A stretch of DNA of 64,000 bases from Acidiphilium acidophilum (GTDB taxonomy: Bacteria > Pseudomonadota > Alphaproteobacteria > Acetobacterales > Acetobacteraceae). The notes under the pieces are model-generated. The model saw only the letters and a list, made by a program, of their open reading frames with translations. It was not told where the DNA came from and searched no databases. Positions 1 to 64,000 of the stretch are shown one piece after another. The first letter of the stretch is position 1; each line of letters opens with the position of its first letter. The translations under genes were made by a program, and so were the position numbers. The stretch is taken from positions 186,001-250,000 of the forward strand of contig NZ_JAWXYB010000018.1 of the NCBI RefSeq assembly GCF_033842475.1. The letters run 5' to 3'.

Positions 1-77
1 GCCGCGTTGTCCGCCGTCATGGTCGCGTCTACGTGATCAACAAAAAGAACCCCCGGATGAAAGCCCGCCAGGGCTGA
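1..77 (+). CDS. rpmJ: 50S ribosomal protein L36 (C-terminal part)
   Basis: The reading frame entering the window from the left gives a very basic peptide ending HGRVYVINKKNPRMKARQG and then TGA. This matches the C-terminus of the alphaproteobacterial form of L36, a small structural protein of the large ribosomal subunit. About 15 N-terminal residues lie outside the window. The gene is on the same strand as glcD but separated from it by about 125 bp, so it is probably a separate transcription unit. Confidence 0.9.
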   Translation, partial: RVVRRHGRVYVINKKNPRMKARQG

Positions 78-84
78 AGACAGC

Positions 85-107
85 GCGGCGTTCCCTGCGG
101 ACGCCGC
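85..107 (+). terminator. Possible hairpin downstream of rpmJ
   Basis: GCGGCGT (85-91) and ACGCCGC (101-107) form a 7-bp GC-rich stem with a 9-nt loop eight bases after the rpmJ stop codon. No T-run follows, so it could be a weak or Rho-assisted terminator, or simply a stabilising 3' hairpin. Confidence 0.3.
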
Positions 108-203
108 ATCGCGACCGGCTGGACTTATGCGCCGGCCGAAGTTCGGGAATGCTTTGCGTTACACGTTGTGGATGATACAACCCTCGTTTGAAGGGTGGTC
201 CCA

Positions 204-1667
204 ATGATTTCGCTACCAAAACCCAAGGCTGATGTGCTCGCGCGGCGCGATGCCGTGCATCAGGGGCTTCGCGCCATCATGCGCGATCGTGGCGTGATCA
301 CCGACCCGACCAAGCTGAAACCCTACGAAACCGACGGTCTGTCCGCCTATCGCCAGATGCCGCTCGCCGTGGTGCTGCCCGAAACCACCGAGGATGTCGC
401 GGCGATCCTCCGCTTCTGCCACGAAAACGGCGTCCGCGTGGTGCCGCGCGGGGCAGGGACCTCGCTCGCCGGCGGGGCGCTGCCGCTGGAGGATGCCGTG
501 GTGATCGGCATGATGCGGATGAACCGGATCGTCGAGGTCAATTATCGCGACCGCTACGCCGTGGTGCAGGCGGGGGTCACCAACCTCGGCATCACCAAGG
601 CGGTCGAGGCGGATGGATTTTTCTACGCACCCGACCCGTCGAGCCAACTCGCCTGCATGATCGGCGGCAATATCGGCATGAATTCCGGCGGGGCGCACTG
701 CCTGAAGTATGGCGTGACCGCGAACAATGTGCTCGGCATCAAGCTGGTCACCATCGAGGGGGAGATCCTCGAACTCGGCGGCACCCATCTCGACACCGCC
801 GGGTATGACTGGCTCGGCATCGTGATCGGCAGCGAAGGTCAACTCGGCATCGCCACCGAAATCACCGTGCGCATCCTGCGCGCGCCGGAAGGCACCCGTG
901 CCATGCTCGCGGCGTTCGACGGCAACGAGGTCGCGGGGGCCTGTGTCGATGCGATCATCTCCTCGGGCATCATCCCGGTGGCGCTCGAATTCATGGATCG
1001 CCCGGCAATCCACGCCTGCGAGGCCTTCGCCCATGCCGGATATCCGCTCGATGCCGAGGCGATGCTGATCATCGAGGTCGAGGGCTCGGTCGCCGAGCAG
1101 GACTGGCTGCTGGGCCGGATCAAGGAAATCTGCGCCCGCTTCAACCCGATCAGCCTGAAAGTATCGCAATCGGCCGAGGAATCGGCGGCGATCTGGAAGG
1201 GCCGCAAGGGCGCGTTCGGCGCGGTGGGACGGATTTCGCCCGATTATCTGTGCATGGACGGCACCATCCCGACCAGCACGCTGCCGCTGGTGCTGCGCCG
1301 GATCGGCGAGATGAGCGCGCAATACGGGCTGCAGGTGGCGAACATCTTTCACGCCGGGGATGGCAATCTCCACCCGCTGATCATGTTCGACGCGAACGAT
1401 CCCGCCAGCATGCACAAGGCCGAGGCGTTCGGTGCGGACATATTGTGCCTCTGCGTCGAAGTCGGCGGCTGCCTGACCGGCGAGCATGGCGTGGGTGTCG
1501 AAAAACGCGATCTGATGCGGGTGCAGTTCACCGAAATTGAGCTCGAACAGCAGCGCCGGGTCAAATCGGCGTTCGACCCCGAATGGCTGCTGAACACCGC
1601 GAAGGTCTTTCCCCTGCAGCCCGGCACAGCGTCCGCAGGGCCGGATGCCTTGCCCCAGGCCGCATGA
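204..1667 (+). CDS. glcD: Glycolate oxidase FAD subunit GlcD
   Basis: FAD-linked catalytic subunit of the membrane-associated glycolate oxidase GlcDEF, which oxidises glycolate to glyoxylate. The 487-aa product has the FAD-binding (PCMH-type) motif PRGAGTSLAGGALP at about residues 81-94, GGNIGMNSGGAHCLKYG near 153-169, and the C-terminal FAD-oxidase signatures FHAGDGNLHP (about 382) and LTGEHGVGVEKR (about 425). The start is placed at ATG 204 because AAGGG at 191-195 lies 8 nt upstream; an in-frame GTG at 195 overlaps that ribosome site and is less likely. Its stop overlaps the glcE start (ATGA), so the two are translationally coupled in a glcDEF operon. Confidence 0.95.
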   Translation: MISLPKPKADVLARRDAVHQGLRAIMRDRGVITDPTKLKPYETDGLSAYRQMPLAVVLPETTEDVAAILRFCHENGVRVVPRGAGTSLAGGALPLEDAVVIGMMRMNRIVEVNYRDRYAVVQAGVTNLGITKAVEADGFFYAPDPSSQLACMIGGNIGMNSGGAHCLKYGVTANNVLGIKLVTIEGEILELGGTHLDTAGYDWLGIVIGSEGQLGIATEITVRILRAPEGTRAMLAAFDGNEVAGACVDAIISSGIIPVALEFMDRPAIHACEAFAHAGYPLDAEAMLIIEVEGSVAEQDWLLGRIKEICARFNPISLKVSQSAEESAAIWKGRKGAFGAVGRISPDYLCMDGTIPTSTLPLVLRRIGEMSAQYGLQVANIFHAGDGNLHPLIMFDANDPASMHKAEAFGADILCLCVEVGGCLTGEHGVGVEKRDLMRVQFTEIELEQQRRVKSAFDPEWLLNTAKVFPLQPGTASAGPDALPQAA

Positions 1668-2842
1668 TCGCCCCCGGGGACGAGGCGGGTTTCGCCAGCG
1701 CGATCGATGCTGCAGCGGCCGCGCGCACGCCGCTCACGATCGAGGGACTCGGCTCGAAAGGCGGCTTCCTGCGTCCGACCCAGACCGCCGACACGCTCAG
1801 CACGCGCAACTTCGCCGGGATTCCGCTCTACGCGCCGCAGGAACTCATCATCACCGCCCGCGCCGGCACCACGCTCGCGGCGGTCGAGGCGAAACTCGAC
1901 GAGGGCGGCCAGCACCTCATTGCCGAGCCGCCTCAGTACGCGTTTCTCGACGCACCGGACCAGACGATCGGCGGCATCGTCGCAGCCAATCTGTCCGGAC
2001 CGCGCCGCATCGCCTGGGGCGCGATGCGCGATCACCTGATGGGCATCCGCGCGGCCACCGGGCGTGGCGAGATCATCCGCTCCGGCGGGCGGGTGCTCAA
2101 GAACGTCACCGGTCTCGATCTGTGCAAGCTGTTCGCCGGCTCCTACGGGACGCTCGGCGTGATCACCGAACTCACTCTCAAAATCCTGCCGAAGCCCGAG
2201 GCCACCGGTACGGTGATGATACGCGGCCTGCGCCCGGACGATGCGGTACGCGCCCTGTCGGTGGCGCTTGGATCGCCGTTCTCGGTCTCCGGCGCCGCCT
2301 ACCTGCCGCAGGAAGCCGCCATGGCGGTCGGGTTCGAAAACACCGTCACCATCGCCCGGATCGAGGATTTCGCCGCCTCGGTCGCCTACCGCACCGAGGC
2401 GCTGGCAGGATTGCTGAAAAAGTTCGGCCCCGCCGACATCCTCGACACGCCGGCCAGCCTGACCCTCTGGCGCGCGGTGCGTGACGCCGAACCTTTGCCG
2501 ATCCAGCCGGGCGATGCGGTCTGGAAAATATCGGTCCGTCCCTCCTATGGGGCCTCGATCCTCCATGCCGGCCACGCCGCCGGGTTGTTCGGCTATCTCG
2601 ACTGGGGCGGCGGCCTCGTGTTCCTCACCGGCCCTGCCACCGATGAAGCCCATGCCGCCGTGATCGCCGCCGCGCGCCGTGCGAAGGGCGAATGGTGGCT
2701 GTTACGCGCCCCGGAGCGCCTGCGCCTGAGCGAGGATGCCATGCCGCGCATCCCGCCCGGCCTCGCCGCGATCCGTCAGCGGGTCGTCGCCGCCTTCGAT
2801 CCCGCCGGCATCCTCAACCCCGGGCGCATGTTCGCGGCCTGA
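1664..2842 (+). CDS. glcE: Glycolate oxidase FAD-binding subunit GlcE
   Basis: Second flavin-binding subunit of glycolate oxidase, 392 aa from ATG 1664. It has an N-terminal PCMH-type FAD-binding half (GLGSKGGFLRP near the N-terminus, then SGGRVLKNVTGLDLCKLFAG and SYGTLGVITELTLK) and lacks the full catalytic C-terminal half seen in GlcD, as is usual for GlcE. The start overlaps the glcD stop by 4 nt; the open frame extends further upstream to 1583, but that would bury it inside glcD. glcF follows 12 bp downstream. Confidence 0.93.
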   Translation: MIAPGDEAGFASAIDAAAAARTPLTIEGLGSKGGFLRPTQTADTLSTRNFAGIPLYAPQELIITARAGTTLAAVEAKLDEGGQHLIAEPPQYAFLDAPDQTIGGIVAANLSGPRRIAWGAMRDHLMGIRAATGRGEIIRSGGRVLKNVTGLDLCKLFAGSYGTLGVITELTLKILPKPEATGTVMIRGLRPDDAVRALSVALGSPFSVSGAAYLPQEAAMAVGFENTVTIARIEDFAASVAYRTEALAGLLKKFGPADILDTPASLTLWRAVRDAEPLPIQPGDAVWKISVRPSYGASILHAGHAAGLFGYLDWGGGLVFLTGPATDEAHAAVIAAARRAKGEWWLLRAPERLRLSEDAMPRIPPGLAAIRQRVVAAFDPAGILNPGRMFAA

Positions 2843-2854
2843 AACCGGAATCCG

Positions 2855-4225
2855 ATGCAGACCAATTTCTCCGCCGCCCAACTGGCCGACCCCGAGATTG
2901 CGGTCGCCGATAAAATCCTGCGCTCCTGCGTCCATTGCGGCTTCTGCACCGCGACCTGCCCCACCTTCGTCACGGTAGGCGACGAGGATGACAGCCCGCG
3001 TGGCCGGATCTACCTGATCAAGGACATGCTCGAAACCGGCGCCCCGGCCAGCACGCCGGTCGCGTTCCATCTCGACCGCTGCCTGTCCTGCCTCGCCTGC
3101 ATGACCACGTGCCCCTCGGGCGTCGATTACATGCACCTGATCGACCATGCGCGCGTCGTCGTCGAAACCACCTACCGGCGCCCGCTGCACGACCGGCTGC
3201 TGCGAGCCGTCCTTGCCGCGATCCTGCCCTATCCCGACCGTCTACGCCTCGCGCTTCGGGGTGCCGCGATCGGCGGTATCGCAGCCGGTTTGATCGGCGG
3301 AAGCAGCGTGATGAGCCAGCGGCTCCGGGCGATGTTCAAACTCGCGCCGGGTCGCCTGCCCCCGGCGGGCGCGACCGAGCGGCCCGGCGTGTTCCCGGCG
3401 ATCGGGGAACGCCGCGCCCGGGTCGCCCTGCTCGCGGGATGCGCCCAGCAGGTGCTCGACCCCGGAATCCACGACGCCACCATCCGCCTGCTGACCCGCA
3501 TGGGGATCGAGGTGGTGGTGGCCAAAGGGGCCGGGTGTTGTGGCGCGCTCACCCATCATCTCGGCAAGCATGCGGCGGCACTCGATTTCGCCCGCGCCAA
3601 TGTCGCTGCCTGGACGCGCGAACTCGACACCACCGGCCTCGATGCAATTGTCACCGACACATCGGGCTGCGGCACCGTGCTGAAGGATTACGGCTTCCTG
3701 CTGCGCGAGACGCCCCTCGCCGCCGAGGCGGCGCGGATCGCCGCCCTCGCGGTCGACATCACCGAACTGCTCGCAAGGTTCGATTACCAGCCGAGCCGGA
3801 CGATGGAGCGCCCGATCGTGATCGCCTATCACGCCGCCTGCTCGCTGCAACACGGCCAGCGGGTCACGGATGCGCCGAAATCCCTGCTGCGGCGGGCCGG
3901 TTTCACCGTGGTCGAGCCGCGTGATCCGCATCTGTGCTGCGGTTCAGCGGGAACCTACAATCTGTTGCAGCCCGAAATCGCCGGTCAGCTGCGCCAGCGC
4001 AAACTCGATACCATCATGCCGCTGAAACCCCACGCGATCGCGGGCGGCAATATCGGCTGCCTCACCCAGCTCGGCGGGGCCGGTCTGCCGACGATCCATA
4101 CCGTCGCGTTACTCGACTGGATGGCGGGCGGTCCCCGTCCCGCCGCCCTGCCGAGCGACGCGGCGATCGAGGCGACCCGCCCGGTTGCCGCGGCCTTCAT
4201 GGATGAGGAATCGACCTGGACCTGA
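2855..4225 (+). CDS. glcF: Glycolate oxidase iron-sulfur subunit GlcF
   Basis: Electron-transfer subunit of glycolate oxidase, 456 aa. Two ferredoxin-type 4Fe-4S motifs are present: CVHCGFCTATCP with Cys 25/28/31/35, and CLSCLACMTTCP with Cys 76/79/82/86. The C-terminal two-thirds carries two cysteine-rich CCG-type modules (GAGCCGALTHHLG and HLCCGSAGTYN), as in heterodisulfide-reductase-like and GlcF proteins. It passes electrons from the GlcD/GlcE flavins toward the quinone pool. It is the last gene of glcDEF; 45 bp separate it from the next reading frame. Confidence 0.95.
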   Translation: MQTNFSAAQLADPEIAVADKILRSCVHCGFCTATCPTFVTVGDEDDSPRGRIYLIKDMLETGAPASTPVAFHLDRCLSCLACMTTCPSGVDYMHLIDHARVVVETTYRRPLHDRLLRAVLAAILPYPDRLRLALRGAAIGGIAAGLIGGSSVMSQRLRAMFKLAPGRLPPAGATERPGVFPAIGERRARVALLAGCAQQVLDPGIHDATIRLLTRMGIEVVVAKGAGCCGALTHHLGKHAAALDFARANVAAWTRELDTTGLDAIVTDTSGCGTVLKDYGFLLRETPLAAEAARIAALAVDITELLARFDYQPSRTMERPIVIAYHAACSLQHGQRVTDAPKSLLRRAGFTVVEPRDPHLCCGSAGTYNLLQPEIAGQLRQRKLDTIMPLKPHAIAGGNIGCLTQLGGAGLPTIHTVALLDWMAGGPRPAALPSDAAIEATRPVAAAFMDEESTWT

Positions 4226-4270
4226 TGCGGCGTTAACCCCGCCTCAACCTGTCGGTGACAGACTGGGCCG

Positions 4271-6088
4271 ATGGAGAGGTCGCCGCCCCGAACAGCATCC
4301 GGAACAGTATCCGGAACAGCATCACGCGCAAATGCTCGCGCTTACGGGTTGCTCGCGCTCGTCGCGGTCGCGATCAATCTGTTGACCAGCGCGCGCTCGG
4401 TCCCGGCGGTCCTGCGCGGCGGGCTGATCGACCCCGACAGTTTCATGCGCCTCGTTCGCATCGAGCAGGGGCTTCGCATCGGCCATCTGGTCAACATGGT
4501 GCAGCGCGACGATCTCGGTACGCCCCTGCTGATCGAATGGTCGCGCCTGTTCGATGCGCTCATCGTCGGTCTCGCGGCGCCGCTGGTGCCGTGGCTGGGG
4601 TGGCACCGGGCGCTGTTCGTCGCAGGTGTCGCCACGGGACCGCTCTCGGTCGCCGCCCTCGCCGTCAGCATCGCCTTTGCGGCGGCGCCACTCACCCGGC
4701 TGCATGGCCCTCGCGCCTCATTTCTCTGGACGGTCCCGATCATCGGCCTGCTCCTGCCGGGACTCCGCAGCTTCGCCACGTTCGGCATCATCCATTACCA
4801 CATCGCCCAGATCGCGCTCGTCGCCCTGACCGGCGGATACGCACTGCGACTCGGCCAGTCGGGAACTGCCCGTTCCGCCGCGAGCCTGAGCGGCGGCATT
4901 GCGGGCGGCTTGGCCATCTGGATGATGCCGGAGACCATGCCGTTCGTGCTCCTGATCTTCGTGGCACTCGGCTATCTGTGGCTGTTCCGCCCGATCGGCG
5001 GGGCGATCGCCCGGCTCGGCGGCGGGTTTGCCGCCACCCTCGCGCTTGCTCTGGTCATCGATCCACCCCATGGCGGTCCGCTGGTCCCCGAGATCGATCG
5101 GCTCTCGATCGTCTATGCCGCGCTCGGCATCGCCGTTGCCCTCGCCGGGCTCTGGCTCGCCTGGCTCGATCGCCGCAATCACCCGCCGTTACCCCGCGCG
5201 ATCCTCGGGCTCGGCGGTGCCTTGCTCGCCTTCGCCCTCTGGCTGGCACGGTTTCCCACCGTCGCCCTCGGGCCGTATGGGTTGATCCCCGCCGACCAAA
5301 TGCGCGTCTTCTTCGGCAACATGTCGGAAACCCAGCCGGTGCACGGGTTCGTCCAGGCGGCGATGCTGCTCGGTCCCGGCGGCCTCGCCCTGGCCTATGC
5401 GCTCCTGAATGTGGCGCGCAACCGGCATTCACCTGCCGCCTGCGGTGTCTGGCTGATCGGCGCCCTCGGCGCCGGCCTTGCCCTGGGATTGACGGCGCAG
5501 TTCGTGATTTTCGCGCCTTACCCCGCCGCTGCGGCTGCCCTGCTCCTGCCCGTTGCCCTCGCGGACGCTTCGGCCCGCTGGTCGCGCCAGCCTCGCCGCG
5601 CCGCTCTCGCCCGGGTATCGATGATCGCGGTCACCTTGTTCGCCCCCTACACGCCGGCTTTCGCCAGCATCCCACCCGCTGCTCCGGTGAACGCCTGCCA
5701 TCTCCGCCACATCGGCCCTTTGCTCCGCCCCGCAGCGGGAGCGGTGGTGCTTGCCCCGGTCGAGGATGTGCCGGAACTGCTCTACCGCAGCCGGATGATT
5801 GGCGTCGGGTCGCTCTATCAGCATGGCGTGGCGTTCTATCTTCTGGCGTATCACGCGTGGCGCGCCGATGCGGCGGGGCGATTGCCCGCTGCGGTTCGCG
5901 CCACCGATGCCCGCTTCGTCCTTTTCTGCAACGACTCGCCCGATCCGCCGCCGCTTACCGGCGCGCCGCGATCGGCCCTATGGACGATGCTCGCCCATCA
6001 TCACATCCCGATATGGCTGAAACCCGCCGGGACCGACCGCGCCGCCGGTTTCAGCCTCTACCGGGTCCGCACCCCACCGCTGCGCTGA
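4271..6088 (+). CDS. Large polytopic membrane protein of unknown function
   Basis: A 605-aa hydrophobic protein with about a dozen predicted membrane segments beginning near residue 27 (YGLLALVAVAINLL). After the first segment comes an extracytoplasmic-looking motif with acidic residues, GLIDPDSFMRLVRIEQGL. An Asp-rich first loop in a polytopic protein recalls GT-C glycosyltransferases and oligosaccharyltransferases (Stt3/PMT type), but I cannot assign it with certainty. The C-terminal roughly 130 residues are soluble and contain NACHLRHIGPLLRP, VVLAPVEDVPELLYRS and FCNDSPDPPPL. Its N-terminus is encoded by three 12-bp repeats. No good ribosome site precedes ATG 4271, so the true start may be slightly downstream. 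A 690-aa frame on the same strand is a GC-driven shadow of this gene. Confidence 0.75.
   Translation: MERSPPRTASGTVSGTASRANARAYGLLALVAVAINLLTSARSVPAVLRGGLIDPDSFMRLVRIEQGLRIGHLVNMVQRDDLGTPLLIEWSRLFDALIVGLAAPLVPWLGWHRALFVAGVATGPLSVAALAVSIAFAAAPLTRLHGPRASFLWTVPIIGLLLPGLRSFATFGIIHYHIAQIALVALTGGYALRLGQSGTARSAASLSGGIAGGLAIWMMPETMPFVLLIFVALGYLWLFRPIGGAIARLGGGFAATLALALVIDPPHGGPLVPEIDRLSIVYAALGIAVALAGLWLAWLDRRNHPPLPRAILGLGGALLAFALWLARFPTVALGPYGLIPADQMRVFFGNMSETQPVHGFVQAAMLLGPGGLALAYALLNVARNRHSPAACGVWLIGALGAGLALGLTAQFVIFAPYPAAAAALLLPVALADASARWSRQPRRAALARVSMIAVTLFAPYTPAFASIPPAAPVNACHLRHIGPLLRPAAGAVVLAPVEDVPELLYRSRMIGVGSLYQHGVAFYLLAYHAWRADAAGRLPAAVRATDARFVLFCNDSPDPPPLTGAPRSALWTMLAHHHIPIWLKPAGTDRAAGFSLYRVRTPPLR
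4288..4323 (+). repeat. Three 12-bp tandem repeats in the 5' coding region
   Basis: Units CCGAACAGCATC, CGGAACAGTATC and CGGAACAGCATC follow each other without a gap. They encode a short Thr/Ser/Gly-rich stretch ahead of the first membrane segment of the polytopic membrane protein. Copy number could vary without changing frame. Confidence 0.8.
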
Positions 6089-6094
6089 CCACGC

Positions 6095-6131
6095 AAAAAA
6101 AACCGGTCGCAGCCTGCGCCACGACCGGTCC
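6095..6131 (-). terminator. Rho-independent terminator of clpA
   Basis: ACCGGTCG (6102-6109) and CGACCGGT (6122-6129) form a perfect 8-bp stem with a 12-nt loop. Read leftward it is followed immediately by eight T residues, so it terminates the minus-strand clpA transcript about 25 bp after its stop codon. It may also stop rightward readthrough from the membrane-protein gene. Confidence 0.8.
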
Positions 6132-6151
6132 TTTGCCGTACTGCCGTAGGA

Positions 6152-8488
6152 TTATTGAACTTCCTGCGGCGGGGATTGTTCTTCCTGATCGCTTTCCGGC
6201 TTCGGCAAGGCCGCCTTCGGTGCCTCGGCGATATCGAACGCCAGGGCGCCATCGCGGAAACTCACCTTCACCGCGCCACCGCTCGCCAGCTTGCCGAACA
6301 GCAGTTCCTCCGCCAGCGGCTTCTTGATCAGCTCCTGGATCACCCGGGCCAATGGCCGCGCGCCGTAGAGCGGATCGTAGCCGCGTTCGGCCAGGAATTC
6401 CTTGGCCGCGGAGGAAAGCTCGATCGTCACGTTGCGGTCGGCCAGCTGGGCCTCGAGCTGCATGACGAATTTCTCGACCACCTGCGCCACGATCTCCGGC
6501 GTCAGGCCAGCGAATGGAATGATCGCATCCAGCCGGTTGCGGAATTCCGGCGTGAACATCCGCTTGATCGCCTCTTCATCCTCGCCCACGCGCACCTCGC
6601 GCCCGAACCCGATCGCGGCCTTGGCCATGTCCGCCGCCCCGGCATTGGTGGTCATGATCAGGATGACGTTGCGGAAGTCGACATTCTTGCCGTTATGGTC
6701 GGTCAGCTTGCCGTGATCCATCACCTGCAACAGGATGTTGAACAGATCCGGATGGGCCTTTTCGATTTCATCGAGCAGCAGCACGCAATGCGGATGCTGA
6801 TCGATCGCATCGGTCAGCATGCCCCCCTGATCGAACCCGACATAGCCCGGCGGTGCGCCGATCAGCCGCGAAATCGAATGCCGCTCCATGTATTCCGACA
6901 TGTCGAACCTTGTCAGTTCGATCCCGAGCGTACTCGCAAGCTGCCGCGCCACTTCGGTCTTGCCGACGCCGGTGGGGCCGGAGAACAGGTAGCACCCGAT
7001 CGGCTTTTCGGCATCGCGCAGCCCGGCGCGGGCCAGTTTGATCGCGGCGGAGAGCGCCGAGATTGCGGAATCCTGACCGAACACCATCGATTTGAGGTCG
7101 CGCTCCAGAGTCCGCAGCGTCTCCTTGTCGTCCGCCGAGACCGATTTGGGCGGAATCCGCGCAATCTTGGCGACGATTTCCTCGACATCGCGCAAGGTCA
7201 CGGTTTTGCGCCGTTTGTTTTCCGGCAGCAGCATCCGCGAAGCCCCGACCTCGTCGATCACGTCGATCGCCTTGTCCGGCAATTTGCGGTCGTGGATGTA
7301 TTTCGCCGAAAGCTCGACCGAGGCGCGGATCGCATCGTCGGTATAGCGGACCTTGTGGTGTTTTTCGTAAACGCCCTTGAGTCCGCGCAGGATTTTCACC
7401 GCATCGTCGATCGAGGGTTCGTTGACATCGATCTTCTGGAACCGCCGGACCAGCGCCCGATCCTTCTCGAAATAGGTCCGGAATTCCTTGTAGGTGGTCG
7501 ATCCGATGCAGCGCAGCGCCCCGGACGACAAAGCCGGTTTGAGCAGGTTCGAGGCATCCATCGCCCCGCCCGACGTGGCACCCGCGCCGATCACGGTGTG
7601 GATTTCATCGATGAACAGCACCGCCCCCGGCAACGCTTCGAGTTCGGACACCACCGCCTTCAGCCGCTCCTCGAAATCGCCACGATAGCGGGTTCCGGCG
7701 AGCAGAGCGCCCATATCGAGCGAGTAGATCGTGGATTTGGCCAGCACCTCCGGCACATCGCCATCGACGATGCGCTTGGCCAGCCCCTCGGCGATCGCGG
7801 TCTTGCCGACACCGGGATCGCCCACGAACAGCGGATTGTTTTTCGAGCGGCGGCACAGGATCTGGATGGTGCGCTCGATTTCCATCTCGCGCCCGATCAG
7901 CGGATCGATCTTGCCGGACTGGGCCTTCTTGTTGAGGTTGACGCAGTAATTGGCCAGCGCGTCCTGCCCGCGCTTGGGCTTCTGCTCGGTCTCGGCCTCG
8001 GGATTTTCGGCGCTGCTGCCTGAAGGCGTGCGCGGCACCGAGCGCCCCGGCGATTTCGCAATGCCGTGGCTGATGAAATTCACCGCATCGAGCCGGGTCA
8101 TGTCCTGCGCCTGCAGGAAATACACCGCATGGCTCTCGCGCTCGGAGAACAGCGCGACCAGCACGTTCGCGCCGGTCACTTCGTCGCGGCCGGAGGACTG
8201 GACATGGATGGCGGCGCGCTGGACGACGCGCTGGAAGCCGGCGGTGGGCTTGGGGTCACCGGCACGGTCGGTCGCCAGCCCGGCAAGGTCCTTGTCGAGA
8301 AATTCGGTCGTCTCCCGGCGGAGCCGTTCGATATCGACACCGCAGGCGCGCAGCACGGTGAGCGCATCGGCATCGTCAATCAGGCCGAGCAGCAGATGTT
8401 CGAGTGTGGCGTATTCATGGCGCCGCTCGGCAGCAAATGCCAGAGAGCGATGCAGGGTTTGTTCCAGGTTGCGAGACAGCATATCCAA
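6152..8488 (-). CDS. clpA: ATP-dependent Clp protease ATP-binding subunit ClpA
   Basis: AAA+ unfoldase that feeds substrates to the ClpP peptidase, 778 aa (the family is usually about 750-780). Domains in order: Clp N-domain (residues 1-140, adaptor docking), a variable linker (about 145-175), AAA+ module 1 with Walker A GDPGVGKT (223-230) and Walker B DEIH (294-297), AAA+ module 2 with Walker A GPTGVGKT (504-511) and [12 protein letters not shown] (570-581), an IGF ClpP-docking tripeptide near 625, and the C-terminal D2-small domain. There is no long coiled-coil middle domain, which separates it from ClpB. The N-end-rule adaptor clpS lies 208 bp upstream on the same strand. Confidence 0.96.
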
Positions 8489-8696
8489 TTCACTCCTAGC
8501 CGGGCTTCCGGCAAGCGGCCCATGCCGCCTTGGTCAAGCCCGATACGGCGGGTCCGCCGCGAAATCACGAGTCGTTGTCGGCAGTCGTGTCAGCGTATCA
8601 GAACAGACACATGATACCGCGCAAATCTTTCGCAATGATGACCAAACCTGGATCACATCTGCAAAAATATCGGCGGTCGCGGTCTTTTCCAAAAGT

Positions 8697-9026
8697 CTAT
8701 TCTTTTTCAATGGTACATTGCAGCGGGTGCTGGCTCTGCCGGGCCAGATCCATCACCTGGGTCACCTTGGTCTCGGCGATTTCGTAGGTGAACACCCCGC
8801 ACACGCCCACGCCGCGGCGGTGCACATGCATCATGATCCGTGTCGCTTCCTCGCGGCTCTTCGAGAAAAACCGCTCGAGCACATGGATCACGAATTCCAT
8901 CGGCGTATAGTCGTCATTGAGCATCAGCACCTTGTAGAGGGCCGGTTTGCGCGTCTTGGTCCGTGTCCGGGTTGCCACCCCGGTTCCAAGACCATTGCCA
9001 GTGCCACGACGATCAGAGCCAGACAT
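8697..9026 (-). CDS. clpS: ClpA adaptor protein ClpS
   Basis: Small adaptor that binds the ClpA N-domain and delivers N-end-rule substrates. The 109-aa product has the diagnostic core [15 protein letters not shown], followed by [18 protein letters not shown] and an IAETK C-terminal segment. The start is set at ATG 9026 (MSGSDRRG), which has AAGG just upstream; the frame stays open a further 25 codons to 9101, but that extension is not typical of the family. It is on the clpA strand and upstream of it, the standard arrangement. Confidence 0.93.
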
Positions 9027-9160
9027 CAACCTTATCTCTATCCATACCTGAACGCAGCATATCCACACCTCGCCCCGATGGGGAAGGGGAAATTTGCGCA
9101 TGACGCTCGATTATCCGTGAACGGAAGCGCCACATCCGGCGGGATCTGCCGGCCCGGGCC

Positions 9161-10174
9161 TCAGAATTTGGCCGAAACCGCGAGCGATCCGTACTCGTGG
9201 ATGCCACCGACCTGACCGACATAGCGCCGGGTCTGGAACACCTGGGTGTAGCTGAACCGCACCCCATGCCAGATCACCGCAATGCCGGCGTCGAGTTGTC
9301 CCACCGCATGGGTCGGGTTGACCGCGCGACTCGACTGGAAATCCGCCCCCGACAGGAACGTGTCATGCCCGACGAACTTGCCCGCCACGCCGCCGAACAC
9401 GTACCACACCAGAGGCCGGGTCTGACGATACGCATCCGAGCCCGAAGGGCCGGGACGGAGCAGCGGCGCGCCGAAATCCGAATTCAGCCCCTCGCCGATC
9501 CGCAACGTCATGGCCGGTTCGATATACGCCTCGGTGGTGCCCACCTCACCGGCGAGTTGCGGCAGGGCGTCGATTTCAAGCCCGTTGCCGAATTTCGCCA
9601 TGCCCACCCGCCACGTCCGCGAGGCGAGCACATCGAACGCCGGTTCCGAAGGCAGTTGATAGGCCCAGCCATGGGTGCCGCTCTGCCCGATGATCGAATG
9701 GAACCCGTTCTGGACAATCTCGCCGCCGGCATCGCGCCCGACCACCCCGGCATCGAAGCCGAGAACGGTGCGGCTGCCGGAAGTGTCCTGAATCAGTTCG
9801 AACGTCCCGAGCAGCGAGCCGCCATACGGCTCCTGATTGGTCGGCGGATCGATCAGATTGGTCGAATTGGGCGTGAACAGCTTCTGCGTCAGGCTGATGC
9901 TGATCCGCTGGTCGCCGGCACCGACCAGATCATGCCCGAAATTCGCCACCGCATCCGGCACATCGCCGACATGCGAGGTGAACCCGATGTGCACTCCATT
10001 GACGTAATAGCGATCGGTCAGGCTCTGGGTGCTGATCGAGGCATTCTCATCCTGGATCGTCCAGGTACCGGAAGGAAACCCCGAGGTCGAAGAGGGGGTG
10101 GTCTGCGCCGCAGCTGAAGCCGCATAGCACAGCGAAGCGGCGCACAGGGCAATCATCGGCAGCGATCGGGTCAT
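9161..10174 (-). CDS. LpxR-family (DUF2219) outer-membrane protein
   Basis: A 337-aa protein with an N-terminal signal peptide (MTRSLPMIALCAASLCYA, cleavage near ASAAAQ) and a predicted beta-barrel ending in phenylalanine (AVSAKF), as expected for outer-membrane assembly. The segment LTDRYYVNGVHIGFTS resembles the conserved N-terminal region of lipid A deacylase LpxR / DUF2219 proteins, and alternating polar/apolar strands fill the rest. It may remove the 3'-acyloxyacyl group of lipid A, but I did not confirm every catalytic residue. ATG 10174 was chosen because it begins the signal peptide; the frame is open 66 codons further upstream without protein-like sequence. Confidence 0.75.
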   Translation of the reverse strand: MTRSLPMIALCAASLCYAASAAAQTTPSSTSGFPSGTWTIQDENASISTQSLTDRYYVNGVHIGFTSHVGDVPDAVANFGHDLVGAGDQRISISLTQKLFTPNSTNLIDPPTNQEPYGGSLLGTFELIQDTSGSRTVLGFDAGVVGRDAGGEIVQNGFHSIIGQSGTHGWAYQLPSEPAFDVLASRTWRVGMAKFGNGLEIDALPQLAGEVGTTEAYIEPAMTLRIGEGLNSDFGAPLLRPGPSGSDAYRQTRPLVWYVFGGVAGKFVGHDTFLSGADFQSSRAVNPTHAVGQLDAGIAVIWHGVRFSYTQVFQTRRYVGQVGGIHEYGSLAVSAKF

Positions 10175-10451
10175 ACAGGAAGTCCTAACTGATATCGGAC
10201 GCCGCCGCCCGAAAAATGGAGATGCGGTTAGCTTTATTGGTCCGCCAATGGCCGGAAGCAAGCCCGTCTGTGAGGATTCTGCAACAGCGTGATCGAAACC
10301 TCCGCAATGAATGCATGGAACCCATGAGGTTTGCATCCGTTCCAATTCGTCGATCGTAGAGTAAGTTATCATTCGAAAGCGAAGTTAACTCAGGTTAACC
10401 CGACGCTCGTCCACTCTTTCGGACGGTTTACAGGAATAACGGACTTTAGTC

Positions 10452-10952
10452 ATGAAACGCTTGCTCGCGACTGCAACATTCATCCTTGGCACATTCTGGG
10501 CTGGCGCCGCCCTCGCGGCCCCGGCCCCGGCGAACTCCCCCGTCGGCGACTGGCTGACCGGGCGCGGCGGTGCCGTGGTCCAGATCGCGCCCTGCACCAG
10601 CCAGGGCGGCCTCTGCGGCCATATCGTCGGGCTGATGCTCGATCATGGCGCGGCAATCCCGACCGATTACCGGGGGCAGCCACAGTGCGGCTTCGAACTG
10701 ATCCGCCCCTCGGCCCCGCGCGGCGCCACCTGGCACGGCGGCATCGTCGATCCGCGCAACGGCAATCAATACCACGCGGAATTTCACGTCACCCGCGCCG
10801 GTGAACTCGCCTTGCGCGGCTATCTCGGCCTGCCGATCTTCGGCCAGACCCAGCACTGGATGCGCTATTCCGGCACGGTCCCGTCCTCGTGCCGGATCAA
10901 TCAGGCCCAGATGGCCCAGTCCAACCAGCCCGTCATCGACGGCAACGACTGA
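10452..10952 (+). CDS. DUF2147-family secreted protein
   Basis: A 166-aa protein with a clear signal peptide (MKRLLATATFILGTFWAGAALA, cleavage before APAPAN). The mature part is short and cysteine-containing: GDWLTGRGGAVVQIAPC near the start, a GGIVDPRNGNQYHAEF core and an LRGYLGLPIFGQTQHWMR tail. These match the DUF2147 family of small periplasmic proteins of unknown function, in which a WLT..G...I.PC start and an LRGYLG segment are typical. It is divergent from the LpxR-like gene and convergent with argB. Confidence 0.75.
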   Translation: MKRLLATATFILGTFWAGAALAAPAPANSPVGDWLTGRGGAVVQIAPCTSQGGLCGHIVGLMLDHGAAIPTDYRGQPQCGFELIRPSAPRGATWHGGIVDPRNGNQYHAEFHVTRAGELALRGYLGLPIFGQTQHWMRYSGTVPSSCRINQAQMAQSNQPVIDGND

Positions 10953-10982
10953 ACGAACGCACCGATCGGGACGCCCCGCCGC

Positions 10983-11882
10983 TCAGGCGTGGATCAGCGT
11001 CCCGATCCCGCCTTCGGTGAACAGTTCGAGCAGGCAGGCGTGATGAACCCGGCCATCGAGAATGGTCGCCCCCTTCACCCCGTCGCGGATCGCGGCGATG
11101 CAGGTCTCCACTTTCGGGATCATGCCGCCGGAAATGGTGCCGTCCTCGCGCATCGCATCGATCTGCTCGACTGTCAGATCCGCCATCAACCGGCCATCGC
11201 GATCGAGCACCCCCGGCACGTCGGTCAGCATCAGCAACCGGTTCGCCCCCAGCGCCCCGGCAATCGCTCCGGCCACGGTATCGGCATTGATATTGTAGGT
11301 CGCCCCATCCGCGCCCACACCCACCGGTGCGATCACCGGGATCAGCCCGGCCCCGGTCAGCGCATGGATCACCCGGACATCGACATGTTCGGGCTCGCCC
11401 ACGAACCCGAGATCGAGCGCATGCTCGATCGCCCCCTCCGGCGCCCGCCGGTTGCGCGTCAGCTTGCGCGCGCGGATCAATCCGCCATCCTTGCCGCAGA
11501 TCCCCACCGCCAGCGCCCCGGCCCGATTGATCAGCCCGGCAACCATTTTATTGACGGTCCCCGCCAGCACCATCTCGACCACCTCGACCATCGCGGCATC
11601 GGTCACCCGTAACCCATCGACGAAGGTGGACTGGATTTTCAGCCGCGACAGCATCGCATTGATCTGCGGCCCACCGCCATGAACCACGACCGGATTGATC
11701 CCGACCTGCTTGAGCAGCGCGATATCCCGGCCGAATTCATCGGCCAGCGCCTCCTCGCCCATCGCATGGCCGCCATATTTCACCACGATTGTGGCCCCGG
11801 CATAACGGCGCAGATAGGGCAAAGCGAGAGCCACGATCCGGGCCTGTTCGGCGGCGTCGGCGTGGCGGTCGGTATTGATCAT
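10983..11882 (-). CDS. argB: Acetylglutamate kinase
   Basis: Second enzyme of arginine biosynthesis; it phosphorylates N-acetyl-L-glutamate. The 299-aa product has the nucleotide-binding VVKYGGHAM motif (about residue 33), [13 protein letters not shown] (substrate binding), [14 protein letters not shown] and [14 protein letters not shown], all diagnostic of ArgB. It lies on the same strand as rpmH-rnpA-yidD-yidC-engB, the common alphaproteobacterial arrangement. A pair of A/T-rich palindromic repeats separates it from engB. Confidence 0.96.
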
Positions 11883-11964
11883 CGGCGCGAGATCCCAGAG
11901 GTTCGGGGCCGTCTATGGCGGGCGGCGCTTGAGGTCAAGTGTGGTGGGAATGGGGGAAGGAAGC

Positions 11965-12085
11965 GCTTCTTTTTTGTAAAAAAGAAGCAAAAAATTTTTT
12001 TGATCTGGGGCAGGGGCGTGTTCACGAGTACGAACCAAACGAGCAAGAGTTTTTTTGTTTCTTTTTTTACAAAAAAAATAAGTCC
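11965..12085. repeat. Inverted pair of A/T-rich palindromic repeats
   Basis: GCTTCTTTTTT (11965-11975) and AAAAAAGAAGC (11978-11988) form a perfect 11-bp hairpin with a GT loop, followed by CAAAAAATTTTTTT. A degenerate copy in the opposite orientation (roughly 12045-12085) faces it across about 50 bp of ordinary sequence. A close relative lies at 26975-26995. The low GC content, in an otherwise GC-rich segment between engB and argB, marks it as a dispersed element. It may also act as a bidirectional terminator. Confidence 0.7.
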
Positions 12086-12099
12086 TTACCTGCCCGGCG

Positions 12100-12759
12100 T
12101 CAAACCACCAGCGCGGCGATCGACGCCCGCAATTCGGCAATCCCCAGCCCGGTTTCGCTCGATGTCACGATGACATCATTGAGCGCCGCCGGATGCTTGC
12201 GCGCAATCGCAAGGATCGCCTCATGCTTGCGCGCCAGTAGTTCGGGCTTCATCTTGTCGGCCTTGGTCAGCACGATCTGAAACGCCACCGCCGCCTTGTC
12301 GAGAATGCCCATGATCGTGTGATCCGCCGGCTTGTCCTCGATCCGGGCATCCATCAGCAGCAAGACCCGGCGCAGGTTGGGCCGGCCGCGCAGATAGCGG
12401 AACATCAGCCCCTGCCAGTCCCGCTTCACCGCCTTGGGCGCCTCGGCATAGCCATAGCCCGGCATATCTACGATCGAAAGACGACCCTCGCCAACCTGGA
12501 AAAAATTGAGCTGCCGGGTCCGCCCCGGCGCCTGGGCGACACGCGCAAGGGCCACATGGCCGGTGATCGCGTTGATCAGCGTCGATTTACCGACGTTGGA
12601 ACGCCCCGCGAGAGCAACCTCGATGCCGCGTGCCTCAAGCAGCCCTTCGACCGTCTGGGCAGCGTGAACGAACTGGGTGTTCTGCGCGAACAGCAGCCGC
12701 CCGGCTTCGAGCGCCTCGGCATCGGTAATCGCAGGGTCGGGCGGGGCGACATCGGGCAT
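12100..12759 (-). CDS. engB: Ribosome biogenesis GTPase EngB (YsxC/YihA)
   Basis: Small GTPase needed for large-subunit ribosome assembly, 219 aa. The G-motifs are visible: G1 GRSNVGKST, the T of G2 within APGRTRQLNFF, G3 DMPGYGYAEAPK, and G4 TKADK. The ATG at 12759 is 8 nt after the yidC stop. The frame extends upstream through yidC, but in the wrong frame for it, so that extension is discarded. It is co-directional with yidC and probably cotranscribed. Confidence 0.95.
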   Translation of the reverse strand: MPDVAPPDPAITDAEALEAGRLLFAQNTQFVHAAQTVEGLLEARGIEVALAGRSNVGKSTLINAITGHVALARVAQAPGRTRQLNFFQVGEGRLSIVDMPGYGYAEAPKAVKRDWQGLMFRYLRGRPNLRRVLLLMDARIEDKPADHTIMGILDKAAVAFQIVLTKADKMKPELLARKHEAILAIARKHPAALNDVIVTSSETGLGIAELRASIAALVV

Positions 12760-12767
12760 GGTGATGC

Positions 12768-14558
12768 TCAGGCCTTCGCATCGGCGGGGCGGCGCGGTCT
12801 GGTGTTGGTGCTGCGCATGATCAGCCATTGCTGCAAAATCGTCAGGCTGTTGTTGACGCAATAATACAGCACCAGCCCCGCGGCGAACCGGCCCAGCATG
12901 AAGGTGAAGATCACCGGCATGAACTGCATCATCTTCGCCTGGGTCGGGTCCGGCGGCGGCGGGTTCATCTTCTGCTGGCCCCACATCGTGAGCCCCATGA
13001 TGATCGGCAGCACGCCAAGATGCAGGAACGGCGAAAACCGGCTCGGATGGAACGGCAGCAGCCCGAACAGGTTGAAGATATTGGTGGGATCTTCCGCCGA
13101 GAGGTCGTGAATCCACAACACGAACGGCGCATGCCGCATCCCGATCGATATGAAAATCACCTTGTAGAGCGAAAAGAAAATCGGAATCTGCGGCAGCATC
13201 GGCAGGCAGCCCGCCGCCGGGTTGACGCCCTCGGACTTGTAGAGCGCCATGATCTCCTTCTGCTGCTGGACCGTATCGTCCTTCAGCCGCTCGCGCAGCG
13301 CCGCGACCTTCGGGGCCACCGCGCGCATCCGCCCCATCGAGCGGTAGGATTTCGCGACCAGCGGAAACAGCACCAGCTTCAGCATGACGGTGAACACGAT
13401 GATCGCGACACCCATGTTGCCGAAAATCGAGGCCAGATAGTCGAGCGCAATGAAAATCGGCTTGGTCAGGAAGAAGAACCACCCGAAATCGATCGCCCGC
13501 TCGAACAACGGAATGTGATATTTCCGCTCATAGCCGTTGAGAATATGCAGCACCTTGGCCCCGGCGAACACGTGCAGCGTGGTCTCCGCCGCCGCGCCGG
13601 GGGCAGCGTCGATCGGCTTCGCCGTCATGTAATCGACCTGCCACGCGCCATGATCCGGATGACCGGGCCGGGCGAGATACCGATAGGCGCCGGTCATTTC
13701 GGTGCCCTGGCTCGGGATCAGCGCGGTCAGCCAGTATTTGCCGGTAATCCCGGCCCACCCGCCCAGATTGGTCGCCTCGAACGCGGTGCCCGGCGCGCGC
13801 CCGGCCTCGGGGTGCTTGCCGCCCGATTTCACCCCGTCGTAATCCATCTCGTGCAGCGTGCCCTTGAACACGCCGATCGGCCCCTTGTGCAGGGTGAACG
13901 AACCTTCGACCGCCGGCAGATAATCCCGCCGGATCCGCGACCATGGAAACACCGCGATCGGTGCCTTCCCGTCATTAACCACCCGCTGCTGCACCGTGAT
14001 CATGTATTCGGTATCGACCGCGAGGAGCAGTTCGTAGGTCACGCCCGCGCCGTTATTCCACGTCAGCGTGACCGGATGGTTGGGCGAGAGCGCCCCGCCC
14101 GAACTTTTCCAGAGAGTCTGCGGTCCCGGCACGGCAAGGCTTGAGCCGGGAGCGGCATCCCAGCCGAACTGGACGTAATAGGATTTTTTGCCGGTCGGGC
14201 GCGACAGAAGCTGCACCAGCGGCGAGGTCTTCGACACGGTCTGGTGATAGCTGGTCAAAACCAGGTCATCGAGCCGCGCGCCGAGCAGGCTCATCGACCC
14301 CCTGATCGCCGGTGCATCGATTTTCAGGCGCGGCGCTGCCGCCGCCGCAACCGTGGTCACCGCAGCGGGCGCTCCCGGTGCCGCGACATTCGCGGCAGTT
14401 GCCGCCGAACTCTGGGCCGAACTCTGGGCCGAGGTCTGGGCATGCTGCACCAGCGGCTTCGGCGGCGGCTTGGGCAGAAAATAGCCGCCCACCACCTGAA
14501 AGATCACCAGGATCGCCAACGAGATCGAGATTGCGAACAGCAGCCGGCGATTATCCAT
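12768..14558 (-). CDS. yidC: Membrane protein insertase YidC
   Basis: Inserts and folds inner-membrane proteins, alone or with SecYEG. The 596-aa product has an N-terminal signal-anchor (LLFAISISLAILVIFQVVGG), an Ala/Ser/Gln-rich linker with short repeated AQSSAQSSA units, a large periplasmic beta domain (about 75-330), then the conserved 60KD_IMP insertase domain with five membrane segments (FGWFFFLTKPIFIAL, IIVFTVMLKLVLFPL, GCLPMLPQIPIFFSLY). It overlaps the yidD stop by 8 nt and is followed directly by engB. Confidence 0.97.
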   Translation of the reverse strand: MDNRRLLFAISISLAILVIFQVVGGYFLPKPPPKPLVQHAQTSAQSSAQSSAATAANVAAPGAPAAVTTVAAAAAPRLKIDAPAIRGSMSLLGARLDDLVLTSYHQTVSKTSPLVQLLSRPTGKKSYYVQFGWDAAPGSSLAVPGPQTLWKSSGGALSPNHPVTLTWNNGAGVTYELLLAVDTEYMITVQQRVVNDGKAPIAVFPWSRIRRDYLPAVEGSFTLHKGPIGVFKGTLHEMDYDGVKSGGKHPEAGRAPGTAFEATNLGGWAGITGKYWLTALIPSQGTEMTGAYRYLARPGHPDHGAWQVDYMTAKPIDAAPGAAAETTLHVFAGAKVLHILNGYERKYHIPLFERAIDFGWFFFLTKPIFIALDYLASIFGNMGVAIIVFTVMLKLVLFPLVAKSYRSMGRMRAVAPKVAALRERLKDDTVQQQKEIMALYKSEGVNPAAGCLPMLPQIPIFFSLYKVIFISIGMRHAPFVLWIHDLSAEDPTNIFNLFGLLPFHPSRFSPFLHLGVLPIIMGLTMWGQQKMNPPPPDPTQAKMMQFMPVIFTFMLGRFAAGLVLYYCVNNSLTILQQWLIMRSTNTRPRRPADAKA

Positions 14559-14808
14559 GAAGCGTCATTTCGTCCTGTTGAGGGTCGGCTGGAGGCACCG
14601 GATCGATGCCGCCGGGATGCCACGGATGGCAGCGGAACACCCGCTTCGCCGCGAGCAGACTGCCGCGCGCCGCGCCGTGAACCGCCAGCGCCTCCATCGC
14701 ATAGGCACTGCATGAGGGATAGAACCGGCATTGCCCGCCGAGCACCGGCGAAGCGATCAGTTGATAGGCGCGCACCGCGCCGCGCAACGCCCGGGTCTGC
14801 GGGTTCAT
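14551..14808 (-). CDS. yidD: Membrane protein insertion efficiency factor YidD
   Basis: An 85-aa protein of the haemolytic-domain (DUF37) family that assists YidC-dependent insertion. The family signature is intact: LIASPVLGGQCRFYPSCS, AYAMEALAVHGA and RCHPWHPGGIDPVP, with three conserved cysteines. Its ATG overlaps the rnpA stop (ATGA) and its 3' end overlaps yidC by 8 nt, so all three are translationally coupled. Confidence 0.95.
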   Translation of the reverse strand: MNPQTRALRGAVRAYQLIASPVLGGQCRFYPSCSAYAMEALAVHGAARGSLLAAKRVFRCHPWHPGGIDPVPPADPQQDEMTLHG

Positions 14809-15176
14809 GGCGCACCATCCCGTGGTGCCGCCCGCATTTCGGCATGGCGGTCGAGAATATCACCGAGCTCGGCGCGCAACCGCACGAAATCCACGCTGCC
14901 GCTATCCTTGCGCGCGATCATCACGATATCGACACCCGCAATCTCGCGCGCCGCGAGTTCCAGCCGCGCCGCGGCCCGAAGCCGGCGGCGGGCGCGATTG
15001 CGGTGAGCCGCATTACCCACCTTGCGGCTCGCGGTCAGGCCGAGCCGCACCGGCGCATCCGGCGCGGTCGCGAGCAATTGAACCACGAACCCCGGACGCG
15101 CCGATTTGCGCCCCCGCGCGGCGGCGCGCAGGAAATCGGCACGTTTCGGCAGGGTTTCAGGTTTCGCGCGCGGCAT
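14805..15176 (-). CDS. rnpA: Ribonuclease P protein component
   Basis: Basic 123-aa protein that combines with the RNase P RNA to process tRNA 5' ends. The conserved basic helix VGNAAHRNRARRRLRAAARL corresponds to the family's (K/R)xGxAxxRNxxKRxxRE signature, preceded by VRLGLTASRK and followed by DIVMIARK. It lies between rpmH (65 bp upstream) and yidD (4-bp overlap), the universal bacterial order. Confidence 0.95.
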   Translation of the reverse strand: MPRAKPETLPKRADFLRAAARGRKSARPGFVVQLLATAPDAPVRLGLTASRKVGNAAHRNRARRRLRAAARLELAAREIAGVDIVMIARKDSGSVDFVRLRAELGDILDRHAEMRAAPRDGAP

Positions 15177-15241
15177 GGGTCAGTATGGAACCCGATGGTG
15201 AAAAACAGGCCACCGAACAGGGTGCCAGTGGCGAACGACGA

Positions 15242-15376
15242 TCAGGCCGAAAGGCGCTTGCGGCCCTTGGCGCGACGGTTGGCGATCACCTTGCGGCCGC
15301 CGACGGTTTCCATCCGCGAGCGGAAACCATGGCGGCGCTTGCGAACGAGTTTGGATGGCTGATAGGTGCGCTTCAC
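15242..15376 (-). CDS. rpmH: 50S ribosomal protein L34
   Basis: A 44-aa very basic protein starting [17 protein letters not shown] and ending KGRKRLSA, a textbook L34. The start codon is GTG at 15376-15374, with GGAG nine bases upstream. It is first in the rpmH-rnpA-yidD-yidC-engB run; the operon promoter should lie in 15377-15578, a region shared with the divergent patatin gene. Confidence 0.95.
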
Positions 15377-15578
15377 GATCTCTGCTCCAACAATTCCGGG
15401 TATGACGATGCGTCATGAATATTACGACAACAGACACGCGGCCGCGTTCCGGGAGGAGCAGCCTGCGTCTCGCGGTGTCTTAAGCATCACACGCCGCCCG
15501 CGTCAATGAAACCGGAACGGGTCAACCGCGCGCCGGCCCCGCCTTGCCGAATCCCCGCCCGCCACGCACACTAGGATC

Positions 15579-16508
15579 ATGACGACAACGCCATCAGGTC
15601 ACGCAGGCACCGTGCTGGCCCTCCAGGGCGGCGGATCGCACGGCGCCTACGCCTGGGGCGTGCTCGATGCCCTGCTCGCCGATGGTTTCCGCTACGATGC
15701 GGTCTGCGGCGTCTCCTCCGGCGCGATCCTTGCCGCGATGGCAGTGCAGGGCGAGGTCCGCGCCGGGGCCGAGGGTGCCCGCGCCGCCATGGCCCAGTTC
15801 TGGGACCGCTTGGTCGCCACCAACATGTTCGCCCCGCTCACCGGCCATTTCGACCGCTGGATGCCCGGATTCGAAATCGGCCGCACCTTCGGCAACTCCC
15901 TCGCCATGCAGGGCATGTCGGCCATGGTCAACCTGTTCGGCGCCGGCGCGCTCAACCCGCTCGGCCACAACCCGTTGCGCCCGATCCTCGAAGACCTGCT
16001 CGACCCCGCCGCCCTCTCCGACCGGCGCGCCCCCCGCCTGTTCATCGCCGCAACCGCCGTCGAATCAGGCCGTCCCCGGATTTTCCCCAATCGCGACATC
16101 ACGGTCGATGCCCTGCTCGCCTCCTCCTGCCTGCCCATGCTGTTCCCCCCCGTCACGATCGACGGTATCGCCTACTGGGACGGCGCGTATTCCGGTAACC
16201 CACCCCTCGCGCCGCTGCTCGCCCTCGATCCCGCCCGCCTCGTCCTGATCCGCGCCCAAAGCCGCCTGCGCGCCGGCGTGCCCGCCCAACAGAACGACAT
16301 TCTCAACCGCGTCCAGGAAATCGCCTTCCAGACCGCGATCGACGCGGAATGCGCCATGCTGCCCGCCAGCCTCGATTTCATCGAATACCCCGCCGATGAC
16401 GCCCTCGCCGGCCTCCCCCCGGAATCCCGCGCCAATACCGACCGCGCCTTTCTCGACCGTCTGTTCGCCGCCGGGCGCGCCGCCACGCGCCGCCCGAGCG
16501 CGGCATGA
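15579..16508 (+). CDS. Patatin-like phospholipase (RssA/NTE type)
   Basis: A 309-aa cytoplasmic serine hydrolase of the patatin family. The oxyanion-hole motif LALQGGGSHGAY (about residues 13-24), the nucleophile elbow GVSSG (serine near 48) and the catalytic Asp in WDGAYSGNPPL (about 205) are all present, giving an intact Ser-Asp dyad. These proteins hydrolyse acyl esters of phospholipids, but the natural substrate is unknown. It ends 13 bp before the histidine-kinase start. Confidence 0.88.
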   Translation: MTTTPSGHAGTVLALQGGGSHGAYAWGVLDALLADGFRYDAVCGVSSGAILAAMAVQGEVRAGAEGARAAMAQFWDRLVATNMFAPLTGHFDRWMPGFEIGRTFGNSLAMQGMSAMVNLFGAGALNPLGHNPLRPILEDLLDPAALSDRRAPRLFIAATAVESGRPRIFPNRDITVDALLASSCLPMLFPPVTIDGIAYWDGAYSGNPPLAPLLALDPARLVLIRAQSRLRAGVPAQQNDILNRVQEIAFQTAIDAECAMLPASLDFIEYPADDALAGLPPESRANTDRAFLDRLFAAGRAATRRPSAA

Positions 16509-16521
16509 CATCCGCCACGTG

Positions 16522-17925
16522 ATGCCCGCGCCGAACCAGCGCCCGCGCCGGGTCCGCCAGAGCCTGTCCGCCCGGCTGCTCTGGCTTACCGTCGCGGTCA
16601 CCCTCATCGTCGAAGTCATGATCCTGCTGCCCAGCCTCGGGCGTGAGCGCATGGCATGGCTCACCAACCGCGTCACCGAAGCCCACCTCGCCGCCCTCAC
16701 CGTGTCCACCGCCCCGCACGGCGTGGTCGATCTCTCGACCCGCAACGAATTGCTGCGCCTGTCGGGCACCGAAGCGATCCGCCTGGTCGAAGGCGGCCGC
16801 AGCATCCTCGTTCTGCCCCCGCGCGGCATCGTCCGGGCCGAAGGCCATATCAACATCGCCCACGAAACCCTGATCGGCTCCATGCTCCGGGCCGTCGCGG
16901 TCCTGCTCGGCATGGAACCCGACGATATCCTGGTCACCTCGCCCAGCCCCCTGCAACGCGGCGTGATCGTGCAGATTGTGGTCCACAACCCCACCCTCGC
17001 CGACCACCTGCGCCGCTACGTCGAACACATCGCCGCACTCTCGCTCGCCGTCGCTTTGCTCACCGGCCTGATGATCTACCTCGCTCTCGACCGTATCCTG
17101 GTCCTGCCGATCCGCCGCCTCACCGAAAGCATCACCACCTTCCGCGCCGACCCCGAACACGCCGCACCCCTCGCCCTTCCGCGCCGCAAACGCGCCCGCG
17201 ACGATGAAATCGCCCTCGCCGCCAGCGAACTCGCAACCATGCAAACCGAACTGCGCGCCGCCCTCTGGCGCAACGCCCGCCTCGCCGCCCTCGGCACCGC
17301 CGTCGCCAAAATCAGCCATGATCTGCGCAACATCCTCTCCTCCGCCCTCCTGGTCGCGGACCGGCTCTCCGGCAGCGAAGATCCCGCAACCCGCCGCGCC
17401 GCCACCACACTGGTCACCGCCGTCGAACGCGCGACCGACCTCGTCACCCGCACCCTCAGCTTCGCCCGCGAAGGCCCGCCCCCCGTCCTGCGCGCGGCCT
17501 TCCCCCTCGCGGACCTCATCACCGAAGTCGCCGACCAGCTCAGCACCCAGTCCGAAACCCTGCGAATCGAAACCGTGGTCACGCCGGGCCTCGCCATCCC
17601 GCTCGACCGGACCCAGATGTTCCGCGCCCTGTTCAACCTGATGCGTAATGCCGCCGAAGCCGGTGCCAGCCTCATCACCGTCCGCGCCGCCTGCGCCGAA
17701 GGAACCACCACCATCGATATCGAGGACAACGGCCCCGGCCTGCCCGAACAAGCCCACGCCAACCTGTTCCGCCCCTTCACCGGCTCCGCCCGGCGCGGCG
17801 GCACCGGCCTCGGCCTCGCCATCGCCCGCGACCTCGTGCGCGCCCACGGCGGCGAACTCGACCTCGTCGCCACCAGCGTCCGCGGCACCCTGTTCCGCAT
17901 CACCATCCCCCAGGACATCACATGA
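16522..17925 (+). CDS. Orphan sensor histidine kinase
   Basis: Membrane-bound sensor kinase of 467 aa. It has TM1 at about 18-37, a periplasmic domain of about 130 residues, TM2 at about 171-193 followed by a HAMP-like linker (LPIRRLTESITTF), a dimerisation/phosphoacceptor helix with AKISHDLRNILSS (His about 265), an N-box LFNLMRNAAEAGA, G1 IEDNGPGLP and G2 RGGTGLGLAIA. No response-regulator gene is adjacent, so its partner is elsewhere. The ATG at 16522 follows the patatin stop closely. A 192-bp structured repeat begins 33 bp after its stop, before the decarboxylase gene. Confidence 0.88.
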   Translation: MPAPNQRPRRVRQSLSARLLWLTVAVTLIVEVMILLPSLGRERMAWLTNRVTEAHLAALTVSTAPHGVVDLSTRNELLRLSGTEAIRLVEGGRSILVLPPRGIVRAEGHINIAHETLIGSMLRAVAVLLGMEPDDILVTSPSPLQRGVIVQIVVHNPTLADHLRRYVEHIAALSLAVALLTGLMIYLALDRILVLPIRRLTESITTFRADPEHAAPLALPRRKRARDDEIALAASELATMQTELRAALWRNARLAALGTAVAKISHDLRNILSSALLVADRLSGSEDPATRRAATTLVTAVERATDLVTRTLSFAREGPPPVLRAAFPLADLITEVADQLSTQSETLRIETVVTPGLAIPLDRTQMFRALFNLMRNAAEAGASLITVRAACAEGTTTIDIEDNGPGLPEQAHANLFRPFTGSARRGGTGLGLAIARDLVRAHGGELDLVATSVRGTLFRITIPQDIT

Positions 17926-17958
17926 TCCCGCGTTCGGTGATGTCGGAGTGGGGAAGAG

Positions 17959-18150
17959 AAGGCGAGGGGCTCTGCCCCTCGACCCCGCTAAGGGCGCGGC
18001 CCTTAGAACCCTTGAGTTTAAGGCGAGAGGAGGGCGCGGCCCCGGTGGTTCCGTCGATCTCGCCTGGACAGCCCTCCTCTCGCCTTAAACTAGTGGATTC
18101 CAAAGGCTCCGCCTTTGGCGGGGGTCCAGGGGGCAGCGCCCCCTGGCCTT
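17959..18150. repeat. 192-bp multi-hairpin palindromic element, copy A
   Basis: Bounded by AAGGC...GCCTT. Five stems, in order: CGAGGGGC/GCCCCTCG (17963-17981), CTAAGGGC/GCCCTTAG (17988-18006), a perfect 20-bp stem (18016-18035 with 18071-18090) enclosing a 35-nt loop, CCAAAGGC/GCCTTTGG (18100-18118) and CCAGGGGGC/GCCCCCTGG (18126-18146). The two halves are diverged inverted copies of one design. An outer imperfect stem in the flanks (GTTCGGTGAT at 17932-17941 with ATCACCGAAC at 18167-18176) extends it. Equal-length copies lie at 47852-48043 and 53357-53548. No coding potential is visible. Confidence 0.9.
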
Positions 18151-18192
18151 GCCGTCCCACCTCGAAATCACCGAACCCGGGAGCGCGTCGTG

Positions 18193-20366
18193 ATGCGTGA
18201 GATGCGGGATTATCCGATTGCGGTGGTCGATGACGATTATGGGGCCGAGAGTGCGGCGGGGCGGGTGATCCGGGCGTTGGTAGCGTCGTTCGAGGCGCGG
18301 GGTCATGCGGTTCTGGCGGGATTGACGGTGGAGGACGCTCAGGCGGGGAGGGTGCTTTATACCGGTCTCTCGGCGGTGCTGGTTTCGATCGACGGGTTTG
18401 CCGACCGTGAGGCGTTGATTGCGGCGCTGGACCGGATTGTGGCGCTGGCTTTGGCGCGTGCGCCGGATCTGCCGGTATTTCTGTATGGCGAGCGCCGGAT
18501 GCCGGATGATCCGCCGGTCGAACTGATGGAGCGGATCGACGGGTATCTATACCTGCATGAGGACAGTCCGGCGTTCATGGCCGGGTATGTGTCGAGTGCG
18601 ATCCATCGGTATCTCGATGCGATGTTGCCGCCGTTCTTCAAGGCGTTGGCGCGGTATACCGATGCGGCGAAGTATTCCTGGCACACGCCCGGTCATGGTG
18701 GCGGGGTTGCGTTCATGCGCTCGCCGGTGGGGCAGGCGTTCCACCGGTTTTTCGGCGAAACCGCCCTGCGGGCGGATTTGTCGGTCTCGGTGCCGGAGCT
18801 GGGATCGCTGCTCGATCATGCCGGGCCGGTGCGCGAGGCCGAACGCGAGGCGGCGCAGAGTTTCGGCGCGGATTCCACCTTTTTCGTCACCAACGGCACG
18901 TCGAGCGCCAATAAAATCGTCTGGAGCGGGCTGGTCGGGCCGGGCGATGCGGTGCTGGTCGACCGCAACTGCCATAAATCGCTGGTCCATGCCCTGATCA
19001 TGACCGGGGCGCGGCCGATCTATCTGCGGCCGAGCCGCAACGCCTACGGCATCATCGGCCCGATATCCAGCGCGCAGTTCGATGCCGCCGATGTCGCCGC
19101 GCAGGCGGGCGGGCGGGTGCGGATCGCGACGATCACCAACTCGACCTATGATGGCCTGTGCATCAATGCCGACGCGGTGAAGCAGGCGCTCGCTCCGGTG
19201 GCGGATGCGATCCATTTCGACGAGGCGTGGCTGGCGCAGGCGCATTTCCACGAATTCTATCGCGGTTTCTATGCCATGAGCGGCGGGGCGGGGCCGGTCG
19301 AACCGCTGGTCTTCTCGACCCAGTCGACCCACAAGGTGCTCGCCGCGTTCTCGCAGGCCTCGATGGTGCATCTGCGGGAAGGGACGGTGCATAAACTCGA
19401 TCCCGAGCGCTTCAACGAGGCGTTCATGATGCATTCGAGCACCTCGCCCTGGTATGGCATCATCGCCTCGTGCGATGTCGCGGCGCGGATGATGCGGGGT
19501 GCAGCGGGGCGCACCCTGGTCGATGAAACCCTGCGCGAGGCGGCGGCGTTCCGGCGCAGCATCGCGGCGCTGGGCGCGAGTTTCGCGGACCGGGGAGAGT
19601 GGTGGTTCCGGCTCTGGGAGCCCGAGGGCGCCGGGCTGGACCAGGCCGACTGGGTGCTGAAGCCGGGCGATGCGTGGCACGGCTTCACCGATGTCACCGC
19701 CGGGTTTTCCCTGCTCGACCCCATGAAGGTGACTATTCTGTGCCCGGGTCTCTGCCCCGGTCTCAGCCCCGATCGGGGCGACGATGAGGGCATTCCCGCG
19801 CCGATCGTGGCGAAATTCCTGTGGTCGCGCGGCATCGTGGTCGAAAAGATCGGAACCTATCATTTCCTGATCCTGTTCACCCTGGGCGTCTCGCGCGGCA
19901 AATGGAGCAATCTGGTGACGGAACTGCTGGCGTTCCGCGCGCATTATCAGGCCAATACCCCGCTCGCGGATGTCATGCCCGAACTGGTCCGCGAATCCCG
20001 CGCCTACGAGCGGATGGGCCTGCGTGACCTGTGCGAAGCCCAGCACCGCGCCTACCGTGAGGGCGATGTCCTCGCGATCCAGAACGCGATGTTCGAGACT
20101 CTGCCCGAGCAGGCGATGACGCCGCAGCAGGCCCATGCCGAACTCGCCGGCGGGCGGATCGAACTGGTCCCGCTCGATCAGTTGCAGGGCCGGGTGCTGG
20201 CGCGGATGGTGGTGCCCTACCCGCCGGGAATTGCGCTGATCGTGCCGGGCGAGCGGGTCTCCTCACCGCTGATCGTCGAATATCTCCGCTTCGCATCGGC
20301 ATGGGACCGCAAGTTTCCGGGCTTCGAGACCGACATCCACGGCGTCCGCAAGGACGAGGCGGGGGA

Positions 20367-20394
<28 letters not shown>
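18193..20394 (+). CDS. Orn/Lys/Arg decarboxylase (fold-type I, PLP)
   Basis: A 733-aa basic amino acid decarboxylase that removes CO2 from ornithine, lysine or arginine to give the polyamine or diamine. It has an N-terminal response-regulator-like wing domain (1-150), a PLP domain with SWHTPGHGGGVAF, TNGTSSANKIV and HFDEAWLAQAHFHEF, the Schiff-base lysine in STHKVLAAFSQ (Lys 381), and a C-terminal domain. The length and wing fit the AdiA/LdcC/SpeC group; the substrate cannot be read from sequence. No antiporter gene is adjacent, which argues against a classical inducible acid-resistance pair, although proton consumption would suit an acidophile. ATG 18193 lies after the 192-bp repeat. Its 3' end overlaps the convergent regulator gene by 28 bp. 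Confidence 0.9.
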
Positions 20395-21981
<1,587 letters not shown>

Positions 21982-22009
21982 GTCTACGCCGTTCGACCAA
22001 AAGTCTGCC

Positions 22010-22033
22010 GGTCCTTTTTTGCAAAAAAGGACC
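22010..22033. repeat. Perfect 24-bp palindrome between ilvC and cysK
   Basis: GGTCCTTTTTT (22010-22020), GC, AAAAAAGGACC (22023-22033) is fully self-complementary. No T-run follows, so it is not a standard terminator. Its T6/A6 centre resembles the palindromes at 11965 and 26975, but with different outer bases. It could be a dispersed repeat, a protein-binding site or a processed hairpin. Confidence 0.75.
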
Positions 22034-22062
22034 GCTTACTTTCCGCTCCGGAGGGACAATCG

Positions 22063-22995
22063 ATGAGGATTGCCAGGGACGCGACCGAACTGGTCGGCAA
22101 CACGCCGCTGGTGCGGATCAACCGGCTCGCAGCCAACCTGCCGGGCCAGATCGTGGCGAAGCTCGAATTCTTCAACCCGGCCAATTCGGTCAAGGACCGC
22201 ATCGGCGTCGCGATGATCGATGCCGCCGAACGTGAAGGCCTGATCGACCAGGACAGCGTGATCGTCGAGCCGACCTCCGGCAATACCGGCATCGCGCTGG
22301 CCATGGTGTGTGCCGCCCGCGGCTATGGCTGCATCATCGTGATGCCGGATTCGGTGAGCCGGGAACGACGGGCGGTGCTGCGCGGCTACGGCGCCGAATT
22401 GGTGCTGACCCCCGGATCGGAGGGCATTTCCGGTTCGATCCGCAAGGCCGAGGCCATCGTCGCGTCCGGGCCGCAATATTTCATGCCCCAGCAATTCACC
22501 AATTCCGCCAACCCCGCGATCCACAAGCGCACCACCGCCGAGGAAATCTGGCGCGATACCGATGGCACCGCCGATATCCTGGTCGCCGGCGTCGGCACCG
22601 GCGGCACGATCACCGGGATCGGCACAGTGCTCAAATCCCGCAAGCCCGGCTTCCGCTGCATCGCGGTCGAACCCGAAGCCTCGCCGGTGCTCTCCGGCGG
22701 CGCGCCGGGATCGCACGGACTTCAGGGCCTCGGTGCCGGTTTCGTGCCGGAAATCCTCGATACCGAAATCTATGACGAGATCATCCGCGTCAGCAACGAC
22801 AACGCCTACGAAACCGCACGCCGCGCCGCGCGCGAGGAAGGGCTGATGGTCGGCATCTCCTCCGGCGCCGCCCTCTGGGCCGCGATCGAGATCGCGAAGC
22901 GGCCCGACAGCGAAGGCAAGCTGATCGTCGCGATCATGGCCTCCTACGGCGAGCGGTACCTCTCCACCCCGCTCTTCGCCGGATTGACCGATTGA
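22063..22995 (+). CDS. cysK: Cysteine synthase (O-acetylserine sulfhydrylase)
   Basis: PLP enzyme that makes L-cysteine from O-acetylserine and sulfide, 310 aa. The PLP lysine is in [11 protein letters not shown] (about residue 44), with the substrate-binding [11 protein letters not shown] loop, the phosphate-binding [12 protein letters not shown] loop and the C-terminal [17 protein letters not shown] precedes the ATG. The stop overlaps the TTG start of the DedA gene, so the two are coupled. CysK and CysM cannot be fully separated by eye; the [18 protein letters not shown] segment favours CysK. Confidence 0.93.
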
Positions 22996-23609
22996 TCGCA
23001 GCCCTCGCTCACCTCGTCATCGCGACCATCTCATCGCTCGGCTACGCCGGGGTTGCGGTGCTGATGGCGCTCGAATCGGCCTGCATCCCGATCCCCTCCG
23101 AAGTGATCCTGCCCTTCGCGGGATATCTGGTCTCGACCGGACGCTTCGATCTCTGGATCGTCGCCATCGTCGGCGCGATCGGCTGCAACATCGGCTCCAC
23201 CCTCGCCTATGCCGTCGGCTATGCGGGCGGGCGGCCTCTGGTCGACCGGTTCGGCCGCTACATCCTGCTCGACCAGACTGAGCTTGCCCGCGTCGAAACC
23301 TTCTTCGCCCGCTACGGCAGCCTCACCGTGCTGATCAGCCGGATGCTCCCGGTCATCCGCACCTACATCGCCCTGCCCGCCGGGGTCGCGCGGATGAATA
23401 TCTGGAAATTCGAAATCTACACCTTCGTCGGCTCGCTTCCCTGGTGCCTCGCCCTCGCCTATGTCGGCCTGCGTCTCGGCCGCGCCTGGGAGACCAACCC
23501 GCAGCTGCACAGCGTCATGCACATCTTCACCCTGGCAACCGTTGCGGTGCTCGCGGCCTTCGCCGCCTGGTACGCGCTCCGGCTCTGGCGCCGCCGCCCG
23601 GCGCGCTGA
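22992..23609 (+). CDS. DedA-family membrane protein
   Basis: A 205-aa inner-membrane protein of the DedA (SNARE-associated/VTT) family. Signature segments are [20 protein letters not shown] near the N-terminus, the glycine-rich [19 protein letters not shown] and the basic [21 protein letters not shown]. DedA proteins are proposed to flip or recycle lipid carriers and to support membrane homeostasis. Translation starts at TTG 22992, overlapping the cysK stop, so it is probably coupled to cysK. It ends 11 bp before the convergent NCS1 permease. Confidence 0.88.
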
Positions 23610-23619
23610 GCCGCGCTAT

Positions 23620-24984
23620 TCACACGCGCATCGCCTCCTGCGGCGTGGTGAAGCGCGCGGCGGTCTGGTCCGATGTGCTCAATGCCAGATAAGCGATCGA
23701 GGCGACCACGGCGGAAACCGCGAACGAAATATCGCCATACCCGGGATGGGTCGCCGCGAACGCGCCCACGAACAGCGGATACTGGTTGAAAAACGGCACG
23801 CTCGCCGCAATCCCGATGATCCAGGCCAGAAACCCGGCGCTGACCGCATTGAGCCGCGAATGACGCCGCCCGAAATGACCGATCAGCGTCACCGCAATCC
23901 AGGGCGCGGTCCAATAGCCGAGAAAGAACAGGAAATCCTGATAATTCTTGATGAAATTGGTTGCCGCGAGCACCGAGATCACCGTCCCGATCGCCCCGCA
24001 CACCAATGCCGCCTGCCACTGCCGCAACCGCACCCCGAGGGCGAGCGAAGACAGCGTCGCCGAATAGATATTCAGGATATTGGCGCTGATCGTCCCGATC
24101 ACGATGGCAATGATCAGCGGCGCATGAAACCACCCCGGCATCCAGCTGGTGAACAGGTCGGATGGTTTGCTCAGCGCCACCGTCGCGCCGATGATCGCGC
24201 CGAGCACTTCCATCCAGATGCACGAGATCAGCGTACCGGCAAACGCATTGACGAACACCGCCCGCTTGGTCGCGCCGATCTCGCCCTGATGCTTCAGATA
24301 GCGGGTATAATCCGATGAATAGGGAATCCAGCCCAGCACATAAGCAACCACGACCGAAAGCGTGAGAATGAACGCCCCTGAAGTCCCGCCGACGTTTTTC
24401 AGCAATTTGGGCTGTGCCGCCGGCAGATGGCCAATATGGGTGGCGGCGATCACGCTCAGCACCACGAAGATCGCGACCAGCAGGTAGAAAAAATACTTCT
24501 CGGCGGCATGGATCAGATCATGGCCGATCACCGCAATCGCCACCTGCACGACGCAGAGCACCAGAATATCGGGGATCAGCGGCGTATGCAGCATGTATTG
24601 GAGCGCGTAACCGCCGATGATGGTATTGACCCCGAACCACGAGAACCCGCCGAAAAAATTCAGAAACGACGGCAGCTTGTTGCCCTTCCGCCCGAACCAC
24701 GCCGCGCCCTGGATCATCTGCGGCAGCCCGTATTCCACCCCGAAGGTCGAAAACGCGGCGAGCAACACGGCCCCGATGATATTCCCGAGCACGATCGCGC
24801 TGATCGCATCGGTGGCGGAAAGCCCGAACACCCCGGTCGCGAGCGCCCCGGTGGTAATCGTCGCGAATTCCACATTGGCCGCCATCCACAACCCGAACAA
24901 CGCGCGTGGCCGGCCATGCGATTCCGCAGCGGTCACCGGCATGATGCCCTTGGATTCGACGGTCAGGGGTGCGGTATCTGCCAT
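23620..24984 (-). CDS. NCS1-family purine/cytosine permease
   Basis: A 454-aa transporter with about 12 membrane segments. The start ATG 24984 (MADTAPLTVESKGI) has AAGGA nine bases upstream; the frame is open 37 codons further. NCS1 signatures include GLWMAANVEFATITTGALA in TM1, QGAAWFGRKGNKLPS and YSSDYTRYLKHQGE. It likely imports a nucleobase or related heterocycle by cation symport; the substrate is not predictable here, and no catabolic gene is adjacent. Confidence 0.85.
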   Translation of the reverse strand: MADTAPLTVESKGIMPVTAAESHGRPRALFGLWMAANVEFATITTGALATGVFGLSATDAISAIVLGNIIGAVLLAAFSTFGVEYGLPQMIQGAAWFGRKGNKLPSFLNFFGGFSWFGVNTIIGGYALQYMLHTPLIPDILVLCVVQVAIAVIGHDLIHAAEKYFFYLLVAIFVVLSVIAATHIGHLPAAQPKLLKNVGGTSGAFILTLSVVVAYVLGWIPYSSDYTRYLKHQGEIGATKRAVFVNAFAGTLISCIWMEVLGAIIGATVALSKPSDLFTSWMPGWFHAPLIIAIVIGTISANILNIYSATLSSLALGVRLRQWQAALVCGAIGTVISVLAATNFIKNYQDFLFFLGYWTAPWIAVTLIGHFGRRHSRLNAVSAGFLAWIIGIAASVPFFNQYPLFVGAFAATHPGYGDISFAVSAVVASIAYLALSTSDQTAARFTTPQEAMRV

Positions 24985-25233
24985 GATTGATCCTTGCGAC
25001 GAGGGTACGGGAGCGCGATAAAAATCCAGAAAGTCCAAAGCAAAAATCGTGCCTGCCAATCTGCAGCCCGCGCGGCGGAATCGGCCCCCGATCATGACAA
25101 AATGGTTAAACCAGCGCCAGTCCCTGCCCGGAAATTGCTCAGATCCATCCCGCCGCCCGGTTCGGCTTGTCAGGATATTTTACACCGCCTCCCAGCCGAA
25201 ACTGCAAGACACTGAATTGGCGTGATATTTATT

Positions 25234-25250
25234 TTGGCACAATTATTGCT
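25234..25250 (+). promoter_or_regulatory. Sigma-54 (-24/-12) promoter of the PEP-CTERM gene
   Basis: TTGGCACAATTATTGCT contains the invariant GG-N10-GC and matches the consensus TGGCACG-N4-TTGCW at 15 of 16 positions. The predicted start is about 75 bp before the PEP-CTERM coding start at 25337. PEP-CTERM genes in other bacteria have been linked to RpoN with the PrsK/PrsR two-component pair, so the site is biologically sensible. Confidence 0.75.
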
Positions 25251-25336
25251 TTATGATCACAAGGACGGACTATGGACAAGACTATTCGGTTCGTGACTCT
25301 CGTATCATTTCTACAGACCACCCCAAGGAGCGGCAA

Positions 25337-25873
25337 ATGAACTTCAAACCAGTTTTGGCGATTGTCGCCGCCGGCACCATCGCCGCGCTGGCCGGCATGT
25401 CGAGCGCATCGGCAGGGCCGCTGAATTTCGCCTTCTCGATCACCGGCACGGGCACAAATCCGGGCAGCGTGACCGGCGAAATCGAAGGACTGACCAACAA
25501 CGCCACCACCGCCGCAAGTGCCGTGATCATCACCTCCGACACGATCGGCTTTCCATTCATCCAACCGTACAATACCGTCGGTGACGTCTTCTCCGGACTG
25601 AATTCTTTCCAGGTTACAAGCGGCAGCATCACGGATTTTATATATTTCGCCGGCACTGCGGATAGCAGCTACGATCTGCTCTTCAACTACCTCGGTCTCA
25701 ACGGGCTCACCACCGAGACCGGTTCGGTCTTAAACAACGACGGCGTCAGCGGCATCACATTCACCCCGCTCGATGTTCCGGAGCCCGGCTCCCTCGCCCT
25801 GCTCGGCACCGGCCTGCTCGGCCTGGCGCTGATCCTGCGCCGCCGTCAGGCTAAGGTGCCGCCCCGCGCCTGA
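25337..25873 (+). CDS. PEP-CTERM sorting-domain secreted protein
   Basis: A 178-aa exported protein. It has a signal peptide (MNFKPVLAIVAAGTIAALAG, cleavage after ASA), a Ser/Thr/Asn/Gly-rich mature region without recognisable catalytic motifs, and a C-terminal sorting tag: VPEPGSLALLGTGLLGLAL followed by the basic RRRQAK. Exosortase (EpsH/XrtA type) recognises this tag and cleaves near the PEP. Such proteins are generally surface, biofilm or exopolysaccharide-linked. AAGGAG at 25325 precedes the ATG. No exosortase is in this window. The 3' end overlaps the convergent rhodanese gene by 23 bp. Confidence 0.9.
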   Translation: MNFKPVLAIVAAGTIAALAGMSSASAGPLNFAFSITGTGTNPGSVTGEIEGLTNNATTAASAVIITSDTIGFPFIQPYNTVGDVFSGLNSFQVTSGSITDFIYFAGTADSSYDLLFNYLGLNGLTTETGSVLNNDGVSGITFTPLDVPEPGSLALLGTGLLGLALILRRRQAKVPPRA

Positions 25874-26777
25874 TCGGCAGGTGCGCTGCCTCCCATGCCG
25901 CAATCGAGCCGGGGTAATAATCGACAGTGCCCCGGCCGAGCAGATACCGCGCCACGAACACCTGCTCAGCGCTCAGCAACCCCGAGCCGCAATAAAACAT
26001 CACGGTCCGCCCGCGCGTAAGCCCATGCGCCCGGTAGAGCGACCGCAGCGCAGCAACCGGCCGGTACGCATAAAACGTCGGAAACGTCTGGTCGAATGTC
26101 GGCTGCTCGTCGAACAGTAACCCGCTCGGAACATCGATCGCCCCCGGAATATGCCCGGCGCGATACCCCGAACCCGCCCGCGCATCGACGAACAAAACCC
26201 GATGCCCCTGCCAGATCCGGTGAACCCGCGCCGTCCCATCGATCCACCCCGGCACCGCCCTCGTGTCGCGAAACCCGCTCGGCGTCACCGCCGGCGGCGC
26301 CGCATGGCTGAGCGGAAACCGCGCCTGCACCCATCCCCCGGTGCCGCCATCGAGCAGCGAAACATCGCCGAACCCCGCAGCGCGCAGAATCAAAAACGCC
26401 CGCGCCGCCAGCCCCGCACTGTAAATACTGTCATCGGCCGTGGTGAGCACGACATGATCGGACGGGCTCAACCCCAACCGATCCACCACCGCCGTCACCC
26501 CCCGATCCCCCGGCCACGCCCGACGACCCCCCGGCAGATCGACATAACCCCCCAGCCGCGCCGTATCCCACAACCGCGCCCCCGGAATATGCCCCCCACC
26601 CCGATAAGCCGCCCCGCTCGCATCGATACTGACAACAACAACCCCCGCATCCCCCTCATGCGCCCGCAGCCACCCCGCCGAAACCAACGGCTGTGAACTC
26701 ACCGCCGCACTGGCCCCCCACGGCACCAGCGCAACCACGGCAATCAAAACAAGGCTCAGAAACTTCAAGAGGGACAA
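25851..26777 (-). CDS. Periplasmic two-domain rhodanese (sulfurtransferase)
   Basis: A 308-aa thiosulfate/3-mercaptopyruvate sulfurtransferase-like protein with an N-terminal signal peptide (MSLLKFLSLVLIAVVALVPW, cleavage near ASA). It has two tandem rhodanese domains: the N-terminal one (GGHIPGARLWDTARLGGY) is inactive-like, and the C-terminal one (YRAGHIPGAIDVPSG) carries the active-site loop FYCGSGLLSAEQ with the persulfide-forming cysteine. The export signal distinguishes it from cytoplasmic SseA. It is convergent with the PEP-CTERM gene. Confidence 0.85.
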   Translation of the reverse strand: MSLLKFLSLVLIAVVALVPWGASAAVSSQPLVSAGWLRAHEGDAGVVVVSIDASGAAYRGGGHIPGARLWDTARLGGYVDLPGGRRAWPGDRGVTAVVDRLGLSPSDHVVLTTADDSIYSAGLAARAFLILRAAGFGDVSLLDGGTGGWVQARFPLSHAAPPAVTPSGFRDTRAVPGWIDGTARVHRIWQGHRVLFVDARAGSGYRAGHIPGAIDVPSGLLFDEQPTFDQTFPTFYAYRPVAALRSLYRAHGLTRGRTVMFYCGSGLLSAEQVFVARYLLGRGTVDYYPGSIAAWEAAHLPIRRGAAP

Positions 26778-27075
26778 ACGCTGAACTCCGAATGAGGATA
26801 TCGCTCAAATGGCATGCCCAACCGAAAAGGTAACTGCCACGCATCTCGCAAGCCACAACTTTTGTCACCAGAAGCGCCCGCCCCCCCCAACAAATGATAG
26901 TGATCGGACATCGTGGACGGGCCTACCCGTCGGACTGAATGAGAACCCAAACGCATGAACAAGAACATAAAGAACTTCTTTTTTGTAAAAAGAAGCAAAA
27001 AACTTTATAAATTGATTTATAAAATGGCCAATAGACTGGACGAATTGCCGCAAAAATACTTCCACAACTATAAAA
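26778..27075. other. A/T-rich intergenic boundary with palindromic repeats
   Basis: This stretch of about 300 bp separates core chromosome from the low-GC glycan region. It holds a copy of the CTTCTTTTT/AAAAAGAAG hairpin (26975-26995, loop TGT) followed by CAAAAAAC as in the copy near 11990, and a 9-bp inverted repeat TTTATAAAT/ATTTATAAA at 27004-27023. A C9 run lies near 26882. I see no convincing gene in it. Confidence 0.6.
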
Positions 27076-27849
27076 CTACTTATTCAGTGAACTTTCGATC
27101 TCAGAACGAAATTCTACTGCCTGAGCATTATCAGACCAAGGCAAACGAAAATCCGGGCCGTCAATAAGGTCATGAACCATCTTGATGCTGTCAGAAATTT
27201 TTTTTTCGTCGGTAAAGTAGCTTTCTTCGGCGCTAACAACGAAGTTTCCACTGAGTAGATAGTACATAGGCGTAAATTCTGTCTCTGAAATCGAATAGCC
27301 TCCAAACCTGTTTCTAACAAATCTCATTGAATGCTCAACATGTTCTCCTCCCAACTTTCCGAATCTTGAGTCCATGTACCCCACGTAGCTTAGCGCGTAA
27401 GACGAAAATGCCGCGCATTGCGCTGTGGTATTACACGATTCGTATGGCGATATCGCACTGCCATCGCCACCAACAAAGCTGTTAGCAAACCATGGGGCAG
27501 CGTAGCCAACGTGTCCCAGTCGCGAAGCTGCGTCCACCCACGACGATTCCCAATCCTGCGAAATCGGGTAAGTATCATCTTCCAATATTATGCACACGTC
27601 GGCTCGACAAACTCGATCTAGATAAAATAACAGTCGGTTTTTGTTCCAAGCGGCACCGTGGTTGCGGCCCGTTATTGTGTTCGAAATTCTAGTGCCAAAT
27701 TGTTCGATGACGTGCATTGTGTCATCACTCGATCCGTCGTCCGCCACTACGATGTCAACATCGGTCGGCGTATTTAGAAGAATATTCTCCAATGTTACCT
27801 TCAGCTTCTTCGAGCGATTAAAGGTTGCGACGCCGACACCGATGCGCAC
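27076..27849 (-). CDS. Family 2 glycosyltransferase
   Basis: A 257-aa GT-A type glycosyltransferase. It has the GT2 start IGVGVATFNRSKKLKVTLEN, the nucleotide-sugar binding VADDGSSDDT and a DxD-type metal motif LEDDTYPIS. The sugar and acceptor are unknown. Base composition is clearly lower in GC than the flanking chromosome, and codon use is different, indicating horizontal acquisition. It is the last readable gene of the minus-strand part of the disrupted glycan locus; a truncated methyltransferase lies 10 bp upstream of its start. Confidence 0.85.
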   Translation of the reverse strand: MRIGVGVATFNRSKKLKVTLENILLNTPTDVDIVVADDGSSDDTMHVIEQFGTRISNTITGRNHGAAWNKNRLLFYLDRVCRADVCIILEDDTYPISQDWESSWVDAASRLGHVGYAAPWFANSFVGGDGSAISPYESCNTTAQCAAFSSYALSYVGYMDSRFGKLGGEHVEHSMRFVRNRFGGYSISETEFTPMYYLLSGNFVVSAEESYFTDEKKISDSIKMVHDLIDGPDFRLPWSDNAQAVEFRSEIESSLNK

Positions 27850-27859
27850 CTTGCAGGTC

Positions 27860-28264
27860 CTAACGGTGCGCCACGATCGTTACCATCGGCGGCCTGTCCG
27901 CCATGGCTTTCGGTGAATGCAGCGTCATCGCCTGCCGCCCAAACCCGAGACGCCTGAGCATGATTTCGAATGCGCTTGCCGAATAATTCCACCAATGAAT
28001 GTGGCCGATTGGCGGGTCCGATGTGCCAATCTGCATAAGACCCGGCAATTGTGGGATCGGTGGCAAAGACACGAGGTCGGTGATGATCATGGTATCCCGG
28101 ATCAGCGCCGCCGCCTCCCGCAGCGCCTGGAACGGGTTCGAAAGATGGACTAGGATTGCGCCAAAGATCAAGATATTATAACGGCCCACGTCTTTGGGTT
28201 GGTAAAAGATGTGCCAGTCAGCATTTATCACAATAACAACAGCCAAAATATTCTGACATTTCAA
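27860..28264 (-). pseudogene. Truncated SAM-dependent methyltransferase (C-terminal part)
   Basis: The 134-residue frame corresponds to the last half of a class I methyltransferase: GRYNILIFGAILVHLSNPFQ aligns with the post-motif II region (FDxVIFGxxLxHLxxP), followed by HWWNYSASAFEIMLRRLGF and a PMVTIVAHR end. The SAM-binding N-terminal half with a GxGxG motif is absent, and the upstream bases are A/T-rich non-coding sequence. It is therefore a 5'-deleted remnant. The first roughly 15 residues of the open frame are probably not native. Confidence 0.65.
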
Positions 28265-28304
28265 TTTGTAAAAACTTGAAGAATCATTGGACCTGAAACT
28301 GAAT

Positions 28305-28839
28305 TCATCTTCTACTCAAAACCAAAACATCTTGATGCTTGAGTGCAAAAACCGGAAACCATGCCTTGATTTCCAAATCGGGCGTCCAGTGCTCGCAGAT
28401 GTAGGAGATGTCGTGGAAGGCGGCGCCATAATACATCGGAAGCGCTGCTTCGAATTCATTTTTGCCGACCACATGGAAGAAGCCCTTTGATTCCATCTCG
28501 GACCGGACATGGGCGCTCTCGTCATTGAGGTCCATCGTCAGCAGAGATTTGGCGTAGTCGGCCACGACCTTGCTCCCGTGGATCGAAGCGATCAGAAGTC
28601 CGCCGGGCTTTAGGATACGGGCGAGTTCGTTCAACCATGCGAACTGGACGTCTTCAGGCAGATGGGTGAACACACTATGCGAGAGGACGAGATCGACTGA
28701 ACTGGACTCGATCATTCCAGCGGGTGGCAGATCGGAGAGCGGGTGCACAACAACGCCGGGCAGATTCTCTGCCAACCATGCAATCGCTTCATGATCCGGA
28801 TCAAGGCCAATAAGGCGTTGTTCCGAGCTCACAAGCTGG
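28305..28839 (-). pseudogene. Methyltransferase, 3' part, split by IS256-type insertion
   Basis: C-terminal portion of a class I SAM methyltransferase. It contains the acidic residue loop LIGLDPDHEAIAWL, SVDLVLSHSVFTHLPED (motif II/post II) and LARILKPGGLLIASIHG (motif III). The N-terminal portion is at 30201-30412. Removing the insertion 28848-30200 and one copy of its 8-bp duplication joins ALRHL to RQLVSS in frame and rebuilds a 248-aa protein ending VLVLSRR. The gene is probably inactive now. It sits among glycan genes, so O- or N-methylation of a sugar is a reasonable but unproven role. Confidence 0.85.
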
Positions 28840-28887
28840 CGGAGATGATTGAGCAACCTGATGTCTGGAAAATAGGGCGAGCGGGGG

Positions 28888-30069
28888 TCAGGCATCCTGG
28901 TAGTCCCACTTGATGTAGCCCTTGGTGTCGGCGGCCCATTTTTCATCGATTTCGACGAGGACGGCGCTGACGAGGCGTTCGAGGGAGGCTTCGTTGGGGA
29001 AGACCCTGATTTTGGTGGTGCGGCGTTTGAGTTCCTGCTGGATGCCGCGTTCCATGGGGTTGGAAGTGCGAAGCCGGCGCTGGTGGGGTTCTGGCAGTGT
29101 GAAGACGGTGAGGCCTTCGGGGATATTTCGTTCGAGCCAATCGGCGAGCTTTGGTGCGGTGTCGCGATAGGCATTGACGAGGGTTGTGAGAGCGATCTGG
29201 GCAGCGGCGAGGGAATTTGCGTTCCAGACGGTCCGGAGTTCTGCGCCGATGCGTTTGCGGATGGCGTGGTTGGGGGCGTGGTGGATGGCGTTTTGGGCGA
29301 GGTGGAACTGGCATCGTTGCCAGTGTGCGGCGCCGAAGACGGCGCGGCGTGCGGCGTGCAATCCGGCATGGTCATCGGAGACGATGAATTCGACGCCTCG
29401 CAGGCCACGCTGATGGAGGCTTTCGAGGAAGGCACGCCAATGGACTTCGGCCTCGGAAAGGGCGACCGAGACGCCGAGGACACGGCGGCGTTCATCGGGT
29501 CCGATGCCGATGGCCGAGAGCACGGCGGCATCGCGGACGACGCCATTATCGCGCATTTTTTCATATCTGGCGTCGAGGATGAGGTAGCGGATCTCGGCGA
29601 GGGGTCGGGTGCGCCAGGCGGCGAGTTCGTCATCGAGCAGCTTGCTGGCGCGGCTGACCTGAGCGGAGGAGAGGCTTTCGATGCCGAATTCGCGCATGAC
29701 GGCCTCGACGTCGCGGGTGGAGACGCCTTTGATGTACATTTCGGCGACGGCGACCATGACGGCGCGGACCGAGCGTCGGCCGCGTTCGAGGGACTGTGGG
29801 TAGAAGGGTTCGCCCACGTGACCGGCGGTTTTGGGGACATCGACGGTGATCGACCCGGCCGGGGTATCGATCCGCTTGGGCTTGTAGCCATTGGCGTAAC
29901 CCTGACGATCGGGGTTGCGCTCGTAGTGACTGGCGTGGAGGAAGCGTTCGCGCTCGATCTGCATGGCGAGTTCGAAGGTCCTGGCAAATACCGTGGCGAT
30001 ATCGCCTGCGCCGTTTTCGATCAGATGTTCCAAAAGTGCCTCGATAATCGTATCCTTTTTGGCGTCCAT
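28888..30069 (-). CDS. IS256-family (mutator-type) transposase
   Basis: A 393-aa DDE transposase. The catalytic acidic residues are visible in LILDARYEKMRDNG (first Asp), VSDDHAGL (second Asp) and SNPMERGIQQELKRRT (Glu). The C/H pair in HWQRCQFHLAQNA is characteristic of IS256/mutator transposases. It appears intact. A 30-bp perfect palindrome lies in its leader within the element. Confidence 0.95.
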   Translation of the reverse strand: MDAKKDTIIEALLEHLIENGAGDIATVFARTFELAMQIERERFLHASHYERNPDRQGYANGYKPKRIDTPAGSITVDVPKTAGHVGEPFYPQSLERGRRSVRAVMVAVAEMYIKGVSTRDVEAVMREFGIESLSSAQVSRASKLLDDELAAWRTRPLAEIRYLILDARYEKMRDNGVVRDAAVLSAIGIGPDERRRVLGVSVALSEAEVHWRAFLESLHQRGLRGVEFIVSDDHAGLHAARRAVFGAAHWQRCQFHLAQNAIHHAPNHAIRKRIGAELRTVWNANSLAAAQIALTTLVNAYRDTAPKLADWLERNIPEGLTVFTLPEPHQRRLRTSNPMERGIQQELKRRTTKIRVFPNEASLERLVSAVLVEIDEKWAADTKGYIKWDYQDA

Positions 30070-30121
30070 TCATCGGTCTCCATGTTGGTGTGAACAACTG
30101 CATGGAATACCAGAATGAACA

Positions 30122-30151
30122 GCCCTTGCCGGGGCATGCCCCGGCAAGGGC
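30122..30151. repeat. Perfect 30-bp palindrome inside the IS256-type element
   Basis: GCCCTTGCCGGGGCA (30122-30136) is followed directly by its exact reverse complement. It lies between the element's outer end and the transposase start, where a hairpin could block outside transcription or translation from reaching the transposase, or bind protein. Confidence 0.8.
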
Positions 30152-30200
30152 ACCAACTCCCAACCCAAAATGAATTTCCAGACGTCAGGTTACACCACCA

Positions 30201-30412
30201 CGGAGATGCCTCAGCGCGCGCCCGCACCCGCAACCAAAATCGACGATTGTACCGAAATCCGCAAGTTCTTTACCCTGGCTGGCAAGGATGCGCTGCCATT
30301 CGCCGACCGTAAGGCTCCCCGATTGATCGAACCACGCAGGATCACGACTGCCACTGACACGGGCGCGTAGATCTTCGGGGGGCATATGGGAGGCGGAGTT
30401 TATCACATTCAT
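30201..30412 (-). pseudogene. Methyltransferase, 5' part, split by IS256-type insertion
   Basis: N-terminal portion of the methyltransferase whose 3' part is at 28305-28839. It starts at ATG 30412 (MNVINSASHMPPEDL) with AGGAA upstream and includes SAM-binding motif I, GTIVDFGCGCGRALRHL. The frame then runs into the insertion and ends within a few codons. An in-frame extension upstream to 30481 looks less likely as the start. It is divergent from the acyl carrier protein gene across an A/T-rich promoter region of about 160 bp. Confidence 0.85.
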
Positions 30413-30569
30413 CGAAAATTCCTGCCGGTATGTGGTTTTTTGAGCTAATGAATCAGTATCGCGACGCGGTCTCAAACACAACTAAAAATTGCTTATTTCG
30501 GCGATTTGTCGTGTTCATGATGCTCGGTTGGGTTATATATAAATTAGGTATAGGGAAGGAACGGTGTCG

Positions 30570-30839
30570 ATGACTCACGATCTGGTAGCCGCCGACGTCA
30601 TCGGATTGATCAGCAAAACCTTCGGCATCGACCCCGGCAAAATTTCACGCGAAACTCAGGCTGCCGATGTGGATGGTTGGGATTCACTCTCTCATGCAGT
30701 GCTACTGTCCTCCATAGAGCGCCATTTCGGCATTCGCCTCGATCTCGATCGTGTCTTCGACGTAGAGAATGTCGGCGATTTGATCGATTGCGTCGAAATT
30801 GAGCTTAAAAATAAGTCCCCGCTTGAGGCTAAAAATTGA
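30570..30839 (+). CDS. Acyl carrier protein
   Basis: An 89-aa acidic carrier protein with the phosphopantetheine attachment motif in VDGWDSLSHAVLLSSIE (serine of DSL). Helix II and the rest of the fold fit dedicated secondary-metabolism or glycan ACPs rather than the housekeeping AcpP. AAGGA nine bases before ATG 30570 defines the start; GTG 30564 is too close to it. Its stop overlaps the ATG of the WcbI-like gene (TGATG), so the two are translationally coupled. A minus-strand acyl-AMP ligase in the same locus could charge it. Confidence 0.9.
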   Translation: MTHDLVAADVIGLISKTFGIDPGKISRETQAADVDGWDSLSHAVLLSSIERHFGIRLDLDRVFDVENVGDLIDCVEIELKNKSPLEAKN

Positions 30840-31828
30840 TGCGTGTTGCGGTCATTGGCAACTGCCATGCGGATATCGTGGCACAGGTTGTGCGAATGGC
30901 ATTGCGATCCTCGCAGTCCTTGGATTGCCGCCACATCGTGAGTTATGAAAGCACGACCGCGGTGGACCAGCAGTTCATCGCAGAAGCAGATCGGACATTG
31001 ATCCAGGTCACTGATTTCAAAAACAGCCGTCCCGGTGCGCAAGATCAAGCCATAAACTATCGCAATCCGGGTTATTTTCCTCTCGTCGCGGTGAATTTTC
31101 TCTATCCAGGGGCAGGAAAACCCCATCCGCGTGCAAGCGAAAGCCGCACACCTTATTGTCCGAGCGGCTATTTCGAAGGACAGGTCAGTGATCAGCTATT
31201 GATCAGGCTGATGACTGAATACCCCCACGATTCCAGCGCTTCCCTCGTCCAGCGCTATCTGGACGCGGATTACGCGAAAATCGTCGATCTCGACCGGATC
31301 TTCGAAATGAACCGGATCAAGTCGCAAAGGATCGGCGCTGCGGCATCGATGGATTTGTGGCCCAAGATCGAAGCCATGTTTCGTTATGTGCCGTTGTTCT
31401 GGACCTACCTTCACCCTGCCGGTTCGTTATTGCGAGATATCTGCCGCCATGCGCTGCGCCAGCTCGACGTAAGCCTGAGTGAAGTTGAAATCGAGGCGGC
31501 GGTTGATACCGTCAAGGAACCTTTGGGATTTGCGCATATGCCAATTCATCCCAGCATCGTGCGGCATTTCGGAATTGAATGGGCGACGCCGCGCTATCGT
31601 TACCGGATGATGCCGGAGGGGCGTTTCACCGTCAGCGAGTTCGCGCTCCGATACGTCACTTTCGAACATAACGATGATCTCAACCGCTTGATTTTCAACA
31701 TTCATAACAATATCGAGCTTAACCCATATTTAGCAGTGCCTCGAATAAACCGCATAATATCAGCATCTTACACTCTTAAAAAAATCCGAGTGGCACTACA
31801 AACATATCCAAAGGGGATCAGACGGTGA
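30839..31828 (+). CDS. WcbI-like polysaccharide biosynthesis protein (3' end altered)
   Basis: A 329-aa protein beginning MRVAVIGNCHADIVAQVVRM. The GNC(H/Q) opening and overall layout fit the WcbI family, implicated in capsule biosynthesis and proposed to act on acyl-CoA or acylated sugar substrates. Coupling to an ACP gene fits acyl transfer to a glycan. The last roughly 9 residues are encoded by the IS1634-type element that begins at 31803, so the native C-terminus has been replaced. Beyond the element (from 34799) the frame continues KAKHKVYNINMLCALVANY, probably the displaced tail. Confidence 0.75.
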   Translation: MRVAVIGNCHADIVAQVVRMALRSSQSLDCRHIVSYESTTAVDQQFIAEADRTLIQVTDFKNSRPGAQDQAINYRNPGYFPLVAVNFLYPGAGKPHPRASESRTPYCPSGYFEGQVSDQLLIRLMTEYPHDSSASLVQRYLDADYAKIVDLDRIFEMNRIKSQRIGAAASMDLWPKIEAMFRYVPLFWTYLHPAGSLLRDICRHALRQLDVSLSEVEIEAAVDTVKEPLGFAHMPIHPSIVRHFGIEWATPRYRYRMMPEGRFTVSEFALRYVTFEHNDDLNRLIFNIHNNIELNPYLAVPRINRIISASYTLKKIRVALQTYPKGIRR

Positions 31829-32598
31829 GTTTCTGGATCCCTCCTGGCGAGGCATTGAGTGCCAACGCATCATAAATCCGGCGCAAGGCTGGTTCGGCGA
31901 CTGTGGCCTTGCGGACATGCAGGGTGCGACCGTCGCGCTGCTGGAAGGTTGCGGTGATCCGTTGCTGCACCGAGATGATTTCGCGCAATCGGGTCCATGA
32001 CAGGGGCTCCCCTGCCGCTTTCAGTTTATGCCGGATTGCCTGGACCAGTTGATAGGCCAGCACGGTGATGAACAGATGCCCTTCGGTGCGGTCCGCTTTG
32101 TGATGGAACACCGGTCGGAGGCCGAGTTCCGATTTGAGACCGCGGAACACCGCCTCCAGATCGGTCAACATGGTGTAGGTGTGCCACAAGGTGGCGGCGT
32201 CCCAGGTGGTTTCATTGCTGCGCAGACAATAGACCCCGGGATGTGTCAGCATTGAACCCTCGAGTGGAACCTTGACCCAGGTGATCGACGCGGCCTTGGT
32301 TCCGGTCTCATCGGGAGTCACGATGATCTCGTAGTGTTGCCCGATGCCGCTGCTCTTCTCTATCAATCGGCCGATGCGTCGCTGGATATCAGCCAGGTTT
32401 TTCTGTCCGTGGGGTTTTGCCAGTCCGTCGACGAGCGTGGTGAGACCGGCCTCGAACCGGGTGATGAACCGATCAGTGATTGCGGTCTCCTTGGTCTTGC
32501 GCCCCTCGGAATGGCAATAGAGCCGAACCTCCGTGCCATCCTCGCTCAGCACACGTTGCAATTGGACCGTCTCGTTCGACGCGGTCAGCGTGCTGATC
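31818..32598 (-). pseudogene. IS1634-type transposase, C-terminal part
   Basis: The coding segment covers QAISTLTASNETVQLQRV, RLYCHSEGRKTKETAI and the diagnostic LTDLEAVFRGLKSELGLRPV region containing the catalytic Glu, followed by HLFITVLAYQLVQAIRHKL. Joining it to 33642-34732 after removing the nested element rebuilds an uninterrupted 623-codon frame through FDPDQAISTLTA. Confidence 0.9.
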
Positions 32599-32603
32599 GC
32601 CTG

Positions 32604-33641
32604 TGTTGGCGGCGGTGAGAATCCGCGCATAAACGGCGCGTAGCTGCCGAGTCCATTTAAATGGACGGCACTGACCGGCCTTTACGGCAACCTGGACCCG
32701 GCGCCTAAATCACACGAGAACCAGATCGGCCGGGTACGAGGTCCGTCAGGAAACGCAGAACGTTCGAGGATTTGAATCAGCTGGGGAAGTGAGCAGTTGT
32801 TGGACCAGATGACCAAAGACAGTGTGAATTGCGTCAGCAGGTCATGCTCGGCCGCAGGCGTTGATGGAATAATCTGCAGAATGTTCGTTTGCAGTCGCTG
32901 TCTGTGCCAAGTGCTTGTCTGCCCACAGTGCGACCGAGGTCAGATCTACTGCATGCGAACTTGCGCCCGGGAAGCTCGTCGTGAACGGCAAAGAGAAGCT
33001 CGCCGACGTTATCAGGCAACCCCGCGAGGACGTGTCATGCATGCGGCGAGAAATCGCCATTACCGCGCTCGGGCGGTCCGCGTGACGGATCATGGTCCTG
33101 CTAAGCAACCGGAAACCGCGCTTTCGCGTGGATTGGCAATCGCCGGGGCTTCGCGAAAGCCCTGGACCAGCAGTACTCCCCCAGGACATCACCTCTGTCA
33201 TCGTTGCGGTCGCTCCGTTTCACCTTTCGTGCGCTTGACAGGTCTCCGGCCTCAACGTCGCCCGAGCCGGATTGCCAGGATTGATCAAAACGACACCGGC
33301 GCGCGACGCCCACCCTGAAAGCGCCAGCGCCACTGATACAACACCAATCCTGTAGTTCGATCAGCACGGCCATCCTGTCGTCCCGACCTGCGAATTCCGA
33401 CGCTGTCGCGCGCAGCGGCGGTCAAGGATGGCCGAAGGCCACCGCGCTCTTGCGCGGCGCGAAGCGTCCTTGACGGCTGCGAGCACGGCAGCAGCCTCAG
33501 AGCAGAGGGACAGCTACCCACTGCCACTGCCTCCTCCGCCAACTCTCCCACACCGTGTCAAACTGCCCCGCACTCATTAAGTCAATTCACTATGGTAACT
33601 ATCCCGCGCCGTTTATGCGCGGATTCTCACCGCCGCCAACA
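32604..33641. mobile_element. Non-autonomous transposon (about 1 kb) nested in IS1634-type transposase
   Basis: A 1,038-bp element with near-perfect 37-bp terminal inverted repeats starting TGTTGGCGGCGGTGAG (32604-32640 and 33605-33641) and a 5-bp target duplication GCCTG (32599-32603 and 33642-33646). It encodes no transposase, only a small cysteine-rich protein. The TG...CA ends and 5-bp duplication are compatible with mobilisation by an IS21-type transposase in trans, but that assignment is inference. A GTCCATTTAAATGGAC palindrome lies near its left end (about 32651). Confidence 0.88.
32881..33318 (+). CDS. Cysteine-rich passenger protein of the nested transposon
   Basis: A 145-aa basic protein with an N-terminal cysteine cluster, CSRCLCQVLVCPQCDRGQIY then C, followed by an Arg-rich helix (CAREARRERQREARRRYQ) and a second CxxC in HLCHRCGRSVSPFV. 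This looks like a zinc-binding, nucleic-acid-interacting protein; I recall similar small proteins near transposable elements, but the function is unknown. The start is uncertain: ATG 32881 is chosen by the family-like MFVCSRC beginning, while a TTG at 32797 with GGGGAAG upstream would add 28 residues. Confidence 0.6.
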   Translation: MFVCSRCLCQVLVCPQCDRGQIYCMRTCAREARRERQREARRRYQATPRGRVMHAARNRHYRARAVRVTDHGPAKQPETALSRGLAIAGASRKPWTSSTPPGHHLCHRCGRSVSPFVRLTGLRPQRRPSRIARIDQNDTGARRPP

Positions 33642-34732
33642 GCCTGATCCGGATCGAACTGGCGGGTGCGTTCGCGGCTGACCACCAAGTAACGGTATCC
33701 GTGTTTTATGAGCCAGGCGACGTTGGCTGCGGTCGCGATGCCGGCATCCATGATGACCAGCGCCCCCTTGGGAGCGGTGAGGCCGTCGAGCATCTCCTCA
33801 AGGGTCGTGGCTTCACCGACATTGCCGGCGAACATCTTTGAGCGGCGCACGAAGCCGCTGCCATCGAGGACCAGGCCGAGGGTAACCAGAGGGCAGTCGG
33901 TTCGCTTCTCCTTTGATCGACCGCGAGCAGCCTTGGCGTTACCGCTGGCGGTACCTTCGAAATACGTGTTGGTCAGATCGTAGAGGGTGACGGTAACCGG
34001 CAGTCCAAACAAATCCTGGATCCGGCTGAACAGTGCGGTCTCGATCTTGTCACGGTGTCGCACAAGAAGGTCGGAGGTCCGATACAGACGGATCAACGGC
34101 ATGGCTTCGAAGTCCACGTCCAGCAGTTCGCCGAGGGCACTGCGCTCGCGCAGCCAGCGCCAGGTTGCGAGTTCGCTGCCCGGCGCTGCCATGCGACCTA
34201 TGAGGCTGCCGACCACCGCGGCTCGCTGGACACCATTGAAATCGAGATCGCGGAGAATCTGATCGATTCCCAACCAGTTCATCGCTGCAAGGCCGACCGC
34301 TTCGACCCCGACCGACCGGGGCCGGATGAGTTGCAGCGAGGCGATGTCGACCTCGGCGTAAACTGCAGATGGCGCGGCAGGTGATGGGAATAAGGATGCC
34401 TGAACGGCGGTCGACGGGGTCGGTGGAGCTTGGTGTCCAGCATCCGATCGGGCTGCCCCTGGCTGGGCCGCAATAAGACGGGCGGCATATCGTTGAGCCA
34501 AGGTCTCGATGATCTCGGGTTCTGCGAGCATACCGACCTGTCCGGCAAGCAAGGCGTCTATCCTGGCGCACAGGGCCTGCCAGTCGCTCTGTGGCAGGTC
34601 GAACTGGCGGCCAAGGTTGAGCAGGGTGATCTGGCGGACCTGCTTACCGATGCGCTCGGAGGCGACGAGGCGATAGGTGAAGTATGTTTCGTTATCGGAC
34701 TTATTCCGGGTTTTTGTTTTGCGGATAAACAT
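33642..34732 (-). pseudogene. IS1634-type transposase, N-terminal part
   Basis: Starts MFIRKTKTRNKSDNETYFTY, typical of IS1634/IS4-superfamily transposases. It includes YDLTNTYFEG (first Asp region) and GALVIMDAGIATAANVAWL (second Asp region), then YLVVSRERTRQFDPDQA, where the nested element begins. With the C-terminal part (31818-32598) it forms a complete 623-aa transposase. Confidence 0.9.
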
Positions 34733-34874
34733 TGCCGAGACATGAGGCTGGTGCCGTGGGGGGTCAAGGGATCATCAATAATATTATGGCACTACAAATA
34801 AAAGCAAAACATAAAGTATACAATATCAATATGTTATGCGCTTTGGTTGCAAATTATGATCGTTTTAGTGCTAA

Positions 34875-35150
34875 AGATGGGTTAATACGACAATCACGGA
34901 TATCGAACGGATCGTCGCGTTCCACGGGGCGACAGGCGACATCCTGATCAACCTCGCCATTGCGCTGTGGAAGACAGGTCAGCTCGACCGAGCCATCGAT
35001 GTCGCGGTACGCGCGTTGGAAACCGACAAAACGCAGTCGGAGTGGGCGGATTTCCTGTGTATTCTGATGCGCCAGGCGGGACGCGTTTACGAGACCGGCT
35101 CTCCGGGCGAGGTGACGGCAGCGCTCACCAGCGAGCCGTGTGCCGCCTGA
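34875..35150 (+). pseudogene. Orphan 3' gene fragment with TPR-like helix pair
   Basis: A 91-codon frame open after a stop codon, without any start codon, containing ATGDILINLAIALWKTGQLD and RAIDVAVRALETDKTQSEWA. The helix-turn-helix spacing resembles a tetratricopeptide unit. GC content jumps sharply at about 34,895, suggesting a truncation junction. The last 64 bp overlap the 3' end of the ligase gene on the other strand. It is most likely the remaining 3' end of a larger glycan-locus gene lost by rearrangement. Confidence 0.45.
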
Positions 35151-36385
35151 AACACCGCCCGCTCCGCCACATACCGCCTCAGATTCTCCGCCCGCGAAAT
35201 CTTGCCGCTGGTGGTCTTGATCAGCCACCCCGGCGAGACGATCAACGCCTCATAAACCGTCGCCGCGAATTCGGCGTTGATCGCGGATTTGATCGCGCGG
35301 CTCAGCGCGCTCCGGGCTGTCACATCCATCGTATCCGCCTCCGCGATCACCACGAGCGACTGGCTCCCGGTCTGCGGGTTGAACGGCGCAATCGCCACCA
35401 CCCGCCCCGGTTTCACATCACAATGAGTATTGATGCAGAACTCGGCATCATGGGCATAAATATTCTTGCCGTGAATGATCAGCAAATCATCGGTGCGCCC
35501 GGTAATGAACAACTCGCCCTGATCCAGAAAGCCCCGATCGCCGGTATGATACCACCCGGCCTCCAGCTTGCCCGGCGGCATCTCCAGCCGGAAATACCCG
35601 TCGAACATGGTCGCACTCGCAATCACGACAGTCCCGACCTCACGATCCGCACAGGCGGCCCCATCGGCATCGAGAATCCGCAGCCGCACCCCTGACATCG
35701 GCGGCCCGCACGAAATCATATCACGTCCGGCGGCGTCGGGTGCCGCAGCGCGAACCACCCCATCGCGATCCAGCGCCTCCGCGTCGGCACAAATTATGCG
35801 CGGCGCTTCGCCAAGCCGCGTCTGCGTCACCATGAACACGGTCTCGGCCATCGCGTAGCTGACCTGCGGGGCCGCAGCCGCCAGCCCGTGCGGCGCAAAA
35901 TGCCTGCCGAACGCCTCCAGCGTCGCCGATTTGCACGGTTCCGAACAATCGATCACCGCCCGCAACGAAGACAGATCATACCGCGCCTCGGGCGGCGTCA
36001 TCCGGATCAGATGGTGAAACGCGAAATTCGGCAACCAGCAGAGCGTCGCCCGAAAATCGCCGATCGCCTCCAGCAGGCTCGCCGGCCAGCGCACCCACGC
36101 GAACGGATCGATCGTGACCACACTGATGCCGAGCAGGGCAGGGGCGACGAAGCAGGCGATCAACCCCATGTCATGATAAATCGGCAGCCACGAGGCAATC
36201 ACATCGCCCCCGGTCATGCCAAGGGTTTCCGCCATCGCATCGACATGATCGAGCACCGTGCCATGCGACAGCATCACCCCCTTCTTGAGCCCGGTGGTGC
36301 CCGAACTATGCTGCAGGAACGCAATGTCCCGCCGGTCGGGCGAAACGACAACCCCAGGATCGAACGGCGGCAGCGGCGTTTCGAT
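35087..36385 (-). pseudogene. Acyl-AMP ligase, C-terminal three-quarters, split by RIT element
   Basis: AMP-binding enzyme segment with the P-loop LQHSSGTTGLKKGVMLSHG, LPIYHDMGLI and YAMAETVF (adenylation signatures), the ribose-binding HTGDRGFLDQGELFITGRTD and C-terminal TTSGKISRAENLRRY with the catalytic lysine. It resembles fatty-acyl-AMP ligases, which load acyl groups on ACPs. Excising 36392-39769 and one ATCATG repeat joins LADFHD to IETPLPP in frame and gives a 571-aa protein, normal for the family. An ACP gene lies in the same locus. Confidence 0.88.
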
Positions 36386-36539
36386 ATCATGCCTCTTATG
36401 CCGACATCGGCATAAGGGCCATAATGCCGAGATCCGGATTATGCCGCATCTGCTCGGCAGGGCGCGGTTGACGGTATGATCGCACCAATCCCATTCGGCA
36501 TAATCTTCGTCGCTCCAACAACCATGGAGCACGACGATC

Positions 36540-37751
36540 ATGCCTCAATATTTGCAGACCTGCATCGAGCCGTATCTGGACTCGTTCGCCGAGAGCTTTG
36601 CGGCGGAGAATTACACCGCCGGCACGGTCAAGACCTACCAATCGATCCTGCGGAAGGTGGGGCACGCGATGGATGTCGAGGGCATCAGTCCTTCGGCGTT
36701 GACGCTCGACATGGCCGAGCATCTGGGACGCAAGGTGCCGCGCAAGAAGACGGGCTCGGTATGGCCGTATAGGTTGGCCCGACGGTTCGCGCAGCATCTG
36801 CTCGATATCGGCGTCACGCAGCCGGTGCCGTTGACCGAGGCGCAGCAGGCGCGCGCTATCCTGCTGGCGAACTTCGAGACCTATCTGGTCAAGCATCGCG
36901 GCCTGAGTCCGCGGACGATCTATCACACGCTGCGGTTCGCCAACCGGTTCCTCGATCATCGCTTTGGTGATGCGATAGTTGATCCGGGGCGGTTGCGGCC
37001 TGCCGACGTGATCAGCTTCATCGAGCATGTGTTGGCAGGCGCGCGTCGCGACAAAACGGTGGCAACGCATGTTCGTATCTTCCTGCAATATCTGTTCGGC
37101 AGCGGCGCGACAGCGACCAATCTGGCGCTGAGCGTACCTAGGGCGGCGAAGCGCTGGGGCGCACGACTGCCGCGCCATCTGTCGCCCGAGGGCGTCGAGG
37201 CGGTGCTCGCCTGCGTGCGCGACAGCCCCCGGCACGGCGCTCGGGACTATGCGATGCTGCTCATCATGGCCCGGCTCGGCTTGCGCGCTGCCGAGGTCAT
37301 CGCGATCCAGCTGGACGATATCAACTGGCGCGCGGGCGAACTCTTGGTGCGTGGCAAGGGGAAGCTCCACGATCGCGTGCCGATCAGCGCGGAGGTTGGC
37401 GAGGCCCTCAGCCGCTATCTGCGCGAGGAACGCGGACCCGCGTCCTGCCGCACGATGTTCGTCACCCATCGCGCGCCGTACCGTCCGTTCAAGGACAGCC
37501 AGATCGTCAACGCCGTTCTCAAGGATGCGCTGAAGGCGACTGGCCAGAAGCCGGTAACGCCCTATGTGGGATCGCACCTGCTGCGTCATAGCCTTGCCAC
37601 CCAGTTAGTGAACTCGGGTGCATCGCTCGACGAGGTGGGCGATGTGCTGCGGCACCGCTCACGCACATCAACGATGATATATGCCCGTCTCGACATCGAT
37701 GGGCTGCGGTCAGTGGCAATGCCTTGGCCCGGGGCGGGAGGCGCGCAATGA
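36540..37751 (+). CDS. ritA: RIT tyrosine recombinase A
   Basis: A 403-aa site-specific recombinase. The N-terminal SAM-like core-binding domain is followed by the catalytic domain with the first Arg in ARLGLRAAEVIAIQLDD, the HLLRHS box and C-terminal nucleophile Tyr in TSTMIYARLD. The stop overlaps the ritB ATG (ATGA). Probably functional: no frameshift is seen. Confidence 0.9.
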   Translation: MPQYLQTCIEPYLDSFAESFAAENYTAGTVKTYQSILRKVGHAMDVEGISPSALTLDMAEHLGRKVPRKKTGSVWPYRLARRFAQHLLDIGVTQPVPLTEAQQARAILLANFETYLVKHRGLSPRTIYHTLRFANRFLDHRFGDAIVDPGRLRPADVISFIEHVLAGARRDKTVATHVRIFLQYLFGSGATATNLALSVPRAAKRWGARLPRHLSPEGVEAVLACVRDSPRHGARDYAMLLIMARLGLRAAEVIAIQLDDINWRAGELLVRGKGKLHDRVPISAEVGEALSRYLREERGPASCRTMFVTHRAPYRPFKDSQIVNAVLKDALKATGQKPVTPYVGSHLLRHSLATQLVNSGASLDEVGDVLRHRSRTSTMIYARLDIDGLRSVAMPWPGAGGAQ

Positions 37752-38689
37752 GCCTCACCTCCCAACTCGACCGCTATCTGGCTGTGCGGCGCCGCCTCGG
37801 CTACGACCTGAGCACCAGCGAGCGCATCCTTCGCCGCTTCACCCGGTTCGCCGACAGCGAGCGTGTGACGCATATCGACACGGCGCTGTTCCTGCGTTGG
37901 CACGCTACGCTCGGCGAGGCCAACGGCATGACGCGAGCGGCGCGGCTTACCGCCGTGCGCCTCTTCGCGCAGTGGCTGAGCAGCTTCGATCCGGCGCATG
38001 AACCCCCACCACGGAGCCTGTTGCCGGACACTGTCATGCGCTCGCGTCCGCATATCTACAGCAATGCCGAGGTCGCTTCGATTATCGCGGCCGCAAAGGC
38101 GCTGCCGTCGATCTGCGGGTTGCGCGGGCTGACCTGCTCGACGCTGTTCGCGCTCATCGCGGTCACGGGCTTGCGCATCAGCGAGGCGCTCGCGCTCGAT
38201 AGGAACGACCTCGACGCCGATAATGGTGTGCTGCGCGTCCGACAGGGCAAGAACGGCAAGGAGCGGTTGCTGCCGCTCGACCCCAGCACCGTCGAGCGAC
38301 TGCTCAACTATCGCATCGAACGCGATCGGCTAATCGGTCATCCGGCGGTGCCGCTGTTCGTAACCGACAAGGCGACCCGGCTCACCGACTGCACGGCCCG
38401 CTACAACTTCGCGCAGGCGTGCCAGCAGATCGGCTTGCGATCCGAGCAGCAGTACCATCGGCATGGCCGAGGGCCACGCATCCACGATCTGCGCCACACC
38501 TTCGCCGTGCGCACGATGATCGACTGGTACCGGACCGGCAAGGATCCGGCGCGCGAGATGATCCGGTTGACGACCTATCTGGGTCATAGCAGTCCCTCTG
38601 GAACATACTGGTATCTGGAGGCGGTCCCGGAACTGCTCGATCTGGCGATAGCCCGTGCCACCGCGAGCGGCGGGGAGTTGGCACAATGA
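37748..38689 (+). CDS. ritB: RIT tyrosine recombinase B
   Basis: A 313-aa recombinase, the second of the trio. Catalytic residues are visible in VTGLRISEALALDR (Arg), GPRIHDLRHTFAVRTMID (His-x-x-Arg) and LGHSSPSGTYWYLE (His and nucleophile Tyr). The ATG at 37748 overlaps the ritA stop by 4 nt and the stop overlaps ritC by 4 nt, so the three are translated as a coupled unit. Confidence 0.9.
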   Translation: MSLTSQLDRYLAVRRRLGYDLSTSERILRRFTRFADSERVTHIDTALFLRWHATLGEANGMTRAARLTAVRLFAQWLSSFDPAHEPPPRSLLPDTVMRSRPHIYSNAEVASIIAAAKALPSICGLRGLTCSTLFALIAVTGLRISEALALDRNDLDADNGVLRVRQGKNGKERLLPLDPSTVERLLNYRIERDRLIGHPAVPLFVTDKATRLTDCTARYNFAQACQQIGLRSEQQYHRHGRGPRIHDLRHTFAVRTMIDWYRTGKDPAREMIRLTTYLGHSSPSGTYWYLEAVPELLDLAIARATASGGELAQ

Positions 38690-39678
38690 ACGCCGTCACC
38701 TTGCCCGCGCTGATCCAGCGCTTCTTCACCGACCGGCTTTGCACGCAACTGGAGGCGAGCCGACATACGGTCGCCGGCTATCGCGATACGTTCCGGCTGC
38801 TGCTCAGATATGCGAGCGCCCGCCGCAAAAAGCCGCCGGTCAACCTGACGGTCGAAGACATCGACGCCGATCTGGTCGCAGACTTCCTCACCCACACCGA
38901 GACCGCGCGGGGTAATAGCGCTCGTAGCCGCAACACCCGGCTCGCCGCCATCCGATCGTTCTTTCGCTTCGTCGCGATGACCGATCCGACCTGGCTGCTG
39001 CACTGCCAGCGTATCCTCGCCATGCCCAACAAGCGCTATGTGAAGCGTGCGGTCACGTTCCTCGATGCCGAGGAAATGGCGGCGTTGCTGGCGGCCCCGG
39101 ATCGTACGACATGGGCGGGGCGGCGCGACCATGCTCTGCTGCTGCTCGCGATCCAGACAGGCCTTCGGGCTTCCGAACTGGTCGGTCTCACGCAGGGCGA
39201 TGTCGTGCTGGGGACCGGCGCGCATATCCGTTGCATGGGTAAGGGCCGGAAGGAGCGCGCCACCCCGCTTCGCCGCGAGACAGCCAAGCTGCTGGCAGCG
39301 TGGATTGGCAACGACAAAGATGCGGACAAGCCGCTGTTCCCCTCGATCCGGGGCGAACGGCTGAGCCGTGACGCTCTTGAACATCTGGTCCGCAAACATT
39401 GCCTCACGGCGTCGCGCGCCTGCCCGAGCATCGGCACCAAGCGGGTCACGCCACATACGCTGCGCCACAGCACGGCGATGGACCTGCTTCACCACGGCGT
39501 CGATCAAGCGGTGATCGCGCTCTGGCTTGGTCACGAAAACATCGAGACCACCCAGATCTACATCCATGCCGACATGCGGATGAAAGAAAAGGCGCTCGCT
39601 CGCGTCGCCGCCCCAGCCACGCCGCCAGGCCGGTTCCGGCCCGACGATCAACTCCTCGCGTTCCTGGAAGCGCTCTGA
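38686..39678 (+). CDS. ritC: RIT tyrosine recombinase C
   Basis: A 330-aa recombinase, the third of the trio and closest to XerC/D-like phage integrases. It has an N-terminal core-binding domain, then QTGLRASELVGLTQGD, CMGKGRKERATPLRRET (beta-sheet turn), VTPHTLRHSTAMDLL and LGHENIETTQIYIHAD with the nucleophile Tyr. It overlaps the ritB stop by 4 nt. The right inverted repeat begins about 55 bp after its stop. Confidence 0.9.
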   Translation: MNAVTLPALIQRFFTDRLCTQLEASRHTVAGYRDTFRLLLRYASARRKKPPVNLTVEDIDADLVADFLTHTETARGNSARSRNTRLAAIRSFFRFVAMTDPTWLLHCQRILAMPNKRYVKRAVTFLDAEEMAALLAAPDRTTWAGRRDHALLLLAIQTGLRASELVGLTQGDVVLGTGAHIRCMGKGRKERATPLRRETAKLLAAWIGNDKDADKPLFPSIRGERLSRDALEHLVRKHCLTASRACPSIGTKRVTPHTLRHSTAMDLLHHGVDQAVIALWLGHENIETTQIYIHADMRMKEKALARVAAPATPPGRFRPDDQLLAFLEAL

Positions 39679-39769
39679 TTATGCCGAACAGCCGCATGGC
39701 CAATGCCGGGCTATCCGGCCTCCAGCTGAGGCCATGCGGCATAATCCGGATCGCGGCATTATGACAAAG

Positions 39770-40186
39770 ATCATGAAAATCAGCCAGATACTCACCGATC
39801 AACCCGATATTGAAACCATCCGCGACAATCAGCGCAACCTCGATCCGCGCGAACAACGTCCCGTGCGACGCCCAGAATATCCCGGCATCCTGCTTGGGGC
39901 TGAGCGGCGGAAAGAACGCCGGAATCGCCCCGATCATCATCGCCCCGAAAAACGCCGGCGCCGCATCGCGATGAGTGGGCAGCATCAAAGCAACCACCTG
40001 CCCCCGCCGCACCCCCCGCGCCGCAAAAGCCCCCGCAAACCCCACCGCCCGCCGATGCACCTCACCAAACGTCACCGGATGCCCGGGATTATCATGCAGA
40101 ATGATGAACGGATGATCGGCCCGCTCGCGCGCGACATGGCTGAGCCGGTCGACCAAACTCCTCCCGCGGGTCAGAAGCTCGCCCAT
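39770..40186 (-). pseudogene. Acyl-AMP ligase, N-terminal part, split by RIT element
   Basis: The first 139 codons of the ligase, from ATG 40186 (MGELLTRGRSLVDRL). It includes the N-terminal adenylation segment VTFGEVHRRAVGFAGAF and GQVVALMLPTHRDAAPAFFG. The ATG shares one base with the stop of the giant glycosyltransferase gene (TGATG), so the two were translationally coupled, which supports a joint pathway. Everything after codon 139 is now displaced to 36385-35087. Confidence 0.88.
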
Positions 40187-42878
40187 CACACCACCGCCGG
40201 TTCGCACAGCGACGAATGCCGCGACAGATTGGGGTTGTAATACGGATCGCGCTCGATCAGCGCCTTCCACCGGCTGGTGAACCGCTCGGTGTCGATCGTA
40301 TCCGCCGCACTGCGCGGCGCACTCCGGGATTCGAAATGCCGCAGCCGGGCGAACGGCGTATAGACCACGCGCTCCCCGGCTTCGAGGCCGCGCAGGCAGA
40401 AATCGACGTCGTTGTAATCGATCGGATAACGCTCGTCGAAGCCGCCGATCGCATCGAACAGCCGGCGGCGGAATGCCATGAACGCGCCGGTCACGGCAGC
40501 ATAGTTGCGAATGATATGGGTAAACCCGTTATAGCCGATATAATCATCGTTGCTGCCGGCGAACAAATGCCCCGCCGCCCCGTGCAGGCCGAGCACGATG
40601 CCGGCGTGCTGCACCGTATCATCGGCATAGAGCAACCGCCCGCCGACGATGCCCACGCCGGGGAGTTCCAGCGGTTCGAGAATCGCGGTGAGCCAGCCAT
40701 CGTCGAGCGCCTCCATATCGTCGTTCAGCAGCACCACCCGCTCGGTGGTGGCCGATTCCACCGCGAAATTCGCCTTCGCCGCGAAGTTGAACGGAGCGCC
40801 GTTGCGGCGATGCACGAGCACATCGATCCGCTTGTCACGCTTGGCCAGCACGCTCGCCATCGCCTCGCCGCCCTCGTCGATCACGAGCGTCAGCCGGAAC
40901 GGCGCGCCGGGATCATGCGCGAGAATGCTGTCAATGAAGTGTTCAGCGTAGCACACCCGTTTCGTCGTCCCCGCCGGTCCCTGGGCGAAGCGGGTCAGCA
41001 TCAGCAGGGTCACCGGCTCCGCGGGCAATTTCGGGCGGACCCGGTAGCTGCCGGTGAACGCACCGGGTTCGACCACGCCCTTGACCCCGAGCCGTTCGAG
41101 ATGCGCAGCAACCGCGCGGCGCCCCGCATGATCGGCGGTGGGCTTCGCGGTAACGCTTGAGGCGGTCGAGCTTTCAACCGCCCGCCAATGATAGAGCGGC
41201 GCACTGACATGGGCGAAGGACGCACCGGCGCTGGCGGCGCGCAGGGCGAAATCGTGGTCCTGCGCACCATCGAATGCGCTGCGGTAACCGCCGAGGTCGA
41301 GAAACTGCGCCTTGCGCACACACAGGCAATGCAGCACGTACATCACGCTCATCAAATGCTCGGGCGCGAAATCGGGCTTGAAAAAATGATCGCCCCGCCG
41401 CCCGTCGGACAAAATCTTGTCTTCATCGCAATACAACACATCCGGCGGCGCCGGGCGCGCGGTCTCGGCAAGGTAGGCCGCCAGCAGCCCGGGGGCCAGC
41501 CGGTCGTCGTGATCGACCATCACCACGTAGGGCGCCGAGGACAGCATGACAGCACGGTTGGTCGCCGCCGAAATGCCGCCGTTGCGCGTGGTAAACGAAA
41601 CCTTGATGCGGCAATCCCGCCGCCGAAGATCGTTCAGCGCCGCAATCGTGGCCGGTTTGCTCGATCCGTCATCTGCGATGCACCATTCCCACGAAGGACA
41701 GGTCTGCGCCGCGAGATCGGCGTAGAGATCATCGAGCCAGGCCGGATCGGTATTATAGGTCGGCGTAATCACCGAGAAGGCCGGCCTCACAAGGTCTTCG
41801 GCAATGCGGTGCGCTGCGGTGCGTTGCTCCATCACCTGCGGCAAGGCCTGAAGCTCATCGCGCGGCGACGCGATCACCGGCATGAAGCCCGAAACATCGA
41901 GGCCGAACGCGCACCGCTCGGTCAGCACCCGGCGCAGCGCATCCCCCACCGCATCGAGCGAGAGCCGGGCCGCAACGCGCTCGCAGGTCTCCGCCATGGC
42001 GGATTTTGCCACGCTATCGCGCTTGGGAAACGCATGCAGCGCCGCGACGATGGCATCGATATCGGGCTCGAACCAGATCGCATGCGCACGGTAAGGCCCG
42101 CGCTCCTCACCCACCTCGCGCGCCTGGCCCGGAATCAGCAACGGATACTCCTCGCCGAGCAATTCCGGCGCCCCGGCATGGGACGAAATCAGTGCCGGCA
42201 CGCCCAGCACGAGGGATTCGAATATATTGAGCCCGAACCCCTCGCTCCGATGCGGCGAGAAATACAGATCGACCGCTGATTTGAGCGCCACCAGTTCCGC
42301 CGCATCCATCACGGTATCGATCACCAGCGTATCCGGCGGAATCCGGGCGGCAGACCGCGCGCTGGCATCCCGCGAATGGGTCTTCAGCACGAACAGGAAC
42401 ACCCCCGGCGCTTCCGCCGCCATGCGCGTCGCGACGGTGCGGAAGACATCGTTGCCCTTGCGCGCCGTGTAGGAGGACGCATCCATCACGAACAGCACCA
42501 CGATGCGCGGCTGGTCGGACTTCCTGCGGCCGGACGAACGGGCACGCTCGATCCGCTCGACCCAGACCGAAGACGCCGCCTGATCGCGCCGGGCCAGGAG
42601 ACTCGCGCGATCCACCACATACGGAATCGTCTCGATCGGCCGCGAGGTCACCGCCGCAAACGCCGACCGGCAGAAATCGCTGGGTGTGACAATGAGGTCG
42701 AACCCGCCCAGCACGGCATTCCACTCCGGTCGCGCGACCGGCATCTCCCACACCCAGGCCCCGATATTCACCCGCCGGTCGAACAAGGTGCTCCCGTAGC
42801 GATCGAGCAGCGTCGCGATATGATCGGGGTTGAGGCAGATGAAATTATGCCCGAACCGCAACGCCGCCGGATCGAACA
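40186..42878 (-). pseudogene. Giant glycosyltransferase, C-terminal part (GT4 + two GT2 domains)
   Basis: About 897 codons of a multi-domain glycosyltransferase separated from its N-terminus by the IS4-type element. Domains in order: GT4 (SPHRSEGFGLNIFESLVLG is the donor-binding E-x7-E motif), a first GT2 (VITPTYNTDPAWLDDLYADL, IADDGSS, VDHDDRLAPG) and a second GT2 (LNDDMEALDDGW, DERYPIDYNDVDFCLRG). Joined to 44171-45674 it restores a 1,398-aa frame. An internal ATG at 42861 could still express an 891-aa fragment holding all three transferase domains except the start of GT4, so residual activity is possible. Confidence 0.88.
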
Positions 42879-42888
42879 GGTCGAACCC

Positions 42889-44170
42889 TCACTCATCCCC
42901 TCATTACGTAGCCGGCATGGAATTGCCGAATATGCCGCTGCTGCGCAGCATTTCCGTGAACCGCCGCATCAGGGGCAGTAGCCGGTGCTTCGGCATGTTC
43001 GGGATCAATTCATAGAGCATGCACCCCTGACGGAACAACGAGTGTGAGCGGGTCTTCGAAGTGTTGGACTTGAGCTGTCGATCCATTCCCAGGCTCTCGC
43101 CTGCCGTCCCGAGCATGGTCAGCAGCGCCATCGCAAACGCGCTGATGAGCAGCAGCCGATCGCGCCGCTCTGGTTCGGCGATGCGGATCTCAGCCATCCC
43201 CATCCCAAAACGCAAATCCTTGACGTCCCTGAAGCTGGGTTCGATCGTCCAGCGCCGGGAATATTGCTTGATCAATGTCCCTGCAGACGCCACGGCGTCA
43301 CTGCTCGCCAGGCACCACGGCTCCTTCATGTCACGCGCATGTACGCACACCACGGCACCGACCTGATAGGCGTGCGAGGCGGTGACGCGCGCACCACGCA
43401 GTTTGCGCGCCCGGCCCGATTTGCCGACCCAGTCCGCCGCGGTTCGCGTCTCGCCTGCGGCATCGGTGACATGGATGTTGCCGCGGAAGCGAATGATATA
43501 GGCAAAGCCAAGCTCCGTAAGATACGCGAACAGCTTGTGGTCACCGAAGCCGCGGTCGGCCAGGATGGTCACGCGGCAGCCGGGCGGGACAACCTCCGAC
43601 AGGCGGCGCAGGCAAGTATCCTCGATGGCGTTGCGCTGATCTTTCAATTCCTCTTTCCACATCGACAGCCACAACAGAGGCATCGCCCGGCCATGCTTGC
43701 TCACCAGGTTGAGCGCCAACGTTGCCTGATCGTCGCCGTCGAAATCCGTCCAGTCCATGGCAACGACGATGTCGGTCTGCGAACCCACCAGATGCGGTAC
43801 CCAACGGGCGAAGCTTTCCCAGACGTCGATACTCTCGTTACTGAGCATGCGATCAACCTGCTTGATCGCGTGCTTGGTCACCAGCCCGCGCGCCTGTGCC
43901 AACGCCTGACCGATCATCGCGACGGCGAGCGACGCGCCGGTCATCACGCCCAGTGTCGCAGCAGACAGGGAGTCAACGCGTTTGGCGTGGAGATCGTGGG
44001 CATACAACTCGTCAATGAATGCGCGGATGTCCTTCAACCGCCCACCATCACGCTTTTTCGATGCTGCAATTCCCATGATCCACCCTCATCCATGCATTCC
44101 AACGCTTGGTAGAGAATCGCAGCGAATCGGCGCAATACCTGGACCTATGGAAAATGGGGGGATTCCTGAG
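42889..44170 (-). mobile_element. IS4-family insertion sequence (1,282 bp)
   Basis: Flanked by the 10-bp direct repeat GGTCGAACCC (42879-42888 and 44171-44180), a typical IS4-family duplication length. The outermost bases form an imperfect inverted repeat: TCACTCATCCCCTCATT inward from the left and CTCAGGAATCCCCCCATT inward from the right (13 of 17 aligned positions). Excision restores the glycosyltransferase frame. One transposase gene fills it. Confidence 0.92.
42904..44076 (-). CDS. IS4-family transposase
   Basis: A 390-aa DDE transposase starting MGIAASKKRDGG. Acidic catalytic residues appear in VAMDWTDFDGDDQ (Asp), VTILADRGFGDHKLF (Asp) and SRRWTIEPSFRDVKDLRFG (Glu in the Y/R-x-x-E-x-x-x-K/D-type box). 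No frameshift or stop is seen, so it may be active. Confidence 0.93.
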   Translation of the reverse strand: MGIAASKKRDGGRLKDIRAFIDELYAHDLHAKRVDSLSAATLGVMTGASLAVAMIGQALAQARGLVTKHAIKQVDRMLSNESIDVWESFARWVPHLVGSQTDIVVAMDWTDFDGDDQATLALNLVSKHGRAMPLLWLSMWKEELKDQRNAIEDTCLRRLSEVVPPGCRVTILADRGFGDHKLFAYLTELGFAYIIRFRGNIHVTDAAGETRTAADWVGKSGRARKLRGARVTASHAYQVGAVVCVHARDMKEPWCLASSDAVASAGTLIKQYSRRWTIEPSFRDVKDLRFGMGMAEIRIAEPERRDRLLLISAFAMALLTMLGTAGESLGMDRQLKSNTSKTRSHSLFRQGCMLYELIPNMPKHRLLPLMRRFTEMLRSSGIFGNSMPAT

Positions 44171-45674
44171 GGTCGAACCCCTTGCCCGGCTGGGTCGCCC
44201 CCGCGACATCGTATTCATCGACGGTAATGCCCGCCGCACGCATGGCATCGCGATATCCCCGCGCGGCAGCACCAAGCCCGCTCGCAACCGAGAGCGGCCC
44301 GAACAGATTGACCCCGCCCGCGCAATACCGGCCCAGATCCTCCAGATGCAGCACCCGGTTCGCGAAAATATTGGTCCCCGGCACCAGCCGCTGCTCGATG
44401 AGGCCACAATCGCGCCAATGGTCCTGCGCCTCGTGCAGCGCAACATGACCCGCAAGATCAGGATTGGCCTTCAAATAAGCCGCCGCGTCGATCGTACAAT
44501 CGACCGCAGGCCGCGCCACCGAACGCCACAACGCCTCGTCGATCAACCGGGGCGGCGCCGTATGCGGCTGGCCACGCAGCAGCGCGGCGGTCGCCGCCGC
44601 CACATCGAGGCCGATTTTGCCGGTCGCCCGTGGCATCGCGGCCAGGGCCGCACGCAGACCGACATCGGGTTTACGGGTCGCGAGGGACGCGAGCGCCGGA
44701 TGCGGCAACCGGCCCTCGCGCTCGCCACAGACCATGAAATGCTCAAGCCCCGAACGAATGATCCCCCGCCGCTTCATGGCATGCACGTCGGGATAGACGG
44801 TCAGATAAAACCCTTCATCGAACCACCACAAAGCCTTGCCGATCTCGGCATGGTCGGACAGCACGAAGCTTTGCTCGGCCATCCACGCCCCGCCATATCC
44901 GAGAGGCTGCGGGTCGTAATCGGGCAGCGTCCCGGCCTGCGGCGGATTACGCGTGGCGAAATGATAAAACCCCGATGAGAGCTTCCCGGCACCGATCGCC
45001 GCCGCAACATCGGGATGCGCCGCCCGATATTCATCCTCGGCAAACAGCCCGTTCGGCGCGACCCGCTGGGCATAGACGTTTTCCAGATAAAAAATGAACG
45101 TCTGATAGTCGTTCAACTCCCTGATATCGGGAAACAAGGTCTGGATCTGACGAAACTGCTGCTTGTAGAGTTGTTTGAACGACCACGGATTGAACCAGCC
45201 ATTGGGGATGAACCGGTCCGCTTCCGGCAGATTGAAATAGGCATCGATAGCCGCGCGCCCGGTCACCCGGATTCCGAGCAACCGCGTCAGATGATGCGTG
45301 ACATGATGCGGATTGAACGCCAGCGACGGCACCCGTCCCTCATCGGCGCCATGGTCCCAGAAATGGCGTTCGACATCGAAACCCGGGTCCTGCTGCAATA
45401 ATTGCCCGATATCGACATATCGTTCGACGTAGAACTGTCGATCGAATACATAAAACGGCCTTCCGCCTGACGTTTCGGCCGGCACCGGATCAGTTTCCAA
45501 GGCCTCCACAACCGCGACTTTTGCGACGGACAGCTCAGTGACGTTCGAAGCAATCCCGTCCGCCCGGCCCTCTGGGAGCGCCGCATCCAACTCTTCCACC
45601 CGGACAGTTTTCTGCGATCCTGAAGTCGACGATCGACTCGGCAACATCAGCACCACGGGATCGGACGACGCCAT
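44171..45674 (-). pseudogene. Giant glycosyltransferase, N-terminal part with four Y..PD-type repeats
   Basis: The first 501 codons of the 1,398-aa glycosyltransferase. After a disordered leader (1-70) there are four copies of a degenerate module of about 40 residues, at roughly 80-114, 210-245, 285-322 and 395-432. The clearest is FDEGFYLTVYPDVHAMKRRG, ending HFMVCGEREGRLPHP; another contains AAAYLKANPDLAGH. From about 455 (NLFGPLSVASGLGAAARGY) the N-terminal lobe of a GT4 domain starts and is cut after GKGFD by the IS4-type element. The repeat function is unknown; acceptor or surface binding is possible. Confidence 0.85.
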
Positions 45675-45769
45675 CGGGGGATATCCCTTTCATCGCATAA
45701 ATCGCACTTAGTCAGGACCGCATTCTGCGAGCGATACCCCTTGAAGTTGTATCATACTATGACCTGATT

Positions 45770-45850
45770 TCAATAAAATATTTATAATTACCTTGAAATT
45801 TTATTTGATTTATTTTTTAGACAGATAAGCGTTATTTTTATACCACTCAG
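45770..45850 (+). promoter_or_regulatory. A/T-rich promoter region upstream of kdp
   Basis: The 290 bp between the glycosyltransferase start and the kdp genes contains about 80 bp of strongly A/T-rich sequence. ATTTTTATAC at 45834-45843, about 120 bp before the first kdp reading frame, resembles the T-rich operator bound by KdpE in enteric bacteria. This is the likely kdp control region, but the site is judged by eye only. Confidence 0.4.
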
Positions 45851-45964
45851 CCCGGGCCGGCGCTGGACGATTTTACGCGTTCTTTATGCCCCGCCCCGAA
45901 AACGATCTCCCGATTTTATGCCGCGAAGCGGACAAAGGGCCGCGTTCATCCCCGGAGCCACCCC

Positions 45965-46048
45965 ATGCCCGATCTTCTCTCCCTGCTCGCCGCCATCGCG
46001 ATCTTCGCGCTGTTCTTCGCCTACGTCCCCCTCTGCGCGAAAATCTGA
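45965..46048 (+). CDS. 27-aa membrane microprotein at the head of the kdp operon
   Basis: ATG 45965 (GGAG about 8 nt upstream) encodes MPDLLSLLAAIAIFALFFAY followed by VPLCAKI and TGA. It is one hydrophobic helix with a short basic end, much like KdpF in size, and it begins with the same MPDL as the true KdpF four bases downstream. I believe a similar small frame precedes kdpF in other alphaproteobacteria. It may be a second accessory peptide of the Kdp complex; the function is unproven. Confidence 0.65.
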   Translation: MPDLLSLLAAIAIFALFFAYVPLCAKI

Positions 46049-46052
46049 ACCC

Positions 46053-46139
46053 ATGCCCGATCTCGCCCTCGCCGGCGCCGTCGCGCTCGGCCTGCTGATC
46101 TACCTCGTCTGGGCCCTGGTCCGCCCGGAGGATTTCTGA
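46053..46139 (+). CDS. kdpF: Potassium-transporting ATPase subunit KdpF
   Basis: A 28-aa single-helix peptide: a hydrophobic stretch (ALGLLIYLVWALVRPEDF) ending in the typical RPEDF/RPE(R/K)F tail of KdpF, which stabilises the KdpFABC complex in the membrane. It starts 4 bp after the preceding microprotein and stops 2 bp before kdpA. Confidence 0.9.
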   Translation: MPDLALAGAVALGLLIYLVWALVRPEDF

Positions 46140-46141
46140 CC

Positions 46142-47839
46142 ATGACCGCTCACGGCCTGCTCTTCATCGCGCTCATCCTCATCCTGGTCCTCGGCAGCGC
46201 CATCCCGCTCGGCGCCTACCTCGCCCGCATCCTCACCGGCAAAACCCGCCTTCTCGCCCCGATCGAGACCGGCATCTACCGGCTCTGCGGCATCGATCCC
46301 GCCCGCCCGATGGGCTGGACCAGCTACGCCATCGCCCTGCTGATGCTCAGCGTGATCCACTTCCTGCTGCTCTACGCCATCCTTCGCCTGCAATATTACC
46401 TGCCGTTCAACCCGCAGCACATCGCCGGCATGGCGCCGATGCTCGCCTTCAACACCGCCGCCAGCTTCACCACCAACACAAACTGGCAGGCCTACGCGCC
46501 GGAATCGCAAATCTCCAACGGTGCGCAGATGTTCGGCCTCATGGTCCACATGTTCATCAGCGCCGCCGCCGGTATCGCCGTCGCCGCCGCCCTGATGCGC
46601 GGCTTCATCGGCGGCGGCCTCAAATCCCTCGGCAACATCTACGTCGATATCATCCGCATCACCCTCTACCTCCTGCTGCCGATCGCCCTCCTCGCCGCCA
46701 CCCTCCTTCTGATCGGCGGCGTCCCCATGACGCTCGACGCCTTCGCCCACCTCCACACCATCACCGGCGCGCCCCAGACCATCGCGCGCGGCCCGGTCGC
46801 CCTGCAGGAAGCCATCAAGGAACTCGGCACCAACGGCGGCGGCTTCTTCAACGCCAACTCCGCCCACCCGTTCGAAAACCCCAACGCAATGACCAACCTG
46901 CTCGAAATCTGGCTCATGCTGGTCATCGGCTTCGCCCTGCCCATCGCCTTCGGCCACATGATCGGCCGCAAACGCGAAGGCCTCGCCCTCTTCGCCGCCA
47001 TGGCCCTCATCCTCGGCTTCGCCATGGTGGGCGACTACGCCGCCGAAGCCGCCAACAACCCCATCCTGATCCACGCCGGCATCATGGCCCACCCCGGCAA
47101 CATGGTCGGCAAGGAAGCCCGCTTCGGCATCGCCCAATCCACCACCTTCAACATCGCCGCCACCGGAACCTCCACCGGCGCCGTCAACTCCGTCACTGAC
47201 AGCTACACCCCGCTCGGCGGCCTCATGCCCCTCTTTCTGATGCAGCTCGGCGAGGTCGCCCCCGGCGGCGTCGGCTCCGGCCTCTGCGGCATGGTCCTGT
47301 TCGCCCTCCTCGCCGTCTTCGTCGCAGGCCTCATGGTCGGCCGAACGCCCGAATACCTCGGCAAGAAAATCCAGTCCCGCGAAATCAAACTCGCCATGCT
47401 CGCCGTGCTGATCCAAACCCTGCTCATCCTCGCAGGCACCGGATTCTCCCTGCTCACCAAATCCGGCCTCGCCTCGCTCGAAAACGCAGGCCCCCACGGC
47501 CTCACCGAAATGCTCTACGGCTGGACCTCCGCCACCGAAAACAACGGCTCCGCCTTCGCCGGCCTCGCCGCCAACACCCCACTCCTGGACTACGGCCTCG
47601 GCCTCGCCATGCTGTTCGGCCGCTTCGCCGTCCTCATCCCCGTCCTCGCCATCGCCGGCTCCCTCGCCGCCAAACCCAAACTCCCGCCCTCCACCGGAAC
47701 CTTCCCCACCGATACCCCCCTGTTCGTCCTCCTGCTCATCGGCATCATCATCATCCTCGGCGGCCTCCAATTCATGCCCGCCGATACCCTCGGCCCCCTG
47801 GCGGAACAGTACCTGATGCTCAAGGGGACTGTGTTTTGA
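46142..47839 (+). CDS. kdpA: Potassium-transporting ATPase subunit KdpA
   Basis: K+-selective channel-like subunit of the KdpFABC P-type ATPase, 565 aa with about 10 membrane helices. Selectivity-filter regions are visible: FNTAASFTTNTNWQAY, GTNGGGFFNANSAHPFENP, STGAVNSVTDSYTPLGG and TENNGSAFAGL. GGAGG precedes the ATG. Codon use is strongly C-ending, as in kdpC and kdpD. The 192-bp structured element, copy B, begins 12 bp after its stop. Confidence 0.97.
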   Translation: MTAHGLLFIALILILVLGSAIPLGAYLARILTGKTRLLAPIETGIYRLCGIDPARPMGWTSYAIALLMLSVIHFLLLYAILRLQYYLPFNPQHIAGMAPMLAFNTAASFTTNTNWQAYAPESQISNGAQMFGLMVHMFISAAAGIAVAAALMRGFIGGGLKSLGNIYVDIIRITLYLLLPIALLAATLLLIGGVPMTLDAFAHLHTITGAPQTIARGPVALQEAIKELGTNGGGFFNANSAHPFENPNAMTNLLEIWLMLVIGFALPIAFGHMIGRKREGLALFAAMALILGFAMVGDYAAEAANNPILIHAGIMAHPGNMVGKEARFGIAQSTTFNIAATGTSTGAVNSVTDSYTPLGGLMPLFLMQLGEVAPGGVGSGLCGMVLFALLAVFVAGLMVGRTPEYLGKKIQSREIKLAMLAVLIQTLLILAGTGFSLLTKSGLASLENAGPHGLTEMLYGWTSATENNGSAFAGLAANTPLLDYGLGLAMLFGRFAVLIPVLAIAGSLAAKPKLPPSTGTFPTDTPLFVLLLIGIIIILGGLQFMPADTLGPLAEQYLMLKGTVF

Positions 47840-47851
47840 ACGGCGGGACAG

Positions 47852-48043
47852 AAGGCGAGGGGCTCTGCCCCTCGACCCCGCCAAAGGCGGAGCCTTTGGA
47901 ATCCACCAGTTTAAGGCGAGAGGAGGGCGCGCCCTCGGTGGTTCCGTCGATCTCGCCTGGACAGCCCTCCTCCCGCCTTAAACTCAAGGGTTCTAAGGGC
48001 CGCGCCCTTAGCGGGGGTCCAGGGGGCAGCGCCCCCTGGCCTT
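47852..48043. repeat. 192-bp multi-hairpin palindromic element, copy B
   Basis: Same length, ends (AAGGC...GCCTT) and five-stem plan as copy A, here between kdpA and kdpB. The outer hairpins are placed as in A, but the inner ones are exchanged: CCAAAGGC/GCCTTTGG is left of the central stem and CTAAGGGC/GCCCTTAG right. The central 20-bp stem has one mismatch, and the 35-nt loop has the same orientation as in A. Flanking arms TTTGAACGG (47835-47843) and CCGTTCAAA (48053-48061) extend the structure. Confidence 0.9.
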
Positions 48044-48086
48044 GCTTCCCTCCCGTTCAAACCCCGTTCCCATGGGACATCAGCCA

Positions 48087-50123
48087 ATGACCAGCCAAGT
48101 CGATACGATCCGCCTGTTCGATCGTGCCATTGTCGTGCGTGCCGCGGGCGATGCGGTTTTGAAGCTCGATCCGCGCCATCTGATCCGCAATCCGGTGATT
48201 TTCACCACCGAGGTGATTGCGGTTCTGGTTTCGGTGGTCGGTATTCATGAGGTTGTGGCCGGGCGGCCCGCGGCGTTTTCGCTGGTGATTGCGGTGTGGC
48301 TGTGGATCACCGTGTTGTTCGCGACGTTTGCCGAGGCGGTGGCCGAGGGCCGGGGCCGGGTCCGGGCGGATGCGTTGCGCCGTGCCCGGTCGGACACGAT
48401 GGCGAAGCTCGTTCTCGACCCTCGCGACCGCACGATCTTCAAGCCGACCCCCGCGCCCGAACTCCACAAGGACGATCTCGTGCTGGTCGAGACCGGCGAC
48501 ATCATTCCCTCGGATGGCGAGATCATCGAGGGGATCGCGAGCGTGAACGAGAGCGCGATCACCGGCGAATCCGCTCCGGTAATCCGCGAGGCAGGGGGCG
48601 ATCGTTCGGCGGTCACCGGCGGCACCCAGGTGGTATCGGATTTTCTGGTGATCCGGATCACCGCCGAACCGGGCTCAACCTTTCTCGACCGGATGATCGC
48701 GCTGGTCGAAGGAGCCGAGCGGCGCAAGACCCCGAACGAGATCGCGCTCGACATTCTGCTGGCGGGTCTCACCGTCATTTTCGTGATCGCGGTAGCGACC
48801 CTGCCGGGGTTCGCGTCCTATTCCAAAACCCATCTCTCGATCGCGGTTCTGGCGGCCCTGTTCGTCTGCCTGATCCCCACCACGATCGGCGGCTTGTTAT
48901 CCGCGATCGGAATCGCCGGGATGGACCGGCTGATCCGCTTCAACGTAGTGGCCACCTCCGGCCGCGCGGTCGAGGCGGCGGGCGATGTCGATGCCCTGCT
49001 GCTCGATAAAACCGGCACCATCACCTTCGGCAACCGCATGGCCTCCGCGCTCTATCCGGTCCCCGGCGTCGATGAGCGCGTCCTCGCCGAAGCCGCCGCC
49101 TTCGCCTCGCTGGGCGACGAAACCCCCGAAGGCCGTTCGATCGTCACGCTGGTCCGCGACCGTTACCAGATCGACCTTCGCCTGCCGGCCACCGCAACGC
49201 TCGTGCCGTTCAGCGCCAACACAAGGGTCTCCGGCATCGAGTCCGGCGGTAGATCATGGCGCAAGGGAGCGGTCGATTCCGTGCTGAAACTCACCGCCAG
49301 CCCGCCGCCCGCCGCCTTCACCGAAGCGGTCTCGCGCATCGCCCGCGCCGGCTCCACGCCGCTCGCCCTGGCAGTGGACGGAAAGCTGCTCGGCGCGATC
49401 GAACTGAAGGACATCGTCAAGCCCGGCATCAAGGAGCGCTTCGCCGATCTCCGCCGCATGGGCATCCGCACCATCATGGTCACCGGCGACAACCGCATCA
49501 CCGCCGCCGCCATCGCCGCCGAGGCAGGGGTGGACGACATGATCGCCGAGGCCACCCCGCAGGACAAGCTCGGCTACATCCGCAAAGCGCAGGAGGAAGG
49601 CCGCCTCGTCGCCATGTGCGGCGACGGCACCAACGACGCCCCGGCTCTCGCCCAGGCCGATGTCGGCGTCGCCATGCAAACCGGCACCCAGGCGGCGCGC
49701 GAGGCCGGCAACATGGTCGATCTCGACAGCGACCCGACCAAGCTGATCGAGATCGTCGAAATCGGCAAGCAATTGCTGATCACCCGTGGCGCGCTGACCA
49801 CGTTCTCGATCGCCAACGACATCTCGAAATACTTTGCCATCCTGCCCGCGATCTTCGTCGCGACCTATCCGGGATTGCAGGCGCTCAACATCATGGGCCT
49901 GACCTCGCCGGAAAGCGCCATCCTCGCGGCGGTGATCTTCAATGCGCTGATCATCGTGGTGCTGGTCCCGCTCGCCCTGCGCGGCGTCAGGTTCCGCGCG
50001 GTCGGCGCCGCCGCCCTGCTGCGCCGCAACCTGCTGATCTACGGCCTCGGCGGCATCGCCGCCCCCTTCATCGGCATCAAGGCGATCGACATGATCCTCA
50101 CCGCCTTTCACATCTTCACCTGA
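48087..50123 (+). CDS. kdpB: Potassium-transporting ATPase ATP-binding subunit KdpB
   Basis: P-type ATPase catalytic subunit, 678 aa. The phosphorylated Asp 307 is in [10 protein letters not shown], with the TGES-type actuator motif ITGESAPV, the hinge [20 protein letters not shown] and [19 protein letters not shown]. It couples ATP hydrolysis to K+ uptake through KdpA. ATG 48087 ([12 protein letters not shown]) is preferred; ATG 48075 would add four residues. It is separated from kdpA by the 192-bp element, unusual for a normally tight operon. Confidence 0.97.
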
Positions 50124-50137
50124 TCGGACCCCGCGCC

Positions 50138-50737
50138 ATGTACCGTGAAATCCGCCCCGCTCTCTCGCTCGTCCTGCTGTTCACCCTCATCCTCGGCGTC
50201 GCCCTGCCCACCGCCTTCACCGGCCTTGCCCAGGCCCTGTTTCCCTTCCAGGCGAATGGCAGCCTGATCAGGCACGATGGCCAACTCATCGGCTCCGCCC
50301 TGATCGGCCAGAATTTCACCGGCCCGGACTGGTTCACCCCGCGCCCCTCGGCCCTCACCGGCACCGATGCCAGCGGCAAAACCATCGCCACCCCCTACAA
50401 TGCCGCGGAATCCGGCGGCTCGGCTTCCGGCCCGACCAATGCGGGCATGATCGCCAACGTCAAAACCCGCATCGCCGCCTACCACGCCGCCTACGGGCCG
50501 GGTCCGGTGCCGGATGATGCCGTCACCACCAGCGGCTCCGGCCTCGACCCGGATATTTCCCTCGAAAACGCCGCGCGTCAGGCCCCGTCCATCGCCGCCG
50601 CCCGCAAACTCCCCCCCGCCACCGTCACCGCCCTGATCAGCCGCCTCGCCCACCACCGCATCCTCGGCATCATCGGCACCGATCATGTCAACGTCCTGAA
50701 ACTCAACCTTGCCTTGAGCCGCCTCGCCGCGCCATGA
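50138..50737 (+). CDS. kdpC: Potassium-transporting ATPase subunit KdpC
   Basis: A 199-aa periplasm-facing subunit with one N-terminal membrane helix (ALSLVLLFTLILGVALPTAF), then GSALIGQNFTGPDWFTPRPSA and TTSGSGLDPDISLENAARQA, the conserved KdpC blocks. It helps to couple ATP hydrolysis with K+ binding. It starts 14 bp after kdpB and ends 9 bp before kdpD. Confidence 0.96.
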   Translation: MYREIRPALSLVLLFTLILGVALPTAFTGLAQALFPFQANGSLIRHDGQLIGSALIGQNFTGPDWFTPRPSALTGTDASGKTIATPYNAAESGGSASGPTNAGMIANVKTRIAAYHAAYGPGPVPDDAVTTSGSGLDPDISLENAARQAPSIAAARKLPPATVTALISRLAHHRILGIIGTDHVNVLKLNLALSRLAAP

Positions 50738-50746
50738 TCGCCCCAC

Positions 50747-53332
50747 ATGCCAACACAGAACACCGAGCATCGGCCTGACCCCGACGCCCTGCTCGCCACT
50801 GCGGCCAACGAGCATCGCGGGCGGCTGAAAATCTTCCTCGGCGCCGCCCCCGGCGTCGGCAAAACCTGGGAAATGCTCGCCGCCGCCCGCCGCAAACGCG
50901 CCGAGGGCACCGATGTCCTCGCCGGCCTGATCGAAACCCACGGTCGCGCCGAAACCGCCGAACAACTCGCCGACCTCCCGATCCTGCCACGCCGGAACAT
51001 CCCCTATCGCGGCCACATCCTCGAAGAATTCGACCTCGAAGCCGCCATCGCCCGCCACCCGGCTTTGCTGCTGGTCGACGAACTCGCCCACACCAACGCC
51101 CCCGGCCTGCGCCACGCCAAACGCTGGCAGGACATCGCGGACATCCTCGATGCCGGAATCGACGTCTGGACCACCCTGAACATCCAGCACCTCGAAAGCC
51201 TGAACGATCAGGTCGCCCGCATCACGGGCGTCCGCGTCACCGAAACCCTGCCCGATACCGTCCTCGGCCTCGCCGCCGAAATCGAACTGATCGACCTTCC
51301 CCCCGCCGAACTCCGCACCCGCCTCGAACAGGGCCGGATCTACCGCCCCGATCTCGCCCGTCGCGCCCTCGACGGCTTCTTCCGCCCCGGCAACCTCGCC
51401 TCCCTGCGCGAAATGGCCCTGCGCCGCGCCGCCCAGCACGTCGATCGCGACATCGCCAGCTACATGCGCGCCCGCGCCATCGCCGGCCCCTGGCCCGCCG
51501 CCGAACGCGTGATGGCCGTCATCGAAACCGGCCCCGCCGCCGAACAGGTGGTCCGCCACGCCGCCCGCCTCGCCGAAGCCCTCCGCGCCCCGCTGCTCGC
51601 CTTCCACGCCGAAACCGAATCCGGCGTCGGCGTCCAGTCCGCCCTCGACCTCGCGATCCAGCTCGGCGGCACGGTCGAAATCACCACCAACGCCGATGCC
51701 GCGACCGCCGCCCTCGATGTCGCCTCCCGCCACAACGTCGCCCATATCGTCCTCGCGCGCCCGCCCACCCGGGCCTGGCGCCGCCCGCTCGCCGCCAAAC
51801 TCGCCCGCCGCGCCCGCGCCTACTCGATCTACACCGTCCCCGATCCCGCCGCCCGCACCACCCAGCCCAAACCCGCCCGACCCCGCCAACCTTTGCTCCC
51901 CTACGCGATCAGCCTCGCCATCATGGCCCTCGCCACCGCCCTCGGCTTCCTCCTGCGCACATACGTCCCGCACGACGCCATGGGCTTCGTCTTCACCGGC
52001 ATCGTGGTCGGCGTCGCCAGCCGCTACGGACGCCGCCTCGGCCTGTTCGCCGCCCTCGCGAGCTTCCTCCTCTGGAACTTCTTCTTCCTCCCGCCGGTCT
52101 TCACCCTCTCGGTCGGCGACCCGCGCGACGTCGTCGCCCTCATCGTCTTCCTCGCGGTCGGCCTGCTCACCGGCACCCTCGCAGGCCGCGTCCGCATCGA
52201 AGCCGAAGCCGCCCGCAGCCGGATCGACGCCCTGCGCCGCGTCGCCCTGTTCGGCCGCACCCTCGCCCGGGCCACCGACGAGCCAGCCCTGCGCACCGCC
52301 ATCGAAACCGAAGCCGCCGCCCTCGCCAGCCACGCCATCGTCCTGATGGCCGCAAATTCCACCCTGCCACTCTCCCCCGAACTCGATGAACCAGCCCAGG
52401 CCGCCGCCGAATTCGCCTTCGCCAACCGCGTCGCCACCGGCGCCGGCACCATCACCCTCCCGCTGGTCCCGTGGCGCTTCCTGCCGCTCGCCACCGAAGC
52501 CGGAACGATCGGCGTGCTCGGCGTCCAACCCGCATCCCCCCTCACCGAACCACTCGCCCAGGCCCTCGGCGCCCTCGCCGATCAGGCCGCCATGGCCACC
52601 GAACGCCTCCGCCTCGCCGCCCGCGCCGCCGAAGCCAACGCCCAGGCCGCCACCCAGAAACTCCGCACCGCCCTGCTGTCATCCCTCTCGCACGACCTGC
52701 GAACCCCGCTCACCGGCATCCGCGGCGCCGCCGAAACCCTCGCCGTCCCCACCCTCACCGAGGCCACCCGCACCGACCTGCTCGCCAGCATCGTCCAGGA
52801 CGTCGAACGCATGACCCGCTTCCTCACCAACATCACCGGCATGGCCCGCATCGAAACCGGCGAGATCGTCGCCCGCCGCGAAACCATCGACCTCGCCCCC
52901 CTGATCGAAGCCGCCATCGCCCGCGTCCCCGAAGCCTTCCACACCGCCGTCAACCTCACCGCCCCCACCATCACCGCCGACCCCGCCCTGCTCGAACAAA
53001 CCATCGTCAACCTGCTCGAAAACGCCATCAAATACGCCCCGACCGGCGCCGCCATCACCATCCGCACCAGCCGCGACGCCACCACCACCACCATCTCGGT
53101 CGCCGACGAAGGCATCGGCATCGACCCCGCCGACCTGCCCCACATCTTCGACAGCTTCTACCGCGCCGCCCACGGCGACCGCATCGCCCCCGGAACCGGC
53201 CTCGGCCTCGCCATCGCCCGCGCCTTCGTCGAAACCATGCACGGCACCATCACCGCCACCAGCCCCCGCCCCGACCTCCCCCGCGACAGCCTCCCCGGCA
53301 CCATCATCACCATCAGATTGCCATGCCCATGA
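50747..53332 (+). CDS. kdpD: Osmosensitive K+ channel histidine kinase KdpD
   Basis: Sensor kinase for low K+ or turgor, 861 aa (E. coli form 894). Domains: N-terminal KdpD domain with Walker A GAAPGVGKT (32-40) and LLLVDELAHTNAPG, a Usp-like domain (about 250-370), four short membrane helices (about 385-480), a GAF-like region (about 500-625), then the kinase core with SSLSHDLRTPLTGIRGAAET (His 649), N-box QTIVNLLENAIKYAP and G2 GTGLGLAIARAF. It phosphorylates KdpE. Copy C of the 192-bp element lies between it and kdpE. Confidence 0.96.
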   Translation: MPTQNTEHRPDPDALLATAANEHRGRLKIFLGAAPGVGKTWEMLAAARRKRAEGTDVLAGLIETHGRAETAEQLADLPILPRRNIPYRGHILEEFDLEAAIARHPALLLVDELAHTNAPGLRHAKRWQDIADILDAGIDVWTTLNIQHLESLNDQVARITGVRVTETLPDTVLGLAAEIELIDLPPAELRTRLEQGRIYRPDLARRALDGFFRPGNLASLREMALRRAAQHVDRDIASYMRARAIAGPWPAAERVMAVIETGPAAEQVVRHAARLAEALRAPLLAFHAETESGVGVQSALDLAIQLGGTVEITTNADAATAALDVASRHNVAHIVLARPPTRAWRRPLAAKLARRARAYSIYTVPDPAARTTQPKPARPRQPLLPYAISLAIMALATALGFLLRTYVPHDAMGFVFTGIVVGVASRYGRRLGLFAALASFLLWNFFFLPPVFTLSVGDPRDVVALIVFLAVGLLTGTLAGRVRIEAEAARSRIDALRRVALFGRTLARATDEPALRTAIETEAAALASHAIVLMAANSTLPLSPELDEPAQAAAEFAFANRVATGAGTITLPLVPWRFLPLATEAGTIGVLGVQPASPLTEPLAQALGALADQAAMATERLRLAARAAEANAQAATQKLRTALLSSLSHDLRTPLTGIRGAAETLAVPTLTEATRTDLLASIVQDVERMTRFLTNITGMARIETGEIVARRETIDLAPLIEAAIARVPEAFHTAVNLTAPTITADPALLEQTIVNLLENAIKYAPTGAAITIRTSRDATTTTISVADEGIGIDPADLPHIFDSFYRAAHGDRIAPGTGLGLAIARAFVETMHGTITATSPRPDLPRDSLPGTIITIRLPCP

Positions 53333-53356
53333 AGGGGGATGGGATGGGAGTGAGGG

Positions 53357-53548
53357 AAGGCCAGGGGGCGCTGCCCCCTGGACCCCCGCTAAGGGCGGAG
53401 CCCTTAGAACCCCGGAGTTTCAGGCAAGGGGAGGGCGACACAGGCGAGATCGACGGAACCACCGAGGCCGCGCCCTCCCCTTGCCTGAAACTAGTGGATT
53501 CCAAAGGCTCTGCCTTTGGCGGGGTCGAGGGGCAGCGCCCCTCGCCTT
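53357..53548. repeat. 192-bp multi-hairpin palindromic element, copy C (inverted)
   Basis: Exactly 192 bp, between kdpD and kdpE, in the opposite orientation to copies A and B; reverse-complemented, its hairpin order equals copy B. Stems: CCAGGGGGC/GCCCCCTGG (53361-53381), CTAAGGGC/GCCCTTAG (53389-53407), a perfect 20-bp stem (53417-53436 with 53472-53491), CCAAAGGC/GCCTTTGG (53501-53519) and CGAGGGGC/GCCCCTCG (53526-53544). The central stem differs from copy A at three positions, each with the matching change on the other side. Flanks carry a further imperfect inverted repeat (GGATGGGAGTG type). Confidence 0.9.
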
Positions 53549-53576
53549 GCTTCACCCCACTCCCCATCCTCCCCGC

Positions 53577-54278
53577 ATGATCACGGGCAATATACTGGTG
53601 GTCGATGATGAGCCGCAGATTCATCGGTTTCTCAAGCCGGCGCTGGAGGCGGCGGGGTATGTTGCGCTGCGTGCCGATACCGGGGGCGAGGCATTGCGGC
53701 TGGCTGCATCCGCTGCGCCCGATCTGATTCTGCTCGATCTCGGATTGCCGGACATGGATGGTCAGGTGGTTCTCGCCCGTTTACGTGCGTTCTGTGCCGC
53801 GCCGGTCATCGTCCTGTCCGCGCGCGACCGCGAGGCCGAAAAGATCATGGCGCTCGATGCCGGGGCGCATGATTACGTCGAAAAGCCGTTCGCGCTGGGC
53901 GAGTTGCTCGCCCGGGTCCGCGCGGCCCTGCGCCATCACGCCCAACCGGCGGACTCCGGCCCGAAGCTCACCCTCGGCGCCCTTGCGCTCGACCCCGAGC
54001 GCCGCGCCGCGACGCTCATGGTCGAGGGCGTCCCGACCGATCTCGGCCTTACCCGCATCCAGTATAATCTTCTGGCATTGTTCGTCCGCAACCAGGGGCG
54101 CGTCCTCACCCACCGGCAGGTTCTCGCCGCGATCTGGGGGCCCGCCCACACCGAGGACATCGCCTATCTGCGGATCTACGTGAGCCAGCTCCGCCGCAAG
54201 CTGATCGCCTCCGGCTTCACCCTGATCACCGAACCCGGTATCGGCTACCGTCTCGCGGAAGCGACCGATCGCGGCTGA
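53577..54278 (+). CDS. kdpE: KDP operon response regulator KdpE
   Basis: OmpR/PhoB-type response regulator, 233 aa. The receiver domain has acidic Asp 10/11 (ILVVDDEPQ), phospho-acceptor Asp 54 (LILLDLGLPDMDG) and the conserved lysine in YVEKPFALGELLAR. The C-terminal winged helix has LTRIQYNLLALFVRNQGR and YLRIYVSQLRRKL. It activates kdp transcription on phosphorylation by KdpD. ATG 53577 was chosen because it immediately precedes the receiver fold. The 3' end overlaps convergent metZ by 34 bp. Confidence 0.95.
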   Translation: MITGNILVVDDEPQIHRFLKPALEAAGYVALRADTGGEALRLAASAAPDLILLDLGLPDMDGQVVLARLRAFCAAPVIVLSARDREAEKIMALDAGAHDYVEKPFALGELLARVRAALRHHAQPADSGPKLTLGALALDPERRAATLMVEGVPTDLGLTRIQYNLLALFVRNQGRVLTHRQVLAAIWGPAHTEDIAYLRIYVSQLRRKLIASGFTLITEPGIGYRLAEATDRG

Positions 54279-55456
54279 GCGAGGGCGGCGAGCGCCCCGT
54301 CGAGATCATCGATCAGATCCGCCACATCCTCCAGCCCGACCGAAAACCGGATCGTCCCCTCGCTGATCCCGAGCAGCGCCCGGTCGGCCGGCGGCACTTT
54401 CGAGTGCGTGGTGGTCGCGGGATGCGTCATCATCGACTTGGAATCGCCGAGATTGTTCGAAATCACGATCAGGTCGAGTGCGTTCATCAGCCGGAACGCG
54501 GCATCCTGGCCGCCCTTCATCTCGAAGGTCACCAGCGTCCCGCCATCGCTCATCTGCGCCCGCGCGAGGGCCGATTGCGGATGATCCGCGCGGAACGGAT
54601 ACAGCACCCGCGCCACCTGCGCCTGCCCCGCCAGATGATCCGCGATCGTGGCGGCGGACCGGCAGGACTGCGCGACCCGCAGCGCCATGGTCTCCAACCC
54701 TTTCAGGATCACCCAGGCATTGAACGGCGAGAGTGCGGGGCCGGTATTGCGGGTGAACGGCTGCAGCGTGGTCTCTATCCACTCCTTGCGCCCGAGCACC
54801 GCGCCGCCGAGCACGCGTCCCTGCCCATCCATGTGCTTGGTCGCGGAATACACCACCACATCCGCGCCGAATTCCAATGGCCGTTGCAGCAGCGGGGTTG
54901 CGAACACGTTATCCACCACCACGATCGCCCCGGCCCGATGCGCGAGGTCGGACACCGCGCGCAGGTCGATGATGTCGAGCATCGGGTTCGAGGGCGTCTC
55001 CAGCAGCACCAGCGCCGTCGGCACCGCCAGGGCTTCGCCCCACGCCGCAATATCCGCGCCATCGACCAGCACGGTCTCGATCCCGTAGCGCGGCAGCAGC
55101 GTCGTGACGATCCAGTGGCACGAGCCGAACAATGCGCGCGAGGCCACAACCCGGTCCCCCGCCTTCACATGGCACAAAATCGCGGCATGCACCGCCGCCA
55201 TCCCGGTCGCGGTCGCCCGGCAGGCTTCCGCCCCTTCGATCGCCGCCAGCCGTGCTTCGAGCATCGACACGGTGGGATTGCCGAACCGCGAATACTGATA
55301 ATGCGCAACCTCGCCGCGGAACGTCGCCGCCGCCTGCTCGGCATCGTCGTAAACGAACCCCGAGGTCAGGAACAACGCCTCGGCGTTCTCCGCAAAATTG
55401 GACCGGACCTGACCGGCATGAACCAGAGTGGTGGCAGGGCGATAGGTTCGTTTCAT
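54245..55456 (-). CDS. metZ: O-succinylhomoserine sulfhydrylase
   Basis: PLP-dependent Cys/Met-metabolism enzyme, 403 aa, making homocysteine from O-succinylhomoserine and sulfide. Features: YQYSRFGNPTVSMLEARLAA, the PLP-phosphate loop ATATGMAAVHAAIL, VVVDNVFATPLLQRPLEFGA and the Schiff-base lysine in YSATKHMDGQGRVLGGAVLG (about residue 210), then SNNLGDSKSMMTHPATTTHS. The overall pattern is MetZ-like; MetB/MetC relatives are the main alternatives. I see no SAM-II-type riboswitch in the 120 bp upstream. Confidence 0.88.
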   Translation of the reverse strand: MKRTYRPATTLVHAGQVRSNFAENAEALFLTSGFVYDDAEQAAATFRGEVAHYQYSRFGNPTVSMLEARLAAIEGAEACRATATGMAAVHAAILCHVKAGDRVVASRALFGSCHWIVTTLLPRYGIETVLVDGADIAAWGEALAVPTALVLLETPSNPMLDIIDLRAVSDLAHRAGAIVVVDNVFATPLLQRPLEFGADVVVYSATKHMDGQGRVLGGAVLGRKEWIETTLQPFTRNTGPALSPFNAWVILKGLETMALRVAQSCRSAATIADHLAGQAQVARVLYPFRADHPQSALARAQMSDGGTLVTFEMKGGQDAAFRLMNALDLIVISNNLGDSKSMMTHPATTTHSKVPPADRALLGISEGTIRFSVGLEDVADLIDDLDGALAALAQPRSVASARR

Positions 55457-55577
55457 CCTCCCACTATAACCGGACCACTCTCATTTTCCCAAATCAGGCC
55501 CGGTATGCACGGCTTATTAACTGTCCGTTAAACAATCTGCGTTATCCCCGGAGGCATCGTTGATTTCCGGAGACCCC

Positions 55578-56618
55578 ATGCAGCACATCGCACCCGTTCT
55601 CGAACCGTCTCTCCGTGCCGGCCTCTGGGCGTTCGGTCAGGCGGACGGCACGCCGATCGCCGATGCCATCGGGTTCGGCCCGGGCGGGCGCATCCGCGGC
55701 CACGCCGATAAAAACGAAACGGCCTGGCGGATCGAAGGCGGCCAGCTCGAATTCCTCAGCGCGGATCGCCGGATCACCGCCCGGTTCGACCGCTACGATC
55801 CCGGCAGCGACCCGATCTGCCTGCATGGCGTCGCCACCTCCCCGCTCTGGAATGAAACCCGCCCGGTCATGCTGCTCCAGATCGGCGCGCTCCCCGCCCC
55901 GGCACCCGCACCCGCCCGCAGGCGCAACCTCGTCATCATGCGCGCCGGGCCGCAGGGGCTGTTCCCGCGCTGGGCCGGTGCCGCAACCCGCGATTGGGAT
56001 TTCGCCCTCTCCTGGTATGGCCGGGAGGACCCGCCCGATTGGGGTCAGGATTTCACGCAATGCGAGCCCGGTCCCAAACTCCAGCCGATCGGCCGCTGGC
56101 TCGATCAACACCGCGATCTGATCCGTCACTACGATCACATCTGGCTGCCGGATGACGATATCATGACAGACTGGTCCACGGTCGATCGCCTCTTCGCGAC
56201 CTGCCGCGAGTTCGATCTGCAACTGGCCCAGCCGGCGCTGACCCGGCAGTCCTTCTCGGCCCACCTCATGCTGTACGAATGCCCCGATTATCGCCTCCGC
56301 TACACCAATTTCGTCGAAGGCATGGTCCCGGTATTCAGCGCGGCGGCGGCCATGCTCTGCCTGCCGGTCCTTCTCGAAGCCACGGCCTATGGCTGGGGCC
56401 ATGACTGGATTTTCCCCCGCCTGCTCGGCTATCCGAAACACCGCATCGCGGTGATCGATGAGTGCGCGGTCACCCACACCCGTCCCTGCGGCGTCAATAC
56501 CGACCGTGATGTCGCGCGCGCGGAATTGAAGGCGATCGTCGCGAAATACGGTGCCACCCACATGGACCACCGCATCCACGGCTGCATCTTCCGCGAGCCG
56601 CTCCCCTGGCTCGACTGA
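55578..56618 (+). CDS. DUF707-family protein, glycosyltransferase-like
   Basis: A 346-aa protein. From about residue 115 (RRRNLVIMRAGPQGLFPRW) it follows the DUF707 layout: WDFALSWYG, YDHIWLPDDDIMTDW with a DDD metal-type motif, and LEATAYGWGHDWIFPRLLGY. DUF707 proteins are eukaryotic and bacterial proteins of unknown function with a GT-A-like appearance. The first roughly 110 residues are a separate unidentified domain. ATG 55578 has CCGGAGA upstream; a TTG six codons earlier is less likely. Divergent from metZ. Confidence 0.7.
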   Translation: MQHIAPVLEPSLRAGLWAFGQADGTPIADAIGFGPGGRIRGHADKNETAWRIEGGQLEFLSADRRITARFDRYDPGSDPICLHGVATSPLWNETRPVMLLQIGALPAPAPAPARRRNLVIMRAGPQGLFPRWAGAATRDWDFALSWYGREDPPDWGQDFTQCEPGPKLQPIGRWLDQHRDLIRHYDHIWLPDDDIMTDWSTVDRLFATCREFDLQLAQPALTRQSFSAHLMLYECPDYRLRYTNFVEGMVPVFSAAAAMLCLPVLLEATAYGWGHDWIFPRLLGYPKHRIAVIDECAVTHTRPCGVNTDRDVARAELKAIVAKYGATHMDHRIHGCIFREPLPWLD

Positions 56619-56636
56619 CCAGACGACCGCGCCCCG

Positions 56637-56741
56637 CGCGACCCATCAAGTCGCGACCCATCAGGGCGTGACCCGTCATCACGCGACCGATCAGCGCGCA
56701 ACCGATCACCACGCAACCGATCAGCGCGCAACCGGGCGGCG
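56637..56741 (+). repeat. Seven 15-bp degenerate tandem repeats
   Basis: Starting 18 bp after the DUF707 stop, seven contiguous units follow the pattern CGCRACCSATCANNN (e.g. CGCGACCCATCAAGT, CGCAACCGATCACCA, CGCAACCGATCAGCG). A 15-bp period is a multiple of three, so it could have been coding on either strand; it now sits between two convergent genes. Confidence 0.8.
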
Positions 56742-56764
56742 CAGCAACCGGGCGAGGGCAGGGG

Positions 56765-57787
56765 TCACGCCTGCCCGATACCTCCGGGCACGCCTGAAGG
56801 ACGCATCTCGATCTGCGCGAGCGGCGACAATGAGGCGGCAACCGCGCCAGCGCCTGTCGGCAGCACAACCGTATCCCCGCTCAGCCGCGCCTGCGGAAAC
56901 AGCGTCACGCCACGGAGCAACGCGGCGGTATCGCGGCAGATCAACCACAGCGGCGGTGGCGAGGCGGCATAGCTGAAATGGCCATGGGCGTAGGAATGAA
57001 AAATCTCCTGCCCCGCCCGATGGAAAACCGCAACCATCCCGCCCTTGAACAACGAGAGCAGATGCGCGTTCCCCCCCTGCACCGTGATATGGAAATGGGC
57101 ATCGGCATACAGGCGCAGCTTGACCTCGTTATACGACAAAGCGGGCGCGAACGCCTCGCTCAACTCGTCGAAGATCACCACATCGGGGTGGCCGCGCAGC
57201 ACCGCCAGATCGTCGAACGGCAGATCGGGCTGATGATCGACCGAATAGCCCGGCGGCGTTCCGCGCATCCCCGGACGCAGATAAACGATCCGAAACCACC
57301 GCCCGAGCATCCCGAAAATCCGGTCGAGCAGGTCGAGCGGCAGCATATTCACCGGGGCCTGCCCCCATTCCGGGGTCACCTTGTTATGAACCACCAGCAG
57401 GGGCCGGTCCGCCGCGAACATCCCCGAGCGGAACCGCGCCCGGTAATCGGGGAACAACTCGAACGGCGAGCGGATCGCGGCATGATCGTCCCGGTTGGGC
57501 AGCCAGGCGGGCCGCAAGGCGGGCGGCACATAACGGCGCGGTTCATCGCGAAATTCGATCTGCCGGTCATCGAGAAAAAAATAGAACGCGCGCATCCCGG
57601 CATAGGTCGTCACCACCCGCCCCGCCATCCGCCCGCTCCGATGCAGGAAATGGACGAACGGGATGAAGGAATTGATCTCGGCCCCGAACTCCCCGGTGAA
57701 ATCGAGCCGTCGCGGCACATCGTCACATGGCGCTTCATCCGCCCCCGCGACGATCAACCCCGCCCGATCCGTCCGATGTTCGATCAT
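56765..57787 (-). CDS. Conserved-looking protein of unknown function
   Basis: A 340-aa soluble protein I do not recognise. It has no signal peptide or membrane helix. Visible blocks are INSFIPFVHFLHRSGRMAGR near the N-terminus, LLVVHNKVTPEWGQAPVNML, IVYLRPGMRGTPPGYSVDHQ, HPDVVIFDELSEAFAP, and a C-terminal HFHITVQGGNAHLLSLFKGG. The alternating beta-alpha pattern and the late GGN...FKGG segment resemble the donor-binding side of GT-B-like glycosyltransferases or glycan-modifying proteins. This is weak inference. It is convergent with the DUF707 gene and near the disrupted glycan locus. Confidence 0.65.
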   Translation of the reverse strand: MIEHRTDRAGLIVAGADEAPCDDVPRRLDFTGEFGAEINSFIPFVHFLHRSGRMAGRVVTTYAGMRAFYFFLDDRQIEFRDEPRRYVPPALRPAWLPNRDDHAAIRSPFELFPDYRARFRSGMFAADRPLLVVHNKVTPEWGQAPVNMLPLDLLDRIFGMLGRWFRIVYLRPGMRGTPPGYSVDHQPDLPFDDLAVLRGHPDVVIFDELSEAFAPALSYNEVKLRLYADAHFHITVQGGNAHLLSLFKGGMVAVFHRAGQEIFHSYAHGHFSYAASPPPLWLICRDTAALLRGVTLFPQARLSGDTVVLPTGAGAVAASLSPLAQIEMRPSGVPGGIGQA

Positions 57788-58000
57788 TCCGGTACTTTGG
57801 CAGCGTCTGGTTAACGAAGGCTCAACCAGAACGGCGGATCCTGAAAAAGATCATGCCGCCCCAACCCTCTCAACGCCCCATTTCATACACACTTCGCCGC
57901 TCTAAACCCGTGACGATCTCGCCTCGATCTGCAACGCGATAACCCCGATCCGACAGGCACCCTCTTTTTCCGCTTTCTCACCCCCCACCCCATGTGATTA

Positions 58001-58621
58001 ATGAAGGGCGTGTCCAGCACCGCGCCCTCTCACCCCACCCACCCGATCGCCCACTTCCTCCGGATCCTGCGGGATCTCGCGATCACCGTGACGCGCCAGC
58101 CGCCCAGCCGCACCTTGTCGGAACATCTGCTCGAAACGCTGATCTGGCACCTCGAATATTTCATCTGCCGTCTGGTCCGGGCCGCCATCGCCCCCGACCG
58201 CGCCATGAAACCCCGCCCGAATCCCACCACCACCACCAACGCCCGCCGCCGCGTCGCCGATCGTCCGCCGGGCCCAATGATGCGCTGTACCGCCTGGCTG
58301 GTGCACCTCGCCCCGATCTACCTCCCGGAACTCGTCACCGAAATCGAAGCCGCCCGCACCGAACTCGCGATCCTGCTGTCAGACGGCACCGTGCAAACGC
58401 TCGCCACCGAAACCCCGAAAATCGGTCGCATCCTGCGCCCGCTCTGCCGCATGTTCGGCATCGAGCCGCCCGCCTGCCTCCGCCTGCCACTCCCGATCCG
58501 CAAACCACGGCCCCCGAAACCGCCGAAGCCGCGCCAACCCCGCGATTACGGGTTCACCCTGATCGGCTGCTGGGACGCGCTGGGCCTCCCGGCAACACCA
58601 ACCCCGAAAAAAACCCGCTGA
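58001..58621 (+). CDS. Hypothetical protein
   Basis: A 206-aa basic, proline-rich protein with no family I recognise. The helical N-terminal half (LRILRDLAITVTRQ, EHLLETLIWHLEYFICRLVR) is followed by a disordered Thr/Asn/Arg linker, a helical middle (LVHLAPIYLPELVTEIEAAR) and a PPKPPKPRQPRDYGFTLIGC tail. Antisense frames are also open here because of GC bias, so gene reality is moderately supported by the start position and Cys/Trp placement rather than by homology. Confidence 0.5.
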   Translation: MKGVSSTAPSHPTHPIAHFLRILRDLAITVTRQPPSRTLSEHLLETLIWHLEYFICRLVRAAIAPDRAMKPRPNPTTTTNARRRVADRPPGPMMRCTAWLVHLAPIYLPELVTEIEAARTELAILLSDGTVQTLATETPKIGRILRPLCRMFGIEPPACLRLPLPIRKPRPPKPPKPRQPRDYGFTLIGCWDALGLPATPTPKKTR

Positions 58622-58681
58622 TGCGCCCGGCCCCCGCACGTCCATATCATTACGATGTAATAACGAAACCGACGCCCCCGC

Positions 58682-59488
58682 TCACGAACCGGAGGTCGCC
58701 GCTGCCTTGCTCACGCTGGTCACCGAGGTGAACGGCACCGAAAGCGCCCCGAGATCGAGCGATACCGAATTCGTCCCGCTGGTCACACCCGTCGCGGTCC
58801 CGGTCACCGTGAACGGCAGCGCCGTGGCGGTGCCGGTACTGCCCTGGCCCATCACCGCAACATTATAGGCCCCATCCGGCACCGTCGTGCCCGTCGCATC
58901 CTGGCCGTTCCAGGTCCAGGTATTGCTGCCCTGGGTCGCATTGATCGCGGTATCCAGAATCTGCGTCCCCGCGCTGTTATAAACCGCAATCGCAACCGGC
59001 TCGGCAGCAGGGGCGGTGAAGCTCAGGCTCGCCTTGCCGTTCTGCAAGGGCAACTGGCTCGACGTCGCGCTGACCTGGCTGCCCAGCATCGAGCTCGCCT
59101 GGGTCAGATCGCCAGCCTGGGTCAGCTGGATCAACTGCCCCAGGCTGGTATTGGTGTTGATCTGCTGCTCAACGCTCGAAAACTGCACGAGTTCCGAGGT
59201 GAACTGGCTGGAATCCATCGGGCTGGTCGGGTCCTGATTCTGCAACTGAGTGGTCAGCATGGTCAGAAAATCATTGTAATTGCTCGACAGCGCCCCCAGC
59301 GCCCCCGTGCTGCCTGACGTGGCACTGCCCGAAGAACTGCTCGAAGCCGTCCCGCTTGCGGACGCCGAACCCGCCGAACCGCTACTGCCATTGGTCGTCG
59401 TCGTATTGGTCAACCCCGCAGCCGCGGCATTGGCCGCCGCGGTCAACTGGCTCTGCTGATAAGCGACACTGGCGATACTACCCGACAT
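58682..59488 (-). CDS. flgD: Flagellar hook assembly (capping) protein FlgD
   Basis: A 268-aa protein. An N-terminal low-complexity Ser/Gly/Ala/Thr stretch (30-68) is followed by the FlgD core: NDFLTMLTTQLQNQDPTSPM, then DSSQFTSELVQFSSVEQQIN, and C-terminal FlgD Ig/Tudor-like domains with TWTWNGQDATGTTVPDGAYN. It caps the growing hook and allows FlgE polymerisation. It lies 29 bp downstream of fliK on the same strand, so the two probably form an operon. Confidence 0.93.
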   Translation of the reverse strand: MSGSIASVAYQQSQLTAAANAAAAGLTNTTTTNGSSGSAGSASASGTASSSSSGSATSGSTGALGALSSNYNDFLTMLTTQLQNQDPTSPMDSSQFTSELVQFSSVEQQINTNTSLGQLIQLTQAGDLTQASSMLGSQVSATSSQLPLQNGKASLSFTAPAAEPVAIAVYNSAGTQILDTAINATQGSNTWTWNGQDATGTTVPDGAYNVAVMGQGSTGTATALPFTVTGTATGVTSGTNSVSLDLGALSVPFTSVTSVSKAAATSGS

Positions 59489-59517
59489 CGAAAAACTCCT
59501 TCATCAATCCACTGATT

Positions 59518-61140
59518 TCACGCAATGACATCAAGCCCGAATCGTTGCAGCCCCGCGCCCGCACCGAGCACCCCGGCCGCAATCACCGCAGCCGATGTCG
59601 CAACACCCTGACGGTCATAAACCTGCGCCGCCTCACCCGATCCGAACGAACCGGACGCCGCCCGCCGATCGCCCCCGCCCTGACCCGCCCCTCCACCAGG
59701 CAAAGCACTGCCCTGTCCGTACCAACCCTGGCTCCCCCCTTGGCCACCATTCTGTCCCGCCCCCCCCTGGCTCATGCCAAAAGACCCACCGCTCCCCCCG
59801 GTGCCCGACCCGCTCGCGTCCTGTCGCACCGGTTCGAGATGAAAACTCACACTCCGATGATCGAGCGCCACGCCTGCCTGGGTCAGCATCTGATCCAAAG
59901 CCGAATGATCGGTCTGCAGCGCCGCCAGCGTCGCCGGATGGGTCGCACCGATACTCACCGCCGTCCCCCCCGCCGCCATGGTATCGATCTGCACCGTCAC
60001 CGTCCCGATTGCAGGTGGCGCCATCATGATCGTCAAACGGGTCCCGCCGGCCGCGCCGGACGCATCGGCCGGAATCGGCCCGCTGCCGACGAGAGCCGCC
60101 GCCACCTGCGTCGCCGCAGCACTCACAGGGCTGCTCGCCACCACCCCCGAACCCCCGGAACCCGCCGATGCCACCGCCTCGGTGCCAACCGCCAAACCCG
60201 GGGCGAGCGACCCGGCGGCCATCAATCCGGCGACATTGACCACTGTACCGGTCGGGGAGGCGGACGCCGTCACCGGCGGTGCATGGCCCGGCGTCCCGGC
60301 ACCTTCTCCTGCCGGCACCGCATCGACAGCAGGTCCGGCAGTCGCCACCGCAGCGTGCGCCGCCAAGCCACCCGAAACGACCCCGCTGACCGGCGTCCCC
60401 GGAGCCTGAATCGTCAACCCGTCCAGCGATGAACCAATGGTAGTCGTCTTCGCCGCGTTTGCGGCCGCCCGACCAATATCCGCTTGTTGGCCAGTCCCGC
60501 TGCCCGTTAGCGCCGACGCCGTCGCTCCCCCGCCACCGCTCGACTCCGGCACCGAAACAACCGGCGCCTCCGCCACAGCCCCTCCTGGCGCCATGTTCAG
60601 ACCCAATGGAACGGCGAGCGGTGGCACAATCGGCGGCGCGTCCCCCGGCGCCCCGCTCGCCACCGGCGGGGCAGGGGTGGCCGACGTCGCGGACCGCTTG
60701 GTCTTGTCCTTCACCGTGCTCTTGTCCGACCCGGTGCTGCCCGTCACGGAGGGCGCCTTCTCAGTCGCGGTGGCTCCGGCAGGATCAGCCGTTATCGCAA
60801 CCGTGCCGACTTCAGCGGCGCTTGCCGTATCGGAACTCGCAACCCGACCGCCCTTAACCGAGGCGGCTTTCGGGACATCGGCAACTACCGCGCTCGCCGG
60901 TCCTGCAGCCGATACCCCTTTCGCGATCGACGAACCTGACCCGACGCGACCCGCCGCAGCCTGCGGCACGGCGACACTCAGCGCCTTCGCAAACCCGCCG
61001 CCAGCCTTTGTCACTGTCGCCGCAGGGGCCGCCACCGGCGCACCAGCACCGCCGTCCGGCGAGGAGGCCGCAACAACGACATTGCTGCCGGCAGGCGCCG
61101 CCGCAGATTGTCCGATCGAAGGCGCAGGTGAGATGCTCAT
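59518..61140 (-). CDS. fliK: Flagellar hook-length control protein FliK
   Basis: A 540-aa Ala/Gly/Ser/Pro/Val-rich protein with a long disordered ruler region (1-350). A C-terminal FliK domain carries LTIMMAPPAIGTVTVQIDTM and LMLTQAG-like helix QMLTQAGVALDHRSVSFHLE (about 400-440), then a Gly/Gln-rich tail. FliK measures the hook and switches export specificity. The assignment rests on the C-terminal domain and the flgD/flgE neighbours; most of the protein is low complexity. A sigma-54-like motif overlaps its leader. Confidence 0.85.
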   Translation of the reverse strand: MSISPAPSIGQSAAAPAGSNVVVAASSPDGGAGAPVAAPAATVTKAGGGFAKALSVAVPQAAAGRVGSGSSIAKGVSAAGPASAVVADVPKAASVKGGRVASSDTASAAEVGTVAITADPAGATATEKAPSVTGSTGSDKSTVKDKTKRSATSATPAPPVASGAPGDAPPIVPPLAVPLGLNMAPGGAVAEAPVVSVPESSGGGGATASALTGSGTGQQADIGRAAANAAKTTTIGSSLDGLTIQAPGTPVSGVVSGGLAAHAAVATAGPAVDAVPAGEGAGTPGHAPPVTASASPTGTVVNVAGLMAAGSLAPGLAVGTEAVASAGSGGSGVVASSPVSAAATQVAAALVGSGPIPADASGAAGGTRLTIMMAPPAIGTVTVQIDTMAAGGTAVSIGATHPATLAALQTDHSALDQMLTQAGVALDHRSVSFHLEPVRQDASGSGTGGSGGSFGMSQGGAGQNGGQGGSQGWYGQGSALPGGGAGQGGGDRRAASGSFGSGEAAQVYDRQGVATSAAVIAAGVLGAGAGLQRFGLDVIA

Positions 61141-61151
61141 GTCATCCGCTA

Positions 61152-61169
61152 ATGCAAATCTCCTGCCAA
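61152..61169 (-). promoter_or_regulatory. Sigma-54-like -24/-12 motif upstream of fliK
   Basis: On the minus strand TTGGCAGGAGATTTGCAT contains GG-N10-GC and matches TGGCACG-N4-TTGCW at 15 of 16 positions. It lies only about 12 bp before the fliK ATG, so transcription would start almost at the start codon (nearly leaderless), or the true fliK start is downstream. Confidence 0.5.
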
Positions 61170-61318
61170 CGCCGATCCGGCTTCAACCGGCGCGCCAGCC
61201 CTCACCCCGCCTCCGAACCGGCAGAGTCTGCCGGGCACCATCCGTCCTGTCGGCACATTTTGCCGGGTTGTCCCTCATGCTGAAGGCCCGATTCCAGCGA
61301 TTCTCTGATCCCGCAGCC

Positions 61319-61336
61319 TTGGCACACTTCCTGCTT
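61319..61336 (+). promoter_or_regulatory. Sigma-54-like -24/-12 motif upstream of flgE
   Basis: TTGGCACACTTCCTGCTT has GG-N10-GC and about 14 of 16 consensus matches. It lies 113 bp before the flgE ATG. Hook genes in other alphaproteobacteria (e.g. Caulobacter) are sigma-54-dependent, which fits. With the motif at 61152-61169 it forms a divergent pair in the 308-bp fliK-flgE intergenic region. Confidence 0.55.
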
Positions 61337-61448
61337 AACTGGTTCGCCCCACCGGATGCGGCAACCCGGTGCACGGCGGCACCCATGGGGGCCGGATTGC
61401 GGTGCCGGAACGGACTGAACGCGTATTTCATCGGAGCATGAGGACAGG

Positions 61449-62768
61449 ATGTCGATTTTCGGAGCGTTGGATACCTCGGTGAGCGGCATGCAGGCGCAAT
61501 CGAGCGCCTTCACCAATATCAGCGACAATATCGCGAACAGCCAGACCACCGGCTACAAGGGAGTCGACACCAATTTCATCAATTACCTGGTGCAGAGCAC
61601 GCCCACCTCGAACGGTGCGGATTCCGTCGTCGCGCACCCCGATTATACCAACACCGTGCAGGGCACCGTAACCCAGAGCACCGATCCTCTGGCGCTCGCC
61701 ATCAGCGGTCAAGGTTATTTCGCCGTCAGCGAACCTACCTCCAACACCTCGACCAGCAGCACGAGCCAGGCGTTCCAGGCCCAGCAATATTTCACCCGCG
61801 CCGGCGATTTCTCGCTGAATAAGGAAGGCTATCTCGTCAACGGGTCCGGCGCCTATCTCAACGCCTGGCCGATCACGAACGGCACCGTCAACACATCGAC
61901 CCTTGCGCCGATCCAGATCTCCGAAGGCGCGACCCCGCCGATCGCCACCGGCAACGTCACCATCGCCGCGGCGCTTCCGACCACCCCCGCAACCCCGACC
62001 TCGACCACGCCGGTCAGTACCCAGGTCGATGTCTACGATGCGCTCGGCAACATGCAGCAGCTCAGCCTGAACTGGACCCAGGGCACCGCAGCCAATAGTT
62101 GGAACCTCAACGTCACCTCGCCCAACGCCACCGCCAACCCGATCGCCTCGGCCACCATGGTCTTCGGCCCGACCGGTGCCGATACCGCCGCCGCGAGCGG
62201 CACCCTCAGTACCCTGAAGACCAGTACCGCCAATGCGAGCGCAACCCCCAACACCGATGGCAACGAGGCCACCCTGACGATCCCCGCCGATTTCGGCAGC
62301 GGCGCGCAACCGATCACCCTAAATTTCGGCACCTATGGCGGCACCGCCGGCCTGACCCAGTATGCCGGGACCAGTCTCAACCTCCAGGGCGCGACCCAGG
62401 ATGGTTCGCCCCCCGGCAATTTCAGCAATCTTTCGATCGATACCCAGGGCAACATCACGGTGAATTACAGCAACGGCTTCTCGAAATCGGTCGCCCAGAT
62501 CCCGATCGCGACATTCGATGCGCCGGATGCGCTGCAAAACCAGAGCGGTCAGCTCTACACCGCGAGCCAGGGCTCCGGCGCCGCGACGGTCAATGCGGTT
62601 GGCAGCAACGGCAGCAGTCTGGTCACCGGTTCGATCGAAAGCTCGAACGTCGATATCGCGACCCAGTTCACCAACCTGATCACCGCCCAGCAGGCCTATA
62701 CCGCCAATTCCAAAGTCATCACCACGGCGCAGCAGCTCCTCCAGACCGTCGTGAACATGGTCCAGTAA
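61449..62768 (+). CDS. flgE: Flagellar hook protein FlgE
   Basis: Hook subunit of 439 aa. The N-terminal rod/hook signature is SIFGALDTSVSGMQAQSSAF, then SDNIANSQTTGYKGVDTNF, followed by the FlgE D1 segment LALAISGQGYFAVSEPTS. The C-terminal coiled-coil segment contains LVTGSIESSNVDIATQFTNL and ends ITTAQQLLQTVVNMVQ. AGGACAGG precedes the ATG. It is first in the rightward flgE-flgK unit, 40 bp ahead of flgK. Confidence 0.95.
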   Translation: MSIFGALDTSVSGMQAQSSAFTNISDNIANSQTTGYKGVDTNFINYLVQSTPTSNGADSVVAHPDYTNTVQGTVTQSTDPLALAISGQGYFAVSEPTSNTSTSSTSQAFQAQQYFTRAGDFSLNKEGYLVNGSGAYLNAWPITNGTVNTSTLAPIQISEGATPPIATGNVTIAAALPTTPATPTSTTPVSTQVDVYDALGNMQQLSLNWTQGTAANSWNLNVTSPNATANPIASATMVFGPTGADTAAASGTLSTLKTSTANASATPNTDGNEATLTIPADFGSGAQPITLNFGTYGGTAGLTQYAGTSLNLQGATQDGSPPGNFSNLSIDTQGNITVNYSNGFSKSVAQIPIATFDAPDALQNQSGQLYTASQGSGAATVNAVGSNGSSLVTGSIESSNVDIATQFTNLITAQQAYTANSKVITTAQQLLQTVVNMVQ

Positions 62769-62808
62769 ATAAACCGAGCGTTAATCATTTCAGCGGATAC
62801 TTCCCATC

Positions 62809-64000
62809 ATGAGCATCGCATCCGGTCTGTCCATCGCCAATAGCGGCCTTGCTGCGATCGAGGCGCAACTCTCGGTCGTCTCGCAGAATGTCGCAAACGC
62901 CAACACCGCCGGCTATTCGGCCGAGTCGGTCTCCCTCACCGCCACCTCGGCGCAGGGGCTCGGCACCGGCGTCAGCGCCGGGCCGGCGATCCAGCTGGTC
63001 AACACCAGCATCCAATCCCAGCTCAACGCCTCGGTCGCCGATCAGTCGTTCCAGCAGACCACCGCTTCCGCACTCACCGGGATCGATCAGGTCATGGGTA
63101 CCCCCGGTCAGGGCAACGATCTGTCGAGCCTGCTCGGCAATCTCCAGTCGGGGTTTACCACCCTGCTGAGCGATCCCGGCAATACCGTCCAGCAATCGGC
63201 GGTCGTCGGGACGGCGCAGAACCTGTCCAACCAGATCAACACCATCGCCAGCGCGCTGGGCAGCGCGGTCACGACCTCTCAGGGCAATGTGGTCGCCGGG
63301 ATCAAATCCCTCAACGCGTCGCTCACCCAGGTCGGCACCCTCAACAACCAGATCATCAGCCTCGCCCAGCAAGGCAGGAGCACCGCGGATCTGCAGAACC
63401 AGCGCGATGCCCTCGTGCAGACCATTGCCGGGCTGACCGGCGCGAAATTGATCGCTCAGCCCACCGGCGCGATCGCGCTCTACACCCCGTCGGGCCTGCA
63501 GTTGCCGACCTCCGGCGCCCCACAGCTGAGCGTTTCCGGAACCGGGGCGGTGATGCTCGGCACCCGGAACGTGACCGCCAGTATCACCACAGGGTCGATC
63601 GGCGCCAACCTGGAGCTTGCATCGAGCACCTTGCCCGATCTCCAATCCGGTCTCGACAATGTCGCCGCCACCCTGGCCAACAGCTTCACCGCCTCAGGTC
63701 TGACCCTGTTCACGCCTGCGGGTGCCAGCGCCACGGCGGCATCCGGCTTTTCCAGCCAGATCACCGTCAATCCCGCCGTGACGCAAAATCCGGCTCTGAT
63801 CCGCGACGGTACGCCGGCGAACGTCAATACGAGTGGTGATGCGGGGTTCACCGGCCTGATCGGCACCATCCTGTCCAATACCCTCAACGGCAGCACCGGC
63901 ACTCTCGCCACCACGACCACCGGATTCACCGCTCAGGAAGCGTCGGTCAGCAGCGCGGCCCAAACCGCCAGTACCGCCGCCACGTCGCTCACCAGCGCGC
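62809..64000 (+). CDS. flgK: Flagellar hook-associated protein FlgK (3' end outside window)
   Basis: The frame from ATG 62809 stays open to the window end (397 codons). It begins MSIASGLSIANSGLAAIEAQ and has VVSQNVANANTAGYSAESVS, the FlgK-type N-terminal signature, then LQNQRDALVQTIAGLTGAKL, which matches the conserved LLDQRDxLvxxLS region of FlgK. FlgK joins hook to filament. The C-terminal portion lies beyond 64000. Confidence 0.9.
   Translation, partial: MSIASGLSIANSGLAAIEAQLSVVSQNVANANTAGYSAESVSLTATSAQGLGTGVSAGPAIQLVNTSIQSQLNASVADQSFQQTTASALTGIDQVMGTPGQGNDLSSLLGNLQSGFTTLLSDPGNTVQQSAVVGTAQNLSNQINTIASALGSAVTTSQGNVVAGIKSLNASLTQVGTLNNQIISLAQQGRSTADLQNQRDALVQTIAGLTGAKLIAQPTGAIALYTPSGLQLPTSGAPQLSVSGTGAVMLGTRNVTASITTGSIGANLELASSTLPDLQSGLDNVAATLANSFTASGLTLFTPAGASATAASGFSSQITVNPAVTQNPALIRDGTPANVNTSGDAGFTGLIGTILSNTLNGSTGTLATTTTGFTAQEASVSSAAQTASTAATSLTSA

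Follow-up and report, generated by a model that had tools for sequence, protein, structure and literature searches.

A 64,000-nucleotide stretch of the Acidiphilium acidophilum genome (contig NZ_JAWXYB010000018.1, positions 186,001 to 250,000), referred to here as the window, carries three copies of a 192-bp element, which we read, with moderate confidence, as a dispersed, non-coding composite palindrome of the REPIN/BIME type that stands mostly at gene-end sites and whose pairing is probably kept mainly at the DNA level, by template switching. The element has a nested architecture, occurs in many copies, and is missing from some orthologous sites in relatives.

Reading of the window sequence gave copies A, B, and C, each 192 bp long with AAGGC/GCCTT termini, as the initial annotation had stated. 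They follow one plan, in which two inverted modules, with two small hairpins each, surround a variable central stem-loop, and the module itself reads hairpin-ACCCC-hairpin-AATCC. Copy A (17959..18150, minus strand in profile orientation), recovered by sequence reading, BLAST, and a profile search, lies between a sensor histidine kinase gene upstream (16396..17925, plus strand) and an Orn/Lys/Arg decarboxylase gene downstream (18193..20394, plus strand), both assigned from NCBIfam and domain matches. The parts of copy A, read from the sequence, are an outer hairpin of the CGAGGGGC type (17963..17981), such as is modelled by helix 1 of the 23-copy alignment described below, an inner hairpin of type II (CTAAGGGC; 17988..18006), the 21-nt left arm of the central stem (18015..18035), a 35-nt loop with GGTGGTTCCGTCGATCTCGC (18036..18070), the right arm of the central stem (18071..18091; both arms also from the alignment), an inner hairpin of type I (CCAAAGGC; 18100..18118), and an outer hairpin of the CCAGGGGGC type (18126..18146). 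A locus-specific inverted repeat flanks the element, with its left arm at 17933..17941 (TTCGGTGAT) and its right arm at 18167..18175 (ATCACCGAA), as seen in the sequence and the flank statistics.

Copy B (47852..48043, plus strand), supported by the same three approaches, fills the gap between kdpA (46142..47839, plus strand; TIGR00680 over the cut-off) and kdpB (48087..50123, plus strand; TIGR01497 over the cut-off). Its flanking inverted repeat is imperfect, with a left arm (47835..47848) that covers the kdpA stop codon, read from the sequence and the comparison with the related genome G006, and a right arm at 48047..48061 read from the sequence. Copy C (53357..53548, minus strand), placed by sequence and comparison, lies between kdpD (50747..53332, plus strand; PF02702, with KdpD as the best NCBIfam match, below the model cut-off) and a kdpE-like response regulator gene (53577..54278, plus strand; domain matches, with KdpE as the best NCBIfam match, below the model cut-off), and is likewise flanked by the imperfect arms of an inverted repeat (53334..53356 and 53550..53574, from the sequence). 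Given their places within the kdp cluster, transcription has to pass through B and C, barring internal promoters.

The hairpin alleles and the 35-nt loop of copy A were as initially described, and the central stems of A and C, 21 bp in length, indeed differ at three positions that are all compensated; the central stem of copy B has one unpaired position. The further claim, that the loop is conserved around a core, stood for the three window copies, in which A and B carry the core on the same strand and C carries it on the minus strand, so that it reads in reverse on the plus strand. It did not extend to the family, in which the loops are strongly divergent between copies and the core is not general. 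The 16-mer of the loop core occurred exactly at four places in the assembly, all within elements; allowing two mismatches added 19 matches, all of them outside the listed elements. Relative to the loop, the inner modules of A are swapped in comparison with those of B and C.

BLAST of copy A against its own assembly (4.16 Mb, 21 contigs) gave 15 nearly full-length places including copy A itself (E values from 2.8e-96 to 2.9e-21), together with weaker ones, and the whole family found in this way lies on one 3.6-Mb contig. The repeat is far beyond chance. By a profile search of sampled places, with a full copy defined as a match spanning at least 160 bp, the own assembly holds no fewer than 18 full copies, with 5 partial ones besides; the number of full copies was 47 for G007 (1.26 Mb sampled), 30 for G003 (0.84 Mb), and 3 for G006 (36 kb), in stretches many of which were picked around known copies. 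A covariance model built from 23 copies, run with stricter filters and at most 43 candidates scored per genome, matched 24 of 60 genomes, namely 9 of 12 from the same genus (the own genome included), 15 of 24 from the rest of the family, and 0 of 24 from other families of the class. These results, which supply the covariance-model search of Acetobacteraceae proposed in the initial annotation and support its view of a dispersed element, show that the element is limited, among these genomes, to Acidiphilium and related Acetobacteraceae. No published description naming such an element in Acidiphilium or Acetobacteraceae was found in the literature searched, which covers subscription journals scarcely and other papers in part. 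Lichenicola cladoniae presumably belongs to the Acetobacteraceae. For this alphaproteobacterium, RepRanger counts 1,369 REPs, without characterisation in the available part of that report (PMC12306157).

Pairing was examined in an alignment of 23 copies, picked for variety and set in one orientation, on a structure derived from copy B. In total, 97.8% of 1449 cells paired, against 91.6% after shuffling, and this value was reached in 0 of 500 shuffles; the number of pairs changed on both sides (21 of 64 versus 11.0) and the covariation score (0.199 versus 0.082) were also higher than in any of the 500 shuffles. Further pair types showed no excess (38 versus 36.4, with 125 of 500 shuffles as high), and shifting the partner by one column brought pairing down to 54–63%. 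The 21-pair central stem was 98.1% paired in these copies, with 13 pairs changed on both sides. Among 36 distinct central stems, drawn from 94 of 98 copies after a filter that favours pairing (the other four failed the anchor or the 12-pair minimum), 96.5% of the cells were Watson-Crick, compared with 74.6% after shuffling and a maximum of 78.4 in 1000 shuffles. The 684 cells comprised 660 Watson-Crick, 7 G-T, 7 A-C, and 10 other pairs, the last two classes counted by hand; because this tally is in element orientation and not in that of transcription, it shows purity rather than strand bias and provides no test of RNA selection. Both sets of statistics bear out the earlier statement that pairing is kept while the sequence changes. 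Unguided, RNAalifold returned the outer hairpin, a linker stem, the inner hairpin, an inner linker, and the long central stem, together with their mirror images, as a consensus of two nested four-way junctions. Compensation was also found inside the small hairpins, where the outer-hairpin columns 6-22 take three pair types in the 23-copy alignment and the inner-hairpin columns 32-50 and 33-49 change jointly from C-G to U-A within one hairpin; on sequence grounds, this shows the small hairpins to be real local units.

Several variants of this plan were observed. Some copies (L010, L012, L027, and L030) have a third hairpin layer on the outside, and longer hairpins, alike between loci and species, are inserted in the loops of outer or inner hairpins (L009 at 326.5 kb of C18, L208, L238, L229, L236:1536, and L237:4886), giving hairpins nested in hairpins. 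In other genera, similar modules were seen by eye around unrelated central palindromes (L328, L329, L332, and L333) or with no central palindrome (L330, L334, L336, and L337), and the Acidocella copy L123 has a wholly different central stem; what is conserved is therefore the bracketing module pair, and the centre is replaceable. The central palindrome of L329 (G025 C15, another genus) has arms of about 55–60 bp, apparently perfect by eye, and seems unusually long for a bacterial chromosome. The 22-base module AAAGGCNNNGCCTTTGGAATCC, for which about two chance matches are expected in 257 Gb at uniform composition, is widespread in Clostridia, which by their titles account for 101 of 120 among the matches listed, beside 15 of Acetobacteraceae type and 4 other. 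The Clostridia contexts printed were mostly direct arrays of the form hairpin-RAYCC-GC-hairpin, not inverted pairs.

The two arms of the element were consistently unlike. A single inner hairpin of each type, I and II, was present in 84 of 98 copies and two of a kind in none, the remainder having type I only (5 copies) or neither type by the strict pattern (9 copies); the outer hairpins differed in all 80 copies in which both were readable. Long perfect palindromes are unstable in bacteria, and identical arms would turn the element into a perfect palindrome over most of its 192 bp. The probable reason for the unlikeness is that left and right hairpins must differ, as one long perfect palindrome would otherwise form and the element would be lost. 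SbcD is part of a palindrome-cutting nuclease, and the own genome has no match to it (TIGR00619). A match at E 0.001 was obtained in 25 of the 60 genomes, and the cut-off was passed in 4; this distribution does not track the element, and loss of SbcCD was rejected as the cause of palindrome tolerance.

The flanks, which are different at each locus, extend the inverted repeat beyond the element. Over 98 copies, with orthologous copies counted apart, the mean local-alignment score of the flanks was 17.8 against 7.9 for shuffled partners, and 81 copies exceeded the 95th percentile of shuffled partners and 57 the 99th. Ungapped stems spanning the junction reached a score of at least 10 in 58 of 98 copies; among 300 shuffled pairs, 10 did so. 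On a similar though not identical measure, such scores were also reached in element-free gaps, in 27 of 65 convergent and 28 of 130 codirectional ones compared with 2 of 65 shuffled convergent gaps; the element thus occupies positions at which gene-end hairpins are common. Gene neighbours were called with a simple codon-usage script, which may have erred in some divergent cases. On these calls, codirectional genes flank 49 copies, convergent genes 37, and divergent genes 11, with 1 copy at a contig edge, against a background of 885 codirectional, 218 convergent, and 215 divergent neighbours in eight contigs. Convergent pairs are thus enriched (37/97 versus 218/1318), and the median distance to the facing 3' ends is 35 bp. 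The statistics in this way place most copies shortly beyond a gene end and within an inverted repeat, specific to the locus, that prolongs the stem of the element. A separate palindromic repeat, rich in A and T and containing hairpins of its own (AAAGTTTTTTGC..), is found repeatedly in Acidiphilium gaps called convergent (L239:17629-17760, which is G003 C2 77629-77760; G003 C86 at about 37844; G007 C49 at about 8260; G007 C39 at about 71061), and at one G003 site such an AT-rich element stands where G007 has the 192-bp element.

Empty orthologous sites, which the initial annotation had proposed to look for, were found. Site A is empty in four relatives, with a gap of 73–78 bp in G003, G007, and G011 and of 180 bp in G006, compared with 286–303 bp in the window by the same measure. 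In G006, the site (L183, about 1321-1501) holds other palindromic sequence around GTTGACGCAGCTGCGTCAAC; in the other three, no clear hairpin was seen by eye. The site occupied at G007_C44:78654 is empty in G003, where a hairpin with a 10-bp stem (GATCCCGGCC/GGCCGGGATC) is visible by eye between two gene ends, and G006 is empty, again with a hairpin by eye, at a site occupied in both G003 and G007. From these two empty sites, we infer insertion of the element into the loop of a gene-end hairpin that was already there. A direct target duplication could not be read at the empty sites, because the flanks, which read as inverted repeats, are too diverged to define the junction. Most of the orthologous G003/G007 sites in the sampled DNA are occupied in both genomes.

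Comparison of orthologous copies further revealed changes of orientation in place. The G006 orthologues of B and C lie within an 8.3-kb stretch aligned at 84%, and both are kept; B is colinear, and C is inverted as a whole without its flanks. Among 17 orthologous G003/G007 pairs with readable inner states, a hand count gave three whole flips, two module swaps with the loop unmoved, one loop-only flip, and eleven unchanged pairs, three of the eleven having no readable loop in one or both copies; six further pairs were unreadable. The copies L003 and L008 of the own assembly are flipped whole relative to G007. Most of these flips are in draft assemblies, in which assembly error is possible; G000 C18 (3.6 Mb) and G006 C10 (1.3 Mb) are long contigs.

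Strong covariation and an RNAalifold consensus are also what a structured RNA selected as RNA would leave, one that is transcribed with its neighbours and whose fold stabilises or processes the mRNA, the compensatory changes being the mark of selection. The position of B and C inside the kdp cluster and their retention in G006 agree with this explanation, as does the description of REP-type repeats as transcribed RNA elements in the available text of PMC3733652. Against it, the flank mismatches, oriented by transcription, showed no preference for G-U, with 49 G-T and 78 A-C at 41 codirectional loci and 34 and 48 at 26 convergent ones; the 10 divergent loci gave 18 and 21. A single RNA strand tolerates G-U pairs but not A-C, whereas in double-stranded DNA the two are one event viewed from opposite strands. 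The lack of a G-T excess over A-C thus makes the pairing look DNA-made, by template switching, rather than RNA-selected, as far as mismatch counts in sequence can tell. The orthologous flanks gave 19 doubly changed pairs (6.5 expected), and 15 of the 19 were restored; changes on one side only numbered 105. This is a modest effect, from orthologous pairs that are not all independent. Single changes in these flanks favoured G-T (G-U) over A-C by 37 to 12, which speaks for RNA selection and against the DNA-level reading, with little weight, because the strand counted is the arbitrary contig strand and not the transcribed one; as a sign of RNA selection this excess was dropped, given that arbitrary strand and its absence from the transcription-oriented count.

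The predicted folds bear on the same explanation. Both strands of 72 of the 98 copies (those excluded were 25 with fewer than four recognised hairpins and 1 with an N) were folded with RNA parameters, and forcing the recognised local hairpins cost a median of 14.5 kcal/mol (3.0–32.4) over the unconstrained minimum, with a cost in 144 of 144 folds. The unconstrained minima contained none of these local hairpins in 135 of 144 cases and two in the other 9, and in the folds printed, pairing between the two arms largely takes their place. The five-stem RNA was therefore rejected as a ground state. Selection as RNA is further opposed by the mixed order of the modules relative to transcription (26 to 18, with 5 unreadable), by the tolerance of whole flips, and by the Rfam 15 search, which gave no match at gathering score over the whole window, so that a known Rfam RNA was rejected. 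Taken together, these data make RNA selection a rather unlikely explanation. The assertion of the initial annotation that the structure is what is maintained therefore stands in so far as pairing is kept, and is weakened as a statement on selection for an RNA fold (49 G-U versus 78 A-C; fold cost in 144 of 144).

The plan is that of REPINs and BIMEs, without the tag and enzyme that define REPINs and with two hairpins per arm. The initial annotation knew of no named family with this plan, which REPINs do have: the available text of PMC3116915 describes REPs in inverted pairs, separated by a spacer whose length is conserved, with compensatory changes and two alternative folds, a long hairpin or a clover. 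Like REPINs and BIMEs, the element is extragenic and multi-copy and consists of two conserved hairpin units, inverted relative to each other, on either side of a spacer able to pair, with compensatory changes. Unlike REPINs, it has two hairpins in each arm, arms that are unlike wherever readable, a length of about 192 bp, a locus-specific flanking stem, and in-place flips. Over 98 copies, no GTAG lay 6 nt or less from a recognised local hairpin, and 14 copies held it elsewhere. The own genome has no match to RAYT (Y1_Tnp, PF01797), and of the nine genomes in the genus that carry the element, G007 alone has one (E 1.4e-5, 26.7 bits against a cut-off of 23). Strong RAYT matches were found in G002, G005, and G009, exactly the three same-genus genomes without an element match, of which G002 and G005 are 78% and 88% complete; in the rest of the family, the only RAYT match was in G030, where the element match is weak (E 9e-4). 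A RAYT-driven REP was rejected on the tag and this distribution. The element resembles the CGTC-tagged REPs of alphaproteobacteria in being palindromic, in having no known transposase, and in a preference for heterodimers that is unexplained there; it differs in that CGTC repeats are reported missing from Acetobacteraceae (PMC3733652, available text). CGTC was present in 51 of 98 copies, in A to C within the loop, and lay within 6 nt of a recognised hairpin 3 times over the 98, which is not the placement of a terminal tag.

The element was also considered as a classical MITE: non-autonomous, related to an insertion sequence, and mobilised in trans by a DDE transposase through binding to the inverted modules. 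MITEs, with which ERIC/IRU, BOX, and RUP are grouped, are likewise short, non-coding, dispersed, and partly palindromic, and have empty sites. The terminal inverted architecture (AAGGC..GCCTT and the paired modules), the empty sites, and the high copy number in G003 and G007 agree with such an origin. The variable centre and the nested hairpins in both arms are unlike MITEs, as are the arms, which are heterotypic and not identical, the flanks, which are inverted repeats, and the similar modules that bracket unrelated centres in other genera. An autonomous transposase relative, in the form of a gene bracketed by the modules or of two half-elements split by a gene, was not apparent in the BLAST match list or the profile match list over 2.26 Mb, neither of which was a dedicated search. 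We consider this origin unlikely.

The enrichment between convergent genes, by crude ORF calls, and the short distance to facing 3' ends would suit a bidirectional intrinsic terminator kept for termination between genes, and the hairpins of ordinary convergent gaps are in line with such a role. It is disfavoured by the positions of B, which splits kdpA from kdpB, and of C, which splits kdpD from kdpE, and by the 49 of 98 copies between codirectional genes; furthermore, a scan of 47700-53700 for intrinsic terminators (a hairpin with a T run) gave no call at B or C. A terminator function is accordingly quite doubtful. A site-specific inverton, in which a dedicated recombinase flips the element and switches neighbouring genes, accounts for in-place flips as such and is highly improbable, as flips at three nested levels (whole element, modules, and loop) are unexplained by one recombinase site, no sigma-70-like promoter was found in 47700-53700, which holds B and C, and most copies lie past gene ends.

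We therefore favour maintenance of the pairing mainly at the DNA level, in the central stem, the small hairpins, and the flanks, a reading drawn from the almost purely Watson-Crick covariation, the lack of a G-T excess in the flanks, and the in-place flips of loop, modules, and whole element. A polymerase stalled in the palindrome would switch template and copy one arm from the other, a step that would homogenise close arms and could turn round the intervening sequence. In the available texts, template switching between inverted repeats is described as homogenising arms and inverting spacers (PMC8604942), and as creating and maintaining RNA hairpins, loop inversions being rare (PMC8794818). 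The present element shows both effects as a pattern, homogenised arms and inverted spacers, the G003/G007 flips coming from draft assemblies. The quasipalindromes treated in those texts are single short inverted repeats or RNA stems, unlike the present dispersed family with its several nested levels. Strict arm unlikeness, the locus-specific flanking stem, nested flips in place, and flank mismatches free of G-U bias are the new features, and they point to DNA-level maintenance. The mover of the element is probably not a RAYT. In transcripts, the element may form a bulky structure at 3' ends or within operons, as proposed for REPs, and a REP-like role there is possible by analogy. We put forward only tentatively, and hold to be less probable than not by some distance, the stronger version in which the element is a transposase-free, structure-driven repeat: template switching at gene-end hairpins would maintain and re-orient each nested level, extend pairing into the flanks, and filter out copies with alike arms, and what persists would be the palindrome itself rather than a protein partner or an RNA function.

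Compensatory changes commonly count as proof that an RNA is under selection. In this family, with its strong covariation, there are signs that DNA copying makes the matches, namely flank mismatches free of G-U bias on the transcribed strand, flips in place, and pairing extended into DNA that is unique to each site. If this is true, a functional RNA in palindromic repeats could not safely be deduced from covariation alone. That the two arms are strictly unlike may also offer an answer to the preference of REP dimers for heterodimers, for which the available text of PMC3733652 gives no obvious explanation. In Acidiphilium, where G003 and G007 share at least 17 readable orthologous sites, the copies would make a good test bed for whether DNA copying itself keeps palindromes matched.
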